Source: Verrucomicrobiota bacterium | GTDB taxonomy: Bacteria > Verrucomicrobiota > Verrucomicrobiia > Chthoniobacterales > JAFAMB01 | Assembly (NCBI GenBank): GCA_019247695.1 | Contig: JAFBAP010000089.1 | Span: 1-59,637 of the forward strand | Length of the DNA: 59,637 nt | Direction of reading: 5' to 3' | In this document: positions 1 through 59,637 of the stretch, in pieces | Numbering within the stretch: position 1 is the stretch's first letter | How the letters are laid out: the number at the start of each line of letters is the position of its first letter | Notes under the pieces: generated by a model | The model's input: the letters and a program-made list of their open reading frames with translations, nothing else | Database searches by the model: none | What the model was told of the DNA's origin: nothing | Made by a program: the position numbers and the translations under genes

Positions 1-199
1 CGCCGAACTCCGAACGCCGAACTCCGAACGCCGAACGCCGAACTCCGAACGCTTTCCCCTTCTTCCTCTTCCTCTTCCTCTTCCCGCCGTGGTCGCCGTG
101 GCTCGCCGTGTTCGCCGTGTGAACTCTTACGTTGCGCCCGCCAAACCCGCTGTGCCCGCCGTGTGACCGAACTCCGAACTCCGAACTCCGAACTCCGAA
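1..199. repeat. Intergenic mosaic repeat: A heptamers, pyrimidine tract, B, A
   Basis: Positions 1-50 are CCGAACT/CCGAACG heptamers (word A). Positions 51-83 are a TTCCTC-rich tract. Positions 84-166 are word B, a 9-base-period CGCCGTGGT-like array followed by GTGCCCGCC-like units. Positions 167-199 are four more CCGAACT copies plus one degenerate copy. The array stops two bases before the nudC stop codon. The window edge truncates it on the left. Confidence 0.9.
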
Positions 200-200
200 A

Positions 201-1130
201 CTACCCGTTACGCATATTGAGCCATGCACGGATCAACCGCCGGGCGATGGTGTCCAGATGCGGGTAACGGAGGTCGAGCCGGGCCATCAAGGCATTGGTT
301 TCATCGACGTCGAACCACCGGACTTCGGCCAGTTCCGGCGCGCACACGATGTCGGTATTGATCGCCTCCGCGTGAAACCCAAGCATTAACGATTGGGGAA
401 AGGGCCAGGGCTGCGACCCGAAATACCGCAGGTTGGTTACGTCAATGCAGGTTTCCTCTTTGACCTCGCGAATGACGGCTTGTTCGACGGTTTCTCCAGC
501 TTCCACAAACCCGGCCAGCGTTGAGAAGATTCCTTCCGGCCAACTGGGCTGGCGCCCCAGGAGGCACCGGTTTTCGTTGTGCACCAGCATGATCGTTGCC
601 GGGTCGCTGCGCGGAAAGATCTGGGTCTTGCACGATTCATTGGTGCACACCATGACATGGCCCGCTTCGCCGGGACGGGTCGGTGAGGCGCAGACATGGC
701 AGAAACGCTGGCTGGCGTGCCAATGCATGATCGCACGAACGTAGAAAAGCAGCCCGCGATCCGCCGCGGTGAGTTGCCCCTGATAACTTCGAAGGTGGCC
801 GAAAAAGGCGGCGGACTCGGTGAGCTGCAACTGGTCGAGCGCTTCGCGCTGGGTTTCAGCCCGAGCGGACAGGTCTAACGCAAACAAAGCCTGGTCATCA
901 GCCTGGGTCCCAAGGAATACGATCGGGGCCGAATCAAAAGCCTGGGCTTCAAGGCGGACCGCGAGCGGTGGACGATTGCCGTCGTTCGCGAAAAGGTTTT
1001 GGCCTTTCCAGTATGGAACCATCCAGGCCGGCGCTTCAAACTGGCCGGACAGCCACCCTGAGTCGAGTCGCCGGTGCGAAGCCCGGTCGAACTTGTGAAG
1101 CAAAGGGTCCAGCGCCGTAACTTTAGCCAT
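201..1130 (-). CDS. nudC: NAD+ diphosphatase NudC (Nudix hydrolase with zinc ribbon)
   Basis: The 309-residue protein matches the NudC family, which hydrolyses NADH/NAD+ to NMN and AMP and can remove NAD caps from RNA. A zinc ribbon uses Cys144, Cys147, Cys162 and Cys167. The Nudix box begins at Gly207 and keeps the REVxEE core, but the usual Gly after EE-x is Cys228 (REVKEETC). The NudC hallmark SQPWPFPQS follows at 239-247. It is the last gene of a minus-strand run with the AIM24 and GreA-like genes, 110 bases after the AIM24 start codon. The final codons read ATG CGT AAC GGG TAG, which looks like the GGGTAAC heptamer of the intergenic repeats, so the repeat may supply the stop. Confidence 0.95.
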   Translation of the reverse strand: MAKVTALDPLLHKFDRASHRRLDSGWLSGQFEAPAWMVPYWKGQNLFANDGNRPPLAVRLEAQAFDSAPIVFLGTQADDQALFALDLSARAETQREALDQLQLTESAAFFGHLRSYQGQLTAADRGLLFYVRAIMHWHASQRFCHVCASPTRPGEAGHVMVCTNESCKTQIFPRSDPATIMLVHNENRCLLGRQPSWPEGIFSTLAGFVEAGETVEQAVIREVKEETCIDVTNLRYFGSQPWPFPQSLMLGFHAEAINTDIVCAPELAEVRWFDVDETNALMARLDLRYPHLDTIARRLIRAWLNMRNG

Positions 1131-1240
1131 GCGCTATCTTTTTACATCGTGTGATCCATCCCGCAACCATGCATGCATGGACGACGGCAGCCTACGAGTG
1201 CCGCTTTTCCCCGCTTGGCCGGGCATCCCGGGGCACGAGT

Positions 1241-1999
1241 TCATTTTGAACCCAGGTTTCGCAGGAGCGCGCCGAGGATGCCACCGGCGCCGGCGCTTTC
1301 GACCCGTTCGATGGTCCTGGGCAGATAAGGCGACAATGCGTGCGCCAGGTTTGCGAGGGGTAACGACTGCAGCCAGATCCGGCCGGGGCCGGTCAAGGCA
1401 GCCAGAAAAATGCCGTCGCCTCCGAACAGCAGGTTTTTGATGCCGGGAATCCGGGTGATGCTGAAATTGACGGTCGCGTCAAACATGCCGACGTGACCCG
1501 GGTGCACGCGTAACGTTTCACCCGGTCCGAGGTCGTAGCTGACCACCTCGCCGTCCAGTTCGATCCACGCTTCCCCGGCTCCCGTTACCTGTTGCAGCAG
1601 AAAACCCTCTCCGCCAAAAATGCCGGCGCCGAGCGACTGCTGGAAACCGACCGAGAGTTGGACGCCGGGTGTCCCGCAGAGGAATCCGTGCCGATGGACC
1701 AGATAACTTTTCGCGGGTGTGACCGCGATCGGCAGGATGTGTCCGGGAACGCGCGTTGCGAACGCCAGCAAACCAGGTTCACCGTGCGCCGAGTATCGGG
1801 TCATGAAAAGCGAGCCGCCGCCTGCCAACCGTCTGAACGCGCCGAAAATGCCGCCGGAGCCCCCGAGTTGCGCGCTGGTCTGCAGCGTGATGGATGCACT
1901 CATCCAGGATAACTCGCCGGACACCGCCACCACGCTTTCGCCCGGCGCCAGTTGAAACTCCAGGACCGGCAGCGTGGTACCGATAATTCGATGGTTCAT
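1241..1999 (-). CDS. AIM24 / TIGR00266 family protein
   Basis: This 252-residue protein resembles the TIGR00266/AIM24 family (former DUF124), a beta-rich fold of uncertain bacterial function. Family-like features are the N-terminal LAPGESVVAVSGELSWMS stretch, a glycine-rich GGSGGIFGAFRRLAGG segment near residue 50, and repeated G-GIF-GG-G turns. No signal peptide or membrane helix is visible, so it is probably cytosolic. It sits 86 bases downstream of the GreA-like gene and upstream of nudC on the same strand, possibly cotranscribed. No catalytic residues can be named. Confidence 0.8.
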   Translation of the reverse strand: MNHRIIGTTLPVLEFQLAPGESVVAVSGELSWMSASITLQTSAQLGGSGGIFGAFRRLAGGGSLFMTRYSAHGEPGLLAFATRVPGHILPIAVTPAKSYLVHRHGFLCGTPGVQLSVGFQQSLGAGIFGGEGFLLQQVTGAGEAWIELDGEVVSYDLGPGETLRVHPGHVGMFDATVNFSITRIPGIKNLLFGGDGIFLAALTGPGRIWLQSLPLANLAHALSPYLPRTIERVESAGAGGILGALLRNLGSK

Positions 2000-2085
2000 G
2001 CGCGCTTATGTACGGCAACCGGCGCGGCCTGACGAGACATCATTCCCATTCGGTCGCAGGAGACGGCACGCCGCACCACGGGGAG

Positions 2086-2661
2086 TCAAGCTTCGCCGGT
2101 TTCCGGTTGTAAACTGGGAAAAACGCGGAAGATCTCCTCGCGCGTCGGCCGGCGAACCGAGGCCACGTCGATTTCCTGGCGCCGGCCGTTGATTTCCGCG
2201 GTGAATCGTTCCCCCGTTTTCCGGCCGAGCAAGGCTTTTCCGAGGGGTGAATTGTATGGTATCGGAACCAGGTCACCTTCCTCGGGCAGGTGGTTGTCGC
2301 GTGCGCCGGCCACCAGAAAACTGTCGGTTGCGCCGTTCCAGTCGAGCGTTACCACGGTTCCGATCTCGATTTGGGCAACCGCGGGAGCGGCCGGGTCGGA
2401 CGGCACCCAGCTGAGCGGATCGACCAGGGTGTGTCCCTGGGCAATCAGATCGTTCATTTCACGGGTCAGGCGGCGCTGGATTCGCCCCATGGTCCGGAAC
2501 TTTTCTTTGGCGGCCTGGTAAGGGGCATTTTCGCTCAGGTCTCCGTCCAGCTTGGCAACCTTTGCCTCGCGCAGGGCGGCGTTCTTCTGGGCGACGGTGT
2601 CCTCAAAACGGTCGCCCAGGGCCCATGCGCTCACCGTCGAAAGGATGATTTTGTCTGGCAT
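2086..2661 (-). CDS. greA: Transcript cleavage factor, GreA/GreB family
   Basis: The 191-residue protein has the two-domain Gre layout. The N-terminal coiled coil carries the acidic tip GDLSENA at residues 40-46, where Asp41 and Glu44 would coordinate Mg2+ in the RNA polymerase active site during backtracked-RNA cleavage. A C-terminal FKBP-like domain has the typical SPLGKALLGRKTGE stretch around 138-151. It is about 30 residues longer than typical GreA, with extra sequence at both ends. It lies between the GH13 gene and the AIM24 gene on the minus strand. GreA and GreB cannot be separated from sequence alone. Confidence 0.88.
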   Translation of the reverse strand: MPDKIILSTVSAWALGDRFEDTVAQKNAALREAKVAKLDGDLSENAPYQAAKEKFRTMGRIQRRLTREMNDLIAQGHTLVDPLSWVPSDPAAPAVAQIEIGTVVTLDWNGATDSFLVAGARDNHLPEEGDLVPIPYNSPLGKALLGRKTGERFTAEINGRRQEIDVASVRRPTREEIFRVFPSLQPETGEA

Positions 2662-2786
2662 AATTCGTCTTCAACAGGCTTGCGCGGGAGCAATCCATGG
2701 AGATTTTACGGGCCGGTTCCCTGCAGACCCGCGTTAGGCTCTCCCCTATCCGCCCGTCACCTTAGACGTTACGCCGGCTCTGAGCT

Positions 2787-4463
2787 TCAACTCTTCAGCC
2801 GCAGCCAGGAAAAGCCGTACGGGGCGAGTTTCACCTTGATCTTTCCGTCTTTGACAGATTCCATCGGCAATTCGTCGAAAAGGTAAAGAAAGCGGATGAA
2901 CCGTTCGTCCCAGAGGTGAACCGTCACTTCCACCGGTTTGCCGGCGAAATTATGCACGGCCAGCAGCGCATTTCGGTTCTCGTCTTCACAGGCATGGGCA
3001 AACACGTGGCTGGGACAATCGTTTTCCACGAACCGGAAATTACCTTCGCCGATCTCAGGGTATTCCTTCCGGGTGCGTATCAACCGCTCGAGCGCGTTGA
3101 GTAACGAGTCCGGCTGGCGTCGCTGGGTCTGAACGTTCACCTTGCGATAATCAAACGGCCCGGAGCTGACGAGGGGACGCCGCAACTGGCTCGGCGGAGC
3201 GGATGAAAATCCGGCATTCCGGTCGGGTGACCACTGCATGGGCGTGCGCACGCTGTAACGCTCTTCCTGTTTAAGGTCATCGCCCATCCCGATCTCATCG
3301 CCGTACCAAATGACCGGCGTACCCGGCAGCGAGAAGATCAGGCTGTAGCCGAGCATTTGCCGCGCGAGGTTTCCATCCAGCATCGGTGCCAACCGCCGGC
3401 GGATACCCCGGTCGTAGAGCTGCATTTCCGGCTTCGGCCCGAAAGCTTCAAAACAAAGCTCACGTTCGATGTTGCTCAGCCGGCTAAGGTCCAATTCATC
3501 ATGGTTGCGCAGGAAATAGGCAAAATGGCAACCGCCGGGCAGCTTGGGCAACTGGAGCAGGCTGCGGGTCAGCGGCTCGGGTGACTCCTGAGCCATCGCG
3601 AGGAACAGGTGCGGGTTAACGAAGAAATTAAGCACCATGTGCATGCGCTCGCCGCGATTGCCGAAGAAATGCAGCATCTGGTCCGGAAGCACGTTCGCCT
3701 CAGCCAGCAGGATCGCGTTGCCGGTGCGCCACGACAGGAAACTGCGCAGTTCATCAAGAAATGTGAATTCCTCGTGGGGCCGCTTGTCGGCGTCCGCCCC
3801 CTTATAGGCGATCACGAACGGCGTGGCGTCCACCCGGAAACCCGACACGCCGAGGGCCAGCCAGAACCCCATGATCTTTTTGATTTCCGCACGAACGGCC
3901 GGGTGAGCCGTGTTCAGGTCGGGTTGATAGTCATAGAACCGGTGAAAGTAGTAGGCTTTGGCCAGCCGGTCGTAATGCCACACGGAGCGCTGTTTCCCCG
4001 GAAAAACCACTTGGTCGCTCGTGTTGCCGGGTTCATCCTTTCGCCAGACGTAATAGTCGTGGTACTGCGGGCGGCCGCGCCGGGCCGCCTGGAACCACGG
4101 GTGCTGGTCCGAGGTGTGGTTGACCACCAGATCGATGATGACCCGGATCCCGCGGTCCTGGGCCTCGTGCATGAAAGCAACGAAATCGCCGAGATCGCCC
4201 AGGGCCGGATGGACGTTGATATAATCGGTGATGTCGTAGCCGTTGTCGCGCCCGGGCGACGGGTAAAACGGCAGAAGCCAGACGCAGTTTACGCCGAGGC
4301 CGGCAAGGTAACTCAGGCCTTGTTGCAGCCCGATAAAGTCGCCGATCCCGTCCCCGTTCCCATCCTTGAAAGTATCGACGTCCACACAATAAATGACCGC
4401 GTTCTTGAACCAGCGACTTTCCATGGTGGCAAGGGGAATGGAATGCATGCGGGAGCGATCCAC
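2787..4463 (-). CDS. treS: Trehalose synthase-like GH13 alpha-amylase family enzyme
   Basis: This 558-residue enzyme is a GH13 (beta/alpha)8-barrel most like trehalose synthase, which interconverts maltose and trehalose. The start has the WFKNAVIY motif and the DGNGDGIGDF calcium-type loop. Other marks are DLVVNHTS (111-118), the nucleophile Asp212 in GFRVDA, the acid/base Glu255 in LLAEAN, and the transition-state Asp322 in RNHDEL. A beta-sandwich domain follows from about residue 470. Translation could begin at Met14 (position 4424), just before the conserved region. No maltokinase domain is fused and no GlgE or TreY/TreZ gene is nearby, so a related amylase or glucosidase specificity remains possible. 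Confidence 0.8.
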   Translation of the reverse strand: MDRSRMHSIPLATMESRWFKNAVIYCVDVDTFKDGNGDGIGDFIGLQQGLSYLAGLGVNCVWLLPFYPSPGRDNGYDITDYINVHPALGDLGDFVAFMHEAQDRGIRVIIDLVVNHTSDQHPWFQAARRGRPQYHDYYVWRKDEPGNTSDQVVFPGKQRSVWHYDRLAKAYYFHRFYDYQPDLNTAHPAVRAEIKKIMGFWLALGVSGFRVDATPFVIAYKGADADKRPHEEFTFLDELRSFLSWRTGNAILLAEANVLPDQMLHFFGNRGERMHMVLNFFVNPHLFLAMAQESPEPLTRSLLQLPKLPGGCHFAYFLRNHDELDLSRLSNIERELCFEAFGPKPEMQLYDRGIRRRLAPMLDGNLARQMLGYSLIFSLPGTPVIWYGDEIGMGDDLKQEERYSVRTPMQWSPDRNAGFSSAPPSQLRRPLVSSGPFDYRKVNVQTQRRQPDSLLNALERLIRTRKEYPEIGEGNFRFVENDCPSHVFAHACEDENRNALLAVHNFAGKPVEVTVHLWDERFIRFLYLFDELPMESVKDGKIKVKLAPYGFSWLRLKS

Positions 4464-4688
4464 GCTTTCACAGATCTTTTCGGATTAGAAGAGGATTCGG
4501 CAGCGCATATTTACCGGCACGCCGAGGAATGGAGCGCCTACGTTCAGAAGCGCCAGTCGCTCATGGCCTGACAGGGTTGAATCCCTACCGGATCCGCGCT
4601 GATTTTCAGGCACCGGGCCTACCCGGATTACAGAGGCCGGACGACCGGTCCGGCTCACTTGTTCTGTTTTTGTCAGCACACAAGGTTT

Positions 4689-5303
4689 ATGGAGAACCGA
4701 AATCAAACCGCGCAAGACAATGCCCCCGGGCAGCCCAGCCAGACCGACATGATCCTTGGACGACCGGCCGATCAGGCGCCCAAAGACGTTGTTGCGGCAG
4801 TGGCGCCGGACCAGATCGACCCGGTGCTTCGGCCGCGTTACCAACAGCTTTTACAGCTACGCGATGACCTCATCGATCAGGAAAACAACCTGCAGGCGCA
4901 GGGCGAAGAGGTGCAACCGAAGGACCGGCAACAGGCGGATGCGGAGTCGGCCACCGTCATCAACCTTCGCGACATGGCGTTTGCCCGCGCCATGACTTAC
5001 AACGAGTTAATCGAAGAAGTAAACGAGGCGCTGGGCCGGATCGAGGGCGGCACCTACGGCCGTTGCGAATTGACCGGCAAACCGATTCCCGCCGAACGGC
5101 TTGACGCCATTCCCTGGACACGATTCACGGCCGAAGCCGAAGCGCAACTGGAAAGGGAAGGTCAGGCGCCGGCCCAGTTCCGTTTTCCTGACGCCGGGCG
5201 GCTCAAAGGCAGCTCGGAGACGATCGAGCTTAGCGGCGGCAACGAGACGCAGACCACCGAGGAAGGACCCGCCTCTCCTTCGCAATCCGAAGAAAAGAGA
5301 TAA
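4689..5303 (+). CDS. DksA/TraR-like protein with a degenerate zinc finger
   Basis: The C-terminal half resembles DksA/TraR RNA polymerase-binding factors. An alpha-helical coiled-coil region (about 48-118) leads to IEGGTYGRCELTGKPIP and then RLDAIPWTRF. In canonical members this finger has four cysteines. Here only Cys126 remains, and the distal CxxC pair is replaced by TAEAEA, so zinc binding is unlikely. The 204-residue form starts at the ATG at 4689, preceded by AAGG; an in-frame ATG at 4659 would add ten cysteine- and phenylalanine-rich residues. The C-terminal 45 residues are acidic and low in complexity. The last codons (GAAGAAAAGAGATAA) merge into a word-D/C-like repeat. The gene diverges from the GH13 gene. 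Confidence 0.8.
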   Translation: MENRNQTAQDNAPGQPSQTDMILGRPADQAPKDVVAAVAPDQIDPVLRPRYQQLLQLRDDLIDQENNLQAQGEEVQPKDRQQADAESATVINLRDMAFARAMTYNELIEEVNEALGRIEGGTYGRCELTGKPIPAERLDAIPWTRFTAEAEAQLEREGQAPAQFRFPDAGRLKGSSETIELSGGNETQTTEEGPASPSQSEEKR

Positions 5304-5410
5304 AACGTCCACAGATTACGCAGATTAAAGGGATTAAGGATTCACCCCGGCATGCCGGCTTCCACCCGACACTCGGCACTCGGCACTCAACACTCGGCAC
5401 CCGGCACTCC
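5304..5410. repeat. Intergenic mosaic repeat: C fragment and G heptamers
   Basis: Positions 5308-5326 are a word-C copy (CCACAGATT unit). Positions 5365-5410 carry heptamer-like CACTCGG/CACCCGG units of word G. The spacer separates two convergent genes. The downstream MFS gene ends on AAC GGG TGA, which resembles the repeat word GGGTAAC/GGGTGAC. Confidence 0.8.
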
Positions 5411-6886
5411 TCACCCGTTGTTGGCTGCGCCGCGCGCGTCACCGATGTTCACCTGCACTGAGCTGACGCGTTTACGCCCGGCCATTTCCTCGCCCGCTTC
5501 AGGCGGTAACCGGGCGAAACTGATGGCGGACCACAGTGAAATCAGACCCACCAGCAGGAACGCAAACGGAAAATCCGCGGCCGACAACCTCGTGTGCCCG
5601 TGTAGCGCCATGGTCGACTGGAGCGTCGACGCAGCCACCGTAATGCCGAGGCTGAGGGAAACCTGCTGGGCTACACTTGCAAAACTGGTTGCGGCACTCA
5701 TGCGAGGTTGTTCGACCTCGGCATAGCTGATGGCGTTGATGCAGGTAAACTCCAGGGAACGGAAGAAGCCGCCCACGAAAAGGACCAAGACGATAATCGC
5801 GACCGGCGTCGTTTCGGCGAAGAGGGCAGGGGCGGCGATCAGCACGGCACTGATGATCGAGTTGACGACGAGCACCCGGCGGAAGCCATACCGCCGGAGG
5901 ATGCCGGCGGCCGCGGTTTTCATCCCCATCGCGCCGATCGCCGCGACGAAGGTCAACAGGCCGGAGTTCAGCGGGCTGAATCCGAAGCCGAGCTGCAGCA
6001 GCAAGGGCAACAGAAGCGGCATGGCGCCTACGCCGATGCGAAATAGCGAGCCGCCGGTAATGCCGGCGCGAAAAGTGGGAAGCCGCAGCAGGCTGAGGTC
6101 CAGAAGGGGAGTTTCGTCCCGGCACGCGTGCCACACGTAGAGCGCCGACAAGCCCAGGCCGGTCACGAGTAACGCTGCCGCCACCCACGGCGAAACGAAA
6201 CTAACGTCCATCACGGCGGCCCCCGAAACGACGGCCGCCAGGCCGACCCCGGAAAGCACAAAGCCGAGCGCGTCGAACGGGGGCACGTCGTCCGCCCGGA
6301 CATTCGGGATGTAAAGCGTTGCGAGAATCATCCCGAGCCCCGCAATCGGCAGGTTGATCCAGAAGATCCAGCGCCATGAAAAAAAGGTGGTGATAAACCC
6401 GCCGACGGGCGGCCCGATGACCGGCCCGAGCAAGGCAGGGATCGTCAACCAGGCAAGTGCACCGACTAACTCCGAACGTGGTACCGTGCGCAGAATGACT
6501 AATCGTCCCACCGGCACCATCATCGCGCCCCCGACTCCCTGAAGGGCTCGGGCCGCCACCAGGACCTGGACGTTGCCGGCAAACCCGCAAAAGGCTGATC
6601 CCAGAGCAAAGACCAGAATCGCAGCTCGGAAAACGATCCGAGCCCCGAACCGGTCTGCCGTCCAGCCGGACGCAGGGATGAAAACTGCCAGGGTAAGCAG
6701 GTAGGAGGTGAGCGCCAGCTTCAGCTGGATCGGGCTCTCGTGCATGTCATGGGCAATTGCCGGCAGCGCGGTCGACAGCACCGTCGCGTCAAGGTTTTCC
6801 ATGAACAATGCGCAAGCCACGATCAGGGGCACCAAAATCCTTAGAGGCAGGGTGCCATTCTCCTGAGCTCGAGCCAAAACCGCCAT
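5411..6886 (-). CDS. MFS drug exporter, DHA2 (EmrB/QacA-type) family
   Basis: The 491-residue polytopic membrane protein has the roughly 14 hydrophobic segments of DHA2 proton-driven exporters. The family-typical first helix ends MENLDATVLSTALP (about 29-42), followed by SGWTADRFGAR, a motif-A variant, and GVGGAMMVPVGR in the fourth to fifth helix region. A lipid, dye or drug substrate cannot be assigned. No HlyD-type adaptor or TolC gene is adjacent, so it probably works alone in the inner membrane. Its stop codon lies in repeat-like DNA, and a 361-base repeat-rich spacer lies upstream. Confidence 0.88.
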   Translation of the reverse strand: MAVLARAQENGTLPLRILVPLIVACALFMENLDATVLSTALPAIAHDMHESPIQLKLALTSYLLTLAVFIPASGWTADRFGARIVFRAAILVFALGSAFCGFAGNVQVLVAARALQGVGGAMMVPVGRLVILRTVPRSELVGALAWLTIPALLGPVIGPPVGGFITTFFSWRWIFWINLPIAGLGMILATLYIPNVRADDVPPFDALGFVLSGVGLAAVVSGAAVMDVSFVSPWVAAALLVTGLGLSALYVWHACRDETPLLDLSLLRLPTFRAGITGGSLFRIGVGAMPLLLPLLLQLGFGFSPLNSGLLTFVAAIGAMGMKTAAAGILRRYGFRRVLVVNSIISAVLIAAPALFAETTPVAIIVLVLFVGGFFRSLEFTCINAISYAEVEQPRMSAATSFASVAQQVSLSLGITVAASTLQSTMALHGHTRLSAADFPFAFLLVGLISLWSAISFARLPPEAGEEMAGRKRVSSVQVNIGDARGAANNG

Positions 6887-7247
6887 TCCTGTGTTAAGCC
6901 AATGTCACCGTCGAACTGCTTGCGCCAACAAATATTACTCGGGAACGTCCCTAGTACGGCACTCAGGCAGGGGTTAACGAGGAGCGAGTAAGCGGGCACG
7001 ACGACAGAGTTCACACGGTCACACGGCGGGCACAGTGGGTGGGGCGGGCACAACGTAAGAGTTCACACGGCGACCACGGCGGAAAGAGGAAAGGGTTCGG
7101 GGTTCGGAGCCGGGAGATGTCACGAATGAAGAGGGAACCGACGCCGTTGTGAGGTGTCCCTCTTAATCTGTGTCAATCTGTGTAATCTGTGGATGTTTTC
7201 TCTCTTTTCTGCGTTCTCTGCGTGTTCTGCGGATGATTTCTTGTTCG
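6887..7247. repeat. Intergenic mosaic repeat: B', A', C', D'
   Basis: This 361-base spacer has no credible gene. Word B in reverse (6992-7084) is followed by two or three reversed A heptamers (about 7095-7115), reversed C (7162-7194, TCTGTGTAATCTGTGG) and reversed D (7200-7240, TTCTGCGTTCTCTGCG). It lies upstream of the MFS gene and downstream of the Mla operon, both on the minus strand, so any promoter for the exporter lies in or next to the repeat. Confidence 0.9.
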
Positions 7248-7838
7248 TTACAGGGAGTGCGCGATGGCGCGGCTCAGCTCCATCAACTCTTCGCTGAGCA
7301 GCCGCGCCAGGCCCGCGTAATCACCCGGTTGCCACCCTGACCGGCGCGCTTCGAAACTGCGGCCGGCGATCGGGTCGGTGCCGTTGGCCGCGAGGACCTG
7401 GTACCGGGCGGTGAGGATCACCTGGCCGGTATCGGTACCCTCGAAACGCTGCAACTGAATCGCCACGCTGTAAGAGGAATCGCCTGGTGGTGGAGAGGTG
7501 GGTGTAAACGACGTGGCCTGAACGTGCGCCACCCGGTTCAGACCCTCGGCCACCATCCTTGCAATCCCTTGATCCAGCGGCTCCGCCCATCGCGCTGAGC
7601 TGGCGTAGGCCACCTGGTTTCCTGCCCTGACCATCACCAGACTGTTCCTGGCGAGGTAGGCCGGAACCGCGACCCTCTGGACATAGACACTCGGACCGCC
7701 ATGGCTCCGGCCGTTGCCGCCCGCAGGCGGGGTAAGCAAATAAAATTGCGGCAACGGTTCCCTGGCGGCACAAGCCGCCAGAAAAAATGCCAGCGCCAGC
7801 CCGATGGCCCTGAGCTTGAATTTCCGTTCCCGTCTCAC
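7248..7838 (-). CDS. Outer-membrane lipoprotein of an Mla/Pqi lipid transporter (PqiC-like, ABC_trans_aux)
   Basis: The 196-residue protein begins with a lipoprotein signal peptide ending in the lipobox LAAC at about residues 19-22. It continues with the PqiC/DUF330 pattern FYLLTPP, YVQRVAVPAYLARNSLVMVR, YASSARWAEPLDQGIARMVAEGL and a C-terminal LSEELMELSRAI helix. PqiC-type lipoproteins dock MCE proteins to the outer membrane in lipid transport. It overlaps the MCE gene by four bases and is last in a four-gene operon. The hydrophobic and arginine-bearing motif order makes the assignment secure at family level. Confidence 0.88.
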   Translation of the reverse strand: MRRERKFKLRAIGLALAFFLAACAAREPLPQFYLLTPPAGGNGRSHGGPSVYVQRVAVPAYLARNSLVMVRAGNQVAYASSARWAEPLDQGIARMVAEGLNRVAHVQATSFTPTSPPPGDSSYSVAIQLQRFEGTDTGQVILTARYQVLAANGTDPIAGRSFEARRSGWQPGDYAGLARLLSEELMELSRAIAHSL

Positions 7839-8851
7839 GGCTGATCCTGGCGGGGCGGCTTACGGCCGAACAAAATCGAGTTCGGGTGTCGCTGCAGAAA
7901 ATCCGAAAGGTTCTGGATGGATGCTGCTGCGGCACTCAACTGCGAAAGGGAACTGTCCAATTGATACTGGAACCCGGAGTTCGGTTTAAGCATGGTGTTC
8001 AGGCTGCCCACCGTTTTCTGAATCGATGCCAGCGTCCGCTTGGCTTCATCCAGGGTCGGATTCAGATTTTTCGCAGCCGGGCTAAGTTCGGTGTCAAGGT
8101 TCTTGAGCGTCGCCGTCAATTGATCGAAAGACGTATGCAGGCTGGTGAGGACTCCTTTGACGTCCGGACCATTCACCAGCTTGTTGAGGGATTCAGTTGT
8201 CTCGTTGAGCGAAGCGCCTAGTTTTTCCAGTTGCATGGCGTCGATGCCCGTACGCGCGCTCGCCACCAGATCCTGGACGTTCTGTGCCAGAGCAAGAAAG
8301 TTGACGTTGCCCAGGTTGCTGACCGCTTTCGTTACGTTGGTCATGATGGCTTCGATGTCAGACGGTTCGCCCGGGATCATCAGGTAGCGTTCATCCCCCG
8401 ATTCCGGCGGGATAAGCAGCGGCGGTGCGTCCTTGTAAAAGTCGAGCGAGACGTAAAGCTGACCGCTGATCAGGCTCTCAAAATCCAGCTTTGCCCGCAA
8501 CCCGTTCTCGACCCGCTTCTCGTTCAACTGGCGGCTCGACAAGTCGATGGGGGCACCGGTGTGCTTCTCGACCAGACGGGTGTCAATGGCGTAAAACACC
8601 TTGACGAACGGCGGTTGGGTGGCACCGCGGAGACTGAGAGCGACCTTGCTGACCTGGCCCACGGTCACCCCCTTGAATTTAACGTTCGATCCTACCGTCA
8701 GGCCGTTTACCGATTGATTAAAGTAAGTAAGAAAAACCTGCTTTTCGGAAAACAGGTTCATGCTGCCGAAAAACACGATAGCGCCGACGGCGATGAGGAG
8801 GGCGCCGAGAACGAACGCCCCAATGAGGGTCGGATTAGCTTTTCGACTCAT
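7835..8851 (-). CDS. mlaD: MCE-domain lipid-binding protein (MlaD/PqiB type)
   Basis: This 338-residue protein has one N-terminal transmembrane anchor (residues 9-30) and one MCE domain. The domain shows the family pattern FNQSVNGLTVGSNVKFKGVTVGQV (given here as separate pieces VNGLTVGS and VKFKGVTVG) near residues 44-66. A long helical tail (about 175-315) probably forms the periplasmic needle or barrel seen in MCE complexes. It would bind phospholipid delivered by or to the permease. Its start lies 17 bases inside the end of the ATPase gene, typical of tight translational coupling. A single MCE domain favours MlaD-like over PqiB/YebT-like proteins. Confidence 0.9.
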   Translation of the reverse strand: MSRKANPTLIGAFVLGALLIAVGAIVFFGSMNLFSEKQVFLTYFNQSVNGLTVGSNVKFKGVTVGQVSKVALSLRGATQPPFVKVFYAIDTRLVEKHTGAPIDLSSRQLNEKRVENGLRAKLDFESLISGQLYVSLDFYKDAPPLLIPPESGDERYLMIPGEPSDIEAIMTNVTKAVSNLGNVNFLALAQNVQDLVASARTGIDAMQLEKLGASLNETTESLNKLVNGPDVKGVLTSLHTSFDQLTATLKNLDTELSPAAKNLNPTLDEAKRTLASIQKTVGSLNTMLKPNSGFQYQLDSSLSQLSAAAASIQNLSDFLQRHPNSILFGRKPPRQDQP

Positions 8852-9713
8852 GCGGTCCTTTCCGGCCGTGCGAAAGTTCCCCGCGGAGGAGAAAATCCCG
8901 TACCTTGGGATGGCTGTGTCCCTCCTCGACCAGGTCTTTCGGACTGCCTTGGGCGATCATTCGTTTTGTGTCGGCATCCAGGAAAATGGAGTTGTCGGCG
9001 ATGGTGAAAATTGAGGGGAGCTCATGCGTAACCACCATGATGGTGGTGCCGAGGCTATCCCGCAGCCGCAAGATCAAGTCGTCCAGCCGCCGCGAACTGA
9101 GCGGGTCCAATCCGGCCGACGGTTCATCGAAAAACAGGAAGGCCGGGTCAAGCGCCATGGCTCGAGCCAGGCCGGCGCGCTTGCGCATGCCGCCGCTGAT
9201 TTCTGCAGGATAAAATTCTTCAAACCCTTTCAGCCCGACCAGCGCAAGCTTCAGCGACACGATCTCCTGGATCTCCCGGCGGCCCAACCGGGTGTACTGC
9301 TCGAGCGGCAGGGCCACATTTTCAGCCAGCGTCATCGAACTCCAGAGCGCTCCCGCCTGGAATAACACGCCGAATTTGCGCTGCATGCTTTCTCTTTCTT
9401 CGGGTGACGCCTTCGAGTAGCTTTGGCCGTCGTACAAAATCTCGCCTTTTTCTACCGCTTTAAGCCCGATCATGTATTTCAAAAGGGTGCTCTTGCCGCA
9501 ACCGCTGCCGCCCATGATCACCATGACTTCACCCTTTTTCACGGTGAAATTGATGTCGCGCATCACCACGTAAGAACCGTATCTCAGCTCGAGGTCTCTG
9601 ACTTCGATCGCGCAGGTCCCCTGGCCACCCTCGGTGTCCCGTGAAGGTCCGGGTCCGCCGGCATGCGGATCAGGCGCCCCGGCTTGCGGCATCTCGACTG
9701 CAGGTTGGGTCAT
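8835..9713 (-). CDS. mlaF: ABC transporter ATPase (MlaF type)
   Basis: The 292-residue ATPase contains a Walker A GGSGCGKST, the signature SGGMRKRAGLARA, the Walker B FLFFDEPSAGLDP and the H-loop VTHEL. These match MlaF-type lipid ABC ATPases; SGGMRKRxxLAR is typical of that subgroup. The first 30 residues are a proline- and glycine-rich extension not needed for the fold. The ATG at 9713 shares one base with the stop codon of the permease gene (TAATG), so I place the start there although the reading frame stays open further upstream through the permease gene. It energises MlaE-mediated phospholipid movement. Confidence 0.92.
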   Translation of the reverse strand: MTQPAVEMPQAGAPDPHAGGPGPSRDTEGGQGTCAIEVRDLELRYGSYVVMRDINFTVKKGEVMVIMGGSGCGKSTLLKYMIGLKAVEKGEILYDGQSYSKASPEERESMQRKFGVLFQAGALWSSMTLAENVALPLEQYTRLGRREIQEIVSLKLALVGLKGFEEFYPAEISGGMRKRAGLARAMALDPAFLFFDEPSAGLDPLSSRRLDDLILRLRDSLGTTIMVVTHELPSIFTIADNSIFLDADTKRMIAQGSPKDLVEEGHSHPKVRDFLLRGELSHGRKGPHESKS

Positions 9714-10873
9714 TATCTTATATTCAGGGTTTGTTGGATGACATCGAGCACCGCGTCGCCGGCCACAATCCACGTGATAGACAACACCACGGCCGAGGTG
9801 GCGGCATCGCCGACGGCGGCGGCATCCCGGCCGCACGCGATTCCGCGCTGGCATCCCGCCATGGCCACGATCACCCCGAAAACCGAACTTTTCACCAGGC
9901 CGATCATGACATCGGTGAGATGGACTGCCCCGAGGGTCTGATTCCAGTATTGCTGCAGGCTGACGCCCAGAAAACTCATCGCGACCAGCGCCCCGCCGGC
10001 CATCCCTATCAGGTCGGCATAGAGCGTCAGCAGCGGCATCATGATGCAAAGCGCCAGCACCCGCGGGCTCACCAGAAAATCCGTCGGCGAAATGGCGAGG
10101 GTGACGAGCGCGTCGATCTCTTCCGAAACCTTCATGCTTCCAATCTGCGCGGCAAAAGCGGCTCCGGTTCGCCCGGCCATGATGATCCCGGTCATGAGCG
10201 CGCCCATTTCCTGCGTTATACCCAGCCCCACCAGGTTGGCTACGTAAATGCCCGCCCCGAACTGCCTCAACTGGATGGCGCCGACAAAGGCGAGAATCAA
10301 CCCGGTCAGAAAACTGATCAGACTGACGATCGGCAACGCCTGGGCGCTGCACTCCTGCATCGTCAGCCAGAACAGCCGCCAGTCGAATGCCGCTTGCCGT
10401 CTCAGGATGCGGCCAAAGCTCAGAATGATTTCGCCAATGAAGGTGAGGGTGGCGACCGCCCCGCCGGCGAGCCCCAGCACCCATTCGCCCAGAAACACCA
10501 ACAGGGTCCTGCGTTCGGCCCGGGCGCGGCCGGTCTTTCTTTCCGGGACCTCATTGGCAAGCGCCTCCAGGTCCCGAATCCCTGCAGGCAACGAATCCTC
10601 CACCAGACGGACCTGGTGCTGGCGGCACCATTCCTCAACCCGCGAGATCAAAAGGAGGAGGCTGCTGTCCCAGCTTTCCAATCCATTCGTCCGGAATGCC
10701 AGACTGGCCACCGGTCCCTGGTGATCTAACTCCGACATAACCTGGTCGATTTGCCGGGTCGGAATGCGCCGGATGCTCCAATTCCCGTCGACCGCCATAA
10801 CCACCTGGTCACCGGTTTTCTGAACCGAAGCCCGGGCGTCCGGTTGTACCGTTGAAGAATTGGTCGTTTCCAT
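9713..10873 (-). CDS. mlaE: MlaE-type lipid ABC permease with fused N-terminal STAS-like domain
   Basis: The C-terminal 260 residues form an MlaE permease with about five or six hydrophobic helices and the family stretches GLILAFVGAIQLRQFGA, TGIIMAGRTGAAFAAQIG and SMKVSEEIDAL. The first 110 residues look like an MlaB/STAS domain (beta-alpha pattern VVMAVDGNWSI and LESWDSSLLLLISRV). So the MlaB function seems fused to the permease. I choose the ATG at 10873 (386 residues); an in-frame ATG at 10936 would add 21 residues. It is the first gene of the operon permease, ATPase, MCE protein, lipoprotein. Confidence 0.9.
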   Translation of the reverse strand: METTNSSTVQPDARASVQKTGDQVVMAVDGNWSIRRIPTRQIDQVMSELDHQGPVASLAFRTNGLESWDSSLLLLISRVEEWCRQHQVRLVEDSLPAGIRDLEALANEVPERKTGRARAERRTLLVFLGEWVLGLAGGAVATLTFIGEIILSFGRILRRQAAFDWRLFWLTMQECSAQALPIVSLISFLTGLILAFVGAIQLRQFGAGIYVANLVGLGITQEMGALMTGIIMAGRTGAAFAAQIGSMKVSEEIDALVTLAISPTDFLVSPRVLALCIMMPLLTLYADLIGMAGGALVAMSFLGVSLQQYWNQTLGAVHLTDVMIGLVKSSVFGVIVAMAGCQRGIACGRDAAAVGDAATSAVVLSITWIVAGDAVLDVIQQTLNIR

Positions 10874-11065
10874 CGGCTCCCCAAAACCCACCGCAGGGTT
10901 CCTGCCCAACAACGACCAGAGAGTGCATCGGGTCAACGCCGGACTCGGCCCGGCACATTATTTAGGTAGCGGGAAATGGGCCGGTGCCGGCTGGTATGGC
11001 CCCTGTTTTCACGCGTAACGATTGATGACGGGGCGACGATCGCTCATCATGGGAAAACCCCTCCT

Positions 11066-12079
11066 ATGGACCTCTACACCCTCACCAACGCCAACGGAAT
11101 CGAAGCCCGGGTCATCAACTACGGCGCTCACCTTGTCTCGTTGAAAGTTCCCGATCGAAACCGCCATTTTGCCGACGTGCTGCTCGGTTTTGATCGCCCT
11201 GAAGAGTACGAGCAGCCCAACCCCTATTTCGGAGCGATCGTGGGCCGGTACGCCAACCGCATCGCCCATGGCCGCTTTACCCTGAACGGCGTCACCTACC
11301 AACTGGCCACCAACGATCGCGGCAATCACTTGCACGGCGGGATCCGTGGTTTCGACAAGGTTTTCTGGCAGGGCCAGCCTTCTGAACCGGCGGGTCGCGG
11401 CTCAGGCGTCACCTTGACTTACCTGAGCCCGGATGGAGAGGAAGGGTATCCCGGGACCTTACGGGCGAAGGTCACTTACGTTCTCAACGACGAAAATGGG
11501 CTCGAAATTCATTATGAAGCGACGACCGACCAGCCGACCGTGATTAATCTTACCAATCACGCCTATTTTAATCTAACCGACGGGGGCCGCGGAACCATCG
11601 TCGATCACGTGTTGACGATCGCCGGCAGCCGCTTTACCCCGACGGACAAAGCCTCCATTCCGACCGGCCGGGTCGTAAGCGTGCACGGTACCCCGTTTGA
11701 CTTCACCAGACCCACCCCCATCGGCGCACGAATCCGGGAGGAAAATGAGCAGCTTGCCGATGGCCTCGGGTACGATCACAACTGGGTTCTCGACAAAATC
11801 GGCCACGAGCTTTCGCTGGCCGCAACGGTTCATGACCCGGCTTCAGGACGGTTCATGGAGGTGTTAACAACCCAACCCGGAATTCAGTTTTATTCCGGGA
11901 ACCAACTTGACGGCTCGGTCCGGGGTAAACAAGGGACCTCTTACCAGTTCAGGTCGGGGCTTTGCCTGGAGACCCAACACTTTCCTGATTCACCCAACGA
12001 ACCTTCGTATCCCTCAACGGTCCTGAATCCGGGAGCGACGTACACCCAGACCACCATTTACCGTTTCTCGGTCAGGTAG
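11066..12079 (+). CDS. galM: Aldose 1-epimerase (mutarotase)
   Basis: The 337-residue protein matches GalM, which interconverts alpha and beta anomers of aldoses. Visible family residues include GRYANRIA, the histidine pair motif NHLHGG (His90), TNHAYFNL (His165) and the C-terminal catalytic Glu in CLETQHFPDSPN (about residue 303). The ATG at 11066 starts the conserved YTLTNANG strand; an upstream in-frame ATG at 10976 would add 30 atypical residues. No signal peptide is visible with this start. It diverges from the lipid-transport operon and converges on a small gene across two hairpins. Confidence 0.93.
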   Translation: MDLYTLTNANGIEARVINYGAHLVSLKVPDRNRHFADVLLGFDRPEEYEQPNPYFGAIVGRYANRIAHGRFTLNGVTYQLATNDRGNHLHGGIRGFDKVFWQGQPSEPAGRGSGVTLTYLSPDGEEGYPGTLRAKVTYVLNDENGLEIHYEATTDQPTVINLTNHAYFNLTDGGRGTIVDHVLTIAGSRFTPTDKASIPTGRVVSVHGTPFDFTRPTPIGARIREENEQLADGLGYDHNWVLDKIGHELSLAATVHDPASGRFMEVLTTQPGIQFYSGNQLDGSVRGKQGTSYQFRSGLCLETQHFPDSPNEPSYPSTVLNPGATYTQTTIYRFSVR

Positions 12080-12125
12080 CCCGGCCGGCCTCGGGATTGA
12101 TCCGGACTGCGGATCAACGGAATCA

Positions 12126-12175
12126 TTTTCCCTTGAGGGAAAACGATCCGAATGATCCGCGATCCGGATCATTCG
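12126..12175. terminator. Two adjacent hairpins between convergent genes
   Basis: Hairpin one is TTTTCCC-TTGA-GGGAAAA (12126-12143), extended by an ATC/GAT pair outside one mismatch. Hairpin two has perfect 11-base arms CGAATGATCCG (12149-12159) and CGGATCATTCG (12165-12175) around CGATC. They lie 46 bases after galM, and the second includes the stop codon of the convergent small gene. Hairpin one has A/T-rich flanks on both strands, fitting a bidirectional terminator. Confidence 0.6.
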
Positions 12176-12351
12176 TCCTTAACCGGCAGGTTGCCAAAGC
12201 CGGATTTGCCTTGCTCAACCTTGGTTTCAAGCGCGACACGCAGCTCTTCGGCTGCGGCCCGGCTGGCCGCCTTCGCTTTGCTGGTCGCCTCGGATTGGTC
12301 CTCTTGATCCGGTGACGCTGACTTCTCCTCGTGCGTTACATCTTCGTCCAT
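12169..12351 (-). CDS. Small acidic hypothetical protein
   Basis: This 60-residue protein begins MDEDVTHEEKSASPDQEDQ and continues with an alanine- and lysine-rich helix (ATSKAKAASRAAAEEL). I do not recognise a family. The start at 12351 is supported by AAGGAG nine bases upstream; longer in-frame readings exist but lack such a site. The composition suggests a soluble, largely disordered N-terminus and a helical C-terminus. It lies 127 bases downstream of the MATE gene on the same strand. Confidence 0.55.
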   Translation of the reverse strand: MDEDVTHEEKSASPDQEDQSEATSKAKAASRAAAEELRVALETKVEQGKSGFGNLPVKDE

Positions 12352-12478
12352 AAAGCCATTCTCCTTCTTGTCGGCCGGTCTTGCAGCATCAAAGCGCAAA
12401 AGCGGTGATGTCCAAAGAAGGCGCACCTGCGACCGGCTGTCATCTTCAGCCCACGCCTTGCGTCCTTCGGCAAGTCCA

Positions 12479-13915
12479 TCATGGTTCTTCCTCTTTTTTC
12501 CTGGCCTCCTTCAGGGCGCTTTTGTACCAGCGCCCGGTTTGAAACCGGACAAGGAAGCAGGTCATCTTTACCACTTCCTCCAGGATTTTCGCCGCGAAAA
12601 TGCCGTAAAATCCGAAAGGGGCAAGCAGTCCCAGCCCGATCGCGGCCGGCAACCCAACCGCGTACGTACCCGCGAGATTGCCGATGAGGACAAAGCGGGT
12701 GTCGCCGCCGCTGGCGAGCACGCCATTGCCGAGCACGCTGCTGAGAACTTTGACCGGCTGCGTTGTGGCCATCAGGATCACCCCCCAGAACGCCAGTTGC
12801 AGAACATCCTTGCCGACTTTCGGGTAAAGCACCGGCAACAGCGTGCTGGACGCGGCGTACAACACGCCGAGCACCACGGCGGTGATCAGGCCGAATCGGA
12901 TTGTCTGCCAGGCGCTGGCTTTGGCGGCTTTGACCGAGCCGACGCCTAAAGCCTGGCCGATAACGGCCACCGCAGCGGGACCAAAGCCGGCTGAAACCAC
13001 GATAAAGACGTTTTCCAGAGACATTGAGACCTGGCTGGCCGCCAGCGCGGTGGTGCCCAAACGCGTAAAAACGACCGTATAAATAAACGTGCTGGTACCC
13101 CAAAGAACTTCCGACAACGCAATTGGTGCGGTGAGCCGGACAAGTTTCCGGCCCGTCGCGATGATTTTCGAACCTCGTCCCGGCCACAACCAGGTCAGCT
13201 CCTTTTTGCCCGTATAAAGAATCGCCATCAACGCCAGGCACCGGCAGCTCTGTGAAATCAGCGTCGCCAGCCCAGCCCCTGCCACGCCGAATTTCGGGAC
13301 GGGTCCGAACCCCAGGACCAGCATAAAGCCGAGCGCAGTATTCAGCGCGACGGCGCTGCCGGTGATGATCATCGGCGTTCGGGAATCGTCCAATGACCGG
13401 AAAACGGCGCTCGTGACCGAACTCAGGATCATCGGCGCCGTCGAGATGGCGTACAGTTGGAAGTAGCTTTTGGCGTCCTCAGCCAGCTGCGCATCTGCGC
13501 CCACCAATTGGAGAATGGGTTGGGAAAGCGCGACGAAGCTAATCGCCGTGAACAGCCCGAGGATGCCCGAAAGCACCTGGCCTGCCATCGCGACACGCGA
13601 CACCTCGTCCATGTCTTTGCGTCCGAACGCCCGAGCCACCATCACCCCGGCACCAACACCCGCCGACGCATACAGCAACAGCGCAATCGAAGCGATACTG
13701 TTCGATAATCCGACGCTGGCCACCGCACCTGCACCCAGATAGCCAACGATTATCTGATCGACAAAGTTGAAACCCATCTGGAAGACCGACTCCAGACTGA
13801 TGGGCACGGCCAGACGGATGATCTTGCCCGGATCACCACGTGAGTTGGGATCCTTTCCCGCTGGTTCTGCCTGGCCGGGAAAGGACGCTGGTTGCTTCTG
13901 TGTCGATTCGGCCAA
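12479..13915 (-). CDS. MATE-family multidrug/toxin efflux protein
   Basis: The 478-residue inner-membrane protein has about twelve hydrophobic segments in two related halves. MATE features are IRLAVPISLESVFQMGFNFVD in helix 1 (written in parts: IRLAVPISLE, QMGFNFVDQI), VARAFGRKDMDEV after helix 3, and GFGPAAVAVIGQALGVGS in the second half. MATE proteins export cationic drugs or metabolites using Na+ or H+ gradients. The first 30 residues are hydrophilic and proline-rich. The gene stands alone, upstream of a small acidic gene, with a 549-base repeat spacer on its 5' side. Substrate cannot be predicted. Confidence 0.9.
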   Translation of the reverse strand: MAESTQKQPASFPGQAEPAGKDPNSRGDPGKIIRLAVPISLESVFQMGFNFVDQIIVGYLGAGAVASVGLSNSIASIALLLYASAGVGAGVMVARAFGRKDMDEVSRVAMAGQVLSGILGLFTAISFVALSQPILQLVGADAQLAEDAKSYFQLYAISTAPMILSSVTSAVFRSLDDSRTPMIITGSAVALNTALGFMLVLGFGPVPKFGVAGAGLATLISQSCRCLALMAILYTGKKELTWLWPGRGSKIIATGRKLVRLTAPIALSEVLWGTSTFIYTVVFTRLGTTALAASQVSMSLENVFIVVSAGFGPAAVAVIGQALGVGSVKAAKASAWQTIRFGLITAVVLGVLYAASSTLLPVLYPKVGKDVLQLAFWGVILMATTQPVKVLSSVLGNGVLASGGDTRFVLIGNLAGTYAVGLPAAIGLGLLAPFGFYGIFAAKILEEVVKMTCFLVRFQTGRWYKSALKEARKKEEEP

Positions 13916-14464
13916 AGGGGGAAAGGATCCGGGTAACTTGGACTCGTTTAAAGACGCTGCACTCTAGCCGGTTATTCGATTGTCCCCCGCCTTGTGGATT
14001 CAGTCACACCACGGGCACAGCGGGTTTGGCGGGCATAACGACTGAGTTCACACGGTCACACGGCGGCCGCAGCGGGGGTGGCGGGCACAACGACTGAGTT
14101 CACACGGCGAACACGGCGGCCCACGGCGGGAAGACAGAAATCAGCCGCAGAACACGCAGAAGAACGCAGAAAAGAGGATCCATCCACAGATTACACAGAT
14201 TGACACAGATTAAGGTCACACGGCGGCAACTCCAAGGTTGACACTCGCACCCAACCCCCATGCTGCCGCTCCGAACTCCGAACTCCGAACTCCGAACTCC
14301 GAACTCCGAACTCCGAACTCCGAACTCCGAACTCCGAACTCCGAACTCGTTCCCCTTCTTCCCGCCGTGGTCGCCGTGGTTCGCCGTGTTCGCCGTGTGA
14401 ACTCTTCCGTCGTGTCCGCCCTCCTCGCTGCGCCCGCTGTGTGACCGTGTGCCCGTGTGAACTC
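13916..14464. repeat. Large composite intergenic repeat B'-D-C-H-A(11)-B
   Basis: No gene is visible here. After about 80 unique bases the spacer holds reversed B, duplicated (14004-14133), D (14138-14177, CCGCAGAACACGCAGAAG), C (14178-14214), linker H (14215-14270), eleven perfect CCGAACT copies (14271-14347) and forward B (14352-14464), which continues into the helicase gene to about 14509. Because B' and B face each other, the whole spacer is an imperfect palindrome with distinct words in the loop. Any MATE promoter must lie in the unique part next to 13916-14000. Confidence 0.92.
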
Positions 14465-16468
14465 TTACGTTGTGCCCGCCAAACCCGCTGTGCCCGCCGT
14501 GTGACCGTGCAACCGCGCCACGAACTCCGATTCTCGGGAATGCACCACCGCTAAGTAATCTTCCGCCCGGGTAAGGGCCACATAAAAGAGGGCTTCCTGT
14601 TCCTCGGGTGCGCGGTTAAGCCAACCTGCCTGCGGCAGGATATCGGCCCACAGAAAAACCACGGCTTTAAATTGCAATCCTTTCGCGTGAAAAATGTTGA
14701 GCAGCTTAACGCCGGGCTCGTTGACCCGGGTGCGTGCGGCTGTATCCGCCCGGTTACTCAGCCAGATAAAAGGGATGGCTTTGGCGTTAAGGTCACGGCG
14801 GAACTGGGCGAAGGTTTCGGTCAGATCCTGCAGCACCGCCGGCACCAGCACCCCGATGTCAGCCGGACGAAGCGGACGAGAAAGCTGCCGGGTGCCGAAT
14901 CTGCCCCGGAGTAAACCGGCGATCAAGTCGACGGCGTGCGCGCACTCATCGAGCCGATCCTTTGCCCGAATCACCACCGGCGGCACCCCGCTTGAACGCG
15001 CCGCTTGCGCATGGTCAACGGCGACCGGGCTCACCCCATCGTCCTCCCAGTCCTCCGTCCGGGCAAACGGCGCCGCGAACCCCATGATCTCGCGGGCGTT
15101 CCGATAACTCTTGCGCAGGTAGAGCGTACGGCCCTGAACCGAAAACCCGAGGCTGCTCCAACGGGTACGCCGCCTGCCATAGAGGCCCTGGTTGCCATCG
15201 CCCGCAATCAGAAGGTCTCCGTGCTCGGGATTGTGCAGCAGGCAGCGCGCGCATCGAAACCAGACCGGATCAAAATCCTGGGCTTCGTCGATCAATACCG
15301 CGTCATAACGAAGTTCAGGGGCGACGATCCGGAACCGTGCCAGCAACCGCCGGCCGAGTTCGCTTTGCGGCTCCGCCGGGTGGGTTCGCCGAATCACGCC
15401 GTAGTCACGGGCGAGCTTATCGAAGTGCCGGACGGTGATTAACTCGCCTGCTCCGTGCAGGGCACGCTCGAGATAACTGCCAAGCGAGACGTTGAAACAG
15501 ATTATCAGGACGCGCCGGCCGGCTCCTTGAGCCAGGAGGCGCGCCCGCGAGACCAGCACGATCGTTTTGCCCGACCCGGCAGCCCCGAACATCAGGCGGG
15601 GGCCGGACCCCGGATCGCGAACGGCGAGTTCCTGTTCCAGGTCGAGCACCCTGAAATCAAGTAAACCCTTTTCGGAGGATTCCACCATTCCCGGCCGGGG
15701 GACGCTGACCACTTCGACGGCGATCTCATCGACAACCGCGGCCTTCTCCGGCGTTGACGGTCCAAGCCGCAACCATGGCACGCCGGGTACAGCGGTTTCC
15801 GCCGGAGGAACCACCCGGGCGGCGGACGGGACCGCCACCGGACCTCCCAGGCTCGAGATCAGCAACTCCGGATGAAGGATTGCCCGAAGCGTTTTTACCT
15901 GAAATTCGGTCATCACCGGAAACGGCCAGCTCGGGTGGAAGAACCGGCCCAAACCGGTTGAGGCCTGATTGCCGAAGGCCGCCTCCAATTCGTCGCCGGT
16001 AATCACATCCGGTGCGGAAAAGAGAGCGTTCCAGCCTGAACCAGCCAACTGGCTACGGGTGAGGTTTGACAGCACCGCCAAGGCAGCAAGAGGAAAAAAG
16101 AATTGGTCGTCGGGTTGGAGGAGGTGCTGCGCCCATAAACGTTGCCGGCAACGCTCCTGGAGGTCATCCAGGTAAGTCCGCATTTCCTGCCGCGGGTGTT
16201 CGCAGGAACGAATTCGTCCCTGGCGATCCTTCACCGTGATCCGCTCATGGTTGCCGCCGATCAGGTTTTCCGGGAGCCATCCTCGGACGTCGATCGCCAG
16301 CAGACCCTGCCCGGGGTCGATCACGACGAAAGCCGGGTGCCGGCGCCTGAGATTTGCCTCGTAGTAAACGATGCAATCGGTGGCCAGATGGCGACGCAAA
16401 AGTTCATGGATGCGCTTTTCAGCGTCACTCGCGTGGTTTGGCAACCGGCCAGGGACACAAACCGCCAT
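14465..16468 (-). CDS. NERD-domain UvrD/Rep-like helicase
   Basis: The 667-residue protein joins an N-terminal nuclease-related domain (about 10-115, with YYEANL, FVVIDPGQGLLAIDVRG) to a superfamily 1 helicase. Helicase marks are Walker A GAAGSGKT near residue 300, Walker B VLIDEAQDF near 392, AGDGNQGLYG, LRKSYRN, LLNIFHAKGLQFK near 597 and LFYVALTRAEDYL near the C-terminus. I prefer the ATG at 16468, because MAVCVPGRLP directly precedes the domain; an ATG at 16594 is possible. The last 14 residues ([14 protein letters not shown]) and the TAA stop are encoded by repeat word B, so the native C-terminus appears to have been replaced or extended by the repeat. Confidence 0.88.
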   Translation of the reverse strand: MAVCVPGRLPNHASDAEKRIHELLRRHLATDCIVYYEANLRRRHPAFVVIDPGQGLLAIDVRGWLPENLIGGNHERITVKDRQGRIRSCEHPRQEMRTYLDDLQERCRQRLWAQHLLQPDDQFFFPLAALAVLSNLTRSQLAGSGWNALFSAPDVITGDELEAAFGNQASTGLGRFFHPSWPFPVMTEFQVKTLRAILHPELLISSLGGPVAVPSAARVVPPAETAVPGVPWLRLGPSTPEKAAVVDEIAVEVVSVPRPGMVESSEKGLLDFRVLDLEQELAVRDPGSGPRLMFGAAGSGKTIVLVSRARLLAQGAGRRVLIICFNVSLGSYLERALHGAGELITVRHFDKLARDYGVIRRTHPAEPQSELGRRLLARFRIVAPELRYDAVLIDEAQDFDPVWFRCARCLLHNPEHGDLLIAGDGNQGLYGRRRTRWSSLGFSVQGRTLYLRKSYRNAREIMGFAAPFARTEDWEDDGVSPVAVDHAQAARSSGVPPVVIRAKDRLDECAHAVDLIAGLLRGRFGTRQLSRPLRPADIGVLVPAVLQDLTETFAQFRRDLNAKAIPFIWLSNRADTAARTRVNEPGVKLLNIFHAKGLQFKAVVFLWADILPQAGWLNRAPEEQEALFYVALTRAEDYLAVVHSRESEFVARLHGHTAGTAGLAGTT

Positions 16469-16625
16469 AAGGATGGCCGAAGCGTACCGTAGCGACCATG
16501 AGGCTGTCGAGCCGCGTTGCGTGGCGCCACCTTTAAGGTAGACCCCCCATTGTTCTATCCGCCCTACCATCGTGCGGGCTTCTTCCCATTGCACTTTCAG
16601 CCGCCTTGCGTGAAGCAGTCTTAGT

Positions 16626-17627
16626 ATGAATTATCGCAGACTCGGTAAGGCTGGAGTTAAACTTAGCGAACTGTCCCTGGGGTCCTGGGTAACGTTCGGC
16701 GACCAGATCTCGGACGATGTCGCCGAAGCTTTGATGATCAAAGCCTACGAGGGCGGCGTGAATTTCTTTGATAACGCCGAAGGGTATGCTTCGGGCCGGT
16801 CCGAGCTCGTCATGGGCAAGATCCTCAAGAAACTCGGCTGGCCACGCGATACCTGGCTCGTATCCAGTAAAGTTTTTTTCGGTGCGGCGCCGCAACCGCA
16901 AAAGCCGAATCAATACGGTTTGAGCCGCAAACACGTCTTTGAAGCTTGTCACGCTGCGTTGAAGCGGCTGCAGGTGGATTACCTTGACCTGTTTTTCTGC
17001 CATCGGTCCGATCCCGAAACGCCCATCGAGGAAACGGTCCGGGTCATGTCCGACCTGATTACCCAAGGCAAGGTACTCTACTGGGGCACCAGCGTCTGGA
17101 CCGCCGCGGAAATCCTGGAGGCGCACTTGGTGGCGCGGCAGTACAACCTGGTACCCCCGGCCATGGAGCAGCCTTACTATAACCTTCTGCAACGAGGCAA
17201 GGTCGAGGGGGAATACACCCAGCTTTATGACCGGTTCGGTATGGGTACAACCATCTGGTCGCCGCTGGCCAGCGGTCTGCTTACCGGTAAATACAACGAG
17301 GGTTTGCCGTCCAACGCCCGGCTCGGCCTGGAAAGCTACGGCTGGCTCCGCGACTGGATCATCAAGCCTGAGCGGCTGGAGAAGGTGAAGGCATTTTGTA
17401 ATCTGGCCGGCAAAATCGGCCTGAAACCGTCTGTCCTGGCGATCGCCTGGTGCTTGAAAAACCCCAACGTCAGCACGGTCATTCTGGGCGCTTCGAAAGT
17501 CCAACAGCTCGAAGAAAATCTGCAGGCGTCCGCCGCAGCCGAGCAATTAACCCCGGACCTGATGGAGCGCATCGAGGAGATCATGGGCACCAAGCCTCCG
17601 GAACCGTCCAATTCGGATAACCATTAA
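16626..17627 (+). CDS. Aldo/keto reductase, Kv-beta/YghZ-like
   Basis: The 333-residue protein is an NADPH-dependent aldo/keto reductase most like potassium-channel beta-subunit and YghZ types. It has the start YRRLGKAGVKLSELSLGSW, the catalytic FFDNAEGYASG (Asp and Tyr), VSSKVFFG (Lys) and DLFFCHRSDP (His in the tetrad). The cofactor-binding end reads VILGASKVQQLEENL. Substrates are probably small aldehydes or ketones. It is the first of four aldo/keto reductase genes in 25 kb, divergent from the helicase gene and convergent with ribBA across a palindromic repeat. Confidence 0.92.
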   Translation: MNYRRLGKAGVKLSELSLGSWVTFGDQISDDVAEALMIKAYEGGVNFFDNAEGYASGRSELVMGKILKKLGWPRDTWLVSSKVFFGAAPQPQKPNQYGLSRKHVFEACHAALKRLQVDYLDLFFCHRSDPETPIEETVRVMSDLITQGKVLYWGTSVWTAAEILEAHLVARQYNLVPPAMEQPYYNLLQRGKVEGEYTQLYDRFGMGTTIWSPLASGLLTGKYNEGLPSNARLGLESYGWLRDWIIKPERLEKVKAFCNLAGKIGLKPSVLAIAWCLKNPNVSTVILGASKVQQLEENLQASAAAEQLTPDLMERIEEIMGTKPPEPSNSDNH

Positions 17628-17779
17628 AATGCCATAAATGGAAGAGGGTAACGGGTAACGGGTGGAAGGGCACGGGCCGTCGAAGTCACCCCTGAGCGGC
17701 ATATACTCGACGCGACACCCGACACCCGGCACCCGTTACTCGTTACCCGCCACTATTTTCCATTTGTGGCATTCCCCAC
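17628..17779. repeat. Compact palindromic repeat F-E-core-G'/E'-F'
   Basis: Just after the reductase stop comes word F (AATGCCATAAATGG), two GGGTAAC heptamers (E, 17646-17666), a 30-base core containing CCCCTGAG and CATATACTCGACG, reversed G and E heptamers (17712-17752) and reversed F (CCATTTGTGGCATT, about 17759-17772). Reversed F ends eight bases before the ribBA stop codon. It is a complete small inverted-repeat element between convergent genes. Confidence 0.85.
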
Positions 17780-18913
17780 TCACCCGGCGCCGTCGGCCCG
17801 CGGGTGGAGGGGGACGTGCCCGATGATCTCGAGCCCGAACCCGTCCAATCCGACGACTTTCTTCGGGCTGTCCGTCAGCAGGCGCAACCGGTTGACTCCG
17901 AGGTCGGCCAGGATTTGCGCGCCCAAACCGTATTCGCGCAGCGGCTTTTTCGAGAGAGCGGGCGGCGCGTCTTCCCCGTCGGGGGTCGGCAGGTGTGTAA
18001 ACGGCAGGCTGGTGGGCGTGCCGCGCGATTCCTGTCGCAGGTAAACCAGAACGCCCGGGTCGGCCTGGGCCAAACGCTCGAGCGAACGGTGTAATACGTT
18101 CGCGTCATCGCCGATCCGGGACCCGAACAGATCCTGGACGCTGTTCTCCCGGTGAACCCGGACCAGCGCGGTATCCTTGCGGGCCAGGTCGCCATGCACC
18201 AGGGCAATGTGCGTGCCGTCATCGATCAGGGACCGGTAAAGGTAGAGCTCGAACGGTCCGTAGTCGGTCGGCATACGGATCACCTCCTCGCGCCGGATCA
18301 GCTTTTCGCGCGAACTCCGGTACGCGATCAGATTTTCGATCGAATACAGCTTCAGGCCATGCTGCTGTTTGAACCGGATCAGGTCCGGCATTCGCGCCAT
18401 TGAACCGTCGTCGTTTGTTAATTCGGCGAGCACGCCCACCGGGCGTAGCCCGGCCAAGCGCACCAGATCGACCGCAGCTTCTGTATGCCCGGCCCGGCTC
18501 AGCACCCCACCTTCCTGGAAGCGCAACGGGAAAATGTGGCCGGGCCGGACAAAGTCTTTGGCGGCCGTGCCCGGACTCGCCAGCAACCGGATGGTCCGGG
18601 CTCGGTCTGCAGCCGAGATCCCGGTGCTGATGCCCTCCCGCGCATCCACCGAGACCGTAAATGCGGTTCGCATCGACTCGCGATTCGTGCGGGTCATGAG
18701 CGGCAGGTCCAACCGGTCCAGGTCCGCTCCTTGCATCGGTACACAGATCACCCCGGAAGTGTAGCGCACCATGAACGCCACCAATTCCGGCGTGGCGTGC
18801 TCGGCAGCAAAAATCAGGTCGCCTTCATTTTCACGGTCGGCGTCATCCGTTACGATCACGATCCGGCCGTCGCGCAAGCCGGCGAGCACTTCCTCAATGG
18901 GATCAAAGCTCAT
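17780..18913 (-). CDS. ribB: RibBA with intact DHBP synthase and degenerate GTP cyclohydrolase II domain
   Basis: Residues 1-205 are a complete 3,4-dihydroxy-2-butanone-4-phosphate synthase (riboflavin pathway, from ribulose 5-phosphate). Marks are DADRENEGDL (24-33), TSGVICVPM (52-60), and HIFPLRFQEGGVLSRAGHTEA around 126-146 (Asp/Glu and His ligands). Residues 210-377 align with GTP cyclohydrolase II, but its three zinc cysteines are replaced: the Cys-x(10)-Cys-x-Cys positions read Asn257, Gly268 and Asp270. The RQEGRGIGL loop reads RQESRGTPT and part of the domain is missing. The second activity is therefore probably lost. The start at 18913 precedes the conserved FDPIEEVL; 18949 is an alternative. 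Confidence 0.9.
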   Translation of the reverse strand: MSFDPIEEVLAGLRDGRIVIVTDDADRENEGDLIFAAEHATPELVAFMVRYTSGVICVPMQGADLDRLDLPLMTRTNRESMRTAFTVSVDAREGISTGISAADRARTIRLLASPGTAAKDFVRPGHIFPLRFQEGGVLSRAGHTEAAVDLVRLAGLRPVGVLAELTNDDGSMARMPDLIRFKQQHGLKLYSIENLIAYRSSREKLIRREEVIRMPTDYGPFELYLYRSLIDDGTHIALVHGDLARKDTALVRVHRENSVQDLFGSRIGDDANVLHRSLERLAQADPGVLVYLRQESRGTPTSLPFTHLPTPDGEDAPPALSKKPLREYGLGAQILADLGVNRLRLLTDSPKKVVGLDGFGLEIIGHVPLHPRADGAG

Positions 18914-19035
18914 GCAAGCCACCTGAGGCCAGCCGCCGCGATTTTGCAAGCCTGCAACCTCAGGACGTCCACCCTCCCGCCGGGGACCGAAAAAAGGTGA
19001 AGATTTCCTCCAAAAATTTGCTGAGGACCGCAGCC

Positions 19036-19284
19036 ATGGAACATCCCGAGGCCCTTGTGACCAGCGTCCACAATTATAACGAACCTACGGTTTCCGGTGA
19101 GACCGGGAAGACACGCATCGACCTCCGATGGGAAGGTCCGCATGAAATCGGTGACTTCGAGCTGGAACGTTTAGGCAACGTCTTAAACAACGAGACTGAA
19201 ACCGAGCATACCGGCTGGGTAGAGGTTGTATATCCCGGAAACGCGAAAACCGGTGACGTCATCCCTCTACGGAAGTCCTCTTAG
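19036..19284 (+). CDS. Small hypothetical protein
   Basis: This 82-residue soluble protein (MEHPEALVTSVHNYNEP...) has no signal peptide, membrane helix or motif I recognise. Alternating polar and hydrophobic residues (RIDLRWEG, GWVEVVYPG) suggest beta structure. GAGGA eight bases upstream supports the ATG at 19036; an in-frame GTG at 18997 would add 13 residues. It diverges from ribBA and precedes an aldo/keto reductase on the same strand by 100 bases. Confidence 0.5.
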   Translation: MEHPEALVTSVHNYNEPTVSGETGKTRIDLRWEGPHEIGDFELERLGNVLNNETETEHTGWVEVVYPGNAKTGDVIPLRKSS

Positions 19285-19324
19285 CTAACAATTTTTTTGT
19301 TTTGTCCGAAAACCAGAACCGTCG

Positions 19325-19372
19325 CATGACCGTGACGGGGCCAGTCTTTTTTTGCCCCCGTTCCGTCATGAT
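19325..19372. promoter_or_regulatory. Imperfect inverted repeat upstream of an aldo/keto reductase
   Basis: Arms of about 16 bases beginning ATGACCGTGACGGGGC and ending GCCCCCGTTCCGTCAT surround a T-rich loop (CAGTCTTTTTTT). The outer ATGAC/GTCAT and inner GGGGC/GCCCC pairs match; the middle is mismatched. It ends about a dozen bases before the reductase ATG at 19385, so an operator or leader hairpin is possible, but a terminator of the small upstream gene is also possible. Confidence 0.35.
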
Positions 19373-19384
19373 TTCACTATCTCT

Positions 19385-20377
19385 ATGGCCACCTCGCAAG
19401 AACGCCGCAAGCTCGGTGCATTGACAACCTCCCCGCTCGGACTCGGCTGTATGGGCATGTCCGCCTTTTACGGTGAACGGGATGAAGAGCAATCGGTCGC
19501 GACCCTGAAGCGGGCGCTCGAACTGGGGGTCGACTTTTTCGATACCGCTGATGTGTATGGCATGGGCCATAACGAAGAACTCGTCGGCCGCGTTCTTAAG
19601 CCTATCCGGGGCCAGGTCATCATCGCCACTAAATATGCTAATACCTGGAACGAAAAGGGCGAGCGGACCGGGATCAGTAACGATCCCCGCTACATCAAAC
19701 AGGCTTGTGACCGCAGCCTGCAACGCCTCGGCATTAACGTGATTGACCTCTACTACATGCACCGGCGTGATCCCCAGGTGCCCGTGGCCGAATCCGTCGG
19801 GGCCATGAAGGAATTGGTGGAGGCCGGCAAAGTCCGGTTTCTGGGACTCTCGGAGGTTTCCGTCCAAACCTTGCGTGAGGCGCACGCGATTCATCCGATT
19901 GCCGCCGTCCAGACCGAGTATTCCTTGTTCACGCGTGATGTCGAAACCGAAATTCTGCCTGCCTGCCGTGAACTCGGGGTCGGGTTCGTTCCGTACAGCC
20001 CGCTCGGGCGCGGTATTCTTACCTCCGGCCTGCGGGACCTGAATCAGCTCAGCCCGCACGATTGGCGCCGTAACAGCCCGCGGTTCCAGCCGGAAAACTT
20101 TTCCAGGAACGTCGAGATCATCAAGCAGCTCGACGCGGTCGCGCAGGAAAAAGGCTGCACCACGACGCAATTGGCCCTGGCCTGGGTGTTGGCAGCCGGT
20201 GATGACGTCGTCCCGATCCCGGGCACCAAAAAGGTCAAATACCTTGAGGAGAACGTCGGCGCCCTGAAGGTCCATCTCACCCCGGAGGAGTGCCGGCGCC
20301 TGCGGGAACTTGTTCCTCCGGGCGCGGTTGCCGGTGAGCGGTACGCCGAGGAAGGAATGGCGGCAGTAAACCGGTGA
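19385..20377 (+). CDS. Aldo/keto reductase, AKR13-like (pyridoxal reductase/YajO type)
   Basis: The 330-residue reductase has the AKR13-style opening LGLGCMGMSAFYG and the catalytic residues in FFDTADVYGMG (Asp, Tyr), IIATKYA (Lys) and LYYMHRRDP (His). The nucleotide-binding end reads VPIPGTKKVKYLEENVGAL. It would reduce aldehydes or ketones with NADPH in the cytosol. The ATG at 19385 is chosen because family similarity begins at ATSQERRKLG. The gene overlaps the next by four bases (GTGA), indicating coexpression with the methyltransferase-like membrane protein. Confidence 0.92.
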   Translation: MATSQERRKLGALTTSPLGLGCMGMSAFYGERDEEQSVATLKRALELGVDFFDTADVYGMGHNEELVGRVLKPIRGQVIIATKYANTWNEKGERTGISNDPRYIKQACDRSLQRLGINVIDLYYMHRRDPQVPVAESVGAMKELVEAGKVRFLGLSEVSVQTLREAHAIHPIAAVQTEYSLFTRDVETEILPACRELGVGFVPYSPLGRGILTSGLRDLNQLSPHDWRRNSPRFQPENFSRNVEIIKQLDAVAQEKGCTTTQLALAWVLAAGDDVVPIPGTKKVKYLEENVGALKVHLTPEECRRLRELVPPGAVAGERYAEEGMAAVNR

Positions 20378-20979
20378 GCGTTCCGGACGGCGGGTTCGTG
20401 ACCAGCCGGCAAACGTTGCTTTTCAAGCTGCCGGTTGCGCTTTGGCTTGCCTGGATCATCTATTGGCTCCGGGCAGCCCGCTCGGCAGCCGGAACCCGGC
20501 GCTCGGAATCGTGGCAGTCAGGGGTTTCTTATCGTATTCCGCTTTGCCTCGGCATCGTGCTTCTGAGCCTTCGACGGTTGCTTCCGCCTCCCTGGTCACA
20601 CTTGCTCTACCGGGCCCCGATCCAAAGCGCAATCGCAGCGGTGGCCCTGCAGGGGGCCGGCCTGGGTCTGACCGTGTGGGCCAGGATCCACCTTGGAAAA
20701 TACTGGAGCGCAACCATCACCCTGAAACAGGGCCATCAAGTGATTCAAACCGGTCCCTACGCGCGGGTCCGGCATCCCATTTACAGCGGGTTGCTCCTGG
20801 CCTTGGTTGGTACCGTCATCTGGATCGGAACGCTCCAGAGCTTTCTCGGGGCCGGCCTGCTGTTCGGTTCGTTTATCCGCAAGCTAACCCTGGAAGAGCG
20901 CTGGCTGCGCGAACACCTGGGTGACGAATACGGCCGTTACCAGCAGCGGGTCAAAGCGCTCATCCCCGGGCTTATCTAA
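20374..20979 (+). CDS. Isoprenylcysteine carboxyl methyltransferase-like membrane protein
   Basis: The 201-residue protein has about four or five hydrophobic segments and the ICMT/PEMT-type motif QTGPYARVRHPIYSGLLL around residues 127-144, which in relatives binds S-adenosylmethionine at the membrane face. The C-terminus carries EERWLREHLGDEYGRYQQRV, also typical (shown here as EERWLREHLGDEY). The true substrate in bacteria is usually unknown; lipid or isoprenoid methylation are options. It starts with GTG overlapping the reductase stop codon, so translation is coupled. Confidence 0.82.
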   Translation: MSVPDGGFVTSRQTLLFKLPVALWLAWIIYWLRAARSAAGTRRSESWQSGVSYRIPLCLGIVLLSLRRLLPPPWSHLLYRAPIQSAIAAVALQGAGLGLTVWARIHLGKYWSATITLKQGHQVIQTGPYARVRHPIYSGLLLALVGTVIWIGTLQSFLGAGLLFGSFIRKLTLEERWLREHLGDEYGRYQQRVKALIPGLI

Positions 20980-21209
20980 TGCCACATACTCGGTGACGGG
21001 TAACGGGTAACGCGTAGCGCGTAACGGGTGATGGGTAATGCGTGCGGGTCGGCGTCTGACCCTGAGGGCCGGATACTGGACGTCACGCTCAGTCTTTTTC
21101 TTCCCGCCGTGATTGCCGCGTTTCGCCGTAGCGCCGTGCGGTCGAACCCGCTACCCGCTACCCGCAACCCGTTACCCGCTACGCGTTACGCGTTACCCGC
21201 CACCGACAT
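20980..21209. repeat. Palindromic repeat F-E(n)-core-E'(n)
   Basis: Immediately after the stop lies F (ATGCCACAT), then six or seven GGGTAAC/GCGTAAC units (20995-21045). A core with GACCCTGAGGGCCGGATACTGG resembles the core at 17680-17710 (CCCCTGAG, ATACT). After a unique part come six or more reversed units (CTACCCG, GTTACCC; 21151-21203). The convergent small zinc-ribbon gene ends just beyond. A forward-B-like fragment (TTCCCGCCGTG) lies at about 21102. Confidence 0.85.
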
Positions 21210-21410
21210 TTACGGCAGGATCAGCCCCTGCGGGGCATTCGTCCCGGCGGTGACCTCGCGCGAACCGACCGACGTCGCGCATCGGCGGCACAGGTAATCA
21301 TACACCTCACGATCCGGCAGGACCAATAACAGCTTTTCGTAGACCGGCTGTGTAGCCTTGCATTTGGGACAGTACAACGACGATGCCCGTAACGTTTTAA
21401 ACTGGTTCAT
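21210..21410 (-). CDS. Small zinc-ribbon protein
   Basis: This 66-residue protein carries two CxxC pairs, YCPKCKATQPV near residue 15 and YLCRRCATSVG near residue 42, spaced as in a small treble-clef or ribbon zinc site. No enzymatic motif is present. The ATG at 21410 (MNQFKTLRAS) is preferred; one nine bases upstream is possible. Such proteins often bind zinc for structural roles in nucleic-acid or protein contacts. It stands alone between a palindromic repeat and a 145-base gap. Confidence 0.72.
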   Translation of the reverse strand: MNQFKTLRASSLYCPKCKATQPVYEKLLLVLPDREVYDYLCRRCATSVGSREVTAGTNAPQGLILP

Positions 21411-21554
21411 AAACAACACCTGAAACGAAATAAACCATTATAAATTACGCGACTACGCCGCGCCGCAATGCCGAAGCGCACCGGCCAGGCTGTCCGACCC
21501 GAATGCCCAAGAATGGCATTTACAAAACCCGGCGCCCAGGACCGGTCGCCGTGG

Positions 21555-22004
21555 TCATTCAACCCCGAAGCGTTTCAGGAGTTCGCTGGCCGGAGTTTTC
21601 ACGTAGTCGTGTTTCAGGTTATCTCTGAGCGATTCCCGCAGTTTCGAAGGGACGTGCTGAAGGATGTGCGGGTTGATCTCGGCCGGGATTGCCACCGACC
21701 ATCGGAGCGGTTGGTGGCGTGACACGATCTCGGTGATGGCTTGGCCGACCCGATGAAAAAGGCGCGCGTCTTTTTCGGTTTCCATCGTCTGGCGCTCAGC
21801 GATCCCATTTCCCTGGCCAGCGCTGTCACCCTTCGGAAAAGCACCCGCCTGATCAGTCAATTGATCCTGGTAACGCTGATGCGCCTCCGTGAACTGAAGC
21901 TGGTCAACAAGTACTGCCGTCCTACCATGGGCCGGGTTTTTCTGAACCGTATACGCCTTCACGTTCCCGCGATCCGCCACGATTAAAAGGTGAGCCAACG
22001 CCAT
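21555..22004 (-). CDS. Host_attach/baeRF-like family protein
   Basis: The 149-residue protein resembles the family named for attachment to host cells (Pfam Host_attach), related to the eRF1-like baeRF group. The N-terminal LLIVADRGNVKAYTV strand-turn and the C-terminal WSVAIPAEINPHILQHVP, LRESLRDNLKHDYVKTPASELL segments are typical. There is no signal peptide, so a cytosolic role is likely despite the family name. It lies 40 bases downstream of an aldo/keto reductase gene on the same strand and may share its transcript. Confidence 0.65.
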   Translation of the reverse strand: MALAHLLIVADRGNVKAYTVQKNPAHGRTAVLVDQLQFTEAHQRYQDQLTDQAGAFPKGDSAGQGNGIAERQTMETEKDARLFHRVGQAITEIVSRHQPLRWSVAIPAEINPHILQHVPSKLRESLRDNLKHDYVKTPASELLKRFGVE

Positions 22005-22044
22005 ATGATTTTGAGATCGCGGCCGGAACGCGGGTCGGGTTTAC

Positions 22045-22890
22045 TCAGAGCATTTCCAGAGGCGCCTTGCTTTGCGGTGGCGGGAAGAGGCGGTTCAGTT
22101 CCACCAGGTCTTCCACGCCCACATGCAGAGCAAGCGCGGCATGGTTTTCCCGGACGTGCGCTGCGTTGCCTGCCTTCGGGATAACGATTGTCTCCGGCCG
22201 CTGCAAAAGCCAGGCCAGCGCGAGCTGGGCCGGAGTTACACCGCGCCGGTTTGCCAACCCCTTTAACCTCGACAGGAGACGTCCCTGCTCGACCGGTGAA
22301 TAAGCCATGATCGGGATTCCCTCGATTTCGCAGCAGGGCAGCAGATCGAACTCCGGTCCCCGGCGCATGAGGTTATAAAGGATCTGGTTTGCGGCGATCG
22401 CAGGCAGGCGGGGCAGGCGAAAGGCCTCTTCAAGATCGGAGACATCAAAGTTGCTGACCCCGTAATGGCGGATCTTTCCATCGTGCTTGAGCTTTTCGAA
22501 AGCGGCGAAGGTTTCCTCCAGCGGAACCGAACCGCGCCAGTGCAGAAGGTAAAGATCCAGATGCCCTGTTCGCAGGCGGTATAAGCTCCGTTCACAGGCA
22601 TCGACGGTGCCTTTCAAGGTGGCATTGTGCGGGTACACCTTGCTGACGAGAAACACCTCATCCCGCCGGCCCTCAATGGCCTCGCCCACGAGTTCCTCGG
22701 CTGCGCCGTCGGCGTACATCTCAGCCGTGTCGATCAGCGTCAGGCCAAGGTCCAATCCAACCTGGAGGGCAGTGATTTCATCGCGGCGTTTCCGCCGGTC
22801 CTCCGCCATGCGCCACGTCCCCTGCCCCAGCGCCGGAACCGTTTCACCGCCCGGCAAGACGCATCTTTTCGAGGACTCAGAGTCCGTCAT
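22045..22890 (-). CDS. Aldo/keto reductase, YeaE/DkgA-like
   Basis: The 281-residue protein is a short aldo/keto reductase with [10 protein letters not shown] at the start, [12 protein letters not shown] (Asp and Tyr), FLVSKVYP (Lys) and LYLLHWRG (His). The cofactor loop is [19 protein letters not shown]. It fits the 2,5-diketogluconate or methylglyoxal reductase type. The ATG at 22890 avoids overlap with the upstream secreted-protein gene, which ends 11 bases away; an alternative start at 22926 would overlap it. It is the third aldo/keto reductase in the window. Confidence 0.92.
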
Positions 22891-22901
22891 AGGCTGACCC
22901 G

Positions 22902-23402
22902 TCAGAATGGAGGGTAAGGCGGCCAATAGTAAGGTCCCGGCGGGCCGTAGAAAGAAGCGGGAATCATATACGGATCGTACGGCGATGAGACGAAATGATG
23001 CCGGTGCCGGTGCCGATGAGCCAGACTGTGCCGGTACCGTGCCGGATACCGATGTTGGCGATAATGAGCAAAATGACCAGAGCGGCCTCCCGCGAGGTGG
23101 TAATGGCGGCCATAGCGATGCCGGGCGTACCTGGGAGAGGCAAAAGCGGCATGATGACGCGACCGGCGATACCGGGACGCATGACCGGCGCGCGCCGTCG
23201 AGTCCAGGCCGGTTCTGACTCTCGGAACGTCAGGTTGGGACGGCAACTCGCTTACCCCGGGCAGCAAGTCGGAAGGGGGTTGCTGCTCGGAAGCGGTAGT
23301 CCCCCCCGGAGGCGAGTCGCTGGACGCCACTTGAGCCTGGACAAGTCCACCTGTCACCACCAGCGCGTACACAGCCACCACCCATCTCATGGCGGGTATC
23401 AT
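22902..23402 (-). CDS. Secreted histidine/tyrosine/arginine-rich protein
   Basis: The 166-residue protein has a signal peptide (cleavage probably after VQA near residue 23), a serine/proline-rich linker, and a C-terminal half dense in His, Tyr and Arg ([15 protein letters not shown]). It ends in [10 protein letters not shown]. No domain is recognised. The composition would allow metal binding or contact with an anionic surface, which is inference. It is probably cotranscribed with the downstream aldo/keto reductase. The low-complexity composition is real on this strand, supported by the signal peptide. Confidence 0.6.
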
Positions 23403-23503
23403 ACCGCGGGTTATCAGAATTGGGAGCTTAAACTACGGCTGCGCACTCCTCCGAACCGGTGCTTCGACGAAGGGAGGCCGGCTTGGCCCTGTTTTCCCTG
23501 TTT

Positions 23504-24019
23504 TTATTCTTCGGCCGGGCCGGCATTCTGGGCGCGTTGGTTAACGGATCCGGTCGCCACGGCAGTCAATTGCTTGTCCATTTCGATTTCTTCATCCAGC
23601 GTTTGCTGGAGCAGTTTAACGGCATCTCTGTCACCCAATTGTTCGGCGAGTGCACGCACCGTGCCGTAAGACGCGATTTCGTAATGTTCCGCCCGCTGGG
23701 CCGCGCTGATCAGCAACACATCCCTGAGCGATTCGTCAACCTCTGCCTCCAGGTTTTCCTCGCTTTCGGCAATGATGCCTTCCATGCCTTTGCATTTCTG
23801 CACCCGGCTGGTACTGACTTCCAGCTTCTGGAAGATCTTTTCGAGCCGGGCAATTTGTTCTTTGGTCTGCTCAAGGTGCTTTTTAAAACCTTGGCTGAGC
23901 TTTTCGTCCGAGGCGAGTTTGGCCATCTTCTGCAACGCCCGGGTAAGCTGTTTTTCAGCACTGTAGACGTCTTTCAGCTCATGGAGGAAAATGTCATCGA
24001 CGGATTTGATCTTCTTCAT
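23504..24019 (-). CDS. DUF892 (YciE/YciF-type) ferritin-like protein
   Basis: The 171-residue protein is an all-helical DUF892 member. It begins KIKSVDDIFLHELKDVYSAEKQL (piece FLHELKDVYSAEKQL near 13-27), includes E-rich helices and the family segment AQRAEHYEIASYGT around 132-145 and DEEIEMDKQLT near the end. Glu/His residues in these helices form the diiron-type site in related structures. Such proteins are linked to stress responses, but their chemistry is not established. The ATG at 24019 is preferred over 24040. Confidence 0.9.
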   Translation of the reverse strand: MKKIKSVDDIFLHELKDVYSAEKQLTRALQKMAKLASDEKLSQGFKKHLEQTKEQIARLEKIFQKLEVSTSRVQKCKGMEGIIAESEENLEAEVDESLRDVLLISAAQRAEHYEIASYGTVRALAEQLGDRDAVKLLQQTLDEEIEMDKQLTAVATGSVNQRAQNAGPAEE

Positions 24020-24114
24020 GATGTCGCAAGATCGCGACACTGCCGGTGCGCGGACGTCTGACTTTCGGGACGGCGCTCACCCGCCGCCCCAATCCGAAAC
24101 ACGATCTTAATGCG

Positions 24115-24429
24115 TTATGCCCGGATGAGCGGCAGGCCATCACCGTACTCCGGCTGCCCGCAGGACAGCAGCGGCGCCGGTCCGGCGGATCTCCGGAAAG
24201 AACGTGCCCCCATTTGCGGCGGGTTCGTTATCGGTGCCGGTGCCGGCACCGGGCTGGGCGGTGCCGGTAAGGGGGGTTCGGGAATCGGCGCCGGACCCGG
24301 CGGCACCGGGCTTGGAGGTGCCGGCGACGGTGGACTCGGGTCCGGACTCGGGATCGGTGAAGGCGAAGGCGCCGGGATGGTTGCAGTGAATGCAGTCAGA
24401 AAATCGGCCGAGCAAGCTCTCATGTTCAT
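24115..24429 (-). CDS. Possible proline-rich protein (strand uncertain)
   Basis: On the minus strand a 104-residue frame starts MNMRACSADFLTAF and runs through about 45 residues of Pro-Ala-Ser repeats (PAPSPSPIPSPDPSPP). On the plus strand the same DNA (24110-24562) reads as a glycine-rich repeat. Neither has a recognised domain, and the GCCGG-type repeat keeps several frames open, so a coding role is doubtful. It lies between the DUF892 and YceH genes. Confidence 0.3.
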   Translation of the reverse strand: MNMRACSADFLTAFTATIPAPSPSPIPSPDPSPPSPAPPSPVPPGPAPIPEPPLPAPPSPVPAPAPITNPPQMGARSFRRSAGPAPLLSCGQPEYGDGLPLIRA

Positions 24430-24579
24430 TTGGTTGGTTCCGAAGCCCGAGGTCAGGGACATTCCGGGCAGAGGTTCGGACCAGCGAGAACGCCCGGACG
24501 TGTTCGAATGCCCCTCAAACCAGGGCACCGCCGGTTCTGAGCCGGCACCTTGCTTGTCCTGAAATCAAAAACACGCAGC

Positions 24580-25260
24580 TTATTCAAATTGGCGCCGGAA
24601 AGCGGCAAACTCCGCATGGAGCGCAGCCAACGACGTTTTCAGCGCATTTATCTCCGCTTCCAAGGCCGCGAGCCGTTCTGAGCCGCGGTCCGCTTCGAGG
24701 GGAGCGCCCGGCGCAACGGGTACCGGTGGTGAATGCACAGGCCGGGAGGGCTCAACTTCGGCGGCCTGGAAAGGTCCGGACAGCAGTTGGACATAGCGCC
24801 GCTCTTTCTGGCCCGGCCGCGGAGGCAGACTTTGCACAAGCGGTGCGTCGCCCCGGGCCAAGCCTTCCAGCAAAGCTTCCACTTCCGACAGCGCCGCGGG
24901 ACCGCCGAGCCGTTCCGCGCGGGAACGCAGCTCGCCGGGAGTTTGCGGGCCTCGCAACATCAAGATGCAGAGCAACGCCGTTTCCTGAGTGCTCAATTCG
25001 TATTGATCCGGCATGCGATGCCGGTACTTCGGAACGCGGGCGCCGGCGGTGTGCACGATCATGGCCAATTGTTTCTGGCGTAGACTGTCGATGCCCTGCT
25101 CGACGGTGCGCTCATCATAGCCAACCACCGGTTCCCGGTTGGTGCTCTGGTTGCAGGCTGCCACCAGCGCGTTCAGGGTCATAGGATAGCTTTCCGGCGT
25201 GATGCGTTCCTTTTCCAAAAGGCACCCCAGGATTCGCGTCTCAACGGGAGTAAGCTGCAT
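24580..25260 (-). CDS. yceH: YceH family (DUF480) protein
   Basis: The 226-residue protein matches YceH/DUF480, with two winged-helix-like halves. Marks are LTPVETRILGCLLEKERITPE at the start (ETRILGCLLEKE), YPMTLNALVAACNQ at 25-38, VEQGIDSLRQK, and LLCILMLRGPQTPGELRSRAERL. The C-terminal 60 residues include a proline-rich linker and a short coiled coil (LAALEAEINALKTSLAAL). Function is not established; the fold suggests DNA binding. It lies 18 bases downstream of the AI-2E-family permease gene. Confidence 0.92.
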   Translation of the reverse strand: MQLTPVETRILGCLLEKERITPESYPMTLNALVAACNQSTNREPVVGYDERTVEQGIDSLRQKQLAMIVHTAGARVPKYRHRMPDQYELSTQETALLCILMLRGPQTPGELRSRAERLGGPAALSEVEALLEGLARGDAPLVQSLPPRPGQKERRYVQLLSGPFQAAEVEPSRPVHSPPVPVAPGAPLEADRGSERLAALEAEINALKTSLAALHAEFAAFRRQFE

Positions 25261-25278
25261 GGTTCGGCTTGGGCACGC

Positions 25279-26304
25279 TCAGATGAGATCGACCTGGGTC
25301 AATTCACTTTTCAGGTAGGCGTAATAAATCGGCGCGGCGATCAACCCCTGGATGCCAAAGGCCGCCTCCATGACAAACATCGCGATCAACAACTCCCAGG
25401 CGCGCGCGTGAATTCTCGAGCCGACAATTTTCGCATTCAGAAAATACTCGAGCTTATGGATCAGGATCAGGAAGACCAGGGCGGCGATTCCGGCCGACAG
25501 GGAGACCGAAACGGCCACGATCGTGACGATGGAGTTGGAGATCAGGTTTCCGAACACCGGGAGCAGACCTGTGATGAACGTGATGACAACCAGGGCTTTG
25601 GACAGGGGCAGGTGAATTCCAAAGAGCGGCAGAATGATCAGCACGAAAATTCCGGTGAGGCAGGTGTTCAGCGCTGAAATCCGCACCTGGGCTACCATGA
25701 TCCGCCGGAAAGCGTCGGCGAACCGGCTGATTCGTTCCGTGCAGGCTGCCGACAAGGCTTTAGGCCGGGGACCGGGGCGCTGTTCACGCAGCGAGATCAG
25801 GGCGCCGACAATCATTCCGATAACCGTGTTAAGGAAGAGATGGCTGGCGTCCCGGCTGAAGGTGCCCAGTTCCTGTTTGTGCGCGTCGGCCCAGGATTTT
25901 ACGTAGTCGCGCAGTCCGCCGACGGTATCGGGAAGATCTTCGACCACCGACGGCGGCAGTTTATCGCGGGCATCGTTGAGGATGAGTTGGACCTTGGCGG
26001 CCAGCATCGGCAGGCTCCCGGTATCGCTGCGGAAAAACGCGACCGTGCCCATGATCAAGCCGATCAGCGCGAAAATGGTGACTATAGCCAGGGTCGCAAC
26101 GGCGGCGAGTCGCGCGCGTTCACCCACCAGGCGGCGTTCGAGCAGAGGCGCCAGCCAGGTCACCAGTTCGTAGACGAGCAAGCCTGCAAGCACACCCGCA
26201 AGCAGGTGCAGCTTCAAACAGAAGTATAACGCCAGCCCGGCAAGGACGTAGGAGACAATCCTCGTAACCGCGGTGCGGTCTTGATAAGGGGTGAGCACGT
26301 TCAT
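25279..26304 (-). CDS. AI-2E family transporter/permease
   Basis: The 341-residue membrane protein has about seven or eight hydrophobic segments. It carries the AI-2E/PerM family pattern near the C-terminus: LPLFGIHLPLSKALVV, ITGLLPVFGNLISNS and IVGSRIHARAWELL. A long polar region (about 90-150) separates the first helices from the rest. The family includes Na+/H+ antiporters and the disputed TqsA exporter, so no substrate is assigned. It is the first gene of a likely two-gene operon with yceH. The ATG at 26304 is used; one at 26322 is possible. Confidence 0.85.
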   Translation of the reverse strand: MNVLTPYQDRTAVTRIVSYVLAGLALYFCLKLHLLAGVLAGLLVYELVTWLAPLLERRLVGERARLAAVATLAIVTIFALIGLIMGTVAFFRSDTGSLPMLAAKVQLILNDARDKLPPSVVEDLPDTVGGLRDYVKSWADAHKQELGTFSRDASHLFLNTVIGMIVGALISLREQRPGPRPKALSAACTERISRFADAFRRIMVAQVRISALNTCLTGIFVLIILPLFGIHLPLSKALVVITFITGLLPVFGNLISNSIVTIVAVSVSLSAGIAALVFLILIHKLEYFLNAKIVGSRIHARAWELLIAMFVMEAAFGIQGLIAAPIYYAYLKSELTQVDLI

Positions 26305-26420
26305 AGGCGCGGACAATGACAAACAACTCGTACCGGCGATATGGACCGGTCAAGCTCGCTAAATGTCAAACGATTGCGCGAAGAACGAATAAAACCCATG
26401 GTTGATGGGTGATGCCCGCC

Positions 26421-26741
26421 ATGAAAGAGGACGATAGCGCAGGGGCCGCCGCTCGCGAGGCCGCCGGACAGGCGGCACGGTTTGAAGCCACCGTGACGAA
26501 GGTGCAGCGGCGGCCGTGCTGGTCGTTTGTGGTCGAGGTCGAGGCAGCCGAATTTGCAAGCTTGCAGCCGGGCCAAGGCTTATCGGCAGGGTTAGGCTGG
26601 CTGTTGGTCAGCGGGACGCGGGCGGGCGAAACGAGCGTTCGTTTCCGCGGGTTTGGCCATCCCAAGTTGGCCGTCGGGGAAAAAATTGTCATCCATGCGG
26701 AGCCGGTACGACCGTCCCGCAAGCGGCCAAACCTTGACTGA
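26421..26741 (+). CDS. Small hypothetical protein
   Basis: This 106-residue protein reads MKEDDSAGAAAREAAG and then a beta-rich region (FEATVTKVQRRPCWSFVVEVEA). The end, GEKIVIHAEPVRPSRKR, is basic. I recognise no family. There is no signal peptide. It sits 65 bases upstream of the S41 protease on the same strand; a minus-strand frame (26366-27040) covers the same DNA but crosses the protease 5' end and is less credible. Confidence 0.5.
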   Translation: MKEDDSAGAAAREAAGQAARFEATVTKVQRRPCWSFVVEVEAAEFASLQPGQGLSAGLGWLLVSGTRAGETSVRFRGFGHPKLAVGEKIVIHAEPVRPSRKRPNLD

Positions 26742-26806
26742 TCGCCGGCCGGGGTTGCCTTATAACGATTCTGGCGCAGGACCAGAGCTGTGCTAGCCTC
26801 GCTAGA

Positions 26807-28078
26807 ATGAGGAAGCGCCCGTTGGTTTTTGCCTGTATCGTGCTGGAGCTGGCCGTGGGCTTGGCGCTGCTCTCGGCGGCCCCGGTTGCGCCGGCGCTCG
26901 ATGAACTCGCGCAAGCCACCTTGATTTTCAGCCGGGTGTTGCAGATTGTCCGCCAGGATTACATCAGCCCCGACAAGACAAGCTACCGCGACCTGATCTA
27001 TGGGGCCCTTCGCGGCGTCGTCCGGCACCTCGATCCCCACTGCGAATTCTACGATCCTGCAGCTTACCGGCAGGAACGGTACGAAAGCCGCGGGGAGATG
27101 AGCGGTTTGGGCATCGTGGTCGCACAGGTCTCCGGTAATTTCACCGTGGTCTCGTCTATCGAGAACGCCCCCGCCGCTCGCGCCGGCGTGCAGAGCGGCG
27201 ACCAGATTACGGCCGTCAACGGGACGACCACGCGCGGGTTGACGTTCGATAAACTCGGACGCTTGCTCAACGGTGAGCCTGGTCAGACCGTGAAGCTGGA
27301 CCTGTTTCGTCCCGCAACCAGACAGAGCTGGCAGCTCGAGATAAAACGTCAGGTGGTCCAGGTGCCTAGCGTCCGGGATACCCGCGTGATCCGGGCCGGT
27401 AACTCCGAACCTGTTCAGATCGGCTACTTGCGTGTGACCGAATTCGTGGCACGAACGGCCGAAGAGATCAGGCAGAAAGTCGATGAGTTCAAGTCATCGG
27501 GTATCGCTGCCCTGATCGTGGATTTGCGTTTCAACCCCGGCGGCCTCGTTAACAGTGCGGTGGAGACCAGCGCTCTCTTTTTGCCGGCTAAAACCGCGGT
27601 GGTTTCAACGGAGGGCCGAGACGGCAGCAATCGCCAGGAGCTGACCACGCCCGACCACGATGGGCCCTTTATGACGCTGCCGGTCGCGATCCTGGTAAAC
27701 GGTGAAACGGCCAGCGCAGCAGAGATCGTGACCGGCGCGCTGCAGGACTGGGCTCACGCCATCGTCGTCGGGGAACCCACTTTTGGCAAAGGCGTCATCC
27801 AGAGCGAGGTGCCGCTTCCGGATGGCTCTGCCATTAAGTTTACAACGGCCGAATATTTCACCCCCAAACACAATGCGATCGAGTGCCGGGGCGTCACCCC
27901 AAACATCCTCGCCCCATTGTCCATCATGCAGGAACGCGGCCTTCTGCTCCAGGACCGTGGAGCTTACCTGAATGCGGATGAGAAGGATCTGGTGTCCAAT
28001 TTCTCTGATGAACCGTTGGCTCGAGCCCTGGATGCGCTCCACGGCTACCTTACCTACCAGGTAAAATCCAAAGGGTGA
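26807..28078 (+). CDS. C-terminal processing peptidase, S41 family
   Basis: The 423-residue protease has an N-terminal signal or anchor (residues 6-27), a helical lead-in, a PDZ domain (about 98-180, with GLGIVVAQ and AGVQSGDQITAVNG) and an S41 catalytic domain. The catalytic serine is Ser303 in NGETASAAE and the general base Lys328 in TFGKGV. It would cleave C-terminal tails of periplasmic proteins or act in envelope maturation. It ends 17 bases from the convergent ABC-F gene. Confidence 0.93.
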   Translation: MRKRPLVFACIVLELAVGLALLSAAPVAPALDELAQATLIFSRVLQIVRQDYISPDKTSYRDLIYGALRGVVRHLDPHCEFYDPAAYRQERYESRGEMSGLGIVVAQVSGNFTVVSSIENAPAARAGVQSGDQITAVNGTTTRGLTFDKLGRLLNGEPGQTVKLDLFRPATRQSWQLEIKRQVVQVPSVRDTRVIRAGNSEPVQIGYLRVTEFVARTAEEIRQKVDEFKSSGIAALIVDLRFNPGGLVNSAVETSALFLPAKTAVVSTEGRDGSNRQELTTPDHDGPFMTLPVAILVNGETASAAEIVTGALQDWAHAIVVGEPTFGKGVIQSEVPLPDGSAIKFTTAEYFTPKHNAIECRGVTPNILAPLSIMQERGLLLQDRGAYLNADEKDLVSNFSDEPLARALDALHGYLTYQVKSKG

Positions 28079-28095
28079 GTCCGAGGCAGCCCGGT

Positions 28096-30027
28096 CTACC
28101 CGGAATCCGGCTCGGGAAGGGTCCGGTCTGTTTGGCTGCCGGCGCGAATGGCCTCAAGTTCGCCCCAGCGAGCGTAGAGGCGTTCAATCTCGGCCCGGGC
28201 ATGGGCGAGCTTCTGTTCCAGCTCAAGCCGTTGCATCCCGTACTTGCGGAAGAAATCGGGGTCTGTGAATGAACGCTCCACTCGCTCCACCTCCGCTTCA
28301 GCCGCCAGGATTTGCTCTTCCATCTGCGCCAACTCGCGTTCCTCTTTCCAGATTAGCTTACGCGGTTTGCCGGGGGTACATGCGGCAGCCGCACGGCGCG
28401 CCGCGGGCCCCTCCCGCGATCCGGCTTTCGCCGGGGCCGTGGTGTTGTTTTCCCGTTCACCCCGTTTTTGAACGTAGTAATCGTAGTTACCCACGTAGTA
28501 GCGTACCTGGCTGCCCTCCTCGAACACGAGGGTCGCGGTGCACACGCGGTTCAGGAAATACCGGTCATGACTTACCACCATGGCGCTGCCCTCAAATGAT
28601 GTCAGGGCTTCCTCCAGCAGACGCAACGTGCCGAGGTCGAGGTCATTGGTCGGTTCATCCAGGATCAGAACATTGCCGCCGCGGCGCAGGATCTTGGCCA
28701 GGATGACGCGGCTTCGCTCGCCGCCGCTGAGAAGGCTCACCCGCGTGTTGATACGTTCGTCGGTGAACAGAAAGCGCCGCAAATAAGCGCGGGTGGTGAT
28801 CATCTGGCCGCCGAACGGGATGTACTCGCGGCCTTCCCCGACCTCCTCCCAGACGGTTCGTTCGTCGTCCAACTGCGTCCGGCCCTGGTCCACGTAGTTG
28901 ATGATCGTGCGAGGCCCGAGGCGCACGATTCCTCCCGCGGGCCTAACCTCGCCTAAAATCGCTTTCAACAGGCTTGATTTGCCGGCACCGTTCCGGCCAA
29001 CGACGCCCAGCCGTTCACCCGGCTTAAGTTCGAAACTGAGGTGGCGGAAAAGGATCTGCCCGCCCATCTCGAGGGTGAGGTCGTCCGCTTCGATCACGCG
29101 CTCGCTCAGCGGCGGCGGCGGCGGGATGACCAGTTCCACGTCGATTTCAGGCTCCGGCGGCTTCCGGTCGGCCAGTTCAAAGTAACGGGCAACGCGGTCG
29201 ACGGACTTGGTCCGGCGCGCGCTGGGATTCTTTCGAACCCAGGCCAGCTCCTGTTTGAGAAATTTCTGGCGCTTCCGCTCCAGCTGCTCCTCCGCGGCCT
29301 GGCGCTCGGCTCGCCCGAGCAGGTAATCGGTGTAATTGCCCTCGTAGGAGGCAAATTGCCCGCGGGCCAGCTCCACGATCCTGGTCGCTGCGCGGTCGAG
29401 AAAATAGCGGTCGTGGGTAACAAAAAGACAGGTTCCCGGGTACCGCTGAAGAAAATCCTCCAACCATTCGATGGAGGAAGGATCGAGGTGGTTGGTCGGT
29501 TCGTCGAGGATGAGCAGGTCAGGTCGACCCAGTAAAGCGCGGCAGAATAATACCCGCCGCTGTTCGCCGCCCGAAAGGGTTCGGACGAGGCGGCCCGGTT
29601 CAGGCGCGTGCAGATCATTCACCAAAGCCCGAAGCCGGCTCTCGAGATTCCAGCCGTCAGCCCGACTGATCAGATCGAACAGACGCGCGCTCTCCGGAGA
29701 ATCGGAAGGGGTACGCTCATATTCCGCAATCCAATCCCGGACGCGTCGGGCGCCGGACAGCACGTTCTCCTCCACGGTCTTGTCCGGCTCCAGGTTTAAC
29801 GTTTGCGAAACGAACCCGATCGATAAATCCCGGCGGCGCGCAACGGTTCCTGTATCGGGGGACAGTTCGCCGGCAACGATCTTCAGAAAAGTCGATTTGC
29901 CGACGCCGTTGCGCCCGATCAGGCCGACCCGTTCCTGTTCGTCGAGGTTAAACGTCGCATTTTCCAGGATAATCTGCGCCCCGTACTTTACGGATGCGTC
30001 GCTGACGCTCACGACCGAACTCGGCAT
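28096..30027 (-). CDS. uup: ABC-F ATPase (Uup-like)
   Basis: The 643-residue cytosolic protein has two ABC ATPase domains and no membrane segment. The first has GRNGVGKST, LSGGEQRRV and LLILDEPTNHLDP; the second has GRNGAGKSS, LSGGERSRV and LILDEPTNDLD. A linker between them (about 235-310) is charged. A C-terminal coiled coil (about 560-630, EERELAQMEEQILAAEAEVERV in part) is typical of Uup, which binds DNA or ribosomes. ABC-F proteins modulate translation at the ribosome. The ATG at 30027 starts the conserved region. Confidence 0.92.
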   Translation of the reverse strand: MPSSVVSVSDASVKYGAQIILENATFNLDEQERVGLIGRNGVGKSTFLKIVAGELSPDTGTVARRRDLSIGFVSQTLNLEPDKTVEENVLSGARRVRDWIAEYERTPSDSPESARLFDLISRADGWNLESRLRALVNDLHAPEPGRLVRTLSGGEQRRVLFCRALLGRPDLLILDEPTNHLDPSSIEWLEDFLQRYPGTCLFVTHDRYFLDRAATRIVELARGQFASYEGNYTDYLLGRAERQAAEEQLERKRQKFLKQELAWVRKNPSARRTKSVDRVARYFELADRKPPEPEIDVELVIPPPPPLSERVIEADDLTLEMGGQILFRHLSFELKPGERLGVVGRNGAGKSSLLKAILGEVRPAGGIVRLGPRTIINYVDQGRTQLDDERTVWEEVGEGREYIPFGGQMITTRAYLRRFLFTDERINTRVSLLSGGERSRVILAKILRRGGNVLILDEPTNDLDLGTLRLLEEALTSFEGSAMVVSHDRYFLNRVCTATLVFEEGSQVRYYVGNYDYYVQKRGERENNTTAPAKAGSREGPAARRAAAACTPGKPRKLIWKEERELAQMEEQILAAEAEVERVERSFTDPDFFRKYGMQRLELEQKLAHARAEIERLYARWGELEAIRAGSQTDRTLPEPDSG

Positions 30028-30066
30028 GGGCGCACCTTTACCGCGCACTCACGAAGGCGCAACGCC

Positions 30067-30684
30067 TTACTCCCTCGGGCGCAGCTTCATGGCGTCCAGG
30101 AGTTCCGGAGTGATCTCGCCGGTGACGGGCAACCCGTGGTCCCGCTGGTACTCACGAATAGCACGGCGGGTCCCGGCCCCAATCACGCCGTCCAGCGGCC
30201 CCTGATAGTAGCCGTGGCGCGCCAGTTCAGCCTGGACCGCCACCCCGAGGTTCGGCCTGCCCGGGCGCTGATTAACCGCCGCCTGGTAGTCGTAACCGGG
30301 ATCGTAACCGTAGTAGTCGTAATTGTACCCATAGGGGTAACCGTACCAGTAGGGATAACCGTAGTCGTAAAACCCGAACGGGTAGCCGAAGAAGCCGACA
30401 TCGACAAATCTGTGCCGGTACCGGTCATACCGATAATAGTGGCCATTACGGCCGTGCATAAAACCTGAACGGTACGCACCCCGAAAACCGGCTACCCCCC
30501 GGAAAGCAGGCGAACCGCGGAAGGCGACCGCCCCGTGACCATTGGCACCTGCAGGCATGGCACCGTGAAATCCTCCGCCATGGAAACCCCCGCCGTTAAA
30601 TCCGCCCGCCCCGACCGCGATCGCGGAAGACGTCAGCCAAGCACCAAACAGGGCAACCCCAGCTAACTGAGTGACCAATTTCAT
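30067..30684 (-). CDS. Secreted Gly/Tyr-rich protein with peptidoglycan-binding domain
   Basis: The 205-residue protein starts with a signal peptide (MKLVTQLAGVALFGAWLTSS, cleavage near SAIA). It has Gly/His/Phe-rich repeats (GGGFHGGGFHG), a Tyr-rich stretch (YPYWYGYPYGYNYDYYG) and a C-terminal PG_binding_1 domain (about 150-203) with AVQAELARHGYYQGPLDG and AIREYQRDHGLPVTGE. It is probably a periplasmic or cell-surface protein anchored on peptidoglycan. It resembles two other low-complexity secreted proteins in the window. It lies 39 bases upstream of the ABC-F gene on the same strand. Confidence 0.8.
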   Translation of the reverse strand: MKLVTQLAGVALFGAWLTSSAIAVGAGGFNGGGFHGGGFHGAMPAGANGHGAVAFRGSPAFRGVAGFRGAYRSGFMHGRNGHYYRYDRYRHRFVDVGFFGYPFGFYDYGYPYWYGYPYGYNYDYYGYDPGYDYQAAVNQRPGRPNLGVAVQAELARHGYYQGPLDGVIGAGTRRAIREYQRDHGLPVTGEITPELLDAMKLRPRE

Positions 30685-30758
30685 TGCAAAACGCAAAGTA
30701 TCACCAAATGGAAAAATTACCAGGGGCCCCGGCCGTTCAACGGCTGCGCCAAAGGGGC

Positions 30759-30998
30759 TTAAACCTCCCCGGTCTCATTAATCGTCAGGTCCTGATCGGC
30801 CGGTCGCGCGGCGGGGTCCGTTTCTTCGGGCGGCAACTCGCTCGCATCATCCTCCGCCAGGGACGCGTCACCCCTGGGCGCGATCCGGCCCGAGCTGGAG
30901 AAAGGTTCCTCGAGCGGGTCAGTCACTTCCCCAGGGGATTCCGCCAGATTCTCATAACCTTCCCAATTGGGGTTGGGATCATCCGGGTAAACGTTCAT
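30759..30998 (-). CDS. Small acidic hypothetical protein
   Basis: This 79-residue protein (MNVYPDDPNPNWEGYENLAESPGEV...) is rich in Asp, Glu and Pro and has no hydrophobic segment. No family is recognised. It could be an intrinsically disordered cytosolic protein. It lies upstream of the peptidoglycan-binding protein gene by 74 bases on the same strand. Coding status is moderately supported by the consistent acidic composition. Confidence 0.45.
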   Translation of the reverse strand: MNVYPDDPNPNWEGYENLAESPGEVTDPLEEPFSSSGRIAPRGDASLAEDDASELPPEETDPAARPADQDLTINETGEV

Positions 30999-31226
30999 GT
31001 AGAGTTGATCGCAACGGGCCCGGACCGTGGTCGGGTCCTCCCCCGGAAGAGGCCAGCGAGTTCCGGCCCGGTTTCGATCGGTGTGACGGTGTGATAATCG
31101 CAGTTGCCATCACGCGGCTAAACCGGTAAGGAAATTCGCGGAAGCCAGCTTCGGCGTACTGGTGATTCTGGCGCCCCTGCGATTGAGGGGGTATTGCATA
31201 GAGCACCCTGGAATTGAAAACACAAA

Positions 31227-32321
31227 ATGATCCGAGCCCTCTGTTTTGCCGTTCTCCTCTGCGCCTTGCCCGGCCTGCGGGCGGAGCAGGCTGCAGGAAT
31301 CGAAAGCAGCGACGCGAGTGCCGCCGGCAAAGGAATCGCGCCAGCTCCCCTGCAAACGCAATCTGCCGGCGGGCGTGGACAGCTTACGTCCGTTGAGGAA
31401 AACGATGTTTTTACTCCGATCGGCCAGGATCAGCATTACACGCAGGGCGCGAAGATCCTTTACCTTTCTCCGTCGCTTGACCCGAACAGTTGCTGGGCAC
31501 GGCCCTTCGACTGGCTGCATTCAATCTTCCTCTTTGGCCGCCCAGAATTTCCGGATAACCGGATTGAGTGGACCGTGCTCGGCCAAAGCCTTTTTACTCC
31601 GAAGGATCTCAAGCGGTCAGACCCGTCCACCCGGGACCGGCCGTATGCCGGATGGCTGTACACGGGCGTCAATTTTATTCAGGACGACGACAGCCGGGAA
31701 CTGACGTCGTTTGAACTGTTGGGCGGGGTCGTGGGCTCGTACGCCCTCGGTCGCCAGACCCAGAACGACTTTCACGTGTTTGAGGGCAGTTCCAAAGCGA
31801 AGGGCTGGGGTCATCAACTCAGGAACGAGCCCGCCCTTGTGGCCTCGTGGGAGCGCAAATGGCGCCTGATCCATGAGTTCGGCAACCATTTCGGCGTTGA
31901 ATTCATCCCGGATGCCGGCATCAGCGTGGGCAACGTTTTTGACTACGCCGAGGCGGGGGGCCTTTTCCGATGGGGTCGCGGCCTCAAAGCCAATTGGGGT
32001 CCGGATTTCATCCGGCCCGGCTACTCCGGCACCTCGTATTTCTCGCCGGAGCGCGGCGGCACGGATTTTGGGTTCAATCTCTACACCGGATTCCAAGGGC
32101 GCGCGATCGCCCGCAACATCTTCCTTGATGGCAACACCTTTGCGAACAGCCGCAGCGTTTCCAAGGTCCCGGTTGTGGGTGACGCCTTCGTCGGCGCGCA
32201 ACTTTACTACAAAGATTGGGTTCGCCTGGGCTTTTCGCTGCTCGTGCGGAGCCCCGAATTCTACCACCAGCAGGGCGTCGACCTTTTCGGCAGCTTCAAT
32301 TTCGGGTTTACCGTCTTCTAG
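31227..32321 (+). CDS. lpxR: Outer-membrane LpxR-like lipid A deacylase (DUF2219)
   Basis: The 364-residue protein has a signal peptide (cleavage near LRAEQ, residue 19) and the LpxR pattern: VEENDVF and HYTQGAKILY near 57-78, DRPYAGWLYTG around 138-148, GWGHQLRNEP near 190-199, and amphipathic strands ending in Phe (FNFGFTVF), a classic beta-barrel C-terminus. LpxR removes the 3'-linked acyl chain of lipid A in other bacteria; the substrate here is inferred. The Asn, Thr and Tyr positions of the LpxR active region are plausible, but I cannot verify all residues by eye. Confidence 0.85.
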   Translation: MIRALCFAVLLCALPGLRAEQAAGIESSDASAAGKGIAPAPLQTQSAGGRGQLTSVEENDVFTPIGQDQHYTQGAKILYLSPSLDPNSCWARPFDWLHSIFLFGRPEFPDNRIEWTVLGQSLFTPKDLKRSDPSTRDRPYAGWLYTGVNFIQDDDSRELTSFELLGGVVGSYALGRQTQNDFHVFEGSSKAKGWGHQLRNEPALVASWERKWRLIHEFGNHFGVEFIPDAGISVGNVFDYAEAGGLFRWGRGLKANWGPDFIRPGYSGTSYFSPERGGTDFGFNLYTGFQGRAIARNIFLDGNTFANSRSVSKVPVVGDAFVGAQLYYKDWVRLGFSLLVRSPEFYHQQGVDLFGSFNFGFTVF

Positions 32322-32528
32322 AATGCCACTAATGCCACAAGCGGAAAAATGCCACAAATGGAAGAAAGCTCCTTGTTCGCGGCATTCCCTGGCAATCTAT
32401 AACCGCGCCGGTGACATTTCCTGATTCCTTGTCCGTGCGGTCTCCGGAAGGAACGTCCCGATCAGTTCTCGTCCATTTGCGGCATTTACTCGACACTCGA
32501 CGCTCGACACCCGCCACGCTCCTGCGTC
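32322..32528. repeat. Intergenic repeat with three F copies and G heptamers
   Basis: Directly after the stop, F is repeated as AATGCCACTAATGCCACA and again AATGCCACAAATGG (32323-32361), a clear 9-base period. The middle (32362-32480) is mostly unique. The right end has GCGGCATT and ACTCGACACTCGACG (32480-32510). The two flanking genes are convergent. Confidence 0.8.
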
Positions 32529-33218
32529 TCACTGTCCGGTGAAGCTGATTGCACGGCCGAAACGTTGGCCGACGGCTGCGGGCCGGGCAGGGATGCCGGC
32601 GAAGCTGGGCATGGCATAACCACTCAGGGCAACGACCACGGTCTGAGGGGAGCGTTTGAGCACGCGGTGGGAATCAAGGAACTGGGTCGGATCGGCATAG
32701 TTGGAATAGTCCCCGGCAAATCCGGTATGCACGACGCCGATGGTCAGGTTGTGGTGGATTTCGAAATGCAGGTGCGGAGGGTAGAGCCCATGGGCCGTGC
32801 CGATCGTCCCAATCTGCTGGCCGCGCGTCACCCGCTGACCCTCGCTCACCAGGATCCGATCGAGATGCCCGTATAAGGAGTCAACGTATTGCACCCGGCC
32901 GTCCTCGAGAAATGCGTGCCGGATCACCACCGCATTGCCCCATGCGCGCCGGAAGTCGCGGGCAAGCGTCACGACGCCCGTTCCGACGCTGTAAACCGGG
33001 TTGCGGAACGCGACGCCACTTCCCTCCTGCCGAACCCAATCTTCACCGAGATGACCGTGCGGCGTGAAGCCGCGGGATTTGTAGAACTTCTCCGCATTCG
33101 GTTTTCCCACCGGGTAATCGAAGCCATCCGTCAATTGAGTTGATACCTCGGTTAACTGGGCGTTGACCAGGGGTGCAAACGCGATAGTGAGGCCGACGAG
33201 AAGGAACAAGCCCGACAT
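32529..33218 (-). CDS. M23 family metallopeptidase (LytM-type endopeptidase)
   Basis: The 229-residue protein has a signal peptide (cleavage probably after VNA at 20) and an M23 domain. The zinc motifs are HLGED (His56, Asp60), YGHLD (His118) and HLHFE (His149, His151). Such enzymes cut peptidoglycan cross-bridges in the periplasm. The HxGxD, H and HxH ligand set appears complete, so it is likely active rather than a degenerate LytM regulator. It is next to the lipid A deacylase-like gene and may belong to envelope remodelling. Confidence 0.9.
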   Translation of the reverse strand: MSGLFLLVGLTIAFAPLVNAQLTEVSTQLTDGFDYPVGKPNAEKFYKSRGFTPHGHLGEDWVRQEGSGVAFRNPVYSVGTGVVTLARDFRRAWGNAVVIRHAFLEDGRVQYVDSLYGHLDRILVSEGQRVTRGQQIGTIGTAHGLYPPHLHFEIHHNLTIGVVHTGFAGDYSNYADPTQFLDSHRVLKRSPQTVVVALSGYAMPSFAGIPARPAAVGQRFGRAISFTGQ

Positions 33219-33461
33219 GGCCGAAGCTAGTATCGGGGTTTAGCGCCCAGGGCAAGTCCCAATGACGCATTTTTGTCGAAAAACAGGTAAATCGGACGAT
33301 TACTGACGCGATTTCTTCCGATTGACGGTCTGGATAGCAGAAAAACGTCCGCACCTGCGTTGCGCCGGATCGTCCGGCCCGTTCGTCAAACCGGACGCGC
33401 AAGTATGTTCACCCGCTGAGCATTCGCTCAACCGGCAGACGCTGCCGGGCTCAAAAAGGAG

Positions 33462-34526
33462 ATGGACTTTTCGCGTTCCGGCGGGAACGATGGACGGCTT
33501 GTGGCTCCGCGCAACGGACTCCTGGCTGCCGGCAACTGGATCGTCGATCACGTCAAGATGATCGACGCTTGGCCGAGCCAGGACACGCTCGTCAACATTG
33601 AAGCAGAGCAGGACGGCACCGGGGGCGCTCCGTTTAACGTGCTGGTTGATCTGGCCCGGCTCGGGGCGGATTTTCCGCTCGCCGGCGCCGGCCTGGTAGG
33701 AATGGACGGGCCCGGCGACTGGGTAATCAAGACCTGCGCGGATTACGGCATCGATACCTCGTTGATCGTGCGCACCGATCGAGCCCCCACCTCCTATACG
33801 GACGTGATGACGGTGAAGGGCACGGGCCGGCGCACCTTTTTCCATCAACGCGGCGCGAACGCGTTGTTCGATGCGGACATGCTGGATCTGTCCACCTCAA
33901 CGGCGCGATTTTTTCACCTGGGCTACCTCATGCTTCTGGACCGGCTCGACGGGCCGGGTAACCGGCGGGCAACCCGGAGCGCGGAACTCCTTGAGCGTGC
34001 GGTGACCTCTGGCTTCCAAACTTCGGTCGACTTGGTGAGCGATGAACGCCAGGACCGGTACGCCAGCGTTGTCCATCCGACGCTGCCCTACGCCGACGTG
34101 CTGTTCCTTAATGAGATTGAGGCGGAACGCGTCGTCTCTCGCCGGATCAGGCGCGCCGAGGCCATCGATGTACCGGCGCTGATCGATGCCGCCCGGCGGT
34201 TGCTTGCAGCCGGTGTGAGACGCTGGGTCGTGGTGCATTTTCCCGAAGGTGTACTGGCCGTCGGCAGGCCGGATACGGTCCTGTTTCAACCCAGCGTCAA
34301 TTTCCCGGCGGAATCAATCCGAGGGTCTGCAGGTGCGGGTGATGCCCTCGCCGCCGGCGTGCTGCTTGGTCTGCATCAGGGAGTCCCCATGCAGGACGCA
34401 CTTCGATTTGGCGTTTGTGCGGCGGCGGCTTCTCTCCGGTACCCGAGTTGTACTCTGGGCATCAGCCCCTCGTCCGAGTGCCTTGCCTTGGGTGAGCGTT
34501 ACGGGTACCGCCCGGCGCTAACCTAA
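33462..34526 (+). CDS. PfkB-family carbohydrate kinase
   Basis: The 354-residue protein is a ribokinase-like sugar kinase. It contains GLLAAGNWIVDHV at the N-terminus, GGAPFNVLVDLARLG near 53-67 (substrate region), and the anion hole GSAGAGDALAAGVLLG (PfkB signature 2). There the usual Asp-Thr-x-Gly-Ala-Gly-Asp is Gly-Ser-Ala-Gly-Ala-Gly-Asp, with the catalytic Asp kept. An AAAGGAG touching the ATG at 33462 is too close to act as a normal ribosome site, so an in-frame GTG at 33501 is an alternative start. Sugar specificity cannot be told. Confidence 0.85.
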   Translation: MDFSRSGGNDGRLVAPRNGLLAAGNWIVDHVKMIDAWPSQDTLVNIEAEQDGTGGAPFNVLVDLARLGADFPLAGAGLVGMDGPGDWVIKTCADYGIDTSLIVRTDRAPTSYTDVMTVKGTGRRTFFHQRGANALFDADMLDLSTSTARFFHLGYLMLLDRLDGPGNRRATRSAELLERAVTSGFQTSVDLVSDERQDRYASVVHPTLPYADVLFLNEIEAERVVSRRIRRAEAIDVPALIDAARRLLAAGVRRWVVVHFPEGVLAVGRPDTVLFQPSVNFPAESIRGSAGAGDALAAGVLLGLHQGVPMQDALRFGVCAAAASLRYPSCTLGISPSSECLALGERYGYRPALT

Positions 34527-34556
34527 ACCAAACCAACTAAACCAAACCAAATTAAA
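34524..34556. repeat. Short AAACCAA direct repeats
   Basis: Between convergent genes the sequence reads as about five AAACCAA/AACCAAA units with one CT or T interruption. It is A-rich, unlike its surroundings, and does not share a word with the larger repeat set. It may act as part of a terminator region, but no hairpin is evident. Confidence 0.5.
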
Positions 34557-35016
34557 ACGGAGGTGCGTCCGGACCGCCTTTGTTCGAACGGGAGCGGGCT
34601 GCCCGGTGAACCACCCCCAGCCAGACCTGGTAATCGTTCCGGCGCTGCGTCAGGACGCGATGAGCCGAGCTGAAATATGCTCCCAGCAGCAACTCGATGC
34701 CGATACCGGTAAGCAACGCAGGCCAGCGATAAGGATCAATCACAAAAAAACTGCCGACAGGCACCACCAGGGCCACCACCACGCTGGTGAAGGCGAAATA
34801 AACGCGTTCTCTGGCCCACTGAACCCGCTCAAAAAGGAACAACGCACGGTCAACATCCTGGCGCCGCACGCTGAATGGCCCGAAGCGGCGCAGGATCTCA
34901 CGAAAAAACACGTTGGGCGAAACGTGCTCTGCTGCCCGTAAGAATCCTTCAAACCGGGTCACGCGCTTGCGGTTCCTGGGAAAACCATCTTCGTTGTGAA
35001 GATCGATAAACGGCAT
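34552..35016 (-). CDS. Small two-helix membrane protein
   Basis: The 154-residue protein has a polar N-terminus (MPFIDLHNEDGFPRNRKRV) and two adjacent hydrophobic segments (about 85-105 and 110-130: VVVALVVPVGSFFVI and ALLTGIGIELLLGAYF). The C-terminal tail is basic. No family is recognised. The ATG at 35016 precedes a natural start; 35040 is possible. It lies 93 bases downstream of the response-regulator gene on the same strand. Confidence 0.55.
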   Translation of the reverse strand: MPFIDLHNEDGFPRNRKRVTRFEGFLRAAEHVSPNVFFREILRRFGPFSVRRQDVDRALFLFERVQWARERVYFAFTSVVVALVVPVGSFFVIDPYRWPALLTGIGIELLLGAYFSSAHRVLTQRRNDYQVWLGVVHRAARSRSNKGGPDAPPF

Positions 35017-35109
35017 AAAGCTTAGCCCCCCAACGTGCACCCGCCAGCGGTCGTGTCAATCACGAGCGTCGAATGCGCTCCGGGCGGCAGACCTCCAGGA
35101 CAGGCACAC

Positions 35110-35523
35110 TCAAACCGCGGAACCGGCGGGGCTAAGGTGCGATTGCAAGAGGGTTATGAGCTGTTCGGGGAAAAACGGCTTTTTGAGCAGCAGCCGCCTT
35201 TCCACAAGGTCCAATGTCCGGGGATCATCATCCGGCAAAGCACCCGTGATGAAAAGAATCGGCAGCGACGGTTTAACCTGCCGCACGCGTTCCGCCAGGG
35301 TAAAGCCGTCGATTGAATCCGGCATCATGATATCAGTGAGCAGGAAGTCGATGGTGTTGCGCTGGCGCTCAAACAGGGACCAGGCTTCGTCGCCGTTGCG
35401 TGCAGTCAAGACCCGTTGGCCCAGGCGCGACAGCACCTGGCGAACGTATTCCAGGATGAACGGTTCATCGTCAACCACCAAAAACGTGAGCTTTCGGTCA
35501 GAAAAGCGGGGTACAGCGGCCAT
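35110..35523 (-). CDS. Single-domain response regulator (CheY-like)
   Basis: The 137-residue protein is one receiver domain. The acidic pair is Asp18-Asp19, the phospho-acceptor Asp64 (LLTDIMMPD), the switch Thr93 (FITGA) and the conserved Lys114/115 (KKPF). No DNA-binding domain is attached, so it would act by protein contact or pass phosphate on. It is on the same strand as a histidine kinase gene 1 kb upstream, with DoxX between, and may be its partner. Confidence 0.92.
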   Translation of the reverse strand: MAAVPRFSDRKLTFLVVDDEPFILEYVRQVLSRLGQRVLTARNGDEAWSLFERQRNTIDFLLTDIMMPDSIDGFTLAERVRQVKPSLPILFITGALPDDDPRTLDLVERRLLLKKPFFPEQLITLLQSHLSPAGSAV

Positions 35524-35886
35524 GGTCAGGATTTGCGGATTGCCAGGCTAGAACAGGCGCCGACAGGGATGGCAACTGCTCAGGCTGATCGGTAGGGGTT
35601 GAGGTTGCACGTTGCGTTGGGGGTTGCGCGACCATCGAAGCTTGTCTCCCGCACGGGCGTTTGGAAGCCGAGTGCCGGTCTCAGCATGCAGCTGCATGTT
35701 GGATAATTCGACGGCGAGAGGCAATAGGGACGTCACGAGCCTGCAAAAAAACGGTCGCATTGGGACTCTCGTGCACTTTTGCTTACGTGATGAGCAACGG
35801 TTCGAGGTCAACGACCCCAGAATCGTCCATTCTTATGATTGCTTGATCTTAGACGGGCCGGGGTGGTGCAGGGCAACGCAAGGCGA
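35524..35886. other. Intergenic region, no gene seen
   Basis: This 363-base gap lies between the response regulator and DoxX genes. The open frames present have neither a motif nor a signal peptide. No hairpin with a T-run and no convincing promoter pair was seen, and it lacks the repeat words found in other spacers. Confidence 0.5.
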
Positions 35887-36348
35887 TCAGGTACGGGCAT
35901 CGTCTCGGGTCGAAGGCCGCAGTAAGGCGTGGTCAACCGACCACCAACCTCCGCCGTAGATAAACAGCGTAAGACTGGCTCCGAGCAGAGCGAGAGGAAA
36001 CTCCATGCCGTCGGGGTTAAGAAACGAGCCGAGATGTACCTTGCAGATGGCGATTGCCATTACGGCCGCGAGGCCGAGCGCACCCAGACGCGTCAGCAAC
36101 CCGGAGAAGACAAGTAGCGCCGCGTAAAACTCGGTCAGCGCGGCCAGGGAGGCCCATAAAAGCCCGGGTCGAAGCCCGTAAGGCGCCTCGAAAATCTGAG
36201 CGCTGAAGATGAGGCCTTTGCCACCAAACCAGCCCAGCAGCTTTTGCGAACCGTGTACGAAGAAGATGGTGCCCAACACAATGCGGACGGGAATCATCGA
36301 CCGGGAAGGTCCGGTCATGATCAGCCGCTTTAACAACGAATTTATCAT
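35887..36348 (-). CDS. DoxX family membrane protein
   Basis: The 153-residue protein has four hydrophobic segments and the DoxX pattern RIVLGTIFFVHGSQKLLGWFGGKG near 17-40 (piece FVHGSQKLLGWFGG), FEAPYG, and LTEFYAALLVFSGLLTRLGAL. DoxX proteins are membrane partners of redox or thiosulfate/thiol systems, but roles vary. The ATG at 36348 (MINSLLKRLI) is chosen because the 46 residues of a longer reading from 36486 do not match the family. It sits between a histidine kinase and a response regulator gene. Confidence 0.85.
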   Translation of the reverse strand: MINSLLKRLIMTGPSRSMIPVRIVLGTIFFVHGSQKLLGWFGGKGLIFSAQIFEAPYGLRPGLLWASLAALTEFYAALLVFSGLLTRLGALGLAAVMAIAICKVHLGSFLNPDGMEFPLALLGASLTLFIYGGGWWSVDHALLRPSTRDDART

Positions 36349-36555
36349 CAACCACAACGAGCCTTGATCGGCCTTCTCAGTCGGTCGACCGTAAGTTTGG
36401 GTGCGCTCCGGGGTAACCATGGTGACCTTTGCAAAAGTTAGAAGCACGCAGGGCTTTATGAGCCGGCCCCAACGCGGTCGAGCCACGGTCCCTTACCGGC
36501 TCGGACCGGCGTCGAGCCAACCCGAATAACATCCTTCGGCAGATTTACCTCTCAC

Positions 36556-37506
36556 TTAAACGTCCGCAGGGCCGGCAAAGCGCACACGTGCGACAAAGCT
36601 ACCTTGCCGCTGGCGCGCCTCCACCTTGAGACCCTGGTGCGCCTGGGCCAGCAGGTAGGCCGTCTTCAGACCCATCCCGGTGCCGGCTTCATGCGTCACG
36701 GATTCATCCGCTTTCTGCCGCACGCGATTCACGATAAGCAATTCGGGCACCTTGCGTCTCTGGTGCAGCCGGACGCGAATTTCACCCGACCCATGGTAGA
36801 ATGCATTCGACATTAGGTTATTGAAAATCAGGCCGAAAATCCTGGGATCAATCTCCGCGGTCATCGTCTGTTTCAATGTGCAGTGAATCGGGCGCCGGCT
36901 GGTTTTGGCCCGCAGGTCATAGGGCTGCAGCAAATCCGCGATCAGCGTGCTGAGGTTACAGCTTTCCTTGGACAACGGCAGGTTGCCTTGCTCCGCCCTG
37001 GCCACTAAAAGCGCCGTGTCCACGTAGTCGGTGAGCCGCTTGATCTGGGCTCGGAGCCCTTCAACGAGCCCTGGATCCAGCCTGCCGGCCGCGTAATCGA
37101 TCTGCAGCTGGAGCAGGGTGATCGGCGCGCGGAGCTCATGCGCCACCTTGGCGGAGAAAACGTTCAATTGCTCCTGAGATTGCGCCAGTTCCGCCAGGAG
37201 GGCATTCACCTCCCGGGTCGCCGTGCGCGGAAACGGGTCATCCGTTTGAGATTGAAGTAAAGGGCGTTCAGGCGAATTACGTAAACCCGCGAGCTGACGC
37301 ACAAAATCCTCCCAGGGACGGGCGAGGCGGTCTCCAAGCCACCAGCCGACCGCGGAGGCGACGACCACAGAAACCAAAAACACAGACAGCAGCGCCCCCG
37401 ATGCCCCAGGGCCGGATCGGGTCCAACAAACGGCTGCGGCTAGGCTCACGCTGAAAACCACCAGGCCAACCGTCGCGGTCGCCACCGTGAGTCTGGTTGA
37501 TTTCAT
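36556..37506 (-). CDS. Membrane sensor histidine kinase
   Basis: The 316-residue kinase has two transmembrane helices (10-29 and 36-58) with almost no periplasmic loop. A charged linker (59-110) follows, then HisKA with the phospho-acceptor His123 (SAKVAHELRAP), and a HATPase domain with N-box NNLMSNAFYH and G-box GTGMGLKTA. The short loop suggests the signal is sensed within the membrane or cytoplasm. The ATG at 37506 avoids overlap with the DUF2905 gene; a longer reading from 37707 would overlap it. Its partner regulator is probably the single-domain protein at 35110-35523. Confidence 0.9.
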   Translation of the reverse strand: MKSTRLTVATATVGLVVFSVSLAAAVCWTRSGPGASGALLSVFLVSVVVASAVGWWLGDRLARPWEDFVRQLAGLRNSPERPLLQSQTDDPFPRTATREVNALLAELAQSQEQLNVFSAKVAHELRAPITLLQLQIDYAAGRLDPGLVEGLRAQIKRLTDYVDTALLVARAEQGNLPLSKESCNLSTLIADLLQPYDLRAKTSRRPIHCTLKQTMTAEIDPRIFGLIFNNLMSNAFYHGSGEIRVRLHQRRKVPELLIVNRVRQKADESVTHEAGTGMGLKTAYLLAQAHQGLKVEARQRQGSFVARVRFAGPADV

Positions 37507-37684
37507 TGGACGCCAATTGAAAATGGGTTCGCCGTTTTCATCAACATTTTCCAGCCCGGCAGCAGGCAAACCGCTACATAGTCGAGCATAGATCGGCAAA
37601 TCCAAAGATAAGTTCAGCAAAAATGCACGCAAAAAGCCCTCGAAATCACCCCGTCCGCCGCAACGCCCGCCCTCCGAACCCGGC

Positions 37685-37909
37685 TCAGCGCCGGAACAGC
37701 CAGGCAAGAAGGGACAGGATCACGCTGATCAGGACGCAGGAAGCCAGCGGAAAATAGAATGAGAAATCGCCTTTCCGTACGGCGATATCGCCCGGCAGCT
37801 TGCCGAACCACGTCCACGCTCCCGGCACTTTCCACACTACGAGGCCGATGATCACCAGGAGCACGCCGACGCCGATGATCAATTTGCCAATCTCCGGTTG
37901 CACCCGCAT
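37685..37909 (-). CDS. DUF2905 family small membrane protein
   Basis: The 74-residue protein has two hydrophobic helices and the DUF2905 pattern GKLIIGVGVLLVIIGLVVW, FGKLPGDIAVRKGDFSFYFPL and a serine/leucine second helix. Function is unknown; it is a small inner-membrane protein. It is upstream of the kinase gene by 178 bases on the same strand and borders a 623-base repeat-filled spacer on its 5' side. Confidence 0.88.
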   Translation of the reverse strand: MRVQPEIGKLIIGVGVLLVIIGLVVWKVPGAWTWFGKLPGDIAVRKGDFSFYFPLASCVLISVILSLLAWLFRR

Positions 37910-38532
37910 AAGATGCGGTCAATCCGCCCAGGCTGCAACCCGGCGGGCACACGGCGGGCACGGCGGGTTTGGCGGGCACAACGACAGAGTTCACACCGCG
38001 AACACGGCGGGCCACGGCGGAACGACTAAATCATCCGCAGAACACGCAGAAAAGAGGAAAGCATCCACAGATTACACAGCTTGACACAGATTAAGAGGAC
38101 CCGGCGGCAACTCTAAGGCCGAGACTCGCACCCACCCCCCACTCCGAACTCCGAACCCCGAACTCCGAACTCTCTCCTCTTCCCGCCGTGGCTCGCCGTG
38201 TTCGCCGTGTGAACTCTTACGTCGTGCCCGCCACCCCCGCCGTGCCCGCCGTGTGCCCTTAATCTGTGTCAATCTGTGTAATCTGTGGATGTTTTCTCGT
38301 TTCTGCGTTCGTCTGCGTGTTCTGCGGATGATTTATCTTCCCGCCGTGGTCGCCGTGGCTCGCCGTGTGAACTCAGTCGTTGTGCCCGCCTTTTCGCCGT
38401 GCCCGCCGTGTGACCGTGTGACCCTGGCCCGACAATCGGGATGTCCACCCACCCTTGGACTCGCTCCCTGGGTTGCGCCCGGGCGGAATTAAAATAGCGT
38501 ATACGTTCCCGGGAAATCCCGGTCAGCAAAAC
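37910..38532. repeat. Composite repeat between divergent genes: B'-D-C-H-A-B-C'-D'-B
   Basis: This spacer holds two word series. Reversed B (37943-38020), D (38025-38056), C (38060-38094), H-like linker (38100-38146), A heptamers (38147-38181) and B (38186-38259) form one palindrome. Reversed C (38260-38290), reversed D (38292-38336) and another B (38338-38424) follow. Both flanking genes point outward, so their promoters lie in or beside the repeats. The last 108 bases before the MFS start are unique, with an AT-rich patch (ATTAAAATAGCGTATACG) near 38488-38505. Confidence 0.9.
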
Positions 38533-39798
38533 ATGGAAGCTCGTCCGCAGACTGAATCGATTCATCCTTCGCACCATCGTCCTGAGAACACCGTGCTGGC
38601 CATCATTCTGGCCGTAAGTTTCTGCCACCTCCTTAACGACACGATTCAGTCGCTCATCCCTTCCCTGTACCCCATCCTGAAAGACAATTATCGGCTTAGC
38701 TTCGGCCAGATCGGCCTGATTACGCTCACGTTTCAGCTGACGGCTTCGCTGCTGCAGCCGATGGTGGGCCTCTACACCGACCATTTCCCGCAGCCTCGCT
38801 CCCTGGCGATAGGCATGGGTTTTACGCTGGTCGGTTTGCTGCTTTTGTCTGTGGCGGGAAGTTACCCGGTAATCCTGGTTGCGGCGGCATTGGTCGGGAT
38901 GGGTTCCTCGGTTTTTCATCCGGAAGCTTCGCGCATGGCCCGGATGGCCTCGGGCGGCCGTCACGGCTTTGCGCAGTCGCTTTTCCAGGTGGGCGGCAAT
39001 GCCGGCCAGTCGCTCGGGCCGTTGCTGGCCGCCCTCGTCATCGTTCCCGGCGGACAGTCCAAGATTGCATGGTTTTCCGCGCTGGCGCTCCTTGCAATTA
39101 TTATCCTCGCCAATGTGGGCGGCTGGTACGCCCGTAACCTCTCACGGCGCAAAGGTAATAAACCGGGCGTACACGGCGTTCAGCCGGCGGTGAACGCACC
39201 GGGGCGGGTAACCGGCGCGCTGGCCGTGCTGATCGCGCTGATGTTTTCGAAATTTTTCTACCTGGCCAGCATGGGCAGCTATTACACCTTTTACCTGATC
39301 AACAAATTTCATCTGCCGATCCAGACCGCGCAGCTTTATCTCTTCCTGTTCCTGGTTTCAGTCGCTGCCGGCACCATTCTGGGCGGTCCCATCGGCGACC
39401 GTTTCGGCCGCAAATACGTGATTTGGGTGTCGATTCTGGGCGTGGCGCCGTTCACCCTGGCGCTGCCTTACGCCGACCTGTTGATCACCGCGGTGCTGAC
39501 GGTGATCATCGGCCTGATCCTTTCCTCCGCATTTTCGGCGATTCTGGTGTATGCCCAGGAACTTATCCCGGGCAAGGTGGGCATGATTTCCGGCCTCTTT
39601 TTCGGATTCGCCTTCGGGATGGGTGGGATCGGGTCAGCCGTGCTCGGGCAATTGGCTGACCGTACGAGCATTGAATTCGTTTTCCACGTTTGCTCGTTCC
39701 TGCCGTTGATCGGACTGCTGACGGCCTTTTTGCCGGCCATCGAGCATCATCATCCCCAGGCGGCCGTACCGGCCGTACCGGCCGGAGATGGCCGGTGA
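38533..39798 (+). CDS. fsr: MFS exporter, fosmidomycin-resistance (Fsr) type
   Basis: The 421-residue protein has twelve hydrophobic helices and the Fsr pattern: SFCHLLNDTIQSLIPSLYP (helix 1), SFGQIGLITLTFQLTASLLQP, GMGSSVFHPEASRMARMASGG (helix 4-5 loop) and GLFFGFAFGMGGIGSAVLG in the C-terminal half (each shown in part). Fsr-type exporters remove fosmidomycin and other small compounds in Escherichia coli. The ATG at 38533 begins the family-like N-terminus; the reading from 38455 adds 26 atypical residues. No other transport gene is adjacent. Confidence 0.9.
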   Translation: MEARPQTESIHPSHHRPENTVLAIILAVSFCHLLNDTIQSLIPSLYPILKDNYRLSFGQIGLITLTFQLTASLLQPMVGLYTDHFPQPRSLAIGMGFTLVGLLLLSVAGSYPVILVAAALVGMGSSVFHPEASRMARMASGGRHGFAQSLFQVGGNAGQSLGPLLAALVIVPGGQSKIAWFSALALLAIIILANVGGWYARNLSRRKGNKPGVHGVQPAVNAPGRVTGALAVLIALMFSKFFYLASMGSYYTFYLINKFHLPIQTAQLYLFLFLVSVAAGTILGGPIGDRFGRKYVIWVSILGVAPFTLALPYADLLITAVLTVIIGLILSSAFSAILVYAQELIPGKVGMISGLFFGFAFGMGGIGSAVLGQLADRTSIEFVFHVCSFLPLIGLLTAFLPAIEHHHPQAAVPAVPAGDGR

Positions 39799-39852
39799 GC
39801 TGCGAAGCTGGGAGCGAGGGAGCGAGGATTGCGTGCGATCGATGCAGGGTGG

Positions 39853-40155
39853 TTAATCGAGTTCCACGTAGACGTCCCCGTCTTTCAGCACGACCGCGAA
39901 GGTTTCTACCGGGTCGACCGCCGGGGGCGTGAGCGCTTCACCGGTGCTGAGTGAAAAACAGGCGCCGTGCAAGGGGCAAACGACGGATTGCCCGTCAACT
40001 TCGCCGTCCGACAAGCGGGCCCAGGCGTGGGTACAGACGTCTTTGATGGCAAAAAGTTCACCCGCCACGTCGTACACGGCGATGGGAGGCTCGTCGATCC
40101 GCTTCCAACTTCCCGGCAAGAGCTCCGACCTGGCACAGATCCGTTGCAAAGCCAT
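39853..40155 (-). CDS. Rieske [2Fe-2S] ferredoxin
   Basis: The 100-residue protein has the Rieske binding motifs CTHAWARL (Cys41, His43) and CPLHGACFSL (Cys60, His63). Size and architecture match the small NirD/BphF-type electron carriers. It is soluble, with no signal peptide. No oxygenase or nitrite reductase is adjacent, so its electron partner is unknown. A hairpin at 40221-40250 lies upstream. Confidence 0.92.
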   Translation of the reverse strand: MALQRICARSELLPGSWKRIDEPPIAVYDVAGELFAIKDVCTHAWARLSDGEVDGQSVVCPLHGACFSLSTGEALTPPAVDPVETFAVVLKDGDVYVELD

Positions 40156-40220
40156 GGCAGGATGTAATCGCAAAACCGCGATCAGTTCAACCGTTCAACC
40201 CGGTCAAACCTGCGAAGAGA

Positions 40221-40250
40221 CGCGGGCGCACCCTTGAGGTTGCGCCCGCG
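40221..40250. terminator. Strong GC hairpin
   Basis: CGCGGGCGCA and TGCGCCCGCG form perfect ten-base arms around CCCTTGAGGT, whose CC/GG ends could extend the stem. It lies 62 bases after the end of the aldo/keto reductase gene (minus strand) and about 65 bases before the Rieske start. No long T-run follows on the minus strand, so it may be an imperfect terminator or a regulatory stem-loop. Confidence 0.4.
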
Positions 40251-40312
40251 CAAAGCGGGTTCAGCGGTTCAGCGGCGTTGCCGTGCTCCCGGTTCCCGCA
40301 CCCGCCACGAGT

Positions 40313-41257
40313 TTATGAATTACGGGTGGAAGCAGTCGTGAGGCGGTTGAGTTCATCCCGAGTCAATTGCAGATCGACGAACGAAAGGATTTCGGCCAAC
40401 TGCGCGGGGTTACGAGCGCTGGCGATCGGCGCCGCCACCGTCGGCTGCGCCAGCAACCACGCCAGCGCGATGGCTGCCTGCGTCGTGTGATGGGCGGCGG
40501 CGATGTCGTCGAGTGCGGTCAGCACCCGCAGACCGCGCTCGTCAAGGTAAGCGCGGGCACCTTCGGCGCGAACGCTGTTCACCTCCGGACCGCCCGGACG
40601 GTATTTACCGGTCAGAAAACCTTTCGCCAACGCAAAATACGGAACCGCCGACAAGCCTTCCAGCTGCACCACGTCAGCCAGGGCGCCCTCGTACTCGTCC
40701 CGCTCCATAAGATTGTAGTGCGGTTGCAAAGCGACGTACCGGGCGAACCCTCGGCGTTTTGAAACCTCGAGCGCTTCCGCCAGGCGCGATGCCGAGTAGT
40801 TCGAAGCCGCGATGTAACGCACTTTGCCGGCATGCACCAGGGCGTTAAAGGCTTCCAGGGTTTCTTCCAAGGAAGTTTCCGGGTCATCCGCGTGCGCGTA
40901 ATACAAATCGATGCGGTCGGTCTGCAACCGCTCCAAAGATTGTTCGACCCCAACCCGGATGGTCTTGGCCGACAACCCGGAGAGGCGCGAGAGTTTGCCG
41001 ACCTTGGTGGCTATGATCATGCGGTCACGGTTTCCGCGCGCTTTCATCCAGCGCCCGATGATCGTTTCCGATTCACCGCCCGAGTTCCCCGGTCCCCATT
41101 CCGAGTACATATCGGCGGTATCGATAAAGTTGCCGCCCGCAGCGGCGTAGGCATCGAGCACGGCAAAAGATTGTTGCTCATCTGCCGTCCAGCCGAAAAC
41201 GTTCCCGCCAAGCGCGAGGGGGAAAACGTCGAGATCAGTCGTACCAATTTTCGCCAT
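40313..41257 (-). CDS. Aldo/keto reductase
   Basis: The 314-residue enzyme has the catalytic residues in FIDTADMYSEWGPG (Asp, Tyr), IIATKVG (Lys) and LYYAHADDP (His), with the nucleotide-binding region VAAPIASARNPAQL. The WGPGNSGGESE insert resembles YajO-like and AKR11/13-type reductases of bacterial oxidoreductase clusters. It is the fourth aldo/keto reductase in the window and lies upstream of the Rieske gene on the same strand, but a hairpin lies between them. Confidence 0.92.
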   Translation of the reverse strand: MAKIGTTDLDVFPLALGGNVFGWTADEQQSFAVLDAYAAAGGNFIDTADMYSEWGPGNSGGESETIIGRWMKARGNRDRMIIATKVGKLSRLSGLSAKTIRVGVEQSLERLQTDRIDLYYAHADDPETSLEETLEAFNALVHAGKVRYIAASNYSASRLAEALEVSKRRGFARYVALQPHYNLMERDEYEGALADVVQLEGLSAVPYFALAKGFLTGKYRPGGPEVNSVRAEGARAYLDERGLRVLTALDDIAAAHHTTQAAIALAWLLAQPTVAAPIASARNPAQLAEILSFVDLQLTRDELNRLTTASTRNS

Positions 41258-41325
41258 GGCAGAAAGCTAACCCGTGCCGGACCGTTGTCGACCGCCGGAA
41301 ACCCGGATCAACGGGCCGGGGCTGC

Positions 41326-41835
41326 CTACCGGGAATCCACTTCCGCCAAGGGCTTCCATCCGGTTGGAAATCGGGGCAGCAACACCGTGTTGCCCGGCGC
41401 CGTGACGCTCCATTTCGGAAGGTCACAGTAAAAGCATTTACCCCCGAAAAGGCTTTTCAGGAATGCCCCTCGAAAGAACGCCTGGCGGCACCGCGGGCAG
41501 GTCCAGTTTGCAAGCCACAGGGCGCAGAGGAAGTAAATGACGAACGTCGCCGCGAACGCCAGGCCGGGAATAATTGTCAGCCAGCGCAGCTCGATCAGGG
41601 CGACGAAAAAGAGGGTGAACACCACCCGGCGCAATCGACGATAAAAAATCCATGCCGCTGCGTATCTGGGATCCACCGCGGCAAGTTCGAGCAAACTCGT
41701 TAGGGCACAAGGCGAAACTTGGGTCCGGCTCGGCCCGCGGCGGCCAGGCAAGTCTGCCGGCAATCCGGCGGCTTCACCGGTAATGATGATGCCTGCGGTG
41801 CGATGATCCGCGCCATGACCAGTGGCGAGCAGCAT
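41326..41835 (-). CDS. Membrane protein with C4 zinc-ribbon
   Basis: The 169-residue reading has one hydrophobic region (about 80-120, VVFTLFFVALIEL and GLAFAATFVIYFLCALWLAN) followed by a short zinc ribbon: CPRCRQAFF and KCFYCDLPKW. The cytosolic or periplasmic side is unknown. I do not recognise the family. The start is uncertain; the ATG at 41835 is one option, and a longer reading from 42033 has an arginine-rich N-terminus that looks non-native. It converges on no close gene and overlaps a possible small secreted protein. Confidence 0.6.
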   Translation of the reverse strand: MLLATGHGADHRTAGIIITGEAAGLPADLPGRRGPSRTQVSPCALTSLLELAAVDPRYAAAWIFYRRLRRVVFTLFFVALIELRWLTIIPGLAFAATFVIYFLCALWLANWTCPRCRQAFFRGAFLKSLFGGKCFYCDLPKWSVTAPGNTVLLPRFPTGWKPLAEVDSR

Positions 41836-42115
41836 GATGCGAATGCGCAGGTCCGGCCTGGCGGTTCCAGCGTTTGCCGTACGCCGGCCCTGGCCGGGCC
41901 GAAGCGCGACGAACGTGGGTGGTTCGTTCCGGACGGCTCGGACGGCGCCGCCGTGCGGCAGGCGTTCCGGACCCGGCATGGTGATGCGAAAGCGTCGGCG
42001 GGGGACCGGATGGCGGCAGCGGCCCGGGCACATACGGCGGTTGCTCCGCGTGCACTGCGATGGCCGCCGCCATCAACATCGCCCACCAACCTGGGACAAA
42101 CCCTCTCGTGACCAT
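41774..42115 (-). CDS. Possible small secreted Pro/His/Arg-rich protein
   Basis: Reading from the ATG at 42115 gives a signal-peptide-like start (MVTRGFVPGWWAMLMAAAIA, then VHAEQPPYVP) and a histidine- and arginine-rich remainder. It overlaps the start region of the preceding zinc-ribbon gene by 62 bases in another frame. The composition resembles the other low-complexity secreted proteins of the window, but the overlap makes it doubtful. Confidence 0.35.
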   Translation of the reverse strand: MVTRGFVPGWWAMLMAAAIAVHAEQPPYVPGPLPPSGPPPTLSHHHAGSGTPAARRRRPSRPERTTHVRRASARPGPAYGKRWNRQAGPAHSHHAARHWSWRGSSHRRHHHYR

Positions 42116-42134
42116 GGATGGCCTGCATTGAATC

Positions 42135-43202
42135 ATGAACTCCACGCAGGACAACCTCGAACTGAAATCCGAGCCGGCTTATGCTCCTCCGATCGAAAAG
42201 CCTTCTCGCCTTAAATTGAATTTTTGCCCTGCCGGACAGAGCGGAAAAATCGGTGCAGCCGCGGCACGCTGGATACGGGCCCTGCCGGTGTTTCTACAAA
42301 TATCGGCGGCCGCCAGCGCTTTCGGCCAAGTGGCGCCGGTGCCTTGCAGTGACATGTTGCCGGACCTGACTCGCTGGCTGGCCAGGCAGACCAGGGGTGA
42401 TGAACATTCGACCCCCGTTGCCGGGACCGGGCTGGCCGGCTTCCTGCGCCAGGAGCGGCCTGATATTTACGGCCACTCAGCGCTCTTCCTCATGGACGCG
42501 CCCTCGCTGTCCCGTTATCTGGCCGAGCTTGCGCCGTACCTGCCCGCCATGCGCACCCTCGAGGGGCGTTGCCTGGACCAGGAGCCCAAGATTACCGAGG
42601 CATTGCGACGGCTTTTTCCCGATTTCGACCCGTCGCGCGTCCGGGTATCGCTGATGCTCTCGTTGTTCAGGTTCGATGCTAAGATCCCGCACGACCAACC
42701 TAACCAGCTCTGGCTTGGGCTGGACGGCATCGCGAAGCTGCACGGCCCAAACGGCCGGCTGGGCGTCCTCCTGGCGCACGAAAATTTTCATCTCTACCAT
42801 TTCCAGGTGAACCCGCAGCCGCATCGGGGTGAATCGGTACCGCTCTACCGCCAGGTCTGGCAGGAAGGCCTGGCCTGTTACATCTCGCACCTGCTCAATC
42901 CAGGTGCATCGATGGCCGATGTGCTGCTGGACCCGGATTTGGCCGCAAACGGTCCACGGTACGTATCGACCGTGGCTCGAGCCATGCTCAATGACCTGGA
43001 AGCGGATGATGATGCGGTAACGGCCCGCTACCTCAGTTACCACCGCGCCATGGGCGCCCTGCCCCCGAGAATGGGTTATCTCATCGGGTACGACGTGGCC
43101 GCCGCCTGCGCCGCCCGGACCCCCCTTTCTGAGTTGGTCCGCCTTCGGGGTAACGGCTTACGGCGAATCGTGCAGCGGGCGGTTCGGACCCTCAGCCGGT
43201 GA
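42135..43202 (+). CDS. Putative secreted zinc metallopeptidase with HExxH motif
   Basis: The 355-residue protein has a hydrophobic stretch at about 48-66 (WIRALPVFLQISAAASAFG), which may be a signal anchor after a long N-terminus. It has the metalloprotease motif HENFH at residues 215-219 (LLAHENFHLYHF). A glutamate at 244 in VWQEGLACY, 25 residues after the second His, fits a third zinc ligand of a gluzincin-type site. It resembles DUF2268-like predicted peptidases in the HExxH and WxEGLA arrangement, but I cannot assign a named family. Its 5' side lies 19 bases from the possible small secreted gene. Confidence 0.72.
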   Translation: MNSTQDNLELKSEPAYAPPIEKPSRLKLNFCPAGQSGKIGAAAARWIRALPVFLQISAAASAFGQVAPVPCSDMLPDLTRWLARQTRGDEHSTPVAGTGLAGFLRQERPDIYGHSALFLMDAPSLSRYLAELAPYLPAMRTLEGRCLDQEPKITEALRRLFPDFDPSRVRVSLMLSLFRFDAKIPHDQPNQLWLGLDGIAKLHGPNGRLGVLLAHENFHLYHFQVNPQPHRGESVPLYRQVWQEGLACYISHLLNPGASMADVLLDPDLAANGPRYVSTVARAMLNDLEADDDAVTARYLSYHRAMGALPPRMGYLIGYDVAAACAARTPLSELVRLRGNGLRRIVQRAVRTLSR

Positions 43203-43663
43203 ATAAATGCCACAAATGAAGAGTGACGGGTAACGGGTAACGAGTGTCGGGTGTCGGTCACACTGCGGGCACGACGACTGAGTTCACACGGCGAACACGG
43301 CGGGCCACGGCGGGAAGAGGAAGAGTTCGGGGCTCGGCGTTCGGAGTTCGGAGGCGTCGTAGAACCGGATCCGATCTCCCCCGAGGGTCAGGCTCACCCC
43401 GCGGAAGACAAAATCATCCGCAGAACACGCAGAAAAACGCAGAAAAAGAATCCCAAACGCTGGACTTGACATCGGCAGCCGGCACCCATGCTGCAACTCC
43501 GAACTCCGAACTCGTTTCCCTTCCCCCTCTTCCCGCCGTGTTCGCCGTGGCTCGCCGTGTTCGCCGTGTGAACTCTTACGTCGTGCCCGCCAGCCCCGCC
43601 GTGCCCGCCGTGTGACGGTAATCTGTGTAATCTGTGGACGTTTTCTCTGTTCTGCGGATGATC
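43203..43663. repeat. Composite intergenic repeat F-E-B'-A'-I-D-H-A-B-C'-D'
   Basis: After the stop lie F (43207-43220), E (43225-43246), reversed B (43256-43318) and reversed A (43324-43349). Next come word I (GGAGGCGTCGTAGAACCGG, shared with position 52504), D (43405-43450), a short H-like linker (43465-43500), A (43498-43513), B (43528-43617), a short reversed C (43618-43640) and reversed D. The convergent DUF3500 gene ends within the D' boundary, with a TGA stop just after GATCATCCGCAG read on its strand. Confidence 0.9.
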
Positions 43664-44542
43664 TCAATGCGCCGGCCAGGGCTGGCCCGTCCCGAAGTCC
43701 GTGCGGTCATCGCGCAGGAGGGAATGGAAGTGCAACTCCCCCTGGCGCTGCAGGTAATAATGCAGACCGCTCCCTTCAATTTCCAGTCCCAAGGCGTCGT
43801 AGCGAAACGTCGCGTTCTGCAGACGGGCATCCAGGTCCCGCGTGAAACGGCCACGCTCGGCCGCGGGATAGATCTGGTAGGAAAAATACAGAACCTGACG
43901 GATTCGCTTCTGGTCGTCGGGAGATAAAAGGCTCACGCGAACCCCGGATCGCGCCACGTCGATTCGAACGTTCTTGGCCACCGTTGCTGCTTCCGCCAGC
44001 AGAGGCGAAAGGAGAACCTTGGGCTCGGACGATTCGTCGAACGGCTCCGGGTTTGACCCGATAAAGAGCGGCGTGCCGGCGATCAATTCATCAGCGTTAT
44101 AAGTCAGGTTCAGGGACAGATGGTGTCCCTCAAACCGAAGACTCCAGGGACCCGGTCCGGGATAACCGAAGATCGCAAAATAGTACGCGCCGGGGTCCAT
44201 AAAATTTGCTCCCCCCTGAACCTTTTGCAAAATCCGCTCCTGGTTGAGTATCATCCGGACGGCCTCGAATCCTCCCGGGCTGAGCTGTTGCCTGAGCAAT
44301 GTCCACATGGCCGTTTGCACCTCGGGGCGCATCACCCTCAGGGCCAGCCCGGCCCTGATGCCCGGGATCCAGCTCAGGTGCCGGCGTTCCGGATCGCTCC
44401 ACTCCAGCACGGCCTGGCGCCGCTCGTTCTCGTTGAGCTGTGCGACCCAGCGGTGCACGTCCTCGACCGGCCCGGCCACGGCTCGTGAACCCCATACGAG
44501 CACGATCCCGGTCCACGCCAGCAACGAGCGCCAGATCCTCAT
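43664..44542 (-). CDS. Secreted DUF3500 family protein
   Basis: The 292-residue protein has a signal peptide (cleavage near VAG at 24) and the DUF3500 segments YYFAIFGYPG, PWSLRFEGHHLSLNLTY and the C-terminal SGLHYYLQRQGELHFHSLLRDD. Family members are extracellular or periplasmic, usually described as unknown or heme-related, without a proven function. Histidines in EGHHL could bind a ligand. It is divergent from the GH3 gene, with a 167-base gap. Confidence 0.85.
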   Translation of the reverse strand: MRIWRSLLAWTGIVLVWGSRAVAGPVEDVHRWVAQLNENERRQAVLEWSDPERRHLSWIPGIRAGLALRVMRPEVQTAMWTLLRQQLSPGGFEAVRMILNQERILQKVQGGANFMDPGAYYFAIFGYPGPGPWSLRFEGHHLSLNLTYNADELIAGTPLFIGSNPEPFDESSEPKVLLSPLLAEAATVAKNVRIDVARSGVRVSLLSPDDQKRIRQVLYFSYQIYPAAERGRFTRDLDARLQNATFRYDALGLEIEGSGLHYYLQRQGELHFHSLLRDDRTDFGTGQPWPAH

Positions 44543-44709
44543 TCAGCACAGTAACGGATTCGCAAGACGGCGTCGACCGGTCTTCTTTGTCCATGAAACC
44601 GGTCCGACGAGAGAACCGCCTGGAATCGGTCCATCGATCATAGAAGCGGGTGCGAGGCACGTTGATGAGGCGGACCGATGCGCGTTTCCCACAACCCCCC
44701 TTCTACCTT

Positions 44710-47346
44710 ATGAGGTTAGTTGATCCAGGAAAGGTTATCTTGATCGGGTTGTTCATCAACGCATGCAACGTGAGTGTGCGCGGCGAACAGGGTCAGTCTA
44801 CCGCCGCGCCGGGCGACGTGGATACCAGGGTAAACACCATCTTCTCCCAACTGGCGCCGGACGCGAAGCTGAGTTACATCGGGGGCACCGGGTTTTTCGA
44901 TTTAAAGCCGGTGCCTCCGGTACCTGACTTCCCGGGCAACCTGAATCCGCAAATCTATCAAACGGATGCGGGGTTAGGCGTACGCCGCAACTCTCCCGGG
45001 GTAAGATTTCCCTCCGGACTAACTTTAGCCGCGACGTGGAATCCAAATCTCGCCCGGGAACAGGGCGCCGCCATGGGACAAGACACCCGTGCGCGCGGCT
45101 ATTTCGCCATCGAGGGCCCGGGGATGGACGTCTACCGGGTTCCGCTCGGGGGACGAAATTTCGAGTACCTGACCGGAGAAGATCCCTTCCTCGGGAGCGA
45201 ACTGGCTGTCCAGGAGGTTCTGGGCATCCAGAGCCAGGGCGCCTGGGCCTGCGCCAAGCATTACGTCTGTAATGATGAGGAGGAAAATCGTACGGAGGTC
45301 AACATCAGGGTCGACGAGCGGACGCTGCGCGAGATCTACCTGCCGCCGTTTGAGGCGTCGGTGAAAGCCGGCCACGTTGCCACGGTGATGGGCGCCTACG
45401 ACAAGGTAAATGGTGACTGGTGCTGCGAGAACTCGTTTCTGCTCCAGAAAGTGCTGAAAGGCGACTGGGGGTTTACCGGCATTCTGGTGTCGGATTACGA
45501 AGCCATTCACAATGGGGTCAGAGCGGCGCTGAACGGTTGCGACGTGGATCTCCCCGCGGGCAAGCATATGAACCCGGCGACGCTCGGGCCGGTAATCAGC
45601 GCCGGCCTTTTGCCCGTTTCAACCATCGACGACAAGGTGCGCCGGATCCTGCGCGGGGTAATTTCTTTCGGGTTCCTGGATCGCCAGCAACTTGATCCGG
45701 CTGTCCCTCTTGACAATCCTTACAGCGAGCGCGTCGCCCTCGAGATCGCCCGTGAAGGCATCGTGCTGCTCAAAAACCGGGTCGATCTGCTGCCGTTCGG
45801 CCCCGGGGTCCGGTCCATTGCCGTCCTTGGGGCACGCGCCCTCGGCGCACCGCCGACCGGGTTCGGCAGTTCGTACGTCACGCCGATCAGTTGGGTCAGC
45901 GAACTGGATGGCATCCGCTCCGCCGCCGCGCCGGGCACCCGGGTGGATTACATCCCGGCCTGCACGCCCAGGCCCGAGGACTCTGCCTGGGAACACATCG
46001 ACGAACATGGTGAGATCGCCGGGGGCCTGAAAGGGGAATACTTCGCAAACAACTATCTCTCGGGCCAACCGGCAGCCACCCGGATCGATCTCCATTTGAA
46101 CCTCGAATGGACTACCGGGATAACGCCGGAGACGGCGTCGGTGGCCACCGGTCAAGTCCCGCCGCAAATTCCGTCCACGAGCCAGGCAACCTTCTCGGCC
46201 CGTTGGTCCGGGCAGATCCGCCCGCAAATCCCGGGCGCCCACGTCTTCAAGGTTCGCGGCGACGGCGGGTTGCGGTTATCGGTTGAGGGCCGGGTGTTGA
46301 TCGATAACTTCAATAACCCTGATCTGCCTTCGATCGTATATGGCCCCACCCCGGCGCGATCAGCCCGGATTGACCTGCAAGCCGGCCGGACTTACCGCGT
46401 GGTGATCGAGTACCGCCGGGTAAAAGGCTTTTTCAACTCCTTCGAACAGGGCGGCTTGCAGGGGATCCAGGCGAGCTGGGCTGCACTGCAGGCTCCGCCC
46501 GGCCTGGAGAAGTATGACGCCGTGGTGATGTGCCTGGGCCTAGGTGAGGAGTATGAAGGCGAAGGTTGTGACCGCGCCTTCCAGTTGCCGGAGTTCGAAG
46601 ATGAACTGATCCGGAATCTCTCCCGGGTGAACCCGCACACCGTCGTGTGCCTGCACGGCGGCGGCAACTTCGATTCCCTGCCTTGGATCGACCAGGCAGG
46701 CGCCTGCCTGCACACGTTCTACCCGGGCCAAAACGGCGGCCAGGCACTAGCCGAAATCCTCTTTGGCAGGGTAAATCCGTCAGGCAAGTTGCCGGTGACC
46801 TTTGAACGCCGGCTCGAAGACAACCCCGCGTACGCCACTTTCCCTGAGCAACTGCATGGGCATACGGCCGAAATCGCGTACGCCGAAGGGCTTTACATCG
46901 GCTACCGGGGTTATGAAAAGCGCAGCGTCACGCCGCTGTTTCCGTTCGGTTACGGCCTGTCCTACACAACATTCGACTTCTCCGGCCTAAAGGTTACCCC
47001 CGCTGCCTTCGACGGAACCGCGCCGGTGACGGTGACGTTCATCGTCAAGAATACCGGCCAACGGGCGGGCGCCGAAGTCGCCCAGCTCTACGTACGCCAA
47101 AACAACCCGCCCATCGAACGGCCCATCAAGGAGTTGAAGGGGTTCAGGAAAGTTTACCTGGACCCGGGCCAATCGGAACAGGTCAGCCTCACCCTGGACC
47201 AGCGTTCGGTCGCGTACTGGAACACGGCGACCCAGCAATGGACGGCTCTACCCGGCTCCTACACGGTCCTGGTTGGCGCATCGTCACAGGACATCAGGCT
47301 TTCTGGCGACTTTTCCCTAACCCGCGAACTCACTGCCGGGCCGTAG
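44710..47346 (+). CDS. Secreted GH3 beta-glucosidase with PA14 insertion
   Basis: The 878-residue protein has an N-terminal signal peptide (about 1-27), a GH3 N-domain with the nucleophile Asp at about residue 262 (VSDYEA), GH3 C-domain, and a C-terminal fibronectin III-like domain (AGAEVAQLYVRQNNPPIERP). A PA14 domain (about 438-595, GLKGEYF, HVFKVRGDGGLRLSVEGRVLID) interrupts the C-domain, as in secreted beta-glucosidases that bind longer sugars. It would hydrolyse beta-glucosides outside the cytoplasm. The start at 44710 is the first giving a good signal peptide; an ATG at 44650 is also open. Confidence 0.9.
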   Translation: MRLVDPGKVILIGLFINACNVSVRGEQGQSTAAPGDVDTRVNTIFSQLAPDAKLSYIGGTGFFDLKPVPPVPDFPGNLNPQIYQTDAGLGVRRNSPGVRFPSGLTLAATWNPNLAREQGAAMGQDTRARGYFAIEGPGMDVYRVPLGGRNFEYLTGEDPFLGSELAVQEVLGIQSQGAWACAKHYVCNDEEENRTEVNIRVDERTLREIYLPPFEASVKAGHVATVMGAYDKVNGDWCCENSFLLQKVLKGDWGFTGILVSDYEAIHNGVRAALNGCDVDLPAGKHMNPATLGPVISAGLLPVSTIDDKVRRILRGVISFGFLDRQQLDPAVPLDNPYSERVALEIAREGIVLLKNRVDLLPFGPGVRSIAVLGARALGAPPTGFGSSYVTPISWVSELDGIRSAAAPGTRVDYIPACTPRPEDSAWEHIDEHGEIAGGLKGEYFANNYLSGQPAATRIDLHLNLEWTTGITPETASVATGQVPPQIPSTSQATFSARWSGQIRPQIPGAHVFKVRGDGGLRLSVEGRVLIDNFNNPDLPSIVYGPTPARSARIDLQAGRTYRVVIEYRRVKGFFNSFEQGGLQGIQASWAALQAPPGLEKYDAVVMCLGLGEEYEGEGCDRAFQLPEFEDELIRNLSRVNPHTVVCLHGGGNFDSLPWIDQAGACLHTFYPGQNGGQALAEILFGRVNPSGKLPVTFERRLEDNPAYATFPEQLHGHTAEIAYAEGLYIGYRGYEKRSVTPLFPFGYGLSYTTFDFSGLKVTPAAFDGTAPVTVTFIVKNTGQRAGAEVAQLYVRQNNPPIERPIKELKGFRKVYLDPGQSEQVSLTLDQRSVAYWNTATQQWTALPGSYTVLVGASSQDIRLSGDFSLTRELTAGP

Positions 47347-47433
47347 AGCCCCCTCCACCCGTCGACGACGTCCGTGGCGCCCAAAGGGGAAGCCGGGTAT
47401 TGACCCATTTACCCGTTCAGGGCTGAGGGAACG

Positions 47434-47829
47434 TCAATAGGGTACCGGAACCGGCACAAATGGAAATGGAAACGGGAATCCGCCTCCAAAGAAGGGGCTG
47501 TCCACGGGATAATAGCCTGGATCATAGTAACGGCCTCCGTAGTAACCGCCTCGGTAGTAGCGGCCACCGTGGTAATATGCCCCGTGGTACCCGTGATAAG
47601 CACCACCGTGGTAGCCATGATAACCACCTCCGCGATTCCCATAAGACCCGTGATAAGCGCCGCGATAAGGCCCGTGATAGGCGTTGCCATGAACCGCCGC
47701 GTTATTGGCGGCGGGACGGCTGACGTGATTGTTGTAGTTATTACCGGCCTGGGCTGAAAAAACGACCACAGTCTGAAGGACGATCAACCAGAGTGCAAAC
47801 CTGGCTCTTTTCGAAGTACTAATAACCAT
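47434..47829 (-). CDS. Secreted Gly/Tyr/His-rich protein
   Basis: The 131-residue protein has a signal peptide (cleavage near SAQA at about 27) and then Gly/Tyr/His repeats (AYHGPYRGAYHG, GGYHGYHGGAYHGY, YYHGGRYYRGG). The end is PFPFPFVPVPVPY. The start at 47829 is supported by AGGA about eight bases upstream. No domain is recognised. It resembles the histidine-rich secreted proteins at 22902 and 30067 in style, though not in sequence. Confidence 0.7.
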   Translation of the reverse strand: MVISTSKRARFALWLIVLQTVVVFSAQAGNNYNNHVSRPAANNAAVHGNAYHGPYRGAYHGSYGNRGGGYHGYHGGAYHGYHGAYYHGGRYYRGGYYGGRYYDPGYYPVDSPFFGGGFPFPFPFVPVPVPY

Positions 47830-48068
47830 GATTTTTCCTGTTATGCTGAGAGGATGCTGCTGCTTAACTGCGCTCGGACTTACCCTGTAGTGCTGCTTCG
47901 CCGACTTCATCGGCGCTGACTGAGAAGGCCAAAAATCCGTCTCCGCGGTATGCACATAACCCTTGACGGTTGTCACTCGGTCGAAACGACAGTCGCCGTT
48001 GTCTCAGCTTTGGCGTCGTTTGTCAAGGCGGCAATGGGACAATGGGACAAAGCGGAGGACTGATCGGC

Positions 48069-49004
48069 TCACCGGGCTTCCGCGGTCCGGAAGTATTTTT
48101 CCGAAGCGAAGCTCGTGGGTAAACCGGGCGCAGGCGCACGGAAAGAAAAGATTCCGCCGTCAGTTTCCGCCAAAGGTTTTCCGCTGGACCGGATGAGCTT
48201 TGACGATGATGTCACAAAGGCCGTTTGCAAATCTTCACCCCCGAACGCGCACATGGTGGGATACTTGGTCGGCAGGTGGACTTCGCGCTCGATTCTACCT
48301 TCGGGGTCCAGCCGCACGAGCCGGCCGCCGCCAAAAATCGCGGCCCAGTAAAAGCCTTCGGCGTCGACCATACCGCCATCCGGCCCGCCGTCGGGGCTGG
48401 GAATGACCGCCAGCGTGCGTTCGTTTGTAAGGGTCGCGGTCGCAGGATCGAAATCGAAAGCGAACACGGCTTTCTTCTCGGTATCGGCATGATACATCAG
48501 ACGCGCATCGGGGCTCCATCCGAGCCCATTGGAGACGCTGACGTGCCCGATCACCGGCCGCAACCGCCAACTGTCCGGATCCAGGTACAGCAGGGGCGCA
48601 GTCCGCGGTCCGGCGCTGACCGGGTCCAGCGGATCGAACATCGGTCCGACCCAGAAGCGACCTTCACGGTCGCATTTGCCGTCATTCAGAAAGAATTGGC
48701 GGGGGTTGAACGGTGGCGGAGCAAGCAGCTCAAGCGACCCTGATTCGTGGGCGAAACGGTAGACCCCGGTTCGAAGCGCCACGATCATCTTCCCCGGCGG
48801 ACCCAGGGCAAGGGAGCCGATCTTGGTGGGCATCCGCCAATGAATATCCTGGCCGGTGCCGGGATCGAAGCGGTGAACCATGCCTTCGGGCACGTCGACC
48901 CAATACAGGCATTTTTCACGGGGATCCCAGCAGGGTGATTCTCCGTTCATCGCTTGCGCGGGCAAAACGCAGTTCACGGCCGGGTCAGGATCAGCATTTT
49001 TCAT
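48069..49004 (-). CDS. SMP-30/gluconolactonase/LRE family protein
   Basis: The 311-residue protein is a six-bladed beta-propeller of the SMP-30 family. Metal-site residues are visible in GESPCWD (Glu22), SNGLGWSPD and PDGGMVDAEG. These enzymes hydrolyse sugar lactones such as gluconolactone, feeding pentose or hexonate pathways. The start at 49004 (MKNADPDPAVN) is preferred over 49079. The neighbouring GH3 gene is consistent with sugar acid metabolism, but no operon link is evident. Confidence 0.9.
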   Translation of the reverse strand: MKNADPDPAVNCVLPAQAMNGESPCWDPREKCLYWVDVPEGMVHRFDPGTGQDIHWRMPTKIGSLALGPPGKMIVALRTGVYRFAHESGSLELLAPPPFNPRQFFLNDGKCDREGRFWVGPMFDPLDPVSAGPRTAPLLYLDPDSWRLRPVIGHVSVSNGLGWSPDARLMYHADTEKKAVFAFDFDPATATLTNERTLAVIPSPDGGPDGGMVDAEGFYWAAIFGGGRLVRLDPEGRIEREVHLPTKYPTMCAFGGEDLQTAFVTSSSKLIRSSGKPLAETDGGIFSFRAPAPGLPTSFASEKYFRTAEAR

Positions 49005-49096
49005 GGGGGGAACAAATCCAGGGCATTTATGAGTCGCCTGAGGGCGGCCCATCGGCCCTGCGGGGCCGCAGGGCTGCACATCGCCTTACGGTCCTA

Positions 49097-49495
49097 CTAC
49101 GGCCCCGCGACGACCCTGACGGGCTCCAGCACCGAATTTCCGCCCAGCACCACGGCATAGAATTCCTGGCGTACCCCGCCGACATCGCCATTGAAGGTGG
49201 CCAGGTAATGCGGAATCGGATCCGCCTTGAAGTTGACCGAGGTCATAAAAATGTCATGGGCGTTGTAGAAGTTTTTTGCCCACGAAAGTGCAGCGACGCC
49301 CGCGGCGTGTTGCGCTGCCGTCGATTGCTCAAACGGTTCGGCAGGCAGGGTGCCTGGAACCTGGAACTGGTAAACGACTTGGGTTCCATCTGCTTTCCGA
49401 AGCGGGAAATTGAGGATGACTTCGCCCAGGGCTACCGCCGGGAGGACGATCGCCATGAGCAACGTGATAATCGTAAGGGTTCGAATAGACCGCAT
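49097..49495 (-). CDS. Small secreted hypothetical protein
   Basis: The 132-residue protein has a clean signal peptide (MRSIRTLTIITLLMAIVLPAV, cut near ALG) and a mature part with alternating hydrophobic strands (EVILNFPL, VVYQFQVPG, EFYAVVLGG). No family is recognised. A periplasmic beta-rich fold is plausible. It lies 92 bases upstream of the SMP-30 gene and is bounded on its 5' side by repeat DNA. Confidence 0.7.
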   Translation of the reverse strand: MRSIRTLTIITLLMAIVLPAVALGEVILNFPLRKADGTQVVYQFQVPGTLPAEPFEQSTAAQHAAGVAALSWAKNFYNAHDIFMTSVNFKADPIPHYLATFNGDVGGVRQEFYAVVLGGNSVLEPVRVVAGP

Positions 49496-49767
49496 AGGTG
49501 ATTAGAATGCCACAAACTCGGTGGCGGGTAACTAACTGGCAACTCGTAACTGGTAGCGCGTAACGGGTACCGGTTAAAGTTCGGAGTTCGGAGTTCGGAG
49601 TTCGGGGTTCGGAGTTCGGGGTTCGGGGTTCGGCGCTCGGTCACACGGCGGGCACGGCGGGTTGGGCGGGCGCAACGTAAGAGTTCACACGGCGAACACG
49701 GCGGACCACGGCGACCACGGCGGGAAGAGGAGGAGGAGGCGTTAGGCGTTACCAGACCAGCTACCCG
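49496..49767. repeat. Composite intergenic repeat F-E-A'-B'
   Basis: F (AATGCCACAAACTCGG, from 49507) is followed by GGTAACT/GTAACGG heptamers (E, 49520-49577), eight reversed A copies (49578-49636, variants TTCGGAG/TTCGGGG), and reversed B (49641-49730). It ends at a CTACCCGTTA word (49761-49770) that includes the DedA-like gene's TAA stop. Both neighbours are on the minus strand. Confidence 0.88.
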
Positions 49768-50316
49768 TTACTGAGTCCGCGGCACTTTTCTGGCCATCAT
49801 CGTGCCGCCGCCCGTAACCGCGACCAGGGCGATCGCCCAACGCAGGCCGAAAAGGGCGGTTGCGCCTGGACCTAACGTTGCAAACAGCGAAAAGACCAGG
49901 AACAACCAGCCCAACGCGCCGAAAAAGGTCACCACCAGGAAGCGGCGGCTCGGGTAGGCCACCAGGCCGGAAACCACCAGCAGGGCGGTCCGAATCCCGA
50001 GCACGAACCGGCTGAGAACCAGCGCAAGGGCCCCGTGCAAATGGAACCAGCGGGTCGCTTGACCCGTTTTATCCAGGGGGAGCAGCCGCCGCGCCCACCT
50101 GGACTCAAGCAGCGGGCGCCCGCCCAATCTGCACACGATGTAAACGCCAAAATCGCTGACCCACATCCCGAGCGCACAGGCGATAAAGGTTTCCCAATAC
50201 GGGAAAACTCGCTGGCAGCCCATCAAAGCGGCGCTCACCACGGCTGAATCCTCATTCACGAACGGGAGGAAAAACAGCCCGACGAGCAGGAAATGATTAG
50301 CCGCTGGAGTGGTCAT
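49768..50316 (-). CDS. DedA/VTT-domain membrane protein
   Basis: The 182-residue protein has about five hydrophobic segments and a DedA-type VTT pattern: FVNEDSAVVSAALMG (early helix), GMWVSDFGVYIVCRLGGRP, and VLSRFVLGIRTALLVVSGLVAYP, where the Arg in SRFVLGIR is conserved in DedA proteins. DedA proteins scramble or flip lipid carriers. It lies 85 bases downstream of a GNAT gene. The TAA stop belongs to a GGGTAAC-type repeat word. Confidence 0.82.
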   Translation of the reverse strand: MTTPAANHFLLVGLFFLPFVNEDSAVVSAALMGCQRVFPYWETFIACALGMWVSDFGVYIVCRLGGRPLLESRWARRLLPLDKTGQATRWFHLHGALALVLSRFVLGIRTALLVVSGLVAYPSRRFLVVTFFGALGWLFLVFSLFATLGPGATALFGLRWAIALVAVTGGGTMMARKVPRTQ

Positions 50317-50401
50317 GCACGATGCGAGATTTTTCGGAAACTGCTTCCGGCGTAACGGAGTATCTGGCCCGGAAACCGCCCCGGCGCAACTCGCGATGGG
50401 G

Positions 50402-50962
50402 TCACATTTCGGAGTTGGTCAGGCTTGTCAGCACGTGGTCTTCCCAGACGCCGTTGATTTGCAGGTAATCGCGGGCGTAACCTTCCACCACAAAATCAAG
50501 CCGGCGCAATAACCCGCCGCTACGCCGGTTGAACGGCATGTAGTTGGCCATGATGCGGTGCAAGCGGAGCTCGACGAACACGTACGAAATCGAGGCTTGC
50601 AACGCCTCGCGCATGTAGCCCCGGCCTTCATGCGCCTTGTCAATGCTGTATCCCAGGTAGCAGGCGTGAAAAGCGCCCCGGACAAAATTGCTGAACCCGA
50701 TCGCGCCGATCACTCTGGGCGGGTTGGTTTTGGAAAACACGAAAAGGTTGAGGGACCGGTCCGCCTGGAAGCTCTCCAGAAAATACGAGATCCGCGCCGC
50801 CCACGCGTTCTCCTGGTAAAAATTGGCGCTGCGCAACGGTTCGAGCGGCTCGAGGTGCTGACGATTGCGCAGGTAATAATCCAGGACCAGCGGCGCTTCG
50901 CCGGCTTCCGCCAACCGGACGATGGTGCGCGGCGTCTCGATGCGTGGCAAGAGTCGGTTCAT
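50402..50962 (-). CDS. GNAT N-acetyltransferase, RimJ-like
   Basis: The 186-residue enzyme has the RimJ/L type pattern: TPRTIVRLAEAGEAPLVLDYY at the N-terminus (part shown), LGYSIDKAHEGRGYMREAL (acetyl-CoA loop, about 103-121), and ELRLHRIMANYMPFNRRSGGLLRRLDFVVEGYARDYL (as smaller pieces) near 128-164. It would acetylate protein N-termini or small amines. It is divergent from the CFA synthase gene. Confidence 0.88.
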   Translation of the reverse strand: MNRLLPRIETPRTIVRLAEAGEAPLVLDYYLRNRQHLEPLEPLRSANFYQENAWAARISYFLESFQADRSLNLFVFSKTNPPRVIGAIGFSNFVRGAFHACYLGYSIDKAHEGRGYMREALQASISYVFVELRLHRIMANYMPFNRRSGGLLRRLDFVVEGYARDYLQINGVWEDHVLTSLTNSEM

Positions 50963-51143
50963 CGGGTGGAGATGCTTCTCTGCAATCGCAGTGCCGGCGA
51001 GGGCTCAACCTGCAACGATCGGCTCGGTTACTTTACTCCTTGCCGGTTCGATTTTACCCGCGAGTTGGACGTTTCAACGCTTCTCAAAAGACTTTTCTCA
51101 AACCTGAGCTGGCGTTTTGCGGTTAATTTTTTAGAACGTTGAC

Positions 51144-52469
51144 GTGGGCAAGGCAACGATGCAGGCGGCCACGACGCAGAGGTCCGTTGAACACCGGACC
51201 ATTCAGGTTTTGAGTGAAATTTTTGCGGGTTGCCCCCTCGAGAGGGTAGCCGTGCGGCTTTGGGATGGAACGCCGTGGCCTGATGGACGGCCCCGTCCTG
51301 CGACGATCGTGCTTAAAGACCCTGATGCGCTCCGCCGGATGTTCCTGCCCGGCTCGGAAATCGGTCTGGCTGAAGCCTACCTGTATGATGATTTTGACCT
51401 CGAAGGGGACATCGAGGCGGCGTTCGACATCGGCGATTTTCTGCTGACCCGGGTCCGGGACTGGCGGACGAAGCTCAAGCTGGCGGCGGCGCTGCTGGCT
51501 TTGCCCGGGGAAAGCTCGGGGCTGCGGGCGGCCGCAGGGCGGTTCCTGCCCGATTTGCGCGGCAAACGTCATTCGCGCGAGCGGGACCGGCGGTCGGTCA
51601 CATTTCACTACAATGTGTCGAATGATTTTTACCGGCTCTGGCTGGACTCCCGGATGGTCTATTCCTGCGCGTATTTTAAATCGCCGGATGACAGTCTCGA
51701 TGCGGCGCAGGAACGCAAGCTCGACTACATCTGCCGCAAGCTGCGCCTGCGCCCCGGCCAGCGGTTACTCGACATCGGTTGCGGCTGGGGCGGGCTGGTC
51801 ATGTACGCTGCCCAACGCTATGGGGTAAGCGCACTCGGCGTCAGCTTGAGCGAACCGCAGGTTGAGTGGGCCCGCGCGCGCATCGCCGAGGCCGGCCTGA
51901 AAGATCGGGTCGCGGTGGAACTGCGCGACTATCGCGAGATCGCCCCGGATTGCGATGGCCCGTGCGACGCCGTGGTAAGCGTCGGGATGGCTGAGCACGT
52001 CGGACGCGAGCGGCTGAAGGACTACTTCAAAATCGCCTTCGATACCCTTAAACCCGGCGGCGTGTTCCTGAATCACGCCATCGGCGAGGGTGTGGCGGCA
52101 TTGCCCGTCGACCCCAATGATTCGTTCGTCTATCGTATTGTTTTTCCCGACGGCGACATCCCGCCGCTGCCCGCTGTCCTCGGGGCCGCCGAGCCGGCGG
52201 GGTTCGAAATCCGCGATGTTGAAAATCTGCGTGAGCATTATGCGCTCACCCTGCGCCATTGGGTGCGACGGTTGGAAGCGCATTACACCGAAGCGCGATT
52301 CTGCGTGGACGAACCCACCTACCGCACCTGGCGGCTCTACATGGCCGGGTCAGCCCACAACTTCGCGCGCGGTCAAATTGCCGTTTACCAGACGCTGTTG
52401 GCGAAAGTCGACCAGGCGGGCAACGCGCGCCTGCCTCTGACGCGCGACGATTGGTATCACACGGCATAG
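51144..52469 (+). CDS. cfa: Cyclopropane-fatty-acyl-phospholipid synthase
   Basis: The 441-residue enzyme adds a methylene group from S-adenosylmethionine to unsaturated phospholipid acyl chains. Visible are the SAM motif LLDIGCGWGGL near residue 212, FHYNVSNDFYRLWLD near 153, and VSVGMAEHVGRERLKDYF in the active-site region. The N-terminal 110 residues match the usual Cfa extra domain. Translation can begin at the GTG at 51144 or the ATG at 51159, the latter five bases after AAGG. It is single and divergent from the GNAT gene. Confidence 0.93.
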   Translation: MGKATMQAATTQRSVEHRTIQVLSEIFAGCPLERVAVRLWDGTPWPDGRPRPATIVLKDPDALRRMFLPGSEIGLAEAYLYDDFDLEGDIEAAFDIGDFLLTRVRDWRTKLKLAAALLALPGESSGLRAAAGRFLPDLRGKRHSRERDRRSVTFHYNVSNDFYRLWLDSRMVYSCAYFKSPDDSLDAAQERKLDYICRKLRLRPGQRLLDIGCGWGGLVMYAAQRYGVSALGVSLSEPQVEWARARIAEAGLKDRVAVELRDYREIAPDCDGPCDAVVSVGMAEHVGRERLKDYFKIAFDTLKPGGVFLNHAIGEGVAALPVDPNDSFVYRIVFPDGDIPPLPAVLGAAEPAGFEIRDVENLREHYALTLRHWVRRLEAHYTEARFCVDEPTYRTWRLYMAGSAHNFARGQIAVYQTLLAKVDQAGNARLPLTRDDWYHTA

Positions 52470-52790
52470 AAGTTCGGGGTTCGGCGGTCGGAGTTCGGAG
52501 TTCGGAGGCGCTGTACAACCGGGTCCACCTTTTCCGTGGAACACGGCGAGAAGATTAAATCATCCGCAGAACACGCAGAAGAACGCAGAAAAGCTGAAAC
52601 ATCCACAGATTACACAGATTGACACAGATTAAGGTCACACGGCGGAAAGCCATGCCGCCCGGCGCCTTTTCATTTGTGGCATTTTTCCGCTTGTGGCATT
52701 CTCTTTCGCTCCGAACCCCGAACGCCGAACCCCGAACTCTTTCCTCTTCCCGCCGTGGTCGCCGTGGCTCGCCGTGTTCGCCGTGTGACC
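52470..52790. repeat. Composite repeat A'-I-D-C-F'-A-B
   Basis: Reversed A (52472-52505) is followed by word I (GGAGGCGCTGTACAACCGGG, matching 43347), D (52553-52592), C (52596-52633), reversed F twice (CATTTGTGGCATT, CTTGTGGCATT; 52671-52700), A (52709-52739) and forward B from 52746. B continues into the acyl-CoA dehydrogenase gene to about 52845. Confidence 0.9.
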
Positions 52791-54482
52791 TCAGTCGTTG
52801 TGCCCGCTCTCTTCCGTCGTGCCCGCCGTGTGACCTGTTCTAGGCTGGGCCCGCTCGAGCAGCAGTGTCACGCCCTCTTCCGAGCGCAATGTTCCGAATG
52901 CCAGGCCGGGTCTCTCCGTCAGACGGGCGGCGCAGAAAAGGTCCGCCACCGGCTGGTTCCCGCTTCGGATCAAGGCGGACGCTTCCAAAGCGAGCGCCAA
53001 CTGTTCCACCAACCTGCGGGCGCCGAACTCCGCACCCGCGATCTCCTTTGCCGAAAGAAGGGACGCGATAAAATGATCAAAAATGGAGTTTGCCCCCGTC
53101 GTTGACGCAAGCTCCTGCCGGAGTGCGGCGATGGTCTCCGGATCCTTTTGCATCGCCTTTAAGACGTCGAGGCATTGGACGTTACCGGCGCCTTCCCAGA
53201 GAGAATTCAGGGGAGCATCCCGGTAGAGGCGCGGAAGCGGCGATTCTTCGATGTACCCGTTTCCGCCGAGGCATTCCAACGCTTCGGCGACGATTACGGG
53301 CGTCCGTTTAGTGACCCAGTACTTGGCGATGGCCGTCGCGATGCGGGCAAACTTTTGCTCGCGTGGATCTTCCTTCGAACGATCGAACGCACGCGCGAGG
53401 CGAATCGCCAGGGTGGTCGCCGCTTCGGATTCCAGGCATAAGTCAGCCAGCACATTTCGCATGAGCGGCTGATCGATCAACCGGCGGCCGAACGCCGACC
53501 GGTGAGCCGCATGATGCGTGGCTTCGGCGACGGCCTTGCGCACCGCTGCCGCCGATCCGAGCGCGCAATCCAGGCGCGTGTGGCGCACCATCTCCATGAT
53601 CGTTGCGACCCCGCGGCCTTCTTCACCGACCAATCGTGCCGACGCGCGCCGGAACTCCACTTCGCCGGAGGCATTCGAGCGGTTACCCAGTTTGTCCTTC
53701 AAACGGAGAAGATGAAACGCGTTCCTGGTTCCGTCCGAACGCCACCGGGGCATCAGAAAACAGGAAAGCCCGCCCACCGTTTGTGCTAGGATAAAGAAGG
53801 CGTCACACATCGGCGCGGAGCAAAACCATTTGTGCCCGGTGAGGATGTACTCCCGGCCGGGACCGCCGCCATCGACGGATTCCGCCCACGTCGTGTTCGC
53901 CCGGACGTCGCTGCCGCCCTGCCGCTCCGTCATGCCCATTCCGAAGAGGACACCGCCTTTTTCGGACGCCGGGATGGCTCGAGGGTCGTAAACGGACGAC
54001 AGGGCCCGGGGTTCCCATTCCGCCACGAGCTCCGGCTGCAGGCGGAGCGACGGGATGGCCGCAAACGTCATCGTCAGGGGACAACTGGAGCCTTCGTCGA
54101 CCTGGTGCCGGAGCATCAGCAAGACGGCCCGTGCGACCTGAGCTCCCGGACGGCTTTCCACCCAGGGTAACGAATGACACCGCGCCTCGATCCCGATACG
54201 CATCAACTCATGGTAGGCCGGGTGGTAGACGACCTCGTCGATACGGTAACCGAATCGATCATGGGTTCTCAGTTCCGGTGCAAACCGATTTGCCTGGACG
54301 CCCAGGTTGATCGTTTCCGGCCGGCCTAAAAACGCTCCGAACCTGGATGCGTCCGCGTTGATCCAGCCGGCGCCTTCGCGTTGAACCGCCTCCTTCAAGG
54401 CGGAGTCGCTCTCGAAGAGGTTGTAATCTTCCAACGGCGGCGGCTGGTTGAAAACGGCATCGGGAGGGTAAAGGGCGCCCAT
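52791..54482 (-). CDS. Acyl-CoA dehydrogenase, AidB-like
   Basis: The 563-residue flavoenzyme has the AidB-type layout: N-terminal helices, GMGMTERQGGSDVRANTT (about 173-190, FAD/substrate region), a middle beta domain, and ALECLGGNGYIEESPLPRLYRDAP with SLWEGAGNVQCLDVLKAM in the C-terminal helices. The AidB group may protect DNA or oxidise isovaleryl-type substrates. The last 14 residues (GHTAGTTEESGHND) and the TGA stop are encoded by repeat word B, in the same register as the helicase tail at 14465-14509. It lies downstream of xylB by 78 bases. Confidence 0.9.
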   Translation of the reverse strand: MGALYPPDAVFNQPPPLEDYNLFESDSALKEAVQREGAGWINADASRFGAFLGRPETINLGVQANRFAPELRTHDRFGYRIDEVVYHPAYHELMRIGIEARCHSLPWVESRPGAQVARAVLLMLRHQVDEGSSCPLTMTFAAIPSLRLQPELVAEWEPRALSSVYDPRAIPASEKGGVLFGMGMTERQGGSDVRANTTWAESVDGGGPGREYILTGHKWFCSAPMCDAFFILAQTVGGLSCFLMPRWRSDGTRNAFHLLRLKDKLGNRSNASGEVEFRRASARLVGEEGRGVATIMEMVRHTRLDCALGSAAAVRKAVAEATHHAAHRSAFGRRLIDQPLMRNVLADLCLESEAATTLAIRLARAFDRSKEDPREQKFARIATAIAKYWVTKRTPVIVAEALECLGGNGYIEESPLPRLYRDAPLNSLWEGAGNVQCLDVLKAMQKDPETIAALRQELASTTGANSIFDHFIASLLSAKEIAGAEFGARRLVEQLALALEASALIRSGNQPVADLFCAARLTERPGLAFGTLRSEEGVTLLLERAQPRTGHTAGTTEESGHND

Positions 54483-54560
54483 GGAGTGAACGAGTCAAAC
54501 TACCATAACGCCGCCCCTGTGTCGTGGTAATCCGCGCGCCGGGGAGGGGCAGCCTGCGCC

Positions 54561-56048
54561 TCACTCCTGGTTATGGAAGTAAGGACGCAGGCGCGGGTAC
54601 AACTCGCGAAAATCGTGGTAGGCGCGGTCGTACACCGCGACCCGGTCCGGGTCGGGCGTGGTCTCCTCGTTGAAGGTTGGAGCCAGGGCCTTGATCGAAG
54701 CCATGCCCTCCAAAATCCCGGCGCCGATCCCGGCCAGCAGACCGGCGCCGACGCCGGCGCGTTCGGCGGCAAACGGGTCGTGCGACCGGTACAACGGGCG
54801 GTTCAACACGTCGGCGAGCATCTGGCGCCAGACCGGGCTGCCGAGCCCATTGCCGGAAGCAATGAAACGTTCCGGCCGCGCCCCGACCTCCTCCATGACT
54901 TCGACGATGTGGCGCACGCTGAAAGCGATGCCCTCCAGTACCGCCCGAGTCAGGTGACCGAGGTCATGCCGGAGGGTCAGGCCGATGAATCCGCCCCTGG
55001 CTTTCGCATCCATCAACGGAGACCGTTCCCCGACGAGGTAAGGCAGGAAGCGCAGGCCTTCGCTCCCGGGGGGAACGGCTTCGGCCAACCGGTCCAGGGT
55101 GGCGTAGTCCAGGTTGCCGGTTCGTTGTTTGAACCAGCGAAGGGCCATTCCAGCCGATAACATGGCCCCCAGAAGGTACCAGCGGTCCGGAGGCGCGTGG
55201 CAGAAGGTGTGGAGGCGAAGTTCCGGATCGACCGCCGGCTCGGTCAACGGCATAAAGACCTGTCCGCCGGTCCCCAAAGTCACGGAGCCCAGCGGCGGAT
55301 CGAGCAGGCCGTTGCCAAGGGCTTGCGCCGGCTGATCGGCGGAGCCGGTCACCACGGGAATTCCCGGGCGCAAGTTGAGGAGAGCCGCCGCATCGGCTCG
55401 CAACTCGCCGCAAACCGTCGCCGAGGTCCGAACTGCCGGCAACAAGGCGGGATCGAGTTTTAATCGCTCCAGAATTGATTGCGGCCAACGCCGGTTGGCG
55501 ACATCAAACAGCCCGGTGGCGGAAGCGTCGGTTTCATCGGTTTCAATGGTGCCCGTCAGCCGGTAACGCACGTAATCCTTCGGCAGGACAACGGTTTGCG
55601 CCCGCGCCAGGCTCTCGGGTTCATGCTCCTGCAACCAGACCAGGGTTGCAATCTGAAACCCGGCTGCCGGCGCCGTGCCGCAGGTCCGTCCCAGTTCAGC
55701 CGGCCCGACTAACTGCTCGACCCGGTTAAGGACGGAAGCGCTGCGCTGATCGGCCCAGATGATCGCAGGCCGGACCGGCCGGCCGCTGCGGTCAAGCAAG
55801 ACGGCGCCATGCATCTGCCCGCAAAAACCGACCGCGGCCACGTCCGCTTCGCCCGCTTGCGTCAAGGCCTGCCGGGTGGCTTCGATGGCGGCTTGCCACC
55901 AGCCCTCCGGGTTCTGCTCGGCCGCCCCGGGTTGGGGAGTGTCGATCTGGTATTCGGCGTGTCCCAGGCCGGCCACCTTTCCCTGAGTATTCAGCACAAC
56001 GGCTTTTAAACTGGAGGTTCCAAGGTCGAGTCCGAGCAGGTGTGGCAT
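54561..56048 (-). CDS. xylB: Xylulokinase (FGGY family)
   Basis: The 495-residue kinase has GLDLGTSSLKAVV at the N-terminus, FCGQMHGAVLLD (residue 76 region) and IIWADQR, then GSADQPAQALGNGLLDPPLGS (catalytic Asp region) and GTGGQVFMPL. These match XylB, which phosphorylates D-xylulose to xylulose 5-phosphate. Xylose isomerase is not in the window. It lies between the acyl-CoA dehydrogenase and GlcD genes on the same strand with short gaps. Confidence 0.92.
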   Translation of the reverse strand: MPHLLGLDLGTSSLKAVVLNTQGKVAGLGHAEYQIDTPQPGAAEQNPEGWWQAAIEATRQALTQAGEADVAAVGFCGQMHGAVLLDRSGRPVRPAIIWADQRSASVLNRVEQLVGPAELGRTCGTAPAAGFQIATLVWLQEHEPESLARAQTVVLPKDYVRYRLTGTIETDETDASATGLFDVANRRWPQSILERLKLDPALLPAVRTSATVCGELRADAAALLNLRPGIPVVTGSADQPAQALGNGLLDPPLGSVTLGTGGQVFMPLTEPAVDPELRLHTFCHAPPDRWYLLGAMLSAGMALRWFKQRTGNLDYATLDRLAEAVPPGSEGLRFLPYLVGERSPLMDAKARGGFIGLTLRHDLGHLTRAVLEGIAFSVRHIVEVMEEVGARPERFIASGNGLGSPVWRQMLADVLNRPLYRSHDPFAAERAGVGAGLLAGIGAGILEGMASIKALAPTFNEETTPDPDRVAVYDRAYHDFRELYPRLRPYFHNQE

Positions 56049-56119
56049 AGAGTAAATTTGAAGTTCAGGCAGGATTCGCCGCAGTACAACCCGTTCGGCC
56101 TGAGATGGTAGCCGGCGGC

Positions 56120-57490
56120 TTACAGAAATTTTCCCGGGTTAAGAATCCCGTGCGGGTCCAGCGCCTGCTTGATGACGCGATGAAGGGCCAGATTTTCGGG
56201 TGAAACCGCCTGGGGCCACCACCGTTTTTTGGCGAGGCCGATCCCGTGTTCGCCCGTAATGGCGCCGTCCCACGCAATCACCTGCCGGAAGAGCTCGTCG
56301 AGCGCCTGTTCCGTCCTGGCCTGCTCGCCCGGGCTATCCGGGTTCGCCACCATGATGTTGACGTGGATGTTGCCGTCACCCGCATGGCCAAAGCACGCCA
56401 CCGGAAAACCGTACCGATCCTGGAGTTGCCCGGCAAATCGCACCAGATCCACCAGGCGGCCGCGGGGCACCGCAATATCCTCGTTGAGCTTCTTCAAGCC
56501 GGTGGCTTTGAGGGATTCCGAGAAACCGCGCCGCAGATCCCATAACTTTTCACACGGCCCTTCCCCTTGCGCCGAGTCAACGGTCCAGGCTCCGAGAGCT
56601 TTGACCAGGTTCGCCAGGGTGCTGAGTTCCGAGCACACCGAGGCCTCCTGGCCATCCAGGTCAATTAACAAGTGTGCCTCGCCCGCGGGCACGATCTGCT
56701 GTCCCAAATGCCCCCGCGCCGCTTCCAAGGTAAAACGATCGGCAATTTCGAGCGCCGACGGCAAAAAGCCGGCCGCCAGAATGCCTTGTACCGCCGCGGC
56801 CGCCGCCTCGATGTCAGGGAAACTCGCCGAAAGCGAACCACGCGCCGGCGGAAGAGGCAGCAGCCGCAGCGTCGCCTCCGTGACCACCCCCAGCATGCCT
56901 TCCGAACCGACAAAGAGCCCGACCAGGTCGAACCCCGTCTTATTTTTCATCGTGCGTCCGCCCAGCCGCACGATTTCACCCGTGGCCAGGACCACTTCCA
57001 ACCCGAGGACGTAATGGCGGGTCACGCCGTATTTCAGGCAACGCGGGCCGCCGGCGTTCGTGGCAATGTTTCCGCCGATGGAACTGTTCTTGAGACTTGC
57101 CGGATCAGGCGGGTAGAAAAGGTTGCGCGCCCGGGCTTCCCGCTGCAATTCACCGGTCACCACCCCCGGCTCAACGATCGCCACCCCGTCCGGCACGTTG
57201 ATTTCCTTGATCCGGTCGAGCTGCGCTAACGCTATCACGATCCCGCCGCGGCTCGGGACGCATCCGCCGACGTAGCCGTACCCGGCGCCCCGGGCGGTTA
57301 CGGGGATCTGAGTTTCGTTCGCAAAGCGCAACGCAGCAGCCACATCAGCCGTTTCTTTTGGAAAGACCACGGCGTCGGGCAGGTTGCTGGCGAACCATTT
57401 ATCCCGGCTGTACGCGGCCAGAATTTCGGGCGCGGTAACTACCCGGCCGGCAGGCAACCGGTCCTGCAAACGTTCCACAAAATCGAGCAT
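56120..57490 (-). CDS. glcD: FAD-linked oxidase, glycolate oxidase GlcD-like
   Basis: The 456-residue flavoprotein has a PCMH FAD-binding domain (PVTARGAGYGYVGGCVP around 61-77, SSIGGNIATNAGGPRCLKYG) and a C-terminal FAD-oxidase domain with CFGHAGDGNIHVNI and GAITGEHGIGLAKK. It would oxidise glycolate or D-lactate-type hydroxyacids; no GlcE or GlcF gene is adjacent, so another D-2-hydroxyacid dehydrogenase is possible. I choose the ATG at 57490; a GTG at 57505 lies within repeat word F. Confidence 0.88.
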   Translation of the reverse strand: MLDFVERLQDRLPAGRVVTAPEILAAYSRDKWFASNLPDAVVFPKETADVAAALRFANETQIPVTARGAGYGYVGGCVPSRGGIVIALAQLDRIKEINVPDGVAIVEPGVVTGELQREARARNLFYPPDPASLKNSSIGGNIATNAGGPRCLKYGVTRHYVLGLEVVLATGEIVRLGGRTMKNKTGFDLVGLFVGSEGMLGVVTEATLRLLPLPPARGSLSASFPDIEAAAAAVQGILAAGFLPSALEIADRFTLEAARGHLGQQIVPAGEAHLLIDLDGQEASVCSELSTLANLVKALGAWTVDSAQGEGPCEKLWDLRRGFSESLKATGLKKLNEDIAVPRGRLVDLVRFAGQLQDRYGFPVACFGHAGDGNIHVNIMVANPDSPGEQARTEQALDELFRQVIAWDGAITGEHGIGLAKKRWWPQAVSPENLALHRVIKQALDPHGILNPGKFL

Positions 57491-58025
57491 GGAAGAAAAT
57501 GCCACAGAGTGTCGGGTGCCGGGTGTCGGGTGTCGGGTGTCGGGTGCCGGTCACACGGCGGCCACAGCGGGGCGGCGGGCACAACGTAAGAGTTCACACG
57601 GCGAACACGGCGGGAAGATTAAATCATCCGCAGAACACGCAGAAGGACGCAGAAAAGAGAAAACATCCACAGATCACACAGATTGACACAGATTAAGGGG
57701 ACCTGGCGGCAACTCAAAGGTTGACACTCGCACCCACCCCCCATGATGCCGCTCCGAACCCTTTCCCCTCCTCCCTCTTCCCGCCGTGGTCGCCGTGGCC
57801 CGCCGTGTTCGCCGTGTGAACTCTTACGTTGTGCCCGCCAAACCCGCTGTGCCCGCCGTGTGACCGAACTCCGAACTCCGAACTCCGCACCCGTTACCCG
57901 TTACCCGTTACCCGTTACCCGCCATTCTTCATTTGTGGCATTTCTCCATGTCCACAACTCTACCGGGATGTGTACTTTTCGTTTTGAACAAAACTGCGAC
58001 TTGTGCAAGGGTCGCTTTCTCCGTT
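57491..58025. repeat. Full composite repeat F-G-B'-D-C-H-B-A-E-F' between divergent genes
   Basis: This is the most complete mosaic. F (57497-57508), G (57509-57552), B' (57551-57615), D (57620-57660), C (57661-57697), H (57712-57757), a short pyrimidine tract, B (57779-57863), A (57864-57890), E (57890-57922) and F' (57925-57942) follow in order. The outer F/F' and inner B'/B pairs are inverted. The remaining 80 bases before the sulfurtransferase ATG are unique. Confidence 0.92.
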
Positions 58026-58883
58026 ATGGCTACGACCGAATACGCGCATCCAGAGGCGCTGGTGAGTACGGCGTGGGTTGCCGAGCACCTGCATGATCCC
58101 AACGTCCGCATTATTGAGAGCAATGAAGACGTGTTGCTTTACGATACCGGACATATCCCCGGGGCGGTTCACGTGGATTGGCACAAGGACCTGAACGATC
58201 CCGTCATCCGCGATTACCTTACCCCGGAACACTTTGCGGCACTCGCAAGCCGAATTGGTATTACGCCGGATACCACCGTCGTGTTCTACGGCGATAAATC
58301 CAATTGGTGGGCGTGCTACGCCCTGTGGGTGTTCACCTTGTTCGGCCACAGGGACCTGCGCATCATGAACGGTGGCCGCGACAAATGGACGGCCGAAGGC
58401 CGCGAATTAACCAAAGAAAAGCCGAACTATCCGGCAACGGATTATCCGGTCCCGGCCAAGCGGAACGACGAGGAGATCCGCGCCTTTTTTGGCGACACGC
58501 TGCAGTGGAGCAAGGAACGCAAGCCGCTGGTTGACGTGCGTTCGCCGGGCGAGTTCAAAGGAGAGATCACCCACATGCCGGAGTATCCGCAAGAGGGGGT
58601 TTTGCGCGGCGGCCATGTGCCCGGGGCCAAATCGGTGCCGTGGAAGACGGCGACGAATGCCGACAGCACGTTCAAGCCCGTCGACGAGTTGCGGAAAATC
58701 TACGAAGAGAACCTGGGGTTCAAACCGGATGACGAGACGATCGTGTATTGCCGCATCGGTGAGCGCTCGAGCCACACCTGGTTTGTGCTGACCAAGCTGC
58801 TGGGGTTCAATAAGGTCCGGAACTACGATGGTTCCTGGACGGAATGGGGCAACGCCGTTCGTGCTCCGATTGAAAAACCGTAA
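58026..58883 (+). CDS. sseA: Thiosulfate/3-mercaptopyruvate sulfurtransferase
   Basis: The 285-residue protein has two rhodanese domains. The N-terminal one starts [18 protein letters not shown] and is inactive in type; the C-terminal one has the active-site loop CRIGERS with Cys242 in [14 protein letters not shown]. It would transfer sulfane sulfur to cyanide, thiols or iron-sulfur assembly proteins. The ATG at 58026 is chosen by similarity; readings from 57933 or 57948 would include repeat-derived MWHF residues. The downstream gene is SufE. Confidence 0.93.
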
Positions 58884-59032
58884 AGGTAAAGGGGGCAACA
58901 ACAGGCCGGCGGCTCCTTGGCCGGTTGAGAGGGCAACGGCACTGACCGGCCGTTGCCCGGGATCCGGCCTGCGCACCCGATGCGTCGTTCAAAATGAATT
59001 GCGGGAAACTGGATGAGCTAGGATCTGTAGGG

Positions 59033-59503
59033 ATGGTGGAAAGCGAATCTCACTACCCTGGTGGCCTGCAAACCATCATCAACCTTTTCCAATCTTTGCC
59101 CGACGAGGAGAGGCGCGAAACGCTCATTTCTTACGCGGAACAGGCGCCGAAGTGGGCGCCGAAGCCGGGAGAAACCTTCGACCTCGAAGACGTGCGCAAA
59201 GACGAAGAGTGTACCGATACGGTTGGCGTGTTCCTTAAGGTAAGCCCGGATAAGCGGGTGGTTTTCCGCGTCTCGCTCGGACCGCAGGTCCAGACGCTCA
59301 CGCGTGCGATGACGTCGATCCTGTGCCGTGGCCTGGACAAGGCATTCTTACAAGAGGTGATCGAGGTGCCGGGTGATTTCGTCCCTAAAATCATCGGCGC
59401 GGACCTGGTCCGGGCCCGCAGTCACACGGTGTATTATGTGCTGACGCGCATGAAGGGAATCGCGCGTGTTTACCTGACTCGGGCACGTGCCGCTGCCTCT
59501 TAG
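59033..59503 (+). CDS. sufE: SufE-family Fe-S cluster assembly protein
   Basis: The 156-residue protein matches SufE, which accepts sulfur from SufS and hands it to the SufBCD scaffold. The probable acceptor Cys60 is in DEECTDTVGVFL, and RGLDKAFLQEV and the C-terminal helix resemble the family. The ATG at 59033 follows TAGGG; an ATG at 58994 is possible. It is 149 bases after the sulfurtransferase gene on the same strand, which suggests a sulfur-trafficking pair. Confidence 0.88.
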   Translation: MVESESHYPGGLQTIINLFQSLPDEERRETLISYAEQAPKWAPKPGETFDLEDVRKDEECTDTVGVFLKVSPDKRVVFRVSLGPQVQTLTRAMTSILCRGLDKAFLQEVIEVPGDFVPKIIGADLVRARSHTVYYVLTRMKGIARVYLTRARAAAS

Positions 59504-59598
59504 CTCAGAGGTCGGAGGGGTTGGGTGTTGGGTTCGGAGCCGCTAGCTGAGTCCAGCAGCGTTGCTAATGCCGCGTGGCTCCTTTCTAAAAGCCTCCA

Positions 59599-59622
59599 CC
59601 CACCATTGGAACGTTTGGTGGG
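59599..59622. terminator. Possible hairpin near the window end
   Basis: CCCACCA (59599-59605) and TGGTGGG (59616-59622) form a seven-base stem around a ten-base loop about 95 bases after sufE. No T-run follows, so the function is uncertain. Repeat-like TCGGAGG/GGGTTCGG words at 59511-59540 precede it. Confidence 0.25.
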
Positions 59623-59637
59623 AGTAGATCAAGGTCC

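Follow-up and report, generated by a model that had tools for sequence, protein, structure and literature searches.

Why does an AidB-type acyl-CoA dehydrogenase end in a stretch of dispersed repeat DNA, and what brought the repeat to the end of the gene? The question arises from a convergent gene pair in the window, the whole analysed stretch of 59,637 nucleotides, which is contig 89 of a 5.19 Mb Verrucomicrobiota assembly fragmented into 191 contigs. The features discussed below are collected in Table 1.

A repeat-encoded tail on the AidB-type dehydrogenase

Profile searches found both the AidB_N and the acyl-CoA dehydrogenase domains in this protein, placing it among the AidB-type enzymes (Pfam AidB_N, 4.5e-59; NCBIfam NF008594, 559.8 bits versus a cut-off of 545). 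Its translation ends in ...RAQPRTGHTAGTTEESGHND before the stop. The last 14 codons and the stop are repeat DNA, with GHTAGTTEESGHND and the TGA spanning exactly positions 52791-52835. A 22-nt piece of the tail DNA has 16 copies in the window, against an expectation of 0.00 and none in 100 shuffles, and a 99-nt query gave 48 scored places genome-wide and 449 first-look candidates. The four same-family relatives that reach the end of the gene (76-81% identical) stop 3-4 residues past the conserved core, with the termini LQKG, QKG, LRG and INGP, and no repeat words were seen downstream of these four stops. The tail is absent from all 80 loci of relatives, a few of which are cut by contig ends. 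The first-pass annotation, in which the tail had been read as repeat-encoded, is thus borne out by the repeat words themselves and by the relatives that reach the gene end.

Immediately ahead of the repeat, at positions 52836-52847, the minus strand carries an out-of-frame TAG within CAGCCTAGAACA. This TAG is likely what remains of the gene's original stop. On the other side of the gap, the TAG stop of the cyclopropane-fatty-acid synthase-type gene adjoins the heptamer arm of the same cluster. The sequence suggests the following course of events: a dispersed inverted-repeat element would have settled hard against the 3′ end of the dehydrogenase gene, the gene would have lost its own stop, probably through a small frameshift, and translation would then read through into one repeat arm and end at the first in-frame stop there. 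We infer a frameshift rather than an insertion into the coding part because the out-of-frame TAG survives ahead of the repeat.

Table 1. Features of the window, with positions counted from its first nucleotide; + and - after a word letter give the strand of the word.
Positions	Strand	Feature	Basis or remark
52791..54482	minus	AidB-type acyl-CoA dehydrogenase gene, 563 aa	ORF translation, profile matches
52791..52835	minus	C-terminal tail GHTAGTTEESGHND with its TGA, encoded by repeat words A and B	Translation, repeat comparison
51309..52469	plus	Cyclopropane-fatty-acid synthase-type gene, convergent with the dehydrogenase gene	Pfam CMAS 7.6e-91
52472..52835		Repeat cluster occupying the convergent gap	Word search
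52472..52835		Plus words of this cluster: h+ 52472-52486, D+ 52562-52578, E+ 52602-52631, A+ 52633-52649	
52472..52835		Minus words of this cluster: F- 52671-52700, h- 52709-52723, C- 52749-52782, A-/B- 52774-52802, A- 52819-52835	
14465..16594	minus	UvrD-like (NERD+UvrD) helicase gene carrying a second such tail	
14465..14506	minus	Helicase tail of 13 residues with its TAA, encoded by repeat words A and B	
14002..14506		Repeat cluster with two arms, at the 3′ end of the helicase gene	
57498..57942		Most complete nested cluster of the window, F+ A+ B+ A+ D+ E+ ... C- A- B- A- h- t- F-	
37945..38415		Two-arm repeat cluster	
43148..43617		Two-arm repeat cluster	
49506..49724		Cluster with a single repeat arm, F+ t+ h+ A+ B+ A+ C+	
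6997..7234		Cluster of repeat words, B+ A+ B+ A+ h+ F+ E- D-	
17628..17773		Nested pair, F+ t+ t- F-	Gap 178 nt here versus 40 in the same-genus genome (empty site)
1..179		Cluster with a single repeat arm, at the contig end	

Repeat words and their nested architecture

The repeats were surveyed in 81 sequences, the window among them, which amount to 1.37 Mb of the genome and in which 894 genes were called with our own hexamer script. Masking gave 191 clusters with 28,325 bp, or 2.06% of the sample, a density that leans upward because some contigs had been picked for known matches and the sample is non-random. Only 666 of these base pairs lie inside the called genes, so that the repeats are almost wholly intergenic. 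They are built from words with an internal period of 7 to 11 nt: A, B and C (GGTCACACGGCGGGCAC ... GAGTTCACACGGCGAACACGG), D (ATCCGCAGAACACGCAG), E (CCACAGATTACACAGATT), F (AATGCCACAAATG) and the heptamers t (GGGTAAC) and h (GTTCGGA). The words keep a steady order within clusters. Neighbours of the same class on opposite strands within 600 nt point inward in 134 cases and outward in one, and the order of nesting is almost strict, with A outside h by 20 to 1. Tandem heptamers in intergenic gaps are known from the STRR repeats of cyanobacteria; unlike those, the heptamers here belong to inward-pointing nested pairs.

Comparison with the same-genus genome suggests how such nests arise. Usable flanks exist for 159 clusters, and the comparison yielded 17 rows matched to that genome, some of them repeated since the loci overlap. 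Three gaps are filled here and empty there, measuring 309 versus 56, 481 versus 72 and 178 versus 40 nt (G000 versus G001), with flanks too diverged to define a target-site duplication. Several other gaps are filled in both species, some with differing content, and one has an outer shell of F and t words common to both around insides that differ. The filled and empty gaps, together with the common shell around different insides, fit nested insertion.

Recurrence of tails at gene 3′ ends

Repeat-derived tails are real and recurrent in this genome. At least 12 nt of repeat form the 3′ end of 16 of the 894 called genes, and no called gene has as much at its 5′ end. The words in these tails are A/B/C in six genes, D/E in another six and heptamer arrays only in the remaining four, the last being less specific than the 12 long-word cases. 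Half of the long-word tails thus stem from words other than A/B/C (ESSAEH..., TDYTD). Counting any overlap, repeats touch 35 genes at the 3′ end, three at the 5′ end (by 1-7 nt) and two internally; one of the latter two is an alanine racemase, the final residues of which run into the frame of a GxxExxY gene.

The second tailed gene of the window encodes a UvrD-like helicase, which matches the PADLOC candidate-defence model C3a187 (NERD+UvrD, 2.9e-63). According to the first-pass annotation, its tail and that of the dehydrogenase share one reading register. This stands for word A, read at offset 0 in both genes, and fails for word B, in which the helicase stops at TAA (GGC ACA ACG TAA) and the dehydrogenase at TGA (CAC AAC GAC TGA). 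Across the tails, four genes read word A at offset 0, two at offset 2 and one, a weak case, at offset 1; a fixed translation register is not supported by these offsets and the differing stop registers.

Four of the tailed genes were compared with their relatives, and no relative has the tail. In addition to the dehydrogenase, they include the helicase, for which the sole close relative found belongs to the same genus and is about 80% identical (two of 19 genomes matched, one of them the window's own). This relative ends in ARLTGNG, and its TAA stop sits inside a GGGTAAC heptamer array; hence, the helicase ends in a repeat in both species, but each time in a different one. The other two comparisons cover eight loci each, the own one included, out of 17 and 16 matched genomes, respectively: a GH75-type protein ends in ...ESSAEHSEHAEKRKHPQITQIDTD here versus TATPSPG in the same-genus relative, and a glycosyltransferase ends in ...RWKRAGTT here and differently in seven family relatives. 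The search for similar tails and the comparison with orthologue ends proposed in the first-pass annotation thus recovered tails elsewhere in the genome and no conserved tail in repeat-free relatives, in agreement with its suggestion that insertion at gene 3′ ends is recurrent.

Orientation and placement of the clusters

Of the words nearest to a 3′ end, 73 of 76 within 30 nt face away from the gene, as do 92 of 102 within 80 nt and 104 of 123 within 200 nt; the corresponding numbers at 5′ ends are 7 of 9, 25 of 29 and 51 of 63. In the sample of the same-genus genome (0.32 Mb, in part chosen for matches), the nearest word at 3′ ends faces away in 8 of 8 cases within 30 nt, 10 of 12 within 80 nt and 10 of 21 within 200 nt, with 11 facing toward the gene, and since the bias is gone at 200 nt, it is local there.

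Such placement might be expected if the repeats were functional 3′ elements, that is, terminators or mRNA stabilisers under selection, with the tails being a side effect. Clusters indeed abut 3′ ends closely (median distance 22 nt, versus 154 nt to 5′ ends) and are enriched in convergent gaps: among gaps of at least 150 nt, a cluster is present in 36 of the 87 convergent ones, compared with 60 of 207 (tandem) and 18 of 121 (divergent). However, single-arm clusters in tandem gaps are sense in 19 cases and antisense in 16, most gaps have no cluster, some of the occupied ones are empty in the same-genus relative, and an Rfam search of the window matched no family. We consider a function of this kind very improbable as the explanation of the repeats. 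The 3′-end bias could reflect selection against insertion into genes and promoters, with 3′ ends tolerated rather than targeted.

GxxExxY nuclease genes framed by the words

Word E occurs in order-level relatives as a clean inverted pair, which in one case encloses a gene read as GxxExxY. This family (PF13366, TIGR04256) is present in 43 of the 57 genomes searched, the own genome included, and the latter has two copies. Three proteins reach 132-144 bits with TIGR04256 (cut-off 35), and PF13366 scores are above 22 bits. Residues E38, Y41, E88 and K90 are invariant in 31 sequences and D78 is conserved in at least 90% of them, so that the D...ExK active site of PD-(D/E)XK nucleases is present; the GxxExxY proteins are predicted PD-(D/E)XK nucleases with an intact catalytic motif. 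A PDB sequence search with these proteins found no relative, and PADLOC has no defence model for them, the only match being a weak one to Cas4 (0.00086, for the copy L279). The gene shares the direction of the preceding gene in 19 of the 24 loci with a called upstream neighbour (binomial p 0.007). The proteins' own ends look repeat-encoded at L300, L303, L292 and L338 (e.g. ...NPVNLVNPV, SRLRVNQRIGG).

At 27 of 31 GxxExxY loci, mostly the best of each genome rather than all matches, the inverted pair around the gene exceeds the 99th percentile of 268 random controls with the same geometry from the same loci, and at 21 it exceeds every control; the remaining four fail the test. The two copies in this genome are framed by A/B/C-type words (L279) and by D-type words (L280), respectively, the genome's two main word families. 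Two patterns derived from frames in other genomes are frequent in just a few of the 57 genomes, among them those in which they frame the gene. A threefold CACCAAG was found in seven of the 57 genomes, with 105 matches in G030, 15 each in G028 and G037, seven in G056, five in G023, three in G014 and one in G012, versus one match for the reversed control; a GxxExxY gene is present in six of these genomes, and in G028, G023 and G030 it is framed by copies of the pattern. In G030, inverted CACCAAG pairs also form a tandem array with a period near 143 nt (G030:C5:114545-115777). A threefold GCGAAG was found in nine genomes, with 43 matches in G056 and 11 in G014, in both of which it frames GxxExxY, and 1-4 in the others (six matches for the reversed control). 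G012 and G018, with one pattern match each, have no GxxExxY match, which speaks against a cognate pairing of gene and word. Protein identity correlates with frame-word similarity (rho 0.387, permutation p 0.0005; 309 between-family pairs from 27 loci, four loci having been dropped at a frame score threshold of 30).

Could the gene be a passenger? In that case, the repeats would spread otherwise, by an unseen transposase or replication slippage, and their hairpins would serve as landing sites. Such a scenario draws on the presence of at least six word classes and only two GxxExxY genes in the genome, on the heptamer arrays t and h, which resemble slippage products, and on the nested architecture, which indicates that insertion into existing hairpins happens. 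On the other hand, a passenger would not need to match its site, and both the co-variation of word and protein across families and the fact that the two genes here have their frames from the two main long-word families, one each, therefore weigh against this explanation, which we regard as unlikely.

The family extends beyond the order. GxxExxY relatives were found on eight plasmid records from other phyla, and at three of these eight loci, in Sphingomonas parapaucimobilis, Bacteroides finegoldii and Bernardetia, the inverted frame is clearly above controls, as it is at one viral-contig locus. The Sphingomonas parapaucimobilis gene (L338) lies between fabD and fabG within a run of fatty-acid synthesis genes, and that of Bacteroides finegoldii directly behind radA. 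Scores are marginal at best for the frames in Treponema, Prevotella and Fusobacteria, and the frames in Persicobacter and Gemmatirosa are not above controls, the latter with a word-like hairpin just downstream of the gene. Scans of viral contigs for GxxExxY gave the one locus and thus no sign of a mainly phage-borne family.

Relationship to known systems

The closest parallel to a gene framed by its own dispersed repeat is the RAYT/REPIN system. In the accessible part of its description (Bertels and Rainey 2011, PMC3116915), a single gene is framed by a repeat dispersed in intergenic gaps, mostly as inverted doublets capable of forming hairpins, and gene and repeat are matched in each genome, as they are here. 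The dispersed extragenic inverted doublets of the present genome follow the REPIN pattern in their inward pairing and their near absence from genes, and the genome has two Y1_Tnp genes. Yet these words frame neither Y1_Tnp locus: they are missing from the 3.1 kb of one, and at the other there is only one h word, at the edge, together with an inverted repeat of unrelated sequence. It is thus extremely improbable that the repeats are REPs or REPINs moved by a RAYT (Y1 HUH) transposase, and we reject this origin. The second locus (L262), where the Y1_Tnp gene is framed by the different inverted repeat (...AGCCCAGGGTTCCACCCTGGG...), is possibly a separate RAYT pair. GxxExxY elements further differ from RAYT/REPIN in encoding a predicted PD-(D/E)XK nuclease instead of a Y1 HUH protein, and in the 7- to 11-nt word period, the nested shells and the abutment to 3′ ends, which are sometimes translated. 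As in MITEs, terminal inverted arms occur with and without the gene, and the gene-less forms would be non-autonomous.

Tails of this sort, taken by themselves, have precedents. Among the enterobacterial RU-1/RU-2/RU-3 elements, as far as the accessible text of Delihas (2007, PMC2759123) describes them, fusion of RU-1 to the amidase gene ECA3499 takes away the stop codon, so that the C-terminus extends beyond the conserved domain, the likeness being a repeat at a gene 3′ end that abolishes the stop and adds a tail. The present case differs in sequence and host and involves several classes of words and numerous genes of a single genome, and a link to GxxExxY is absent from that portion of the RU description. 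Rickettsia palindromic elements likewise supply peptide segments from one repeat family to unrelated proteins, according to the available portion of PMC10969869; they insert in frame within genes, whereas the repeats here lie nearly all outside genes and touch nearly only their 3′ ends. The TIGR04256 and PF13366 (PDDEXK_3) entries state no function beyond the nuclease superfamily and no repeat association, and the accessible text of PMC8934634 mentions GxxExxY as a neighbour gene. A literature search conducted mostly outside subscription papers found no report of a link between GxxExxY and repeats, nor of the literal repeat strings.

A proposed nuclease-driven mobile element

Framing and co-variation are explained most simply if the nuclease mobilises the repeats. 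A complete element would consist of inward-pointing words, a GxxExxY gene and the same words inverted, and the intergenic clusters would be its gene-less, miniature and often nested partners. Each GxxExxY protein would recognise its own word and drive the copying or insertion of word-bearing DNA, with gaps behind stop codons and earlier copies as targets. Against this stands the imbalance between the genome's two GxxExxY genes and its word classes; words F, t, h and E behave like the others and have no GxxExxY partner in this genome. The loci with frames not clearly above controls, four of the 31 and five of the eight on plasmids, also speak against it. On the sequence comparisons made here, we regard the combination of a read-through tail and repeats that are gene-less partners of nuclease-driven GxxExxY elements as fairly probable. 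The wider claim, on which we see the chances as evenly balanced, is that GxxExxY drives a widespread and undescribed kind of one-gene PD-(D/E)XK mobile DNA with inward periodic words, which settles behind stops, seeds nested miniature swarms and keeps rewriting the C-termini of neighbouring genes.

If true, this would supply both mechanism and name for an unexplained type of intergenic repeat (CACAGATTACACAGATT, CACCAAGGCACCAAG and similar) and would assign a function to the small nucleases of a family that so far has no assigned role. The tails also show a present-day route to new C-terminal peptides on unrelated proteins, the close relatives of which are still without them, and because such tail-less relatives exist, the early fate of the tails becomes testable.

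Follow-up and report, generated by a model that had tools for sequence, protein, structure and literature searches.

Nested intergenic palindromes of a Verrucomicrobiota genome and their candidate partner genes in two small protein families

The spacer at 57491-57945 of a Verrucomicrobiota contig is filled with short words that recur, facing each other, in other spacers of the same contig. What is this mosaic, and what could have spread it? We analysed the whole stretch of DNA that contains it (the window, 59,637 nucleotides of contig C89 in the 5.19-Mb draft genome G000), along with the rest of the genome, its relatives and distant bacteria. Within the phylum, the organism most likely belongs to the order Chthoniobacterales, since a protein of a same-order genome shares 99% identity with one from a Chthoniobacter flavus MAG. 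Intergenic heptamer and nonamer arrays of bacteria have been catalogued for decades without, to our knowledge, a source being found, and we know of no settled role for two widespread protein families, PF05635 and GxxExxY, that enter the account below.

A layered order of inward-facing words

As single-stranded DNA, the locus folds into one giant hairpin (-141.7 kcal/mol, compared to -77.8 kcal/mol for shuffled sequences; z -15). Its left outer end is an F word, an exact match to AATGCCACA (57498-57506, plus strand) that pairs in the fold with TGTGGCATT at 57934 and is cognate to a four-helix gene on contig C128. Next come a t heptamer array (GTGTCGG; 57509-57550, plus strand; TRF period 7, 6 copies), for which no cognate gene was found, and the left PQR nonamer arm (CACACGGCGGCCACAGCGG...GAGTTCACACGGCGAACACGGCGGGAAG; 57550-57617, plus strand), a word that also flanks a GxxExxY gene on contig C29. 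The word scan then places a D word (CGCAGAACACGCAGAAGGACGCAGAAA; 57625-57656, plus strand), of the kind that flanks a GxxExxY gene on contig C25, a C word (CACAGATCACACAGATTGACACAGATTA; 57664-57695, plus strand) and, as the core, an H/h word (57705-57749, plus strand). On the other side, the right PQR arm (R' Q' P'; 57777-57864, minus strand) pairs in the fold with 57550-57617. It is followed by two heptamer arrays of TRF period 7, s' (CCGAACT; 57864-57887, minus strand), cognate to a four-helix gene on contig C80, and a' (ACCCGTT; 57889-57921, minus strand), cognate to four-helix genes on contigs C147 and C59. The right outer end is F' (TTTGTGGCATT; 57930-57942, minus strand), located by the fold and the word scan.

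The words fall into a few unit classes. Words a (GGGTAAC), t (GTGTCGG) and s (CGGAGTT) are heptamer arrays, and F belongs to a 17-nt unit of about AATGCCACAAACGGAAA. PQR (CACACGGCG type), D (CGCAGAA type) and C (CACAGATTA type) are arrays of 9-10 nt, to which the cores H and v are added.

The initial annotation had counted about twelve spacers bearing these words. Our word scan recovered all the words it described and found 12 islands with several words in the window. Besides the locus itself, one island is cut by the contig start (s' R' Q' P' s'; 3-199, minus strand), a weak one has C/D and then t' heptamers (5306-5409, plus strand) and one reads a s s s P Q R (49504-49731, plus strand). The unstranded islands are Q P Q s C' D' (6992-7239), P Q P Q R D C H h s' R' Q' P' Q' P' (14003-14509), a small F a t' a' F' (17630-17774), a heptamer palindrome a a ... 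a' a' (20978-21204), F F F' t' (32324-32513), P Q R D C H s' R' Q' P' C' D' R' Q' P' (37946-38422), F a t Q R s v D s' Q' P' C' D' (43206-43660) and s v D C F' s' R' Q' P' (52466-52835). The neighbours are ordinary genes (at 57.5 kb, for example, those for an FAD-linked oxidase and for a rhodanese); no fixed class of neighbour gene was seen beside the islands, and Rfam 15 gave 0 matches in the window at the gathering score.

The same words recur across the genome in non-random order, as the initial annotation required of its element. We counted 192 multi-word groups in 1.07 Mb, a sample partly selected for words and so biased upwards in island density, and 1 in a control read backwards. The PQR core word has 306 copies genome-wide, compared to 0 in the control. 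Word adjacency has an entropy of 5.12 bits; random words give 7.44, and shuffling the order within islands gives 7.19. The proposal that F/F' and B'/B face each other also holds: wherever a word occurs in both orientations within an island, the forward copy precedes the inverse (244/244). The order itself is a strong tendency. Among 52 pairs of two-armed families sharing an island, 31 are nested and 21 are crossed or side by side; F is external to a and t, PQR to D and C, and D to C. A Nussinov-type count of nested pairs (161) is not clearly above order shuffles (mean 151, maximum 165). Given the non-random adjacency and the nesting in 31 of 52 pairs, the word grammar is real, and it is less rigid than the fixed order first described. 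Arms of one locus are also 84.5% alike, compared to 81.7% for arms of different loci (0/2000 permutations). Many draft contigs start or finish inside islands (for example, C14:1, C17:18529, C29:1 and C35:1), so the copy numbers are probably underestimates.

Small genes enclosed by the arrays

None of the window genes examined is a transposase, as had been noted from the start. A test for a RAYT-type or other transposase had been suggested; two RAYT genes are present in the genome, and neither has mosaic words as inverted flanks. One of them has other repeats alongside, and in relatives RAYT genes are flanked by inverted GTCCCGTAGGGAC-type repeats (L060, L062-L065, around 1300-2100). We rejected RAYT as the partner, since these genes carry other repeats or none. 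Remnants of the GTCCCGTAGGGAC-type repeats lie inside sister-species spacers L055 and L074.

The first clue to other candidates was the arms found around a GxxExxY gene (PF13366/TIGR04256) in this genome and around its remnant in the sister species. Both GxxExxY genes that we found here sit within inverted mosaic words, PQR on C29 and D on C25. An unbiased scan of ORFs with inverted flanks yielded PF05635 (TIGR02436) four-helix genes inside a arrays. All four PF05635 genes found lie inside inverted arrays (a on C147 and C59, s on C80, F on C128), and the same inverted-flank score is attained by 1.2% of 1315 other ORFs of the genome; RAYT genes, a known case, were the positive control for this comparison. 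Profile matches exceed the curated cut-off for PF05635/TIGR02436 and for PF13366/TIGR04256, the latter with the catalytic pattern kept. No gene of this genome goes with word t or with the cores H and v, and C lacks one of its own.

Across genomes, GxxExxY copy number does not correlate with the abundance of one particular word, which suggested that words might be specific to individual genes. These particular words are missing from genomes of the family that have more GxxExxY genes; this absence is expected if words are gene-specific and is not proof of it. The sister-species draft (G001, 86% complete) has the words together with one GxxExxY hit and 0 PF05635 hits.

The pairing of gene and arrays recurs in distant bacteria. 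A scan of 85,000 named species genomes supplied 77 GxxExxY genes, and 67 of their loci exceed a level that 5% of 161 control genes attain; other genes were used as the control because swapping arms among GxxExxY loci, which share words, gave an inflated one. The arms are arrays such as TCACGCAAAGACGCAAAGGCGCAAAG that end near the ORF. Within the phylum, loci scoring at least 14 comprise 25/25 for GxxExxY, with arm periods of 8-10, and 21/25 for PF05635, with periods of mostly 7-8. Four-helix genes on named, mostly cyanobacterial plasmids lie inside inverted heptamer arrays in 12 of 14 cases (for example, TAGGGAG in Nostoc edaphicum), and no PF05635 match was found in phage records. Among GxxExxY loci, array similarity tracks protein similarity (Mantel r 0.41 over 87 loci, with 0/2000 permutations; 0.415 with sphingomonads removed). 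Of the upstream arms at GxxExxY and PF05635 loci, about 85% are rich in purines on the strand that leads into the element, and about 15% break this polarity. Some four-helix units on cyanobacterial plasmids occupy CRISPR-Cas operons (cas10-cmr3, cas6-cas4; L301, L302, L308). L308, on a Pseudanabaena galeata plasmid, is an exception in its arrays, AAAAGCT/AAAAGCC, which are direct and not inverted.

Insertion, gene-less copies and turnover

On plasmid C of Trichormus variabilis, a four-helix gene and its arrays form a 423-bp insertion plus a duplicated GTAAT (428 bp). Plasmids of Nostoc linckia and Aulosira hold empty counterparts of the site that are 98% identical, and the only ORF in the unit is PF05635. 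Scytonema has the same insertion with fewer left heptamers, and Nostoc C052 has an internally deleted copy. A TraM-linked site on Nostoc plasmids is empty in one, holds the gene unit in two and a gene-less 260-bp heptamer palindrome in another, with flanks too unclean to delimit a target duplication. In Picosynechococcus 7003 a unit lies between cas10 and cmr3, and 7002 is without it. The clean empty site shows that gene and arrays of the PF05635 type insert as a block; the 5-bp target duplication (GTAAT) comes from this one PF05635 insertion and does not cover GxxExxY units or the window islands.

In Sphingomonas, GxxExxY occupies a single fixed site between fabD and fabG, so this copy may be domesticated. 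It is present in 14 of 41 genomes. The arrays at this site differ among species and the arms of one locus agree (92% within, compared to 80% between; 0/800 permutations). Among the matches listed, extra array copies occur in 10 of the 14 genomes with the gene and 0 of about 25 without it (p about 1.6e-6), a count that sets aside G342 and G334 and in which G349, scored as without, may hold a divergent copy. The extra copies that we inspected come from S. phyllosphaerae and S. faeni; they are palindromes that lack the gene, and two of them are a palindrome within a palindrome (L338, L340). These nested gene-less palindromes have the architecture of the window mosaics and occur in isolate genomes.

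Closer to the window, the words differ between relatives. The PQR core, so abundant here, has 32 copies in the sole same-genus genome, that of the sister species, and none in nine genomes from other genera of the family. The C-word core 17-mer CACAGATTACACAGATT has 142 copies here and 32 in one distant genus of the phylum; it is multicopy in a few such genera and absent from most others. Orthologous spacers of the two sister species usually carry different word combinations, and at some sites just one of the two species has an occupied spacer. No target duplication could be defined between the two genomes, which are too far diverged (relatives are about 85% identical) and mostly carry different mosaics at these sites. 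A GxxExxY remnant in the sister species is enclosed by mirrored PQR, D and C arms, and the intact gene at the orthologous site of this genome by PQR alone (L079:1520-1949 and L038:4674-5278); the arms seem to change symmetrically. At another spacer (L110:6368-7046) this genome has a small ORF with a coiled coil and a membrane helix beside PQR, F and s words, and the sister species has other words.

The mosaics had been read as a single dispersed, non-coding element family, perhaps mobilised or spread by gene conversion. Dispersal and non-coding character are borne out, as the words occur genome-wide and in the sister species and are lineage-specific and mobile-looking. They are not one family, since at least five are nested in one another, most of which have a gene of their own elsewhere in the genome. 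Mobilisation fits the data, and the excess similarity of arms within a locus argues for conversion weakly here (84.5% vs 81.7%) and more strongly in Sphingomonas (92% vs 80%).

Proposed mechanism, known systems and rival explanations

The structural model of GxxExxY (pLDDT 91) has a PD-(D/E)XK core with conserved E, D and ExK residues. Its best Foldseek match, SSO0001 (4ic1), is weak overall (best E 7e-4, TM 0.46). PF05635 has no nuclease motif. A search of solved structures by sequence returned none for GxxExxY and 2gsc for PF05635.

The pairing of genes with arrays holds both here and in other phyla, related sites have gene-less copies, and the families nest. We think it likely that the mosaics are stacked gene-less, REPIN-like, non-autonomous copies of at least five palindromic families, which belong to two element classes whose cognate proteins act in trans. 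A full element would consist of one small gene inside paired, inward-facing short-unit arrays. A PF05635 gene would be enclosed by units of 7 nt or by the 17-nt F, and a PF13366 gene by units of 8-10 nt. The gene product would act in trans on arrays matching its own, perhaps by recognising the hairpin or cruciform that they form. This would let gene-less palindromes spread and insert into older palindromes or next to them, building up a nested mosaic. A Cas4-like nuclease fold would suit GxxExxY to cutting hairpins or cruciforms and thus to landing in older palindromes; PF05635 may bind the arrays and recruit another enzyme. The concerted arms suggest template switching within palindromes, and such switching between arms may keep both alike. 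We infer that the proteins drive movement, and the manner of it.

Several known systems share part of this architecture. REPINs and their RAYT genes (PMC3116915) likewise combine gene-less palindromic doublets dispersed between genes with a low-copy gene flanked by the same repeats. Here, however, the partners are PF05635 and PF13366 rather than an HUH Y1 enzyme, no RAYT (PF01797) is flanked by the mosaic words, the ends are variable-length arrays of 7-17-nt units, and several families are nested. Intervening sequences of 23S rRNA, long suspected to be mobile, also have a PF05635-type ORF between inverted repeats, and its product is known as S23p (PMC4990558). Unlike those sequences, the units dissected here lie between protein genes, end in heptamer arrays, have a clean empty site and have many gene-less copies. 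Intergenic heptamer arrays of patchy distribution, like words a, t and s, include the cyanobacterial STRRs, GGGAATC in Xanthomonas, where convergent pairs are reported, and TAACTGA in Beggiatoaceae (PMC4692102, PMC4679880). PF05635 genes on cyanobacterial plasmids carry such arrays. The papers on the Xanthomonas and Nostoc heptamers (PMC4692102) and on those of Beggiatoaceae (PMC4679880) name no element or partner gene, and for TAACTGA "no mechanism is evident" (PMC4679880). MITEs of DDE insertion sequences resemble our units in their terminal inverted repeats and non-autonomous copies and, for the one Trichormus insertion, in a short target duplication, but the sole gene in one dissected unit is a four-helix-bundle ORF and no DDE transposase is there. 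GxxExxY shares the PD-(D/E)XK core of the Cas4/MGME1/lambda exonuclease fold and differs in being a stand-alone protein of about 125 aa inside inverted arrays.

The strongest rival holds that the arrays are older, independent repeats, and that both gene families are passengers that settled in the palindromes and move nothing. The genes do lie inside palindromes, as the ORFs of intervening sequences lie in rRNA hairpins. The fixed Sphingomonas site, the missing nuclease motif of PF05635 and words such as t with no gene here are also what passengers would leave. Yet array sequence tracks protein sequence across phyla, extra array copies are confined, among the matches listed, to gene-bearing Sphingomonas genomes, and the Trichormus gene and arrays arrived together at a previously array-free site, so we regard this explanation as unlikely. 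Sister species have occupied and empty versions of orthologous sites, and the homologous cyanobacterial case has a clean insertion that duplicated its target. Both observations argue against a second rival, in which the palindromes are host terminators, mRNA stabilisers or regulatory hairpins that spread by gene conversion and are not mobile. Unrelated families are nested and no fixed neighbour class is seen. We consider such host features quite improbable, although strong hairpins, arms alike within a locus and an intergenic position would suit them.

The explanation that a Y1-type RAYT moves the palindromes, which would then be REPINs, has in its favour the two RAYT genes of the genome and a similar inverted-doublet architecture (PMC3116915). 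It is very improbable, because relatives' RAYTs are flanked by unrelated GTCCCGTAGGGAC repeats, those here have no mosaic words as inverted flanks, and RAYT-bearing relatives are without the words. Simple repeats grown by slippage, an assembly artefact or chance would account for the varying number of tandem units and for the many contigs that end in islands. We find this hardly credible in view of the ordered grammar of several families, with 192 groups against 1 in the reversed control, and the occurrence of the same architecture in complete, isolate-derived replicons refutes it.

We return to the reading of the mosaics as gene-less copies moved in trans. A search of the open-access literature, with subscription papers mostly outside its reach, found no link of either protein family to such repeats, and both element classes appear to be undescribed. 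As neither protein belongs to a known transposase class, we count the elements as a new kind; by architecture alone they are REPIN/RAYT-like. A wider proposal, to which we give about even chances, is that PF05635 and GxxExxY define two unrecognised classes of mobile element, with 7-nt and 8-10-nt array ends, respectively. Their gene-less copies would explain much of the so far unexplained short tandem repeats and palindromes between bacterial genes, among them the cyanobacterial STRRs, other heptamers and the CACAGATTA- and CACGAAGGA-type nonamers, and would provide a link to how 23S rRNA intervening sequences arose. If the repeats and the proteins belong together, the source of the arrays and the role of the two families would have one directly testable answer. 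If this is true, bacteria would carry two classes of mobile element with proteins unlike known transposases, one a helical bundle and the other a lone Cas4-like nuclease fold.
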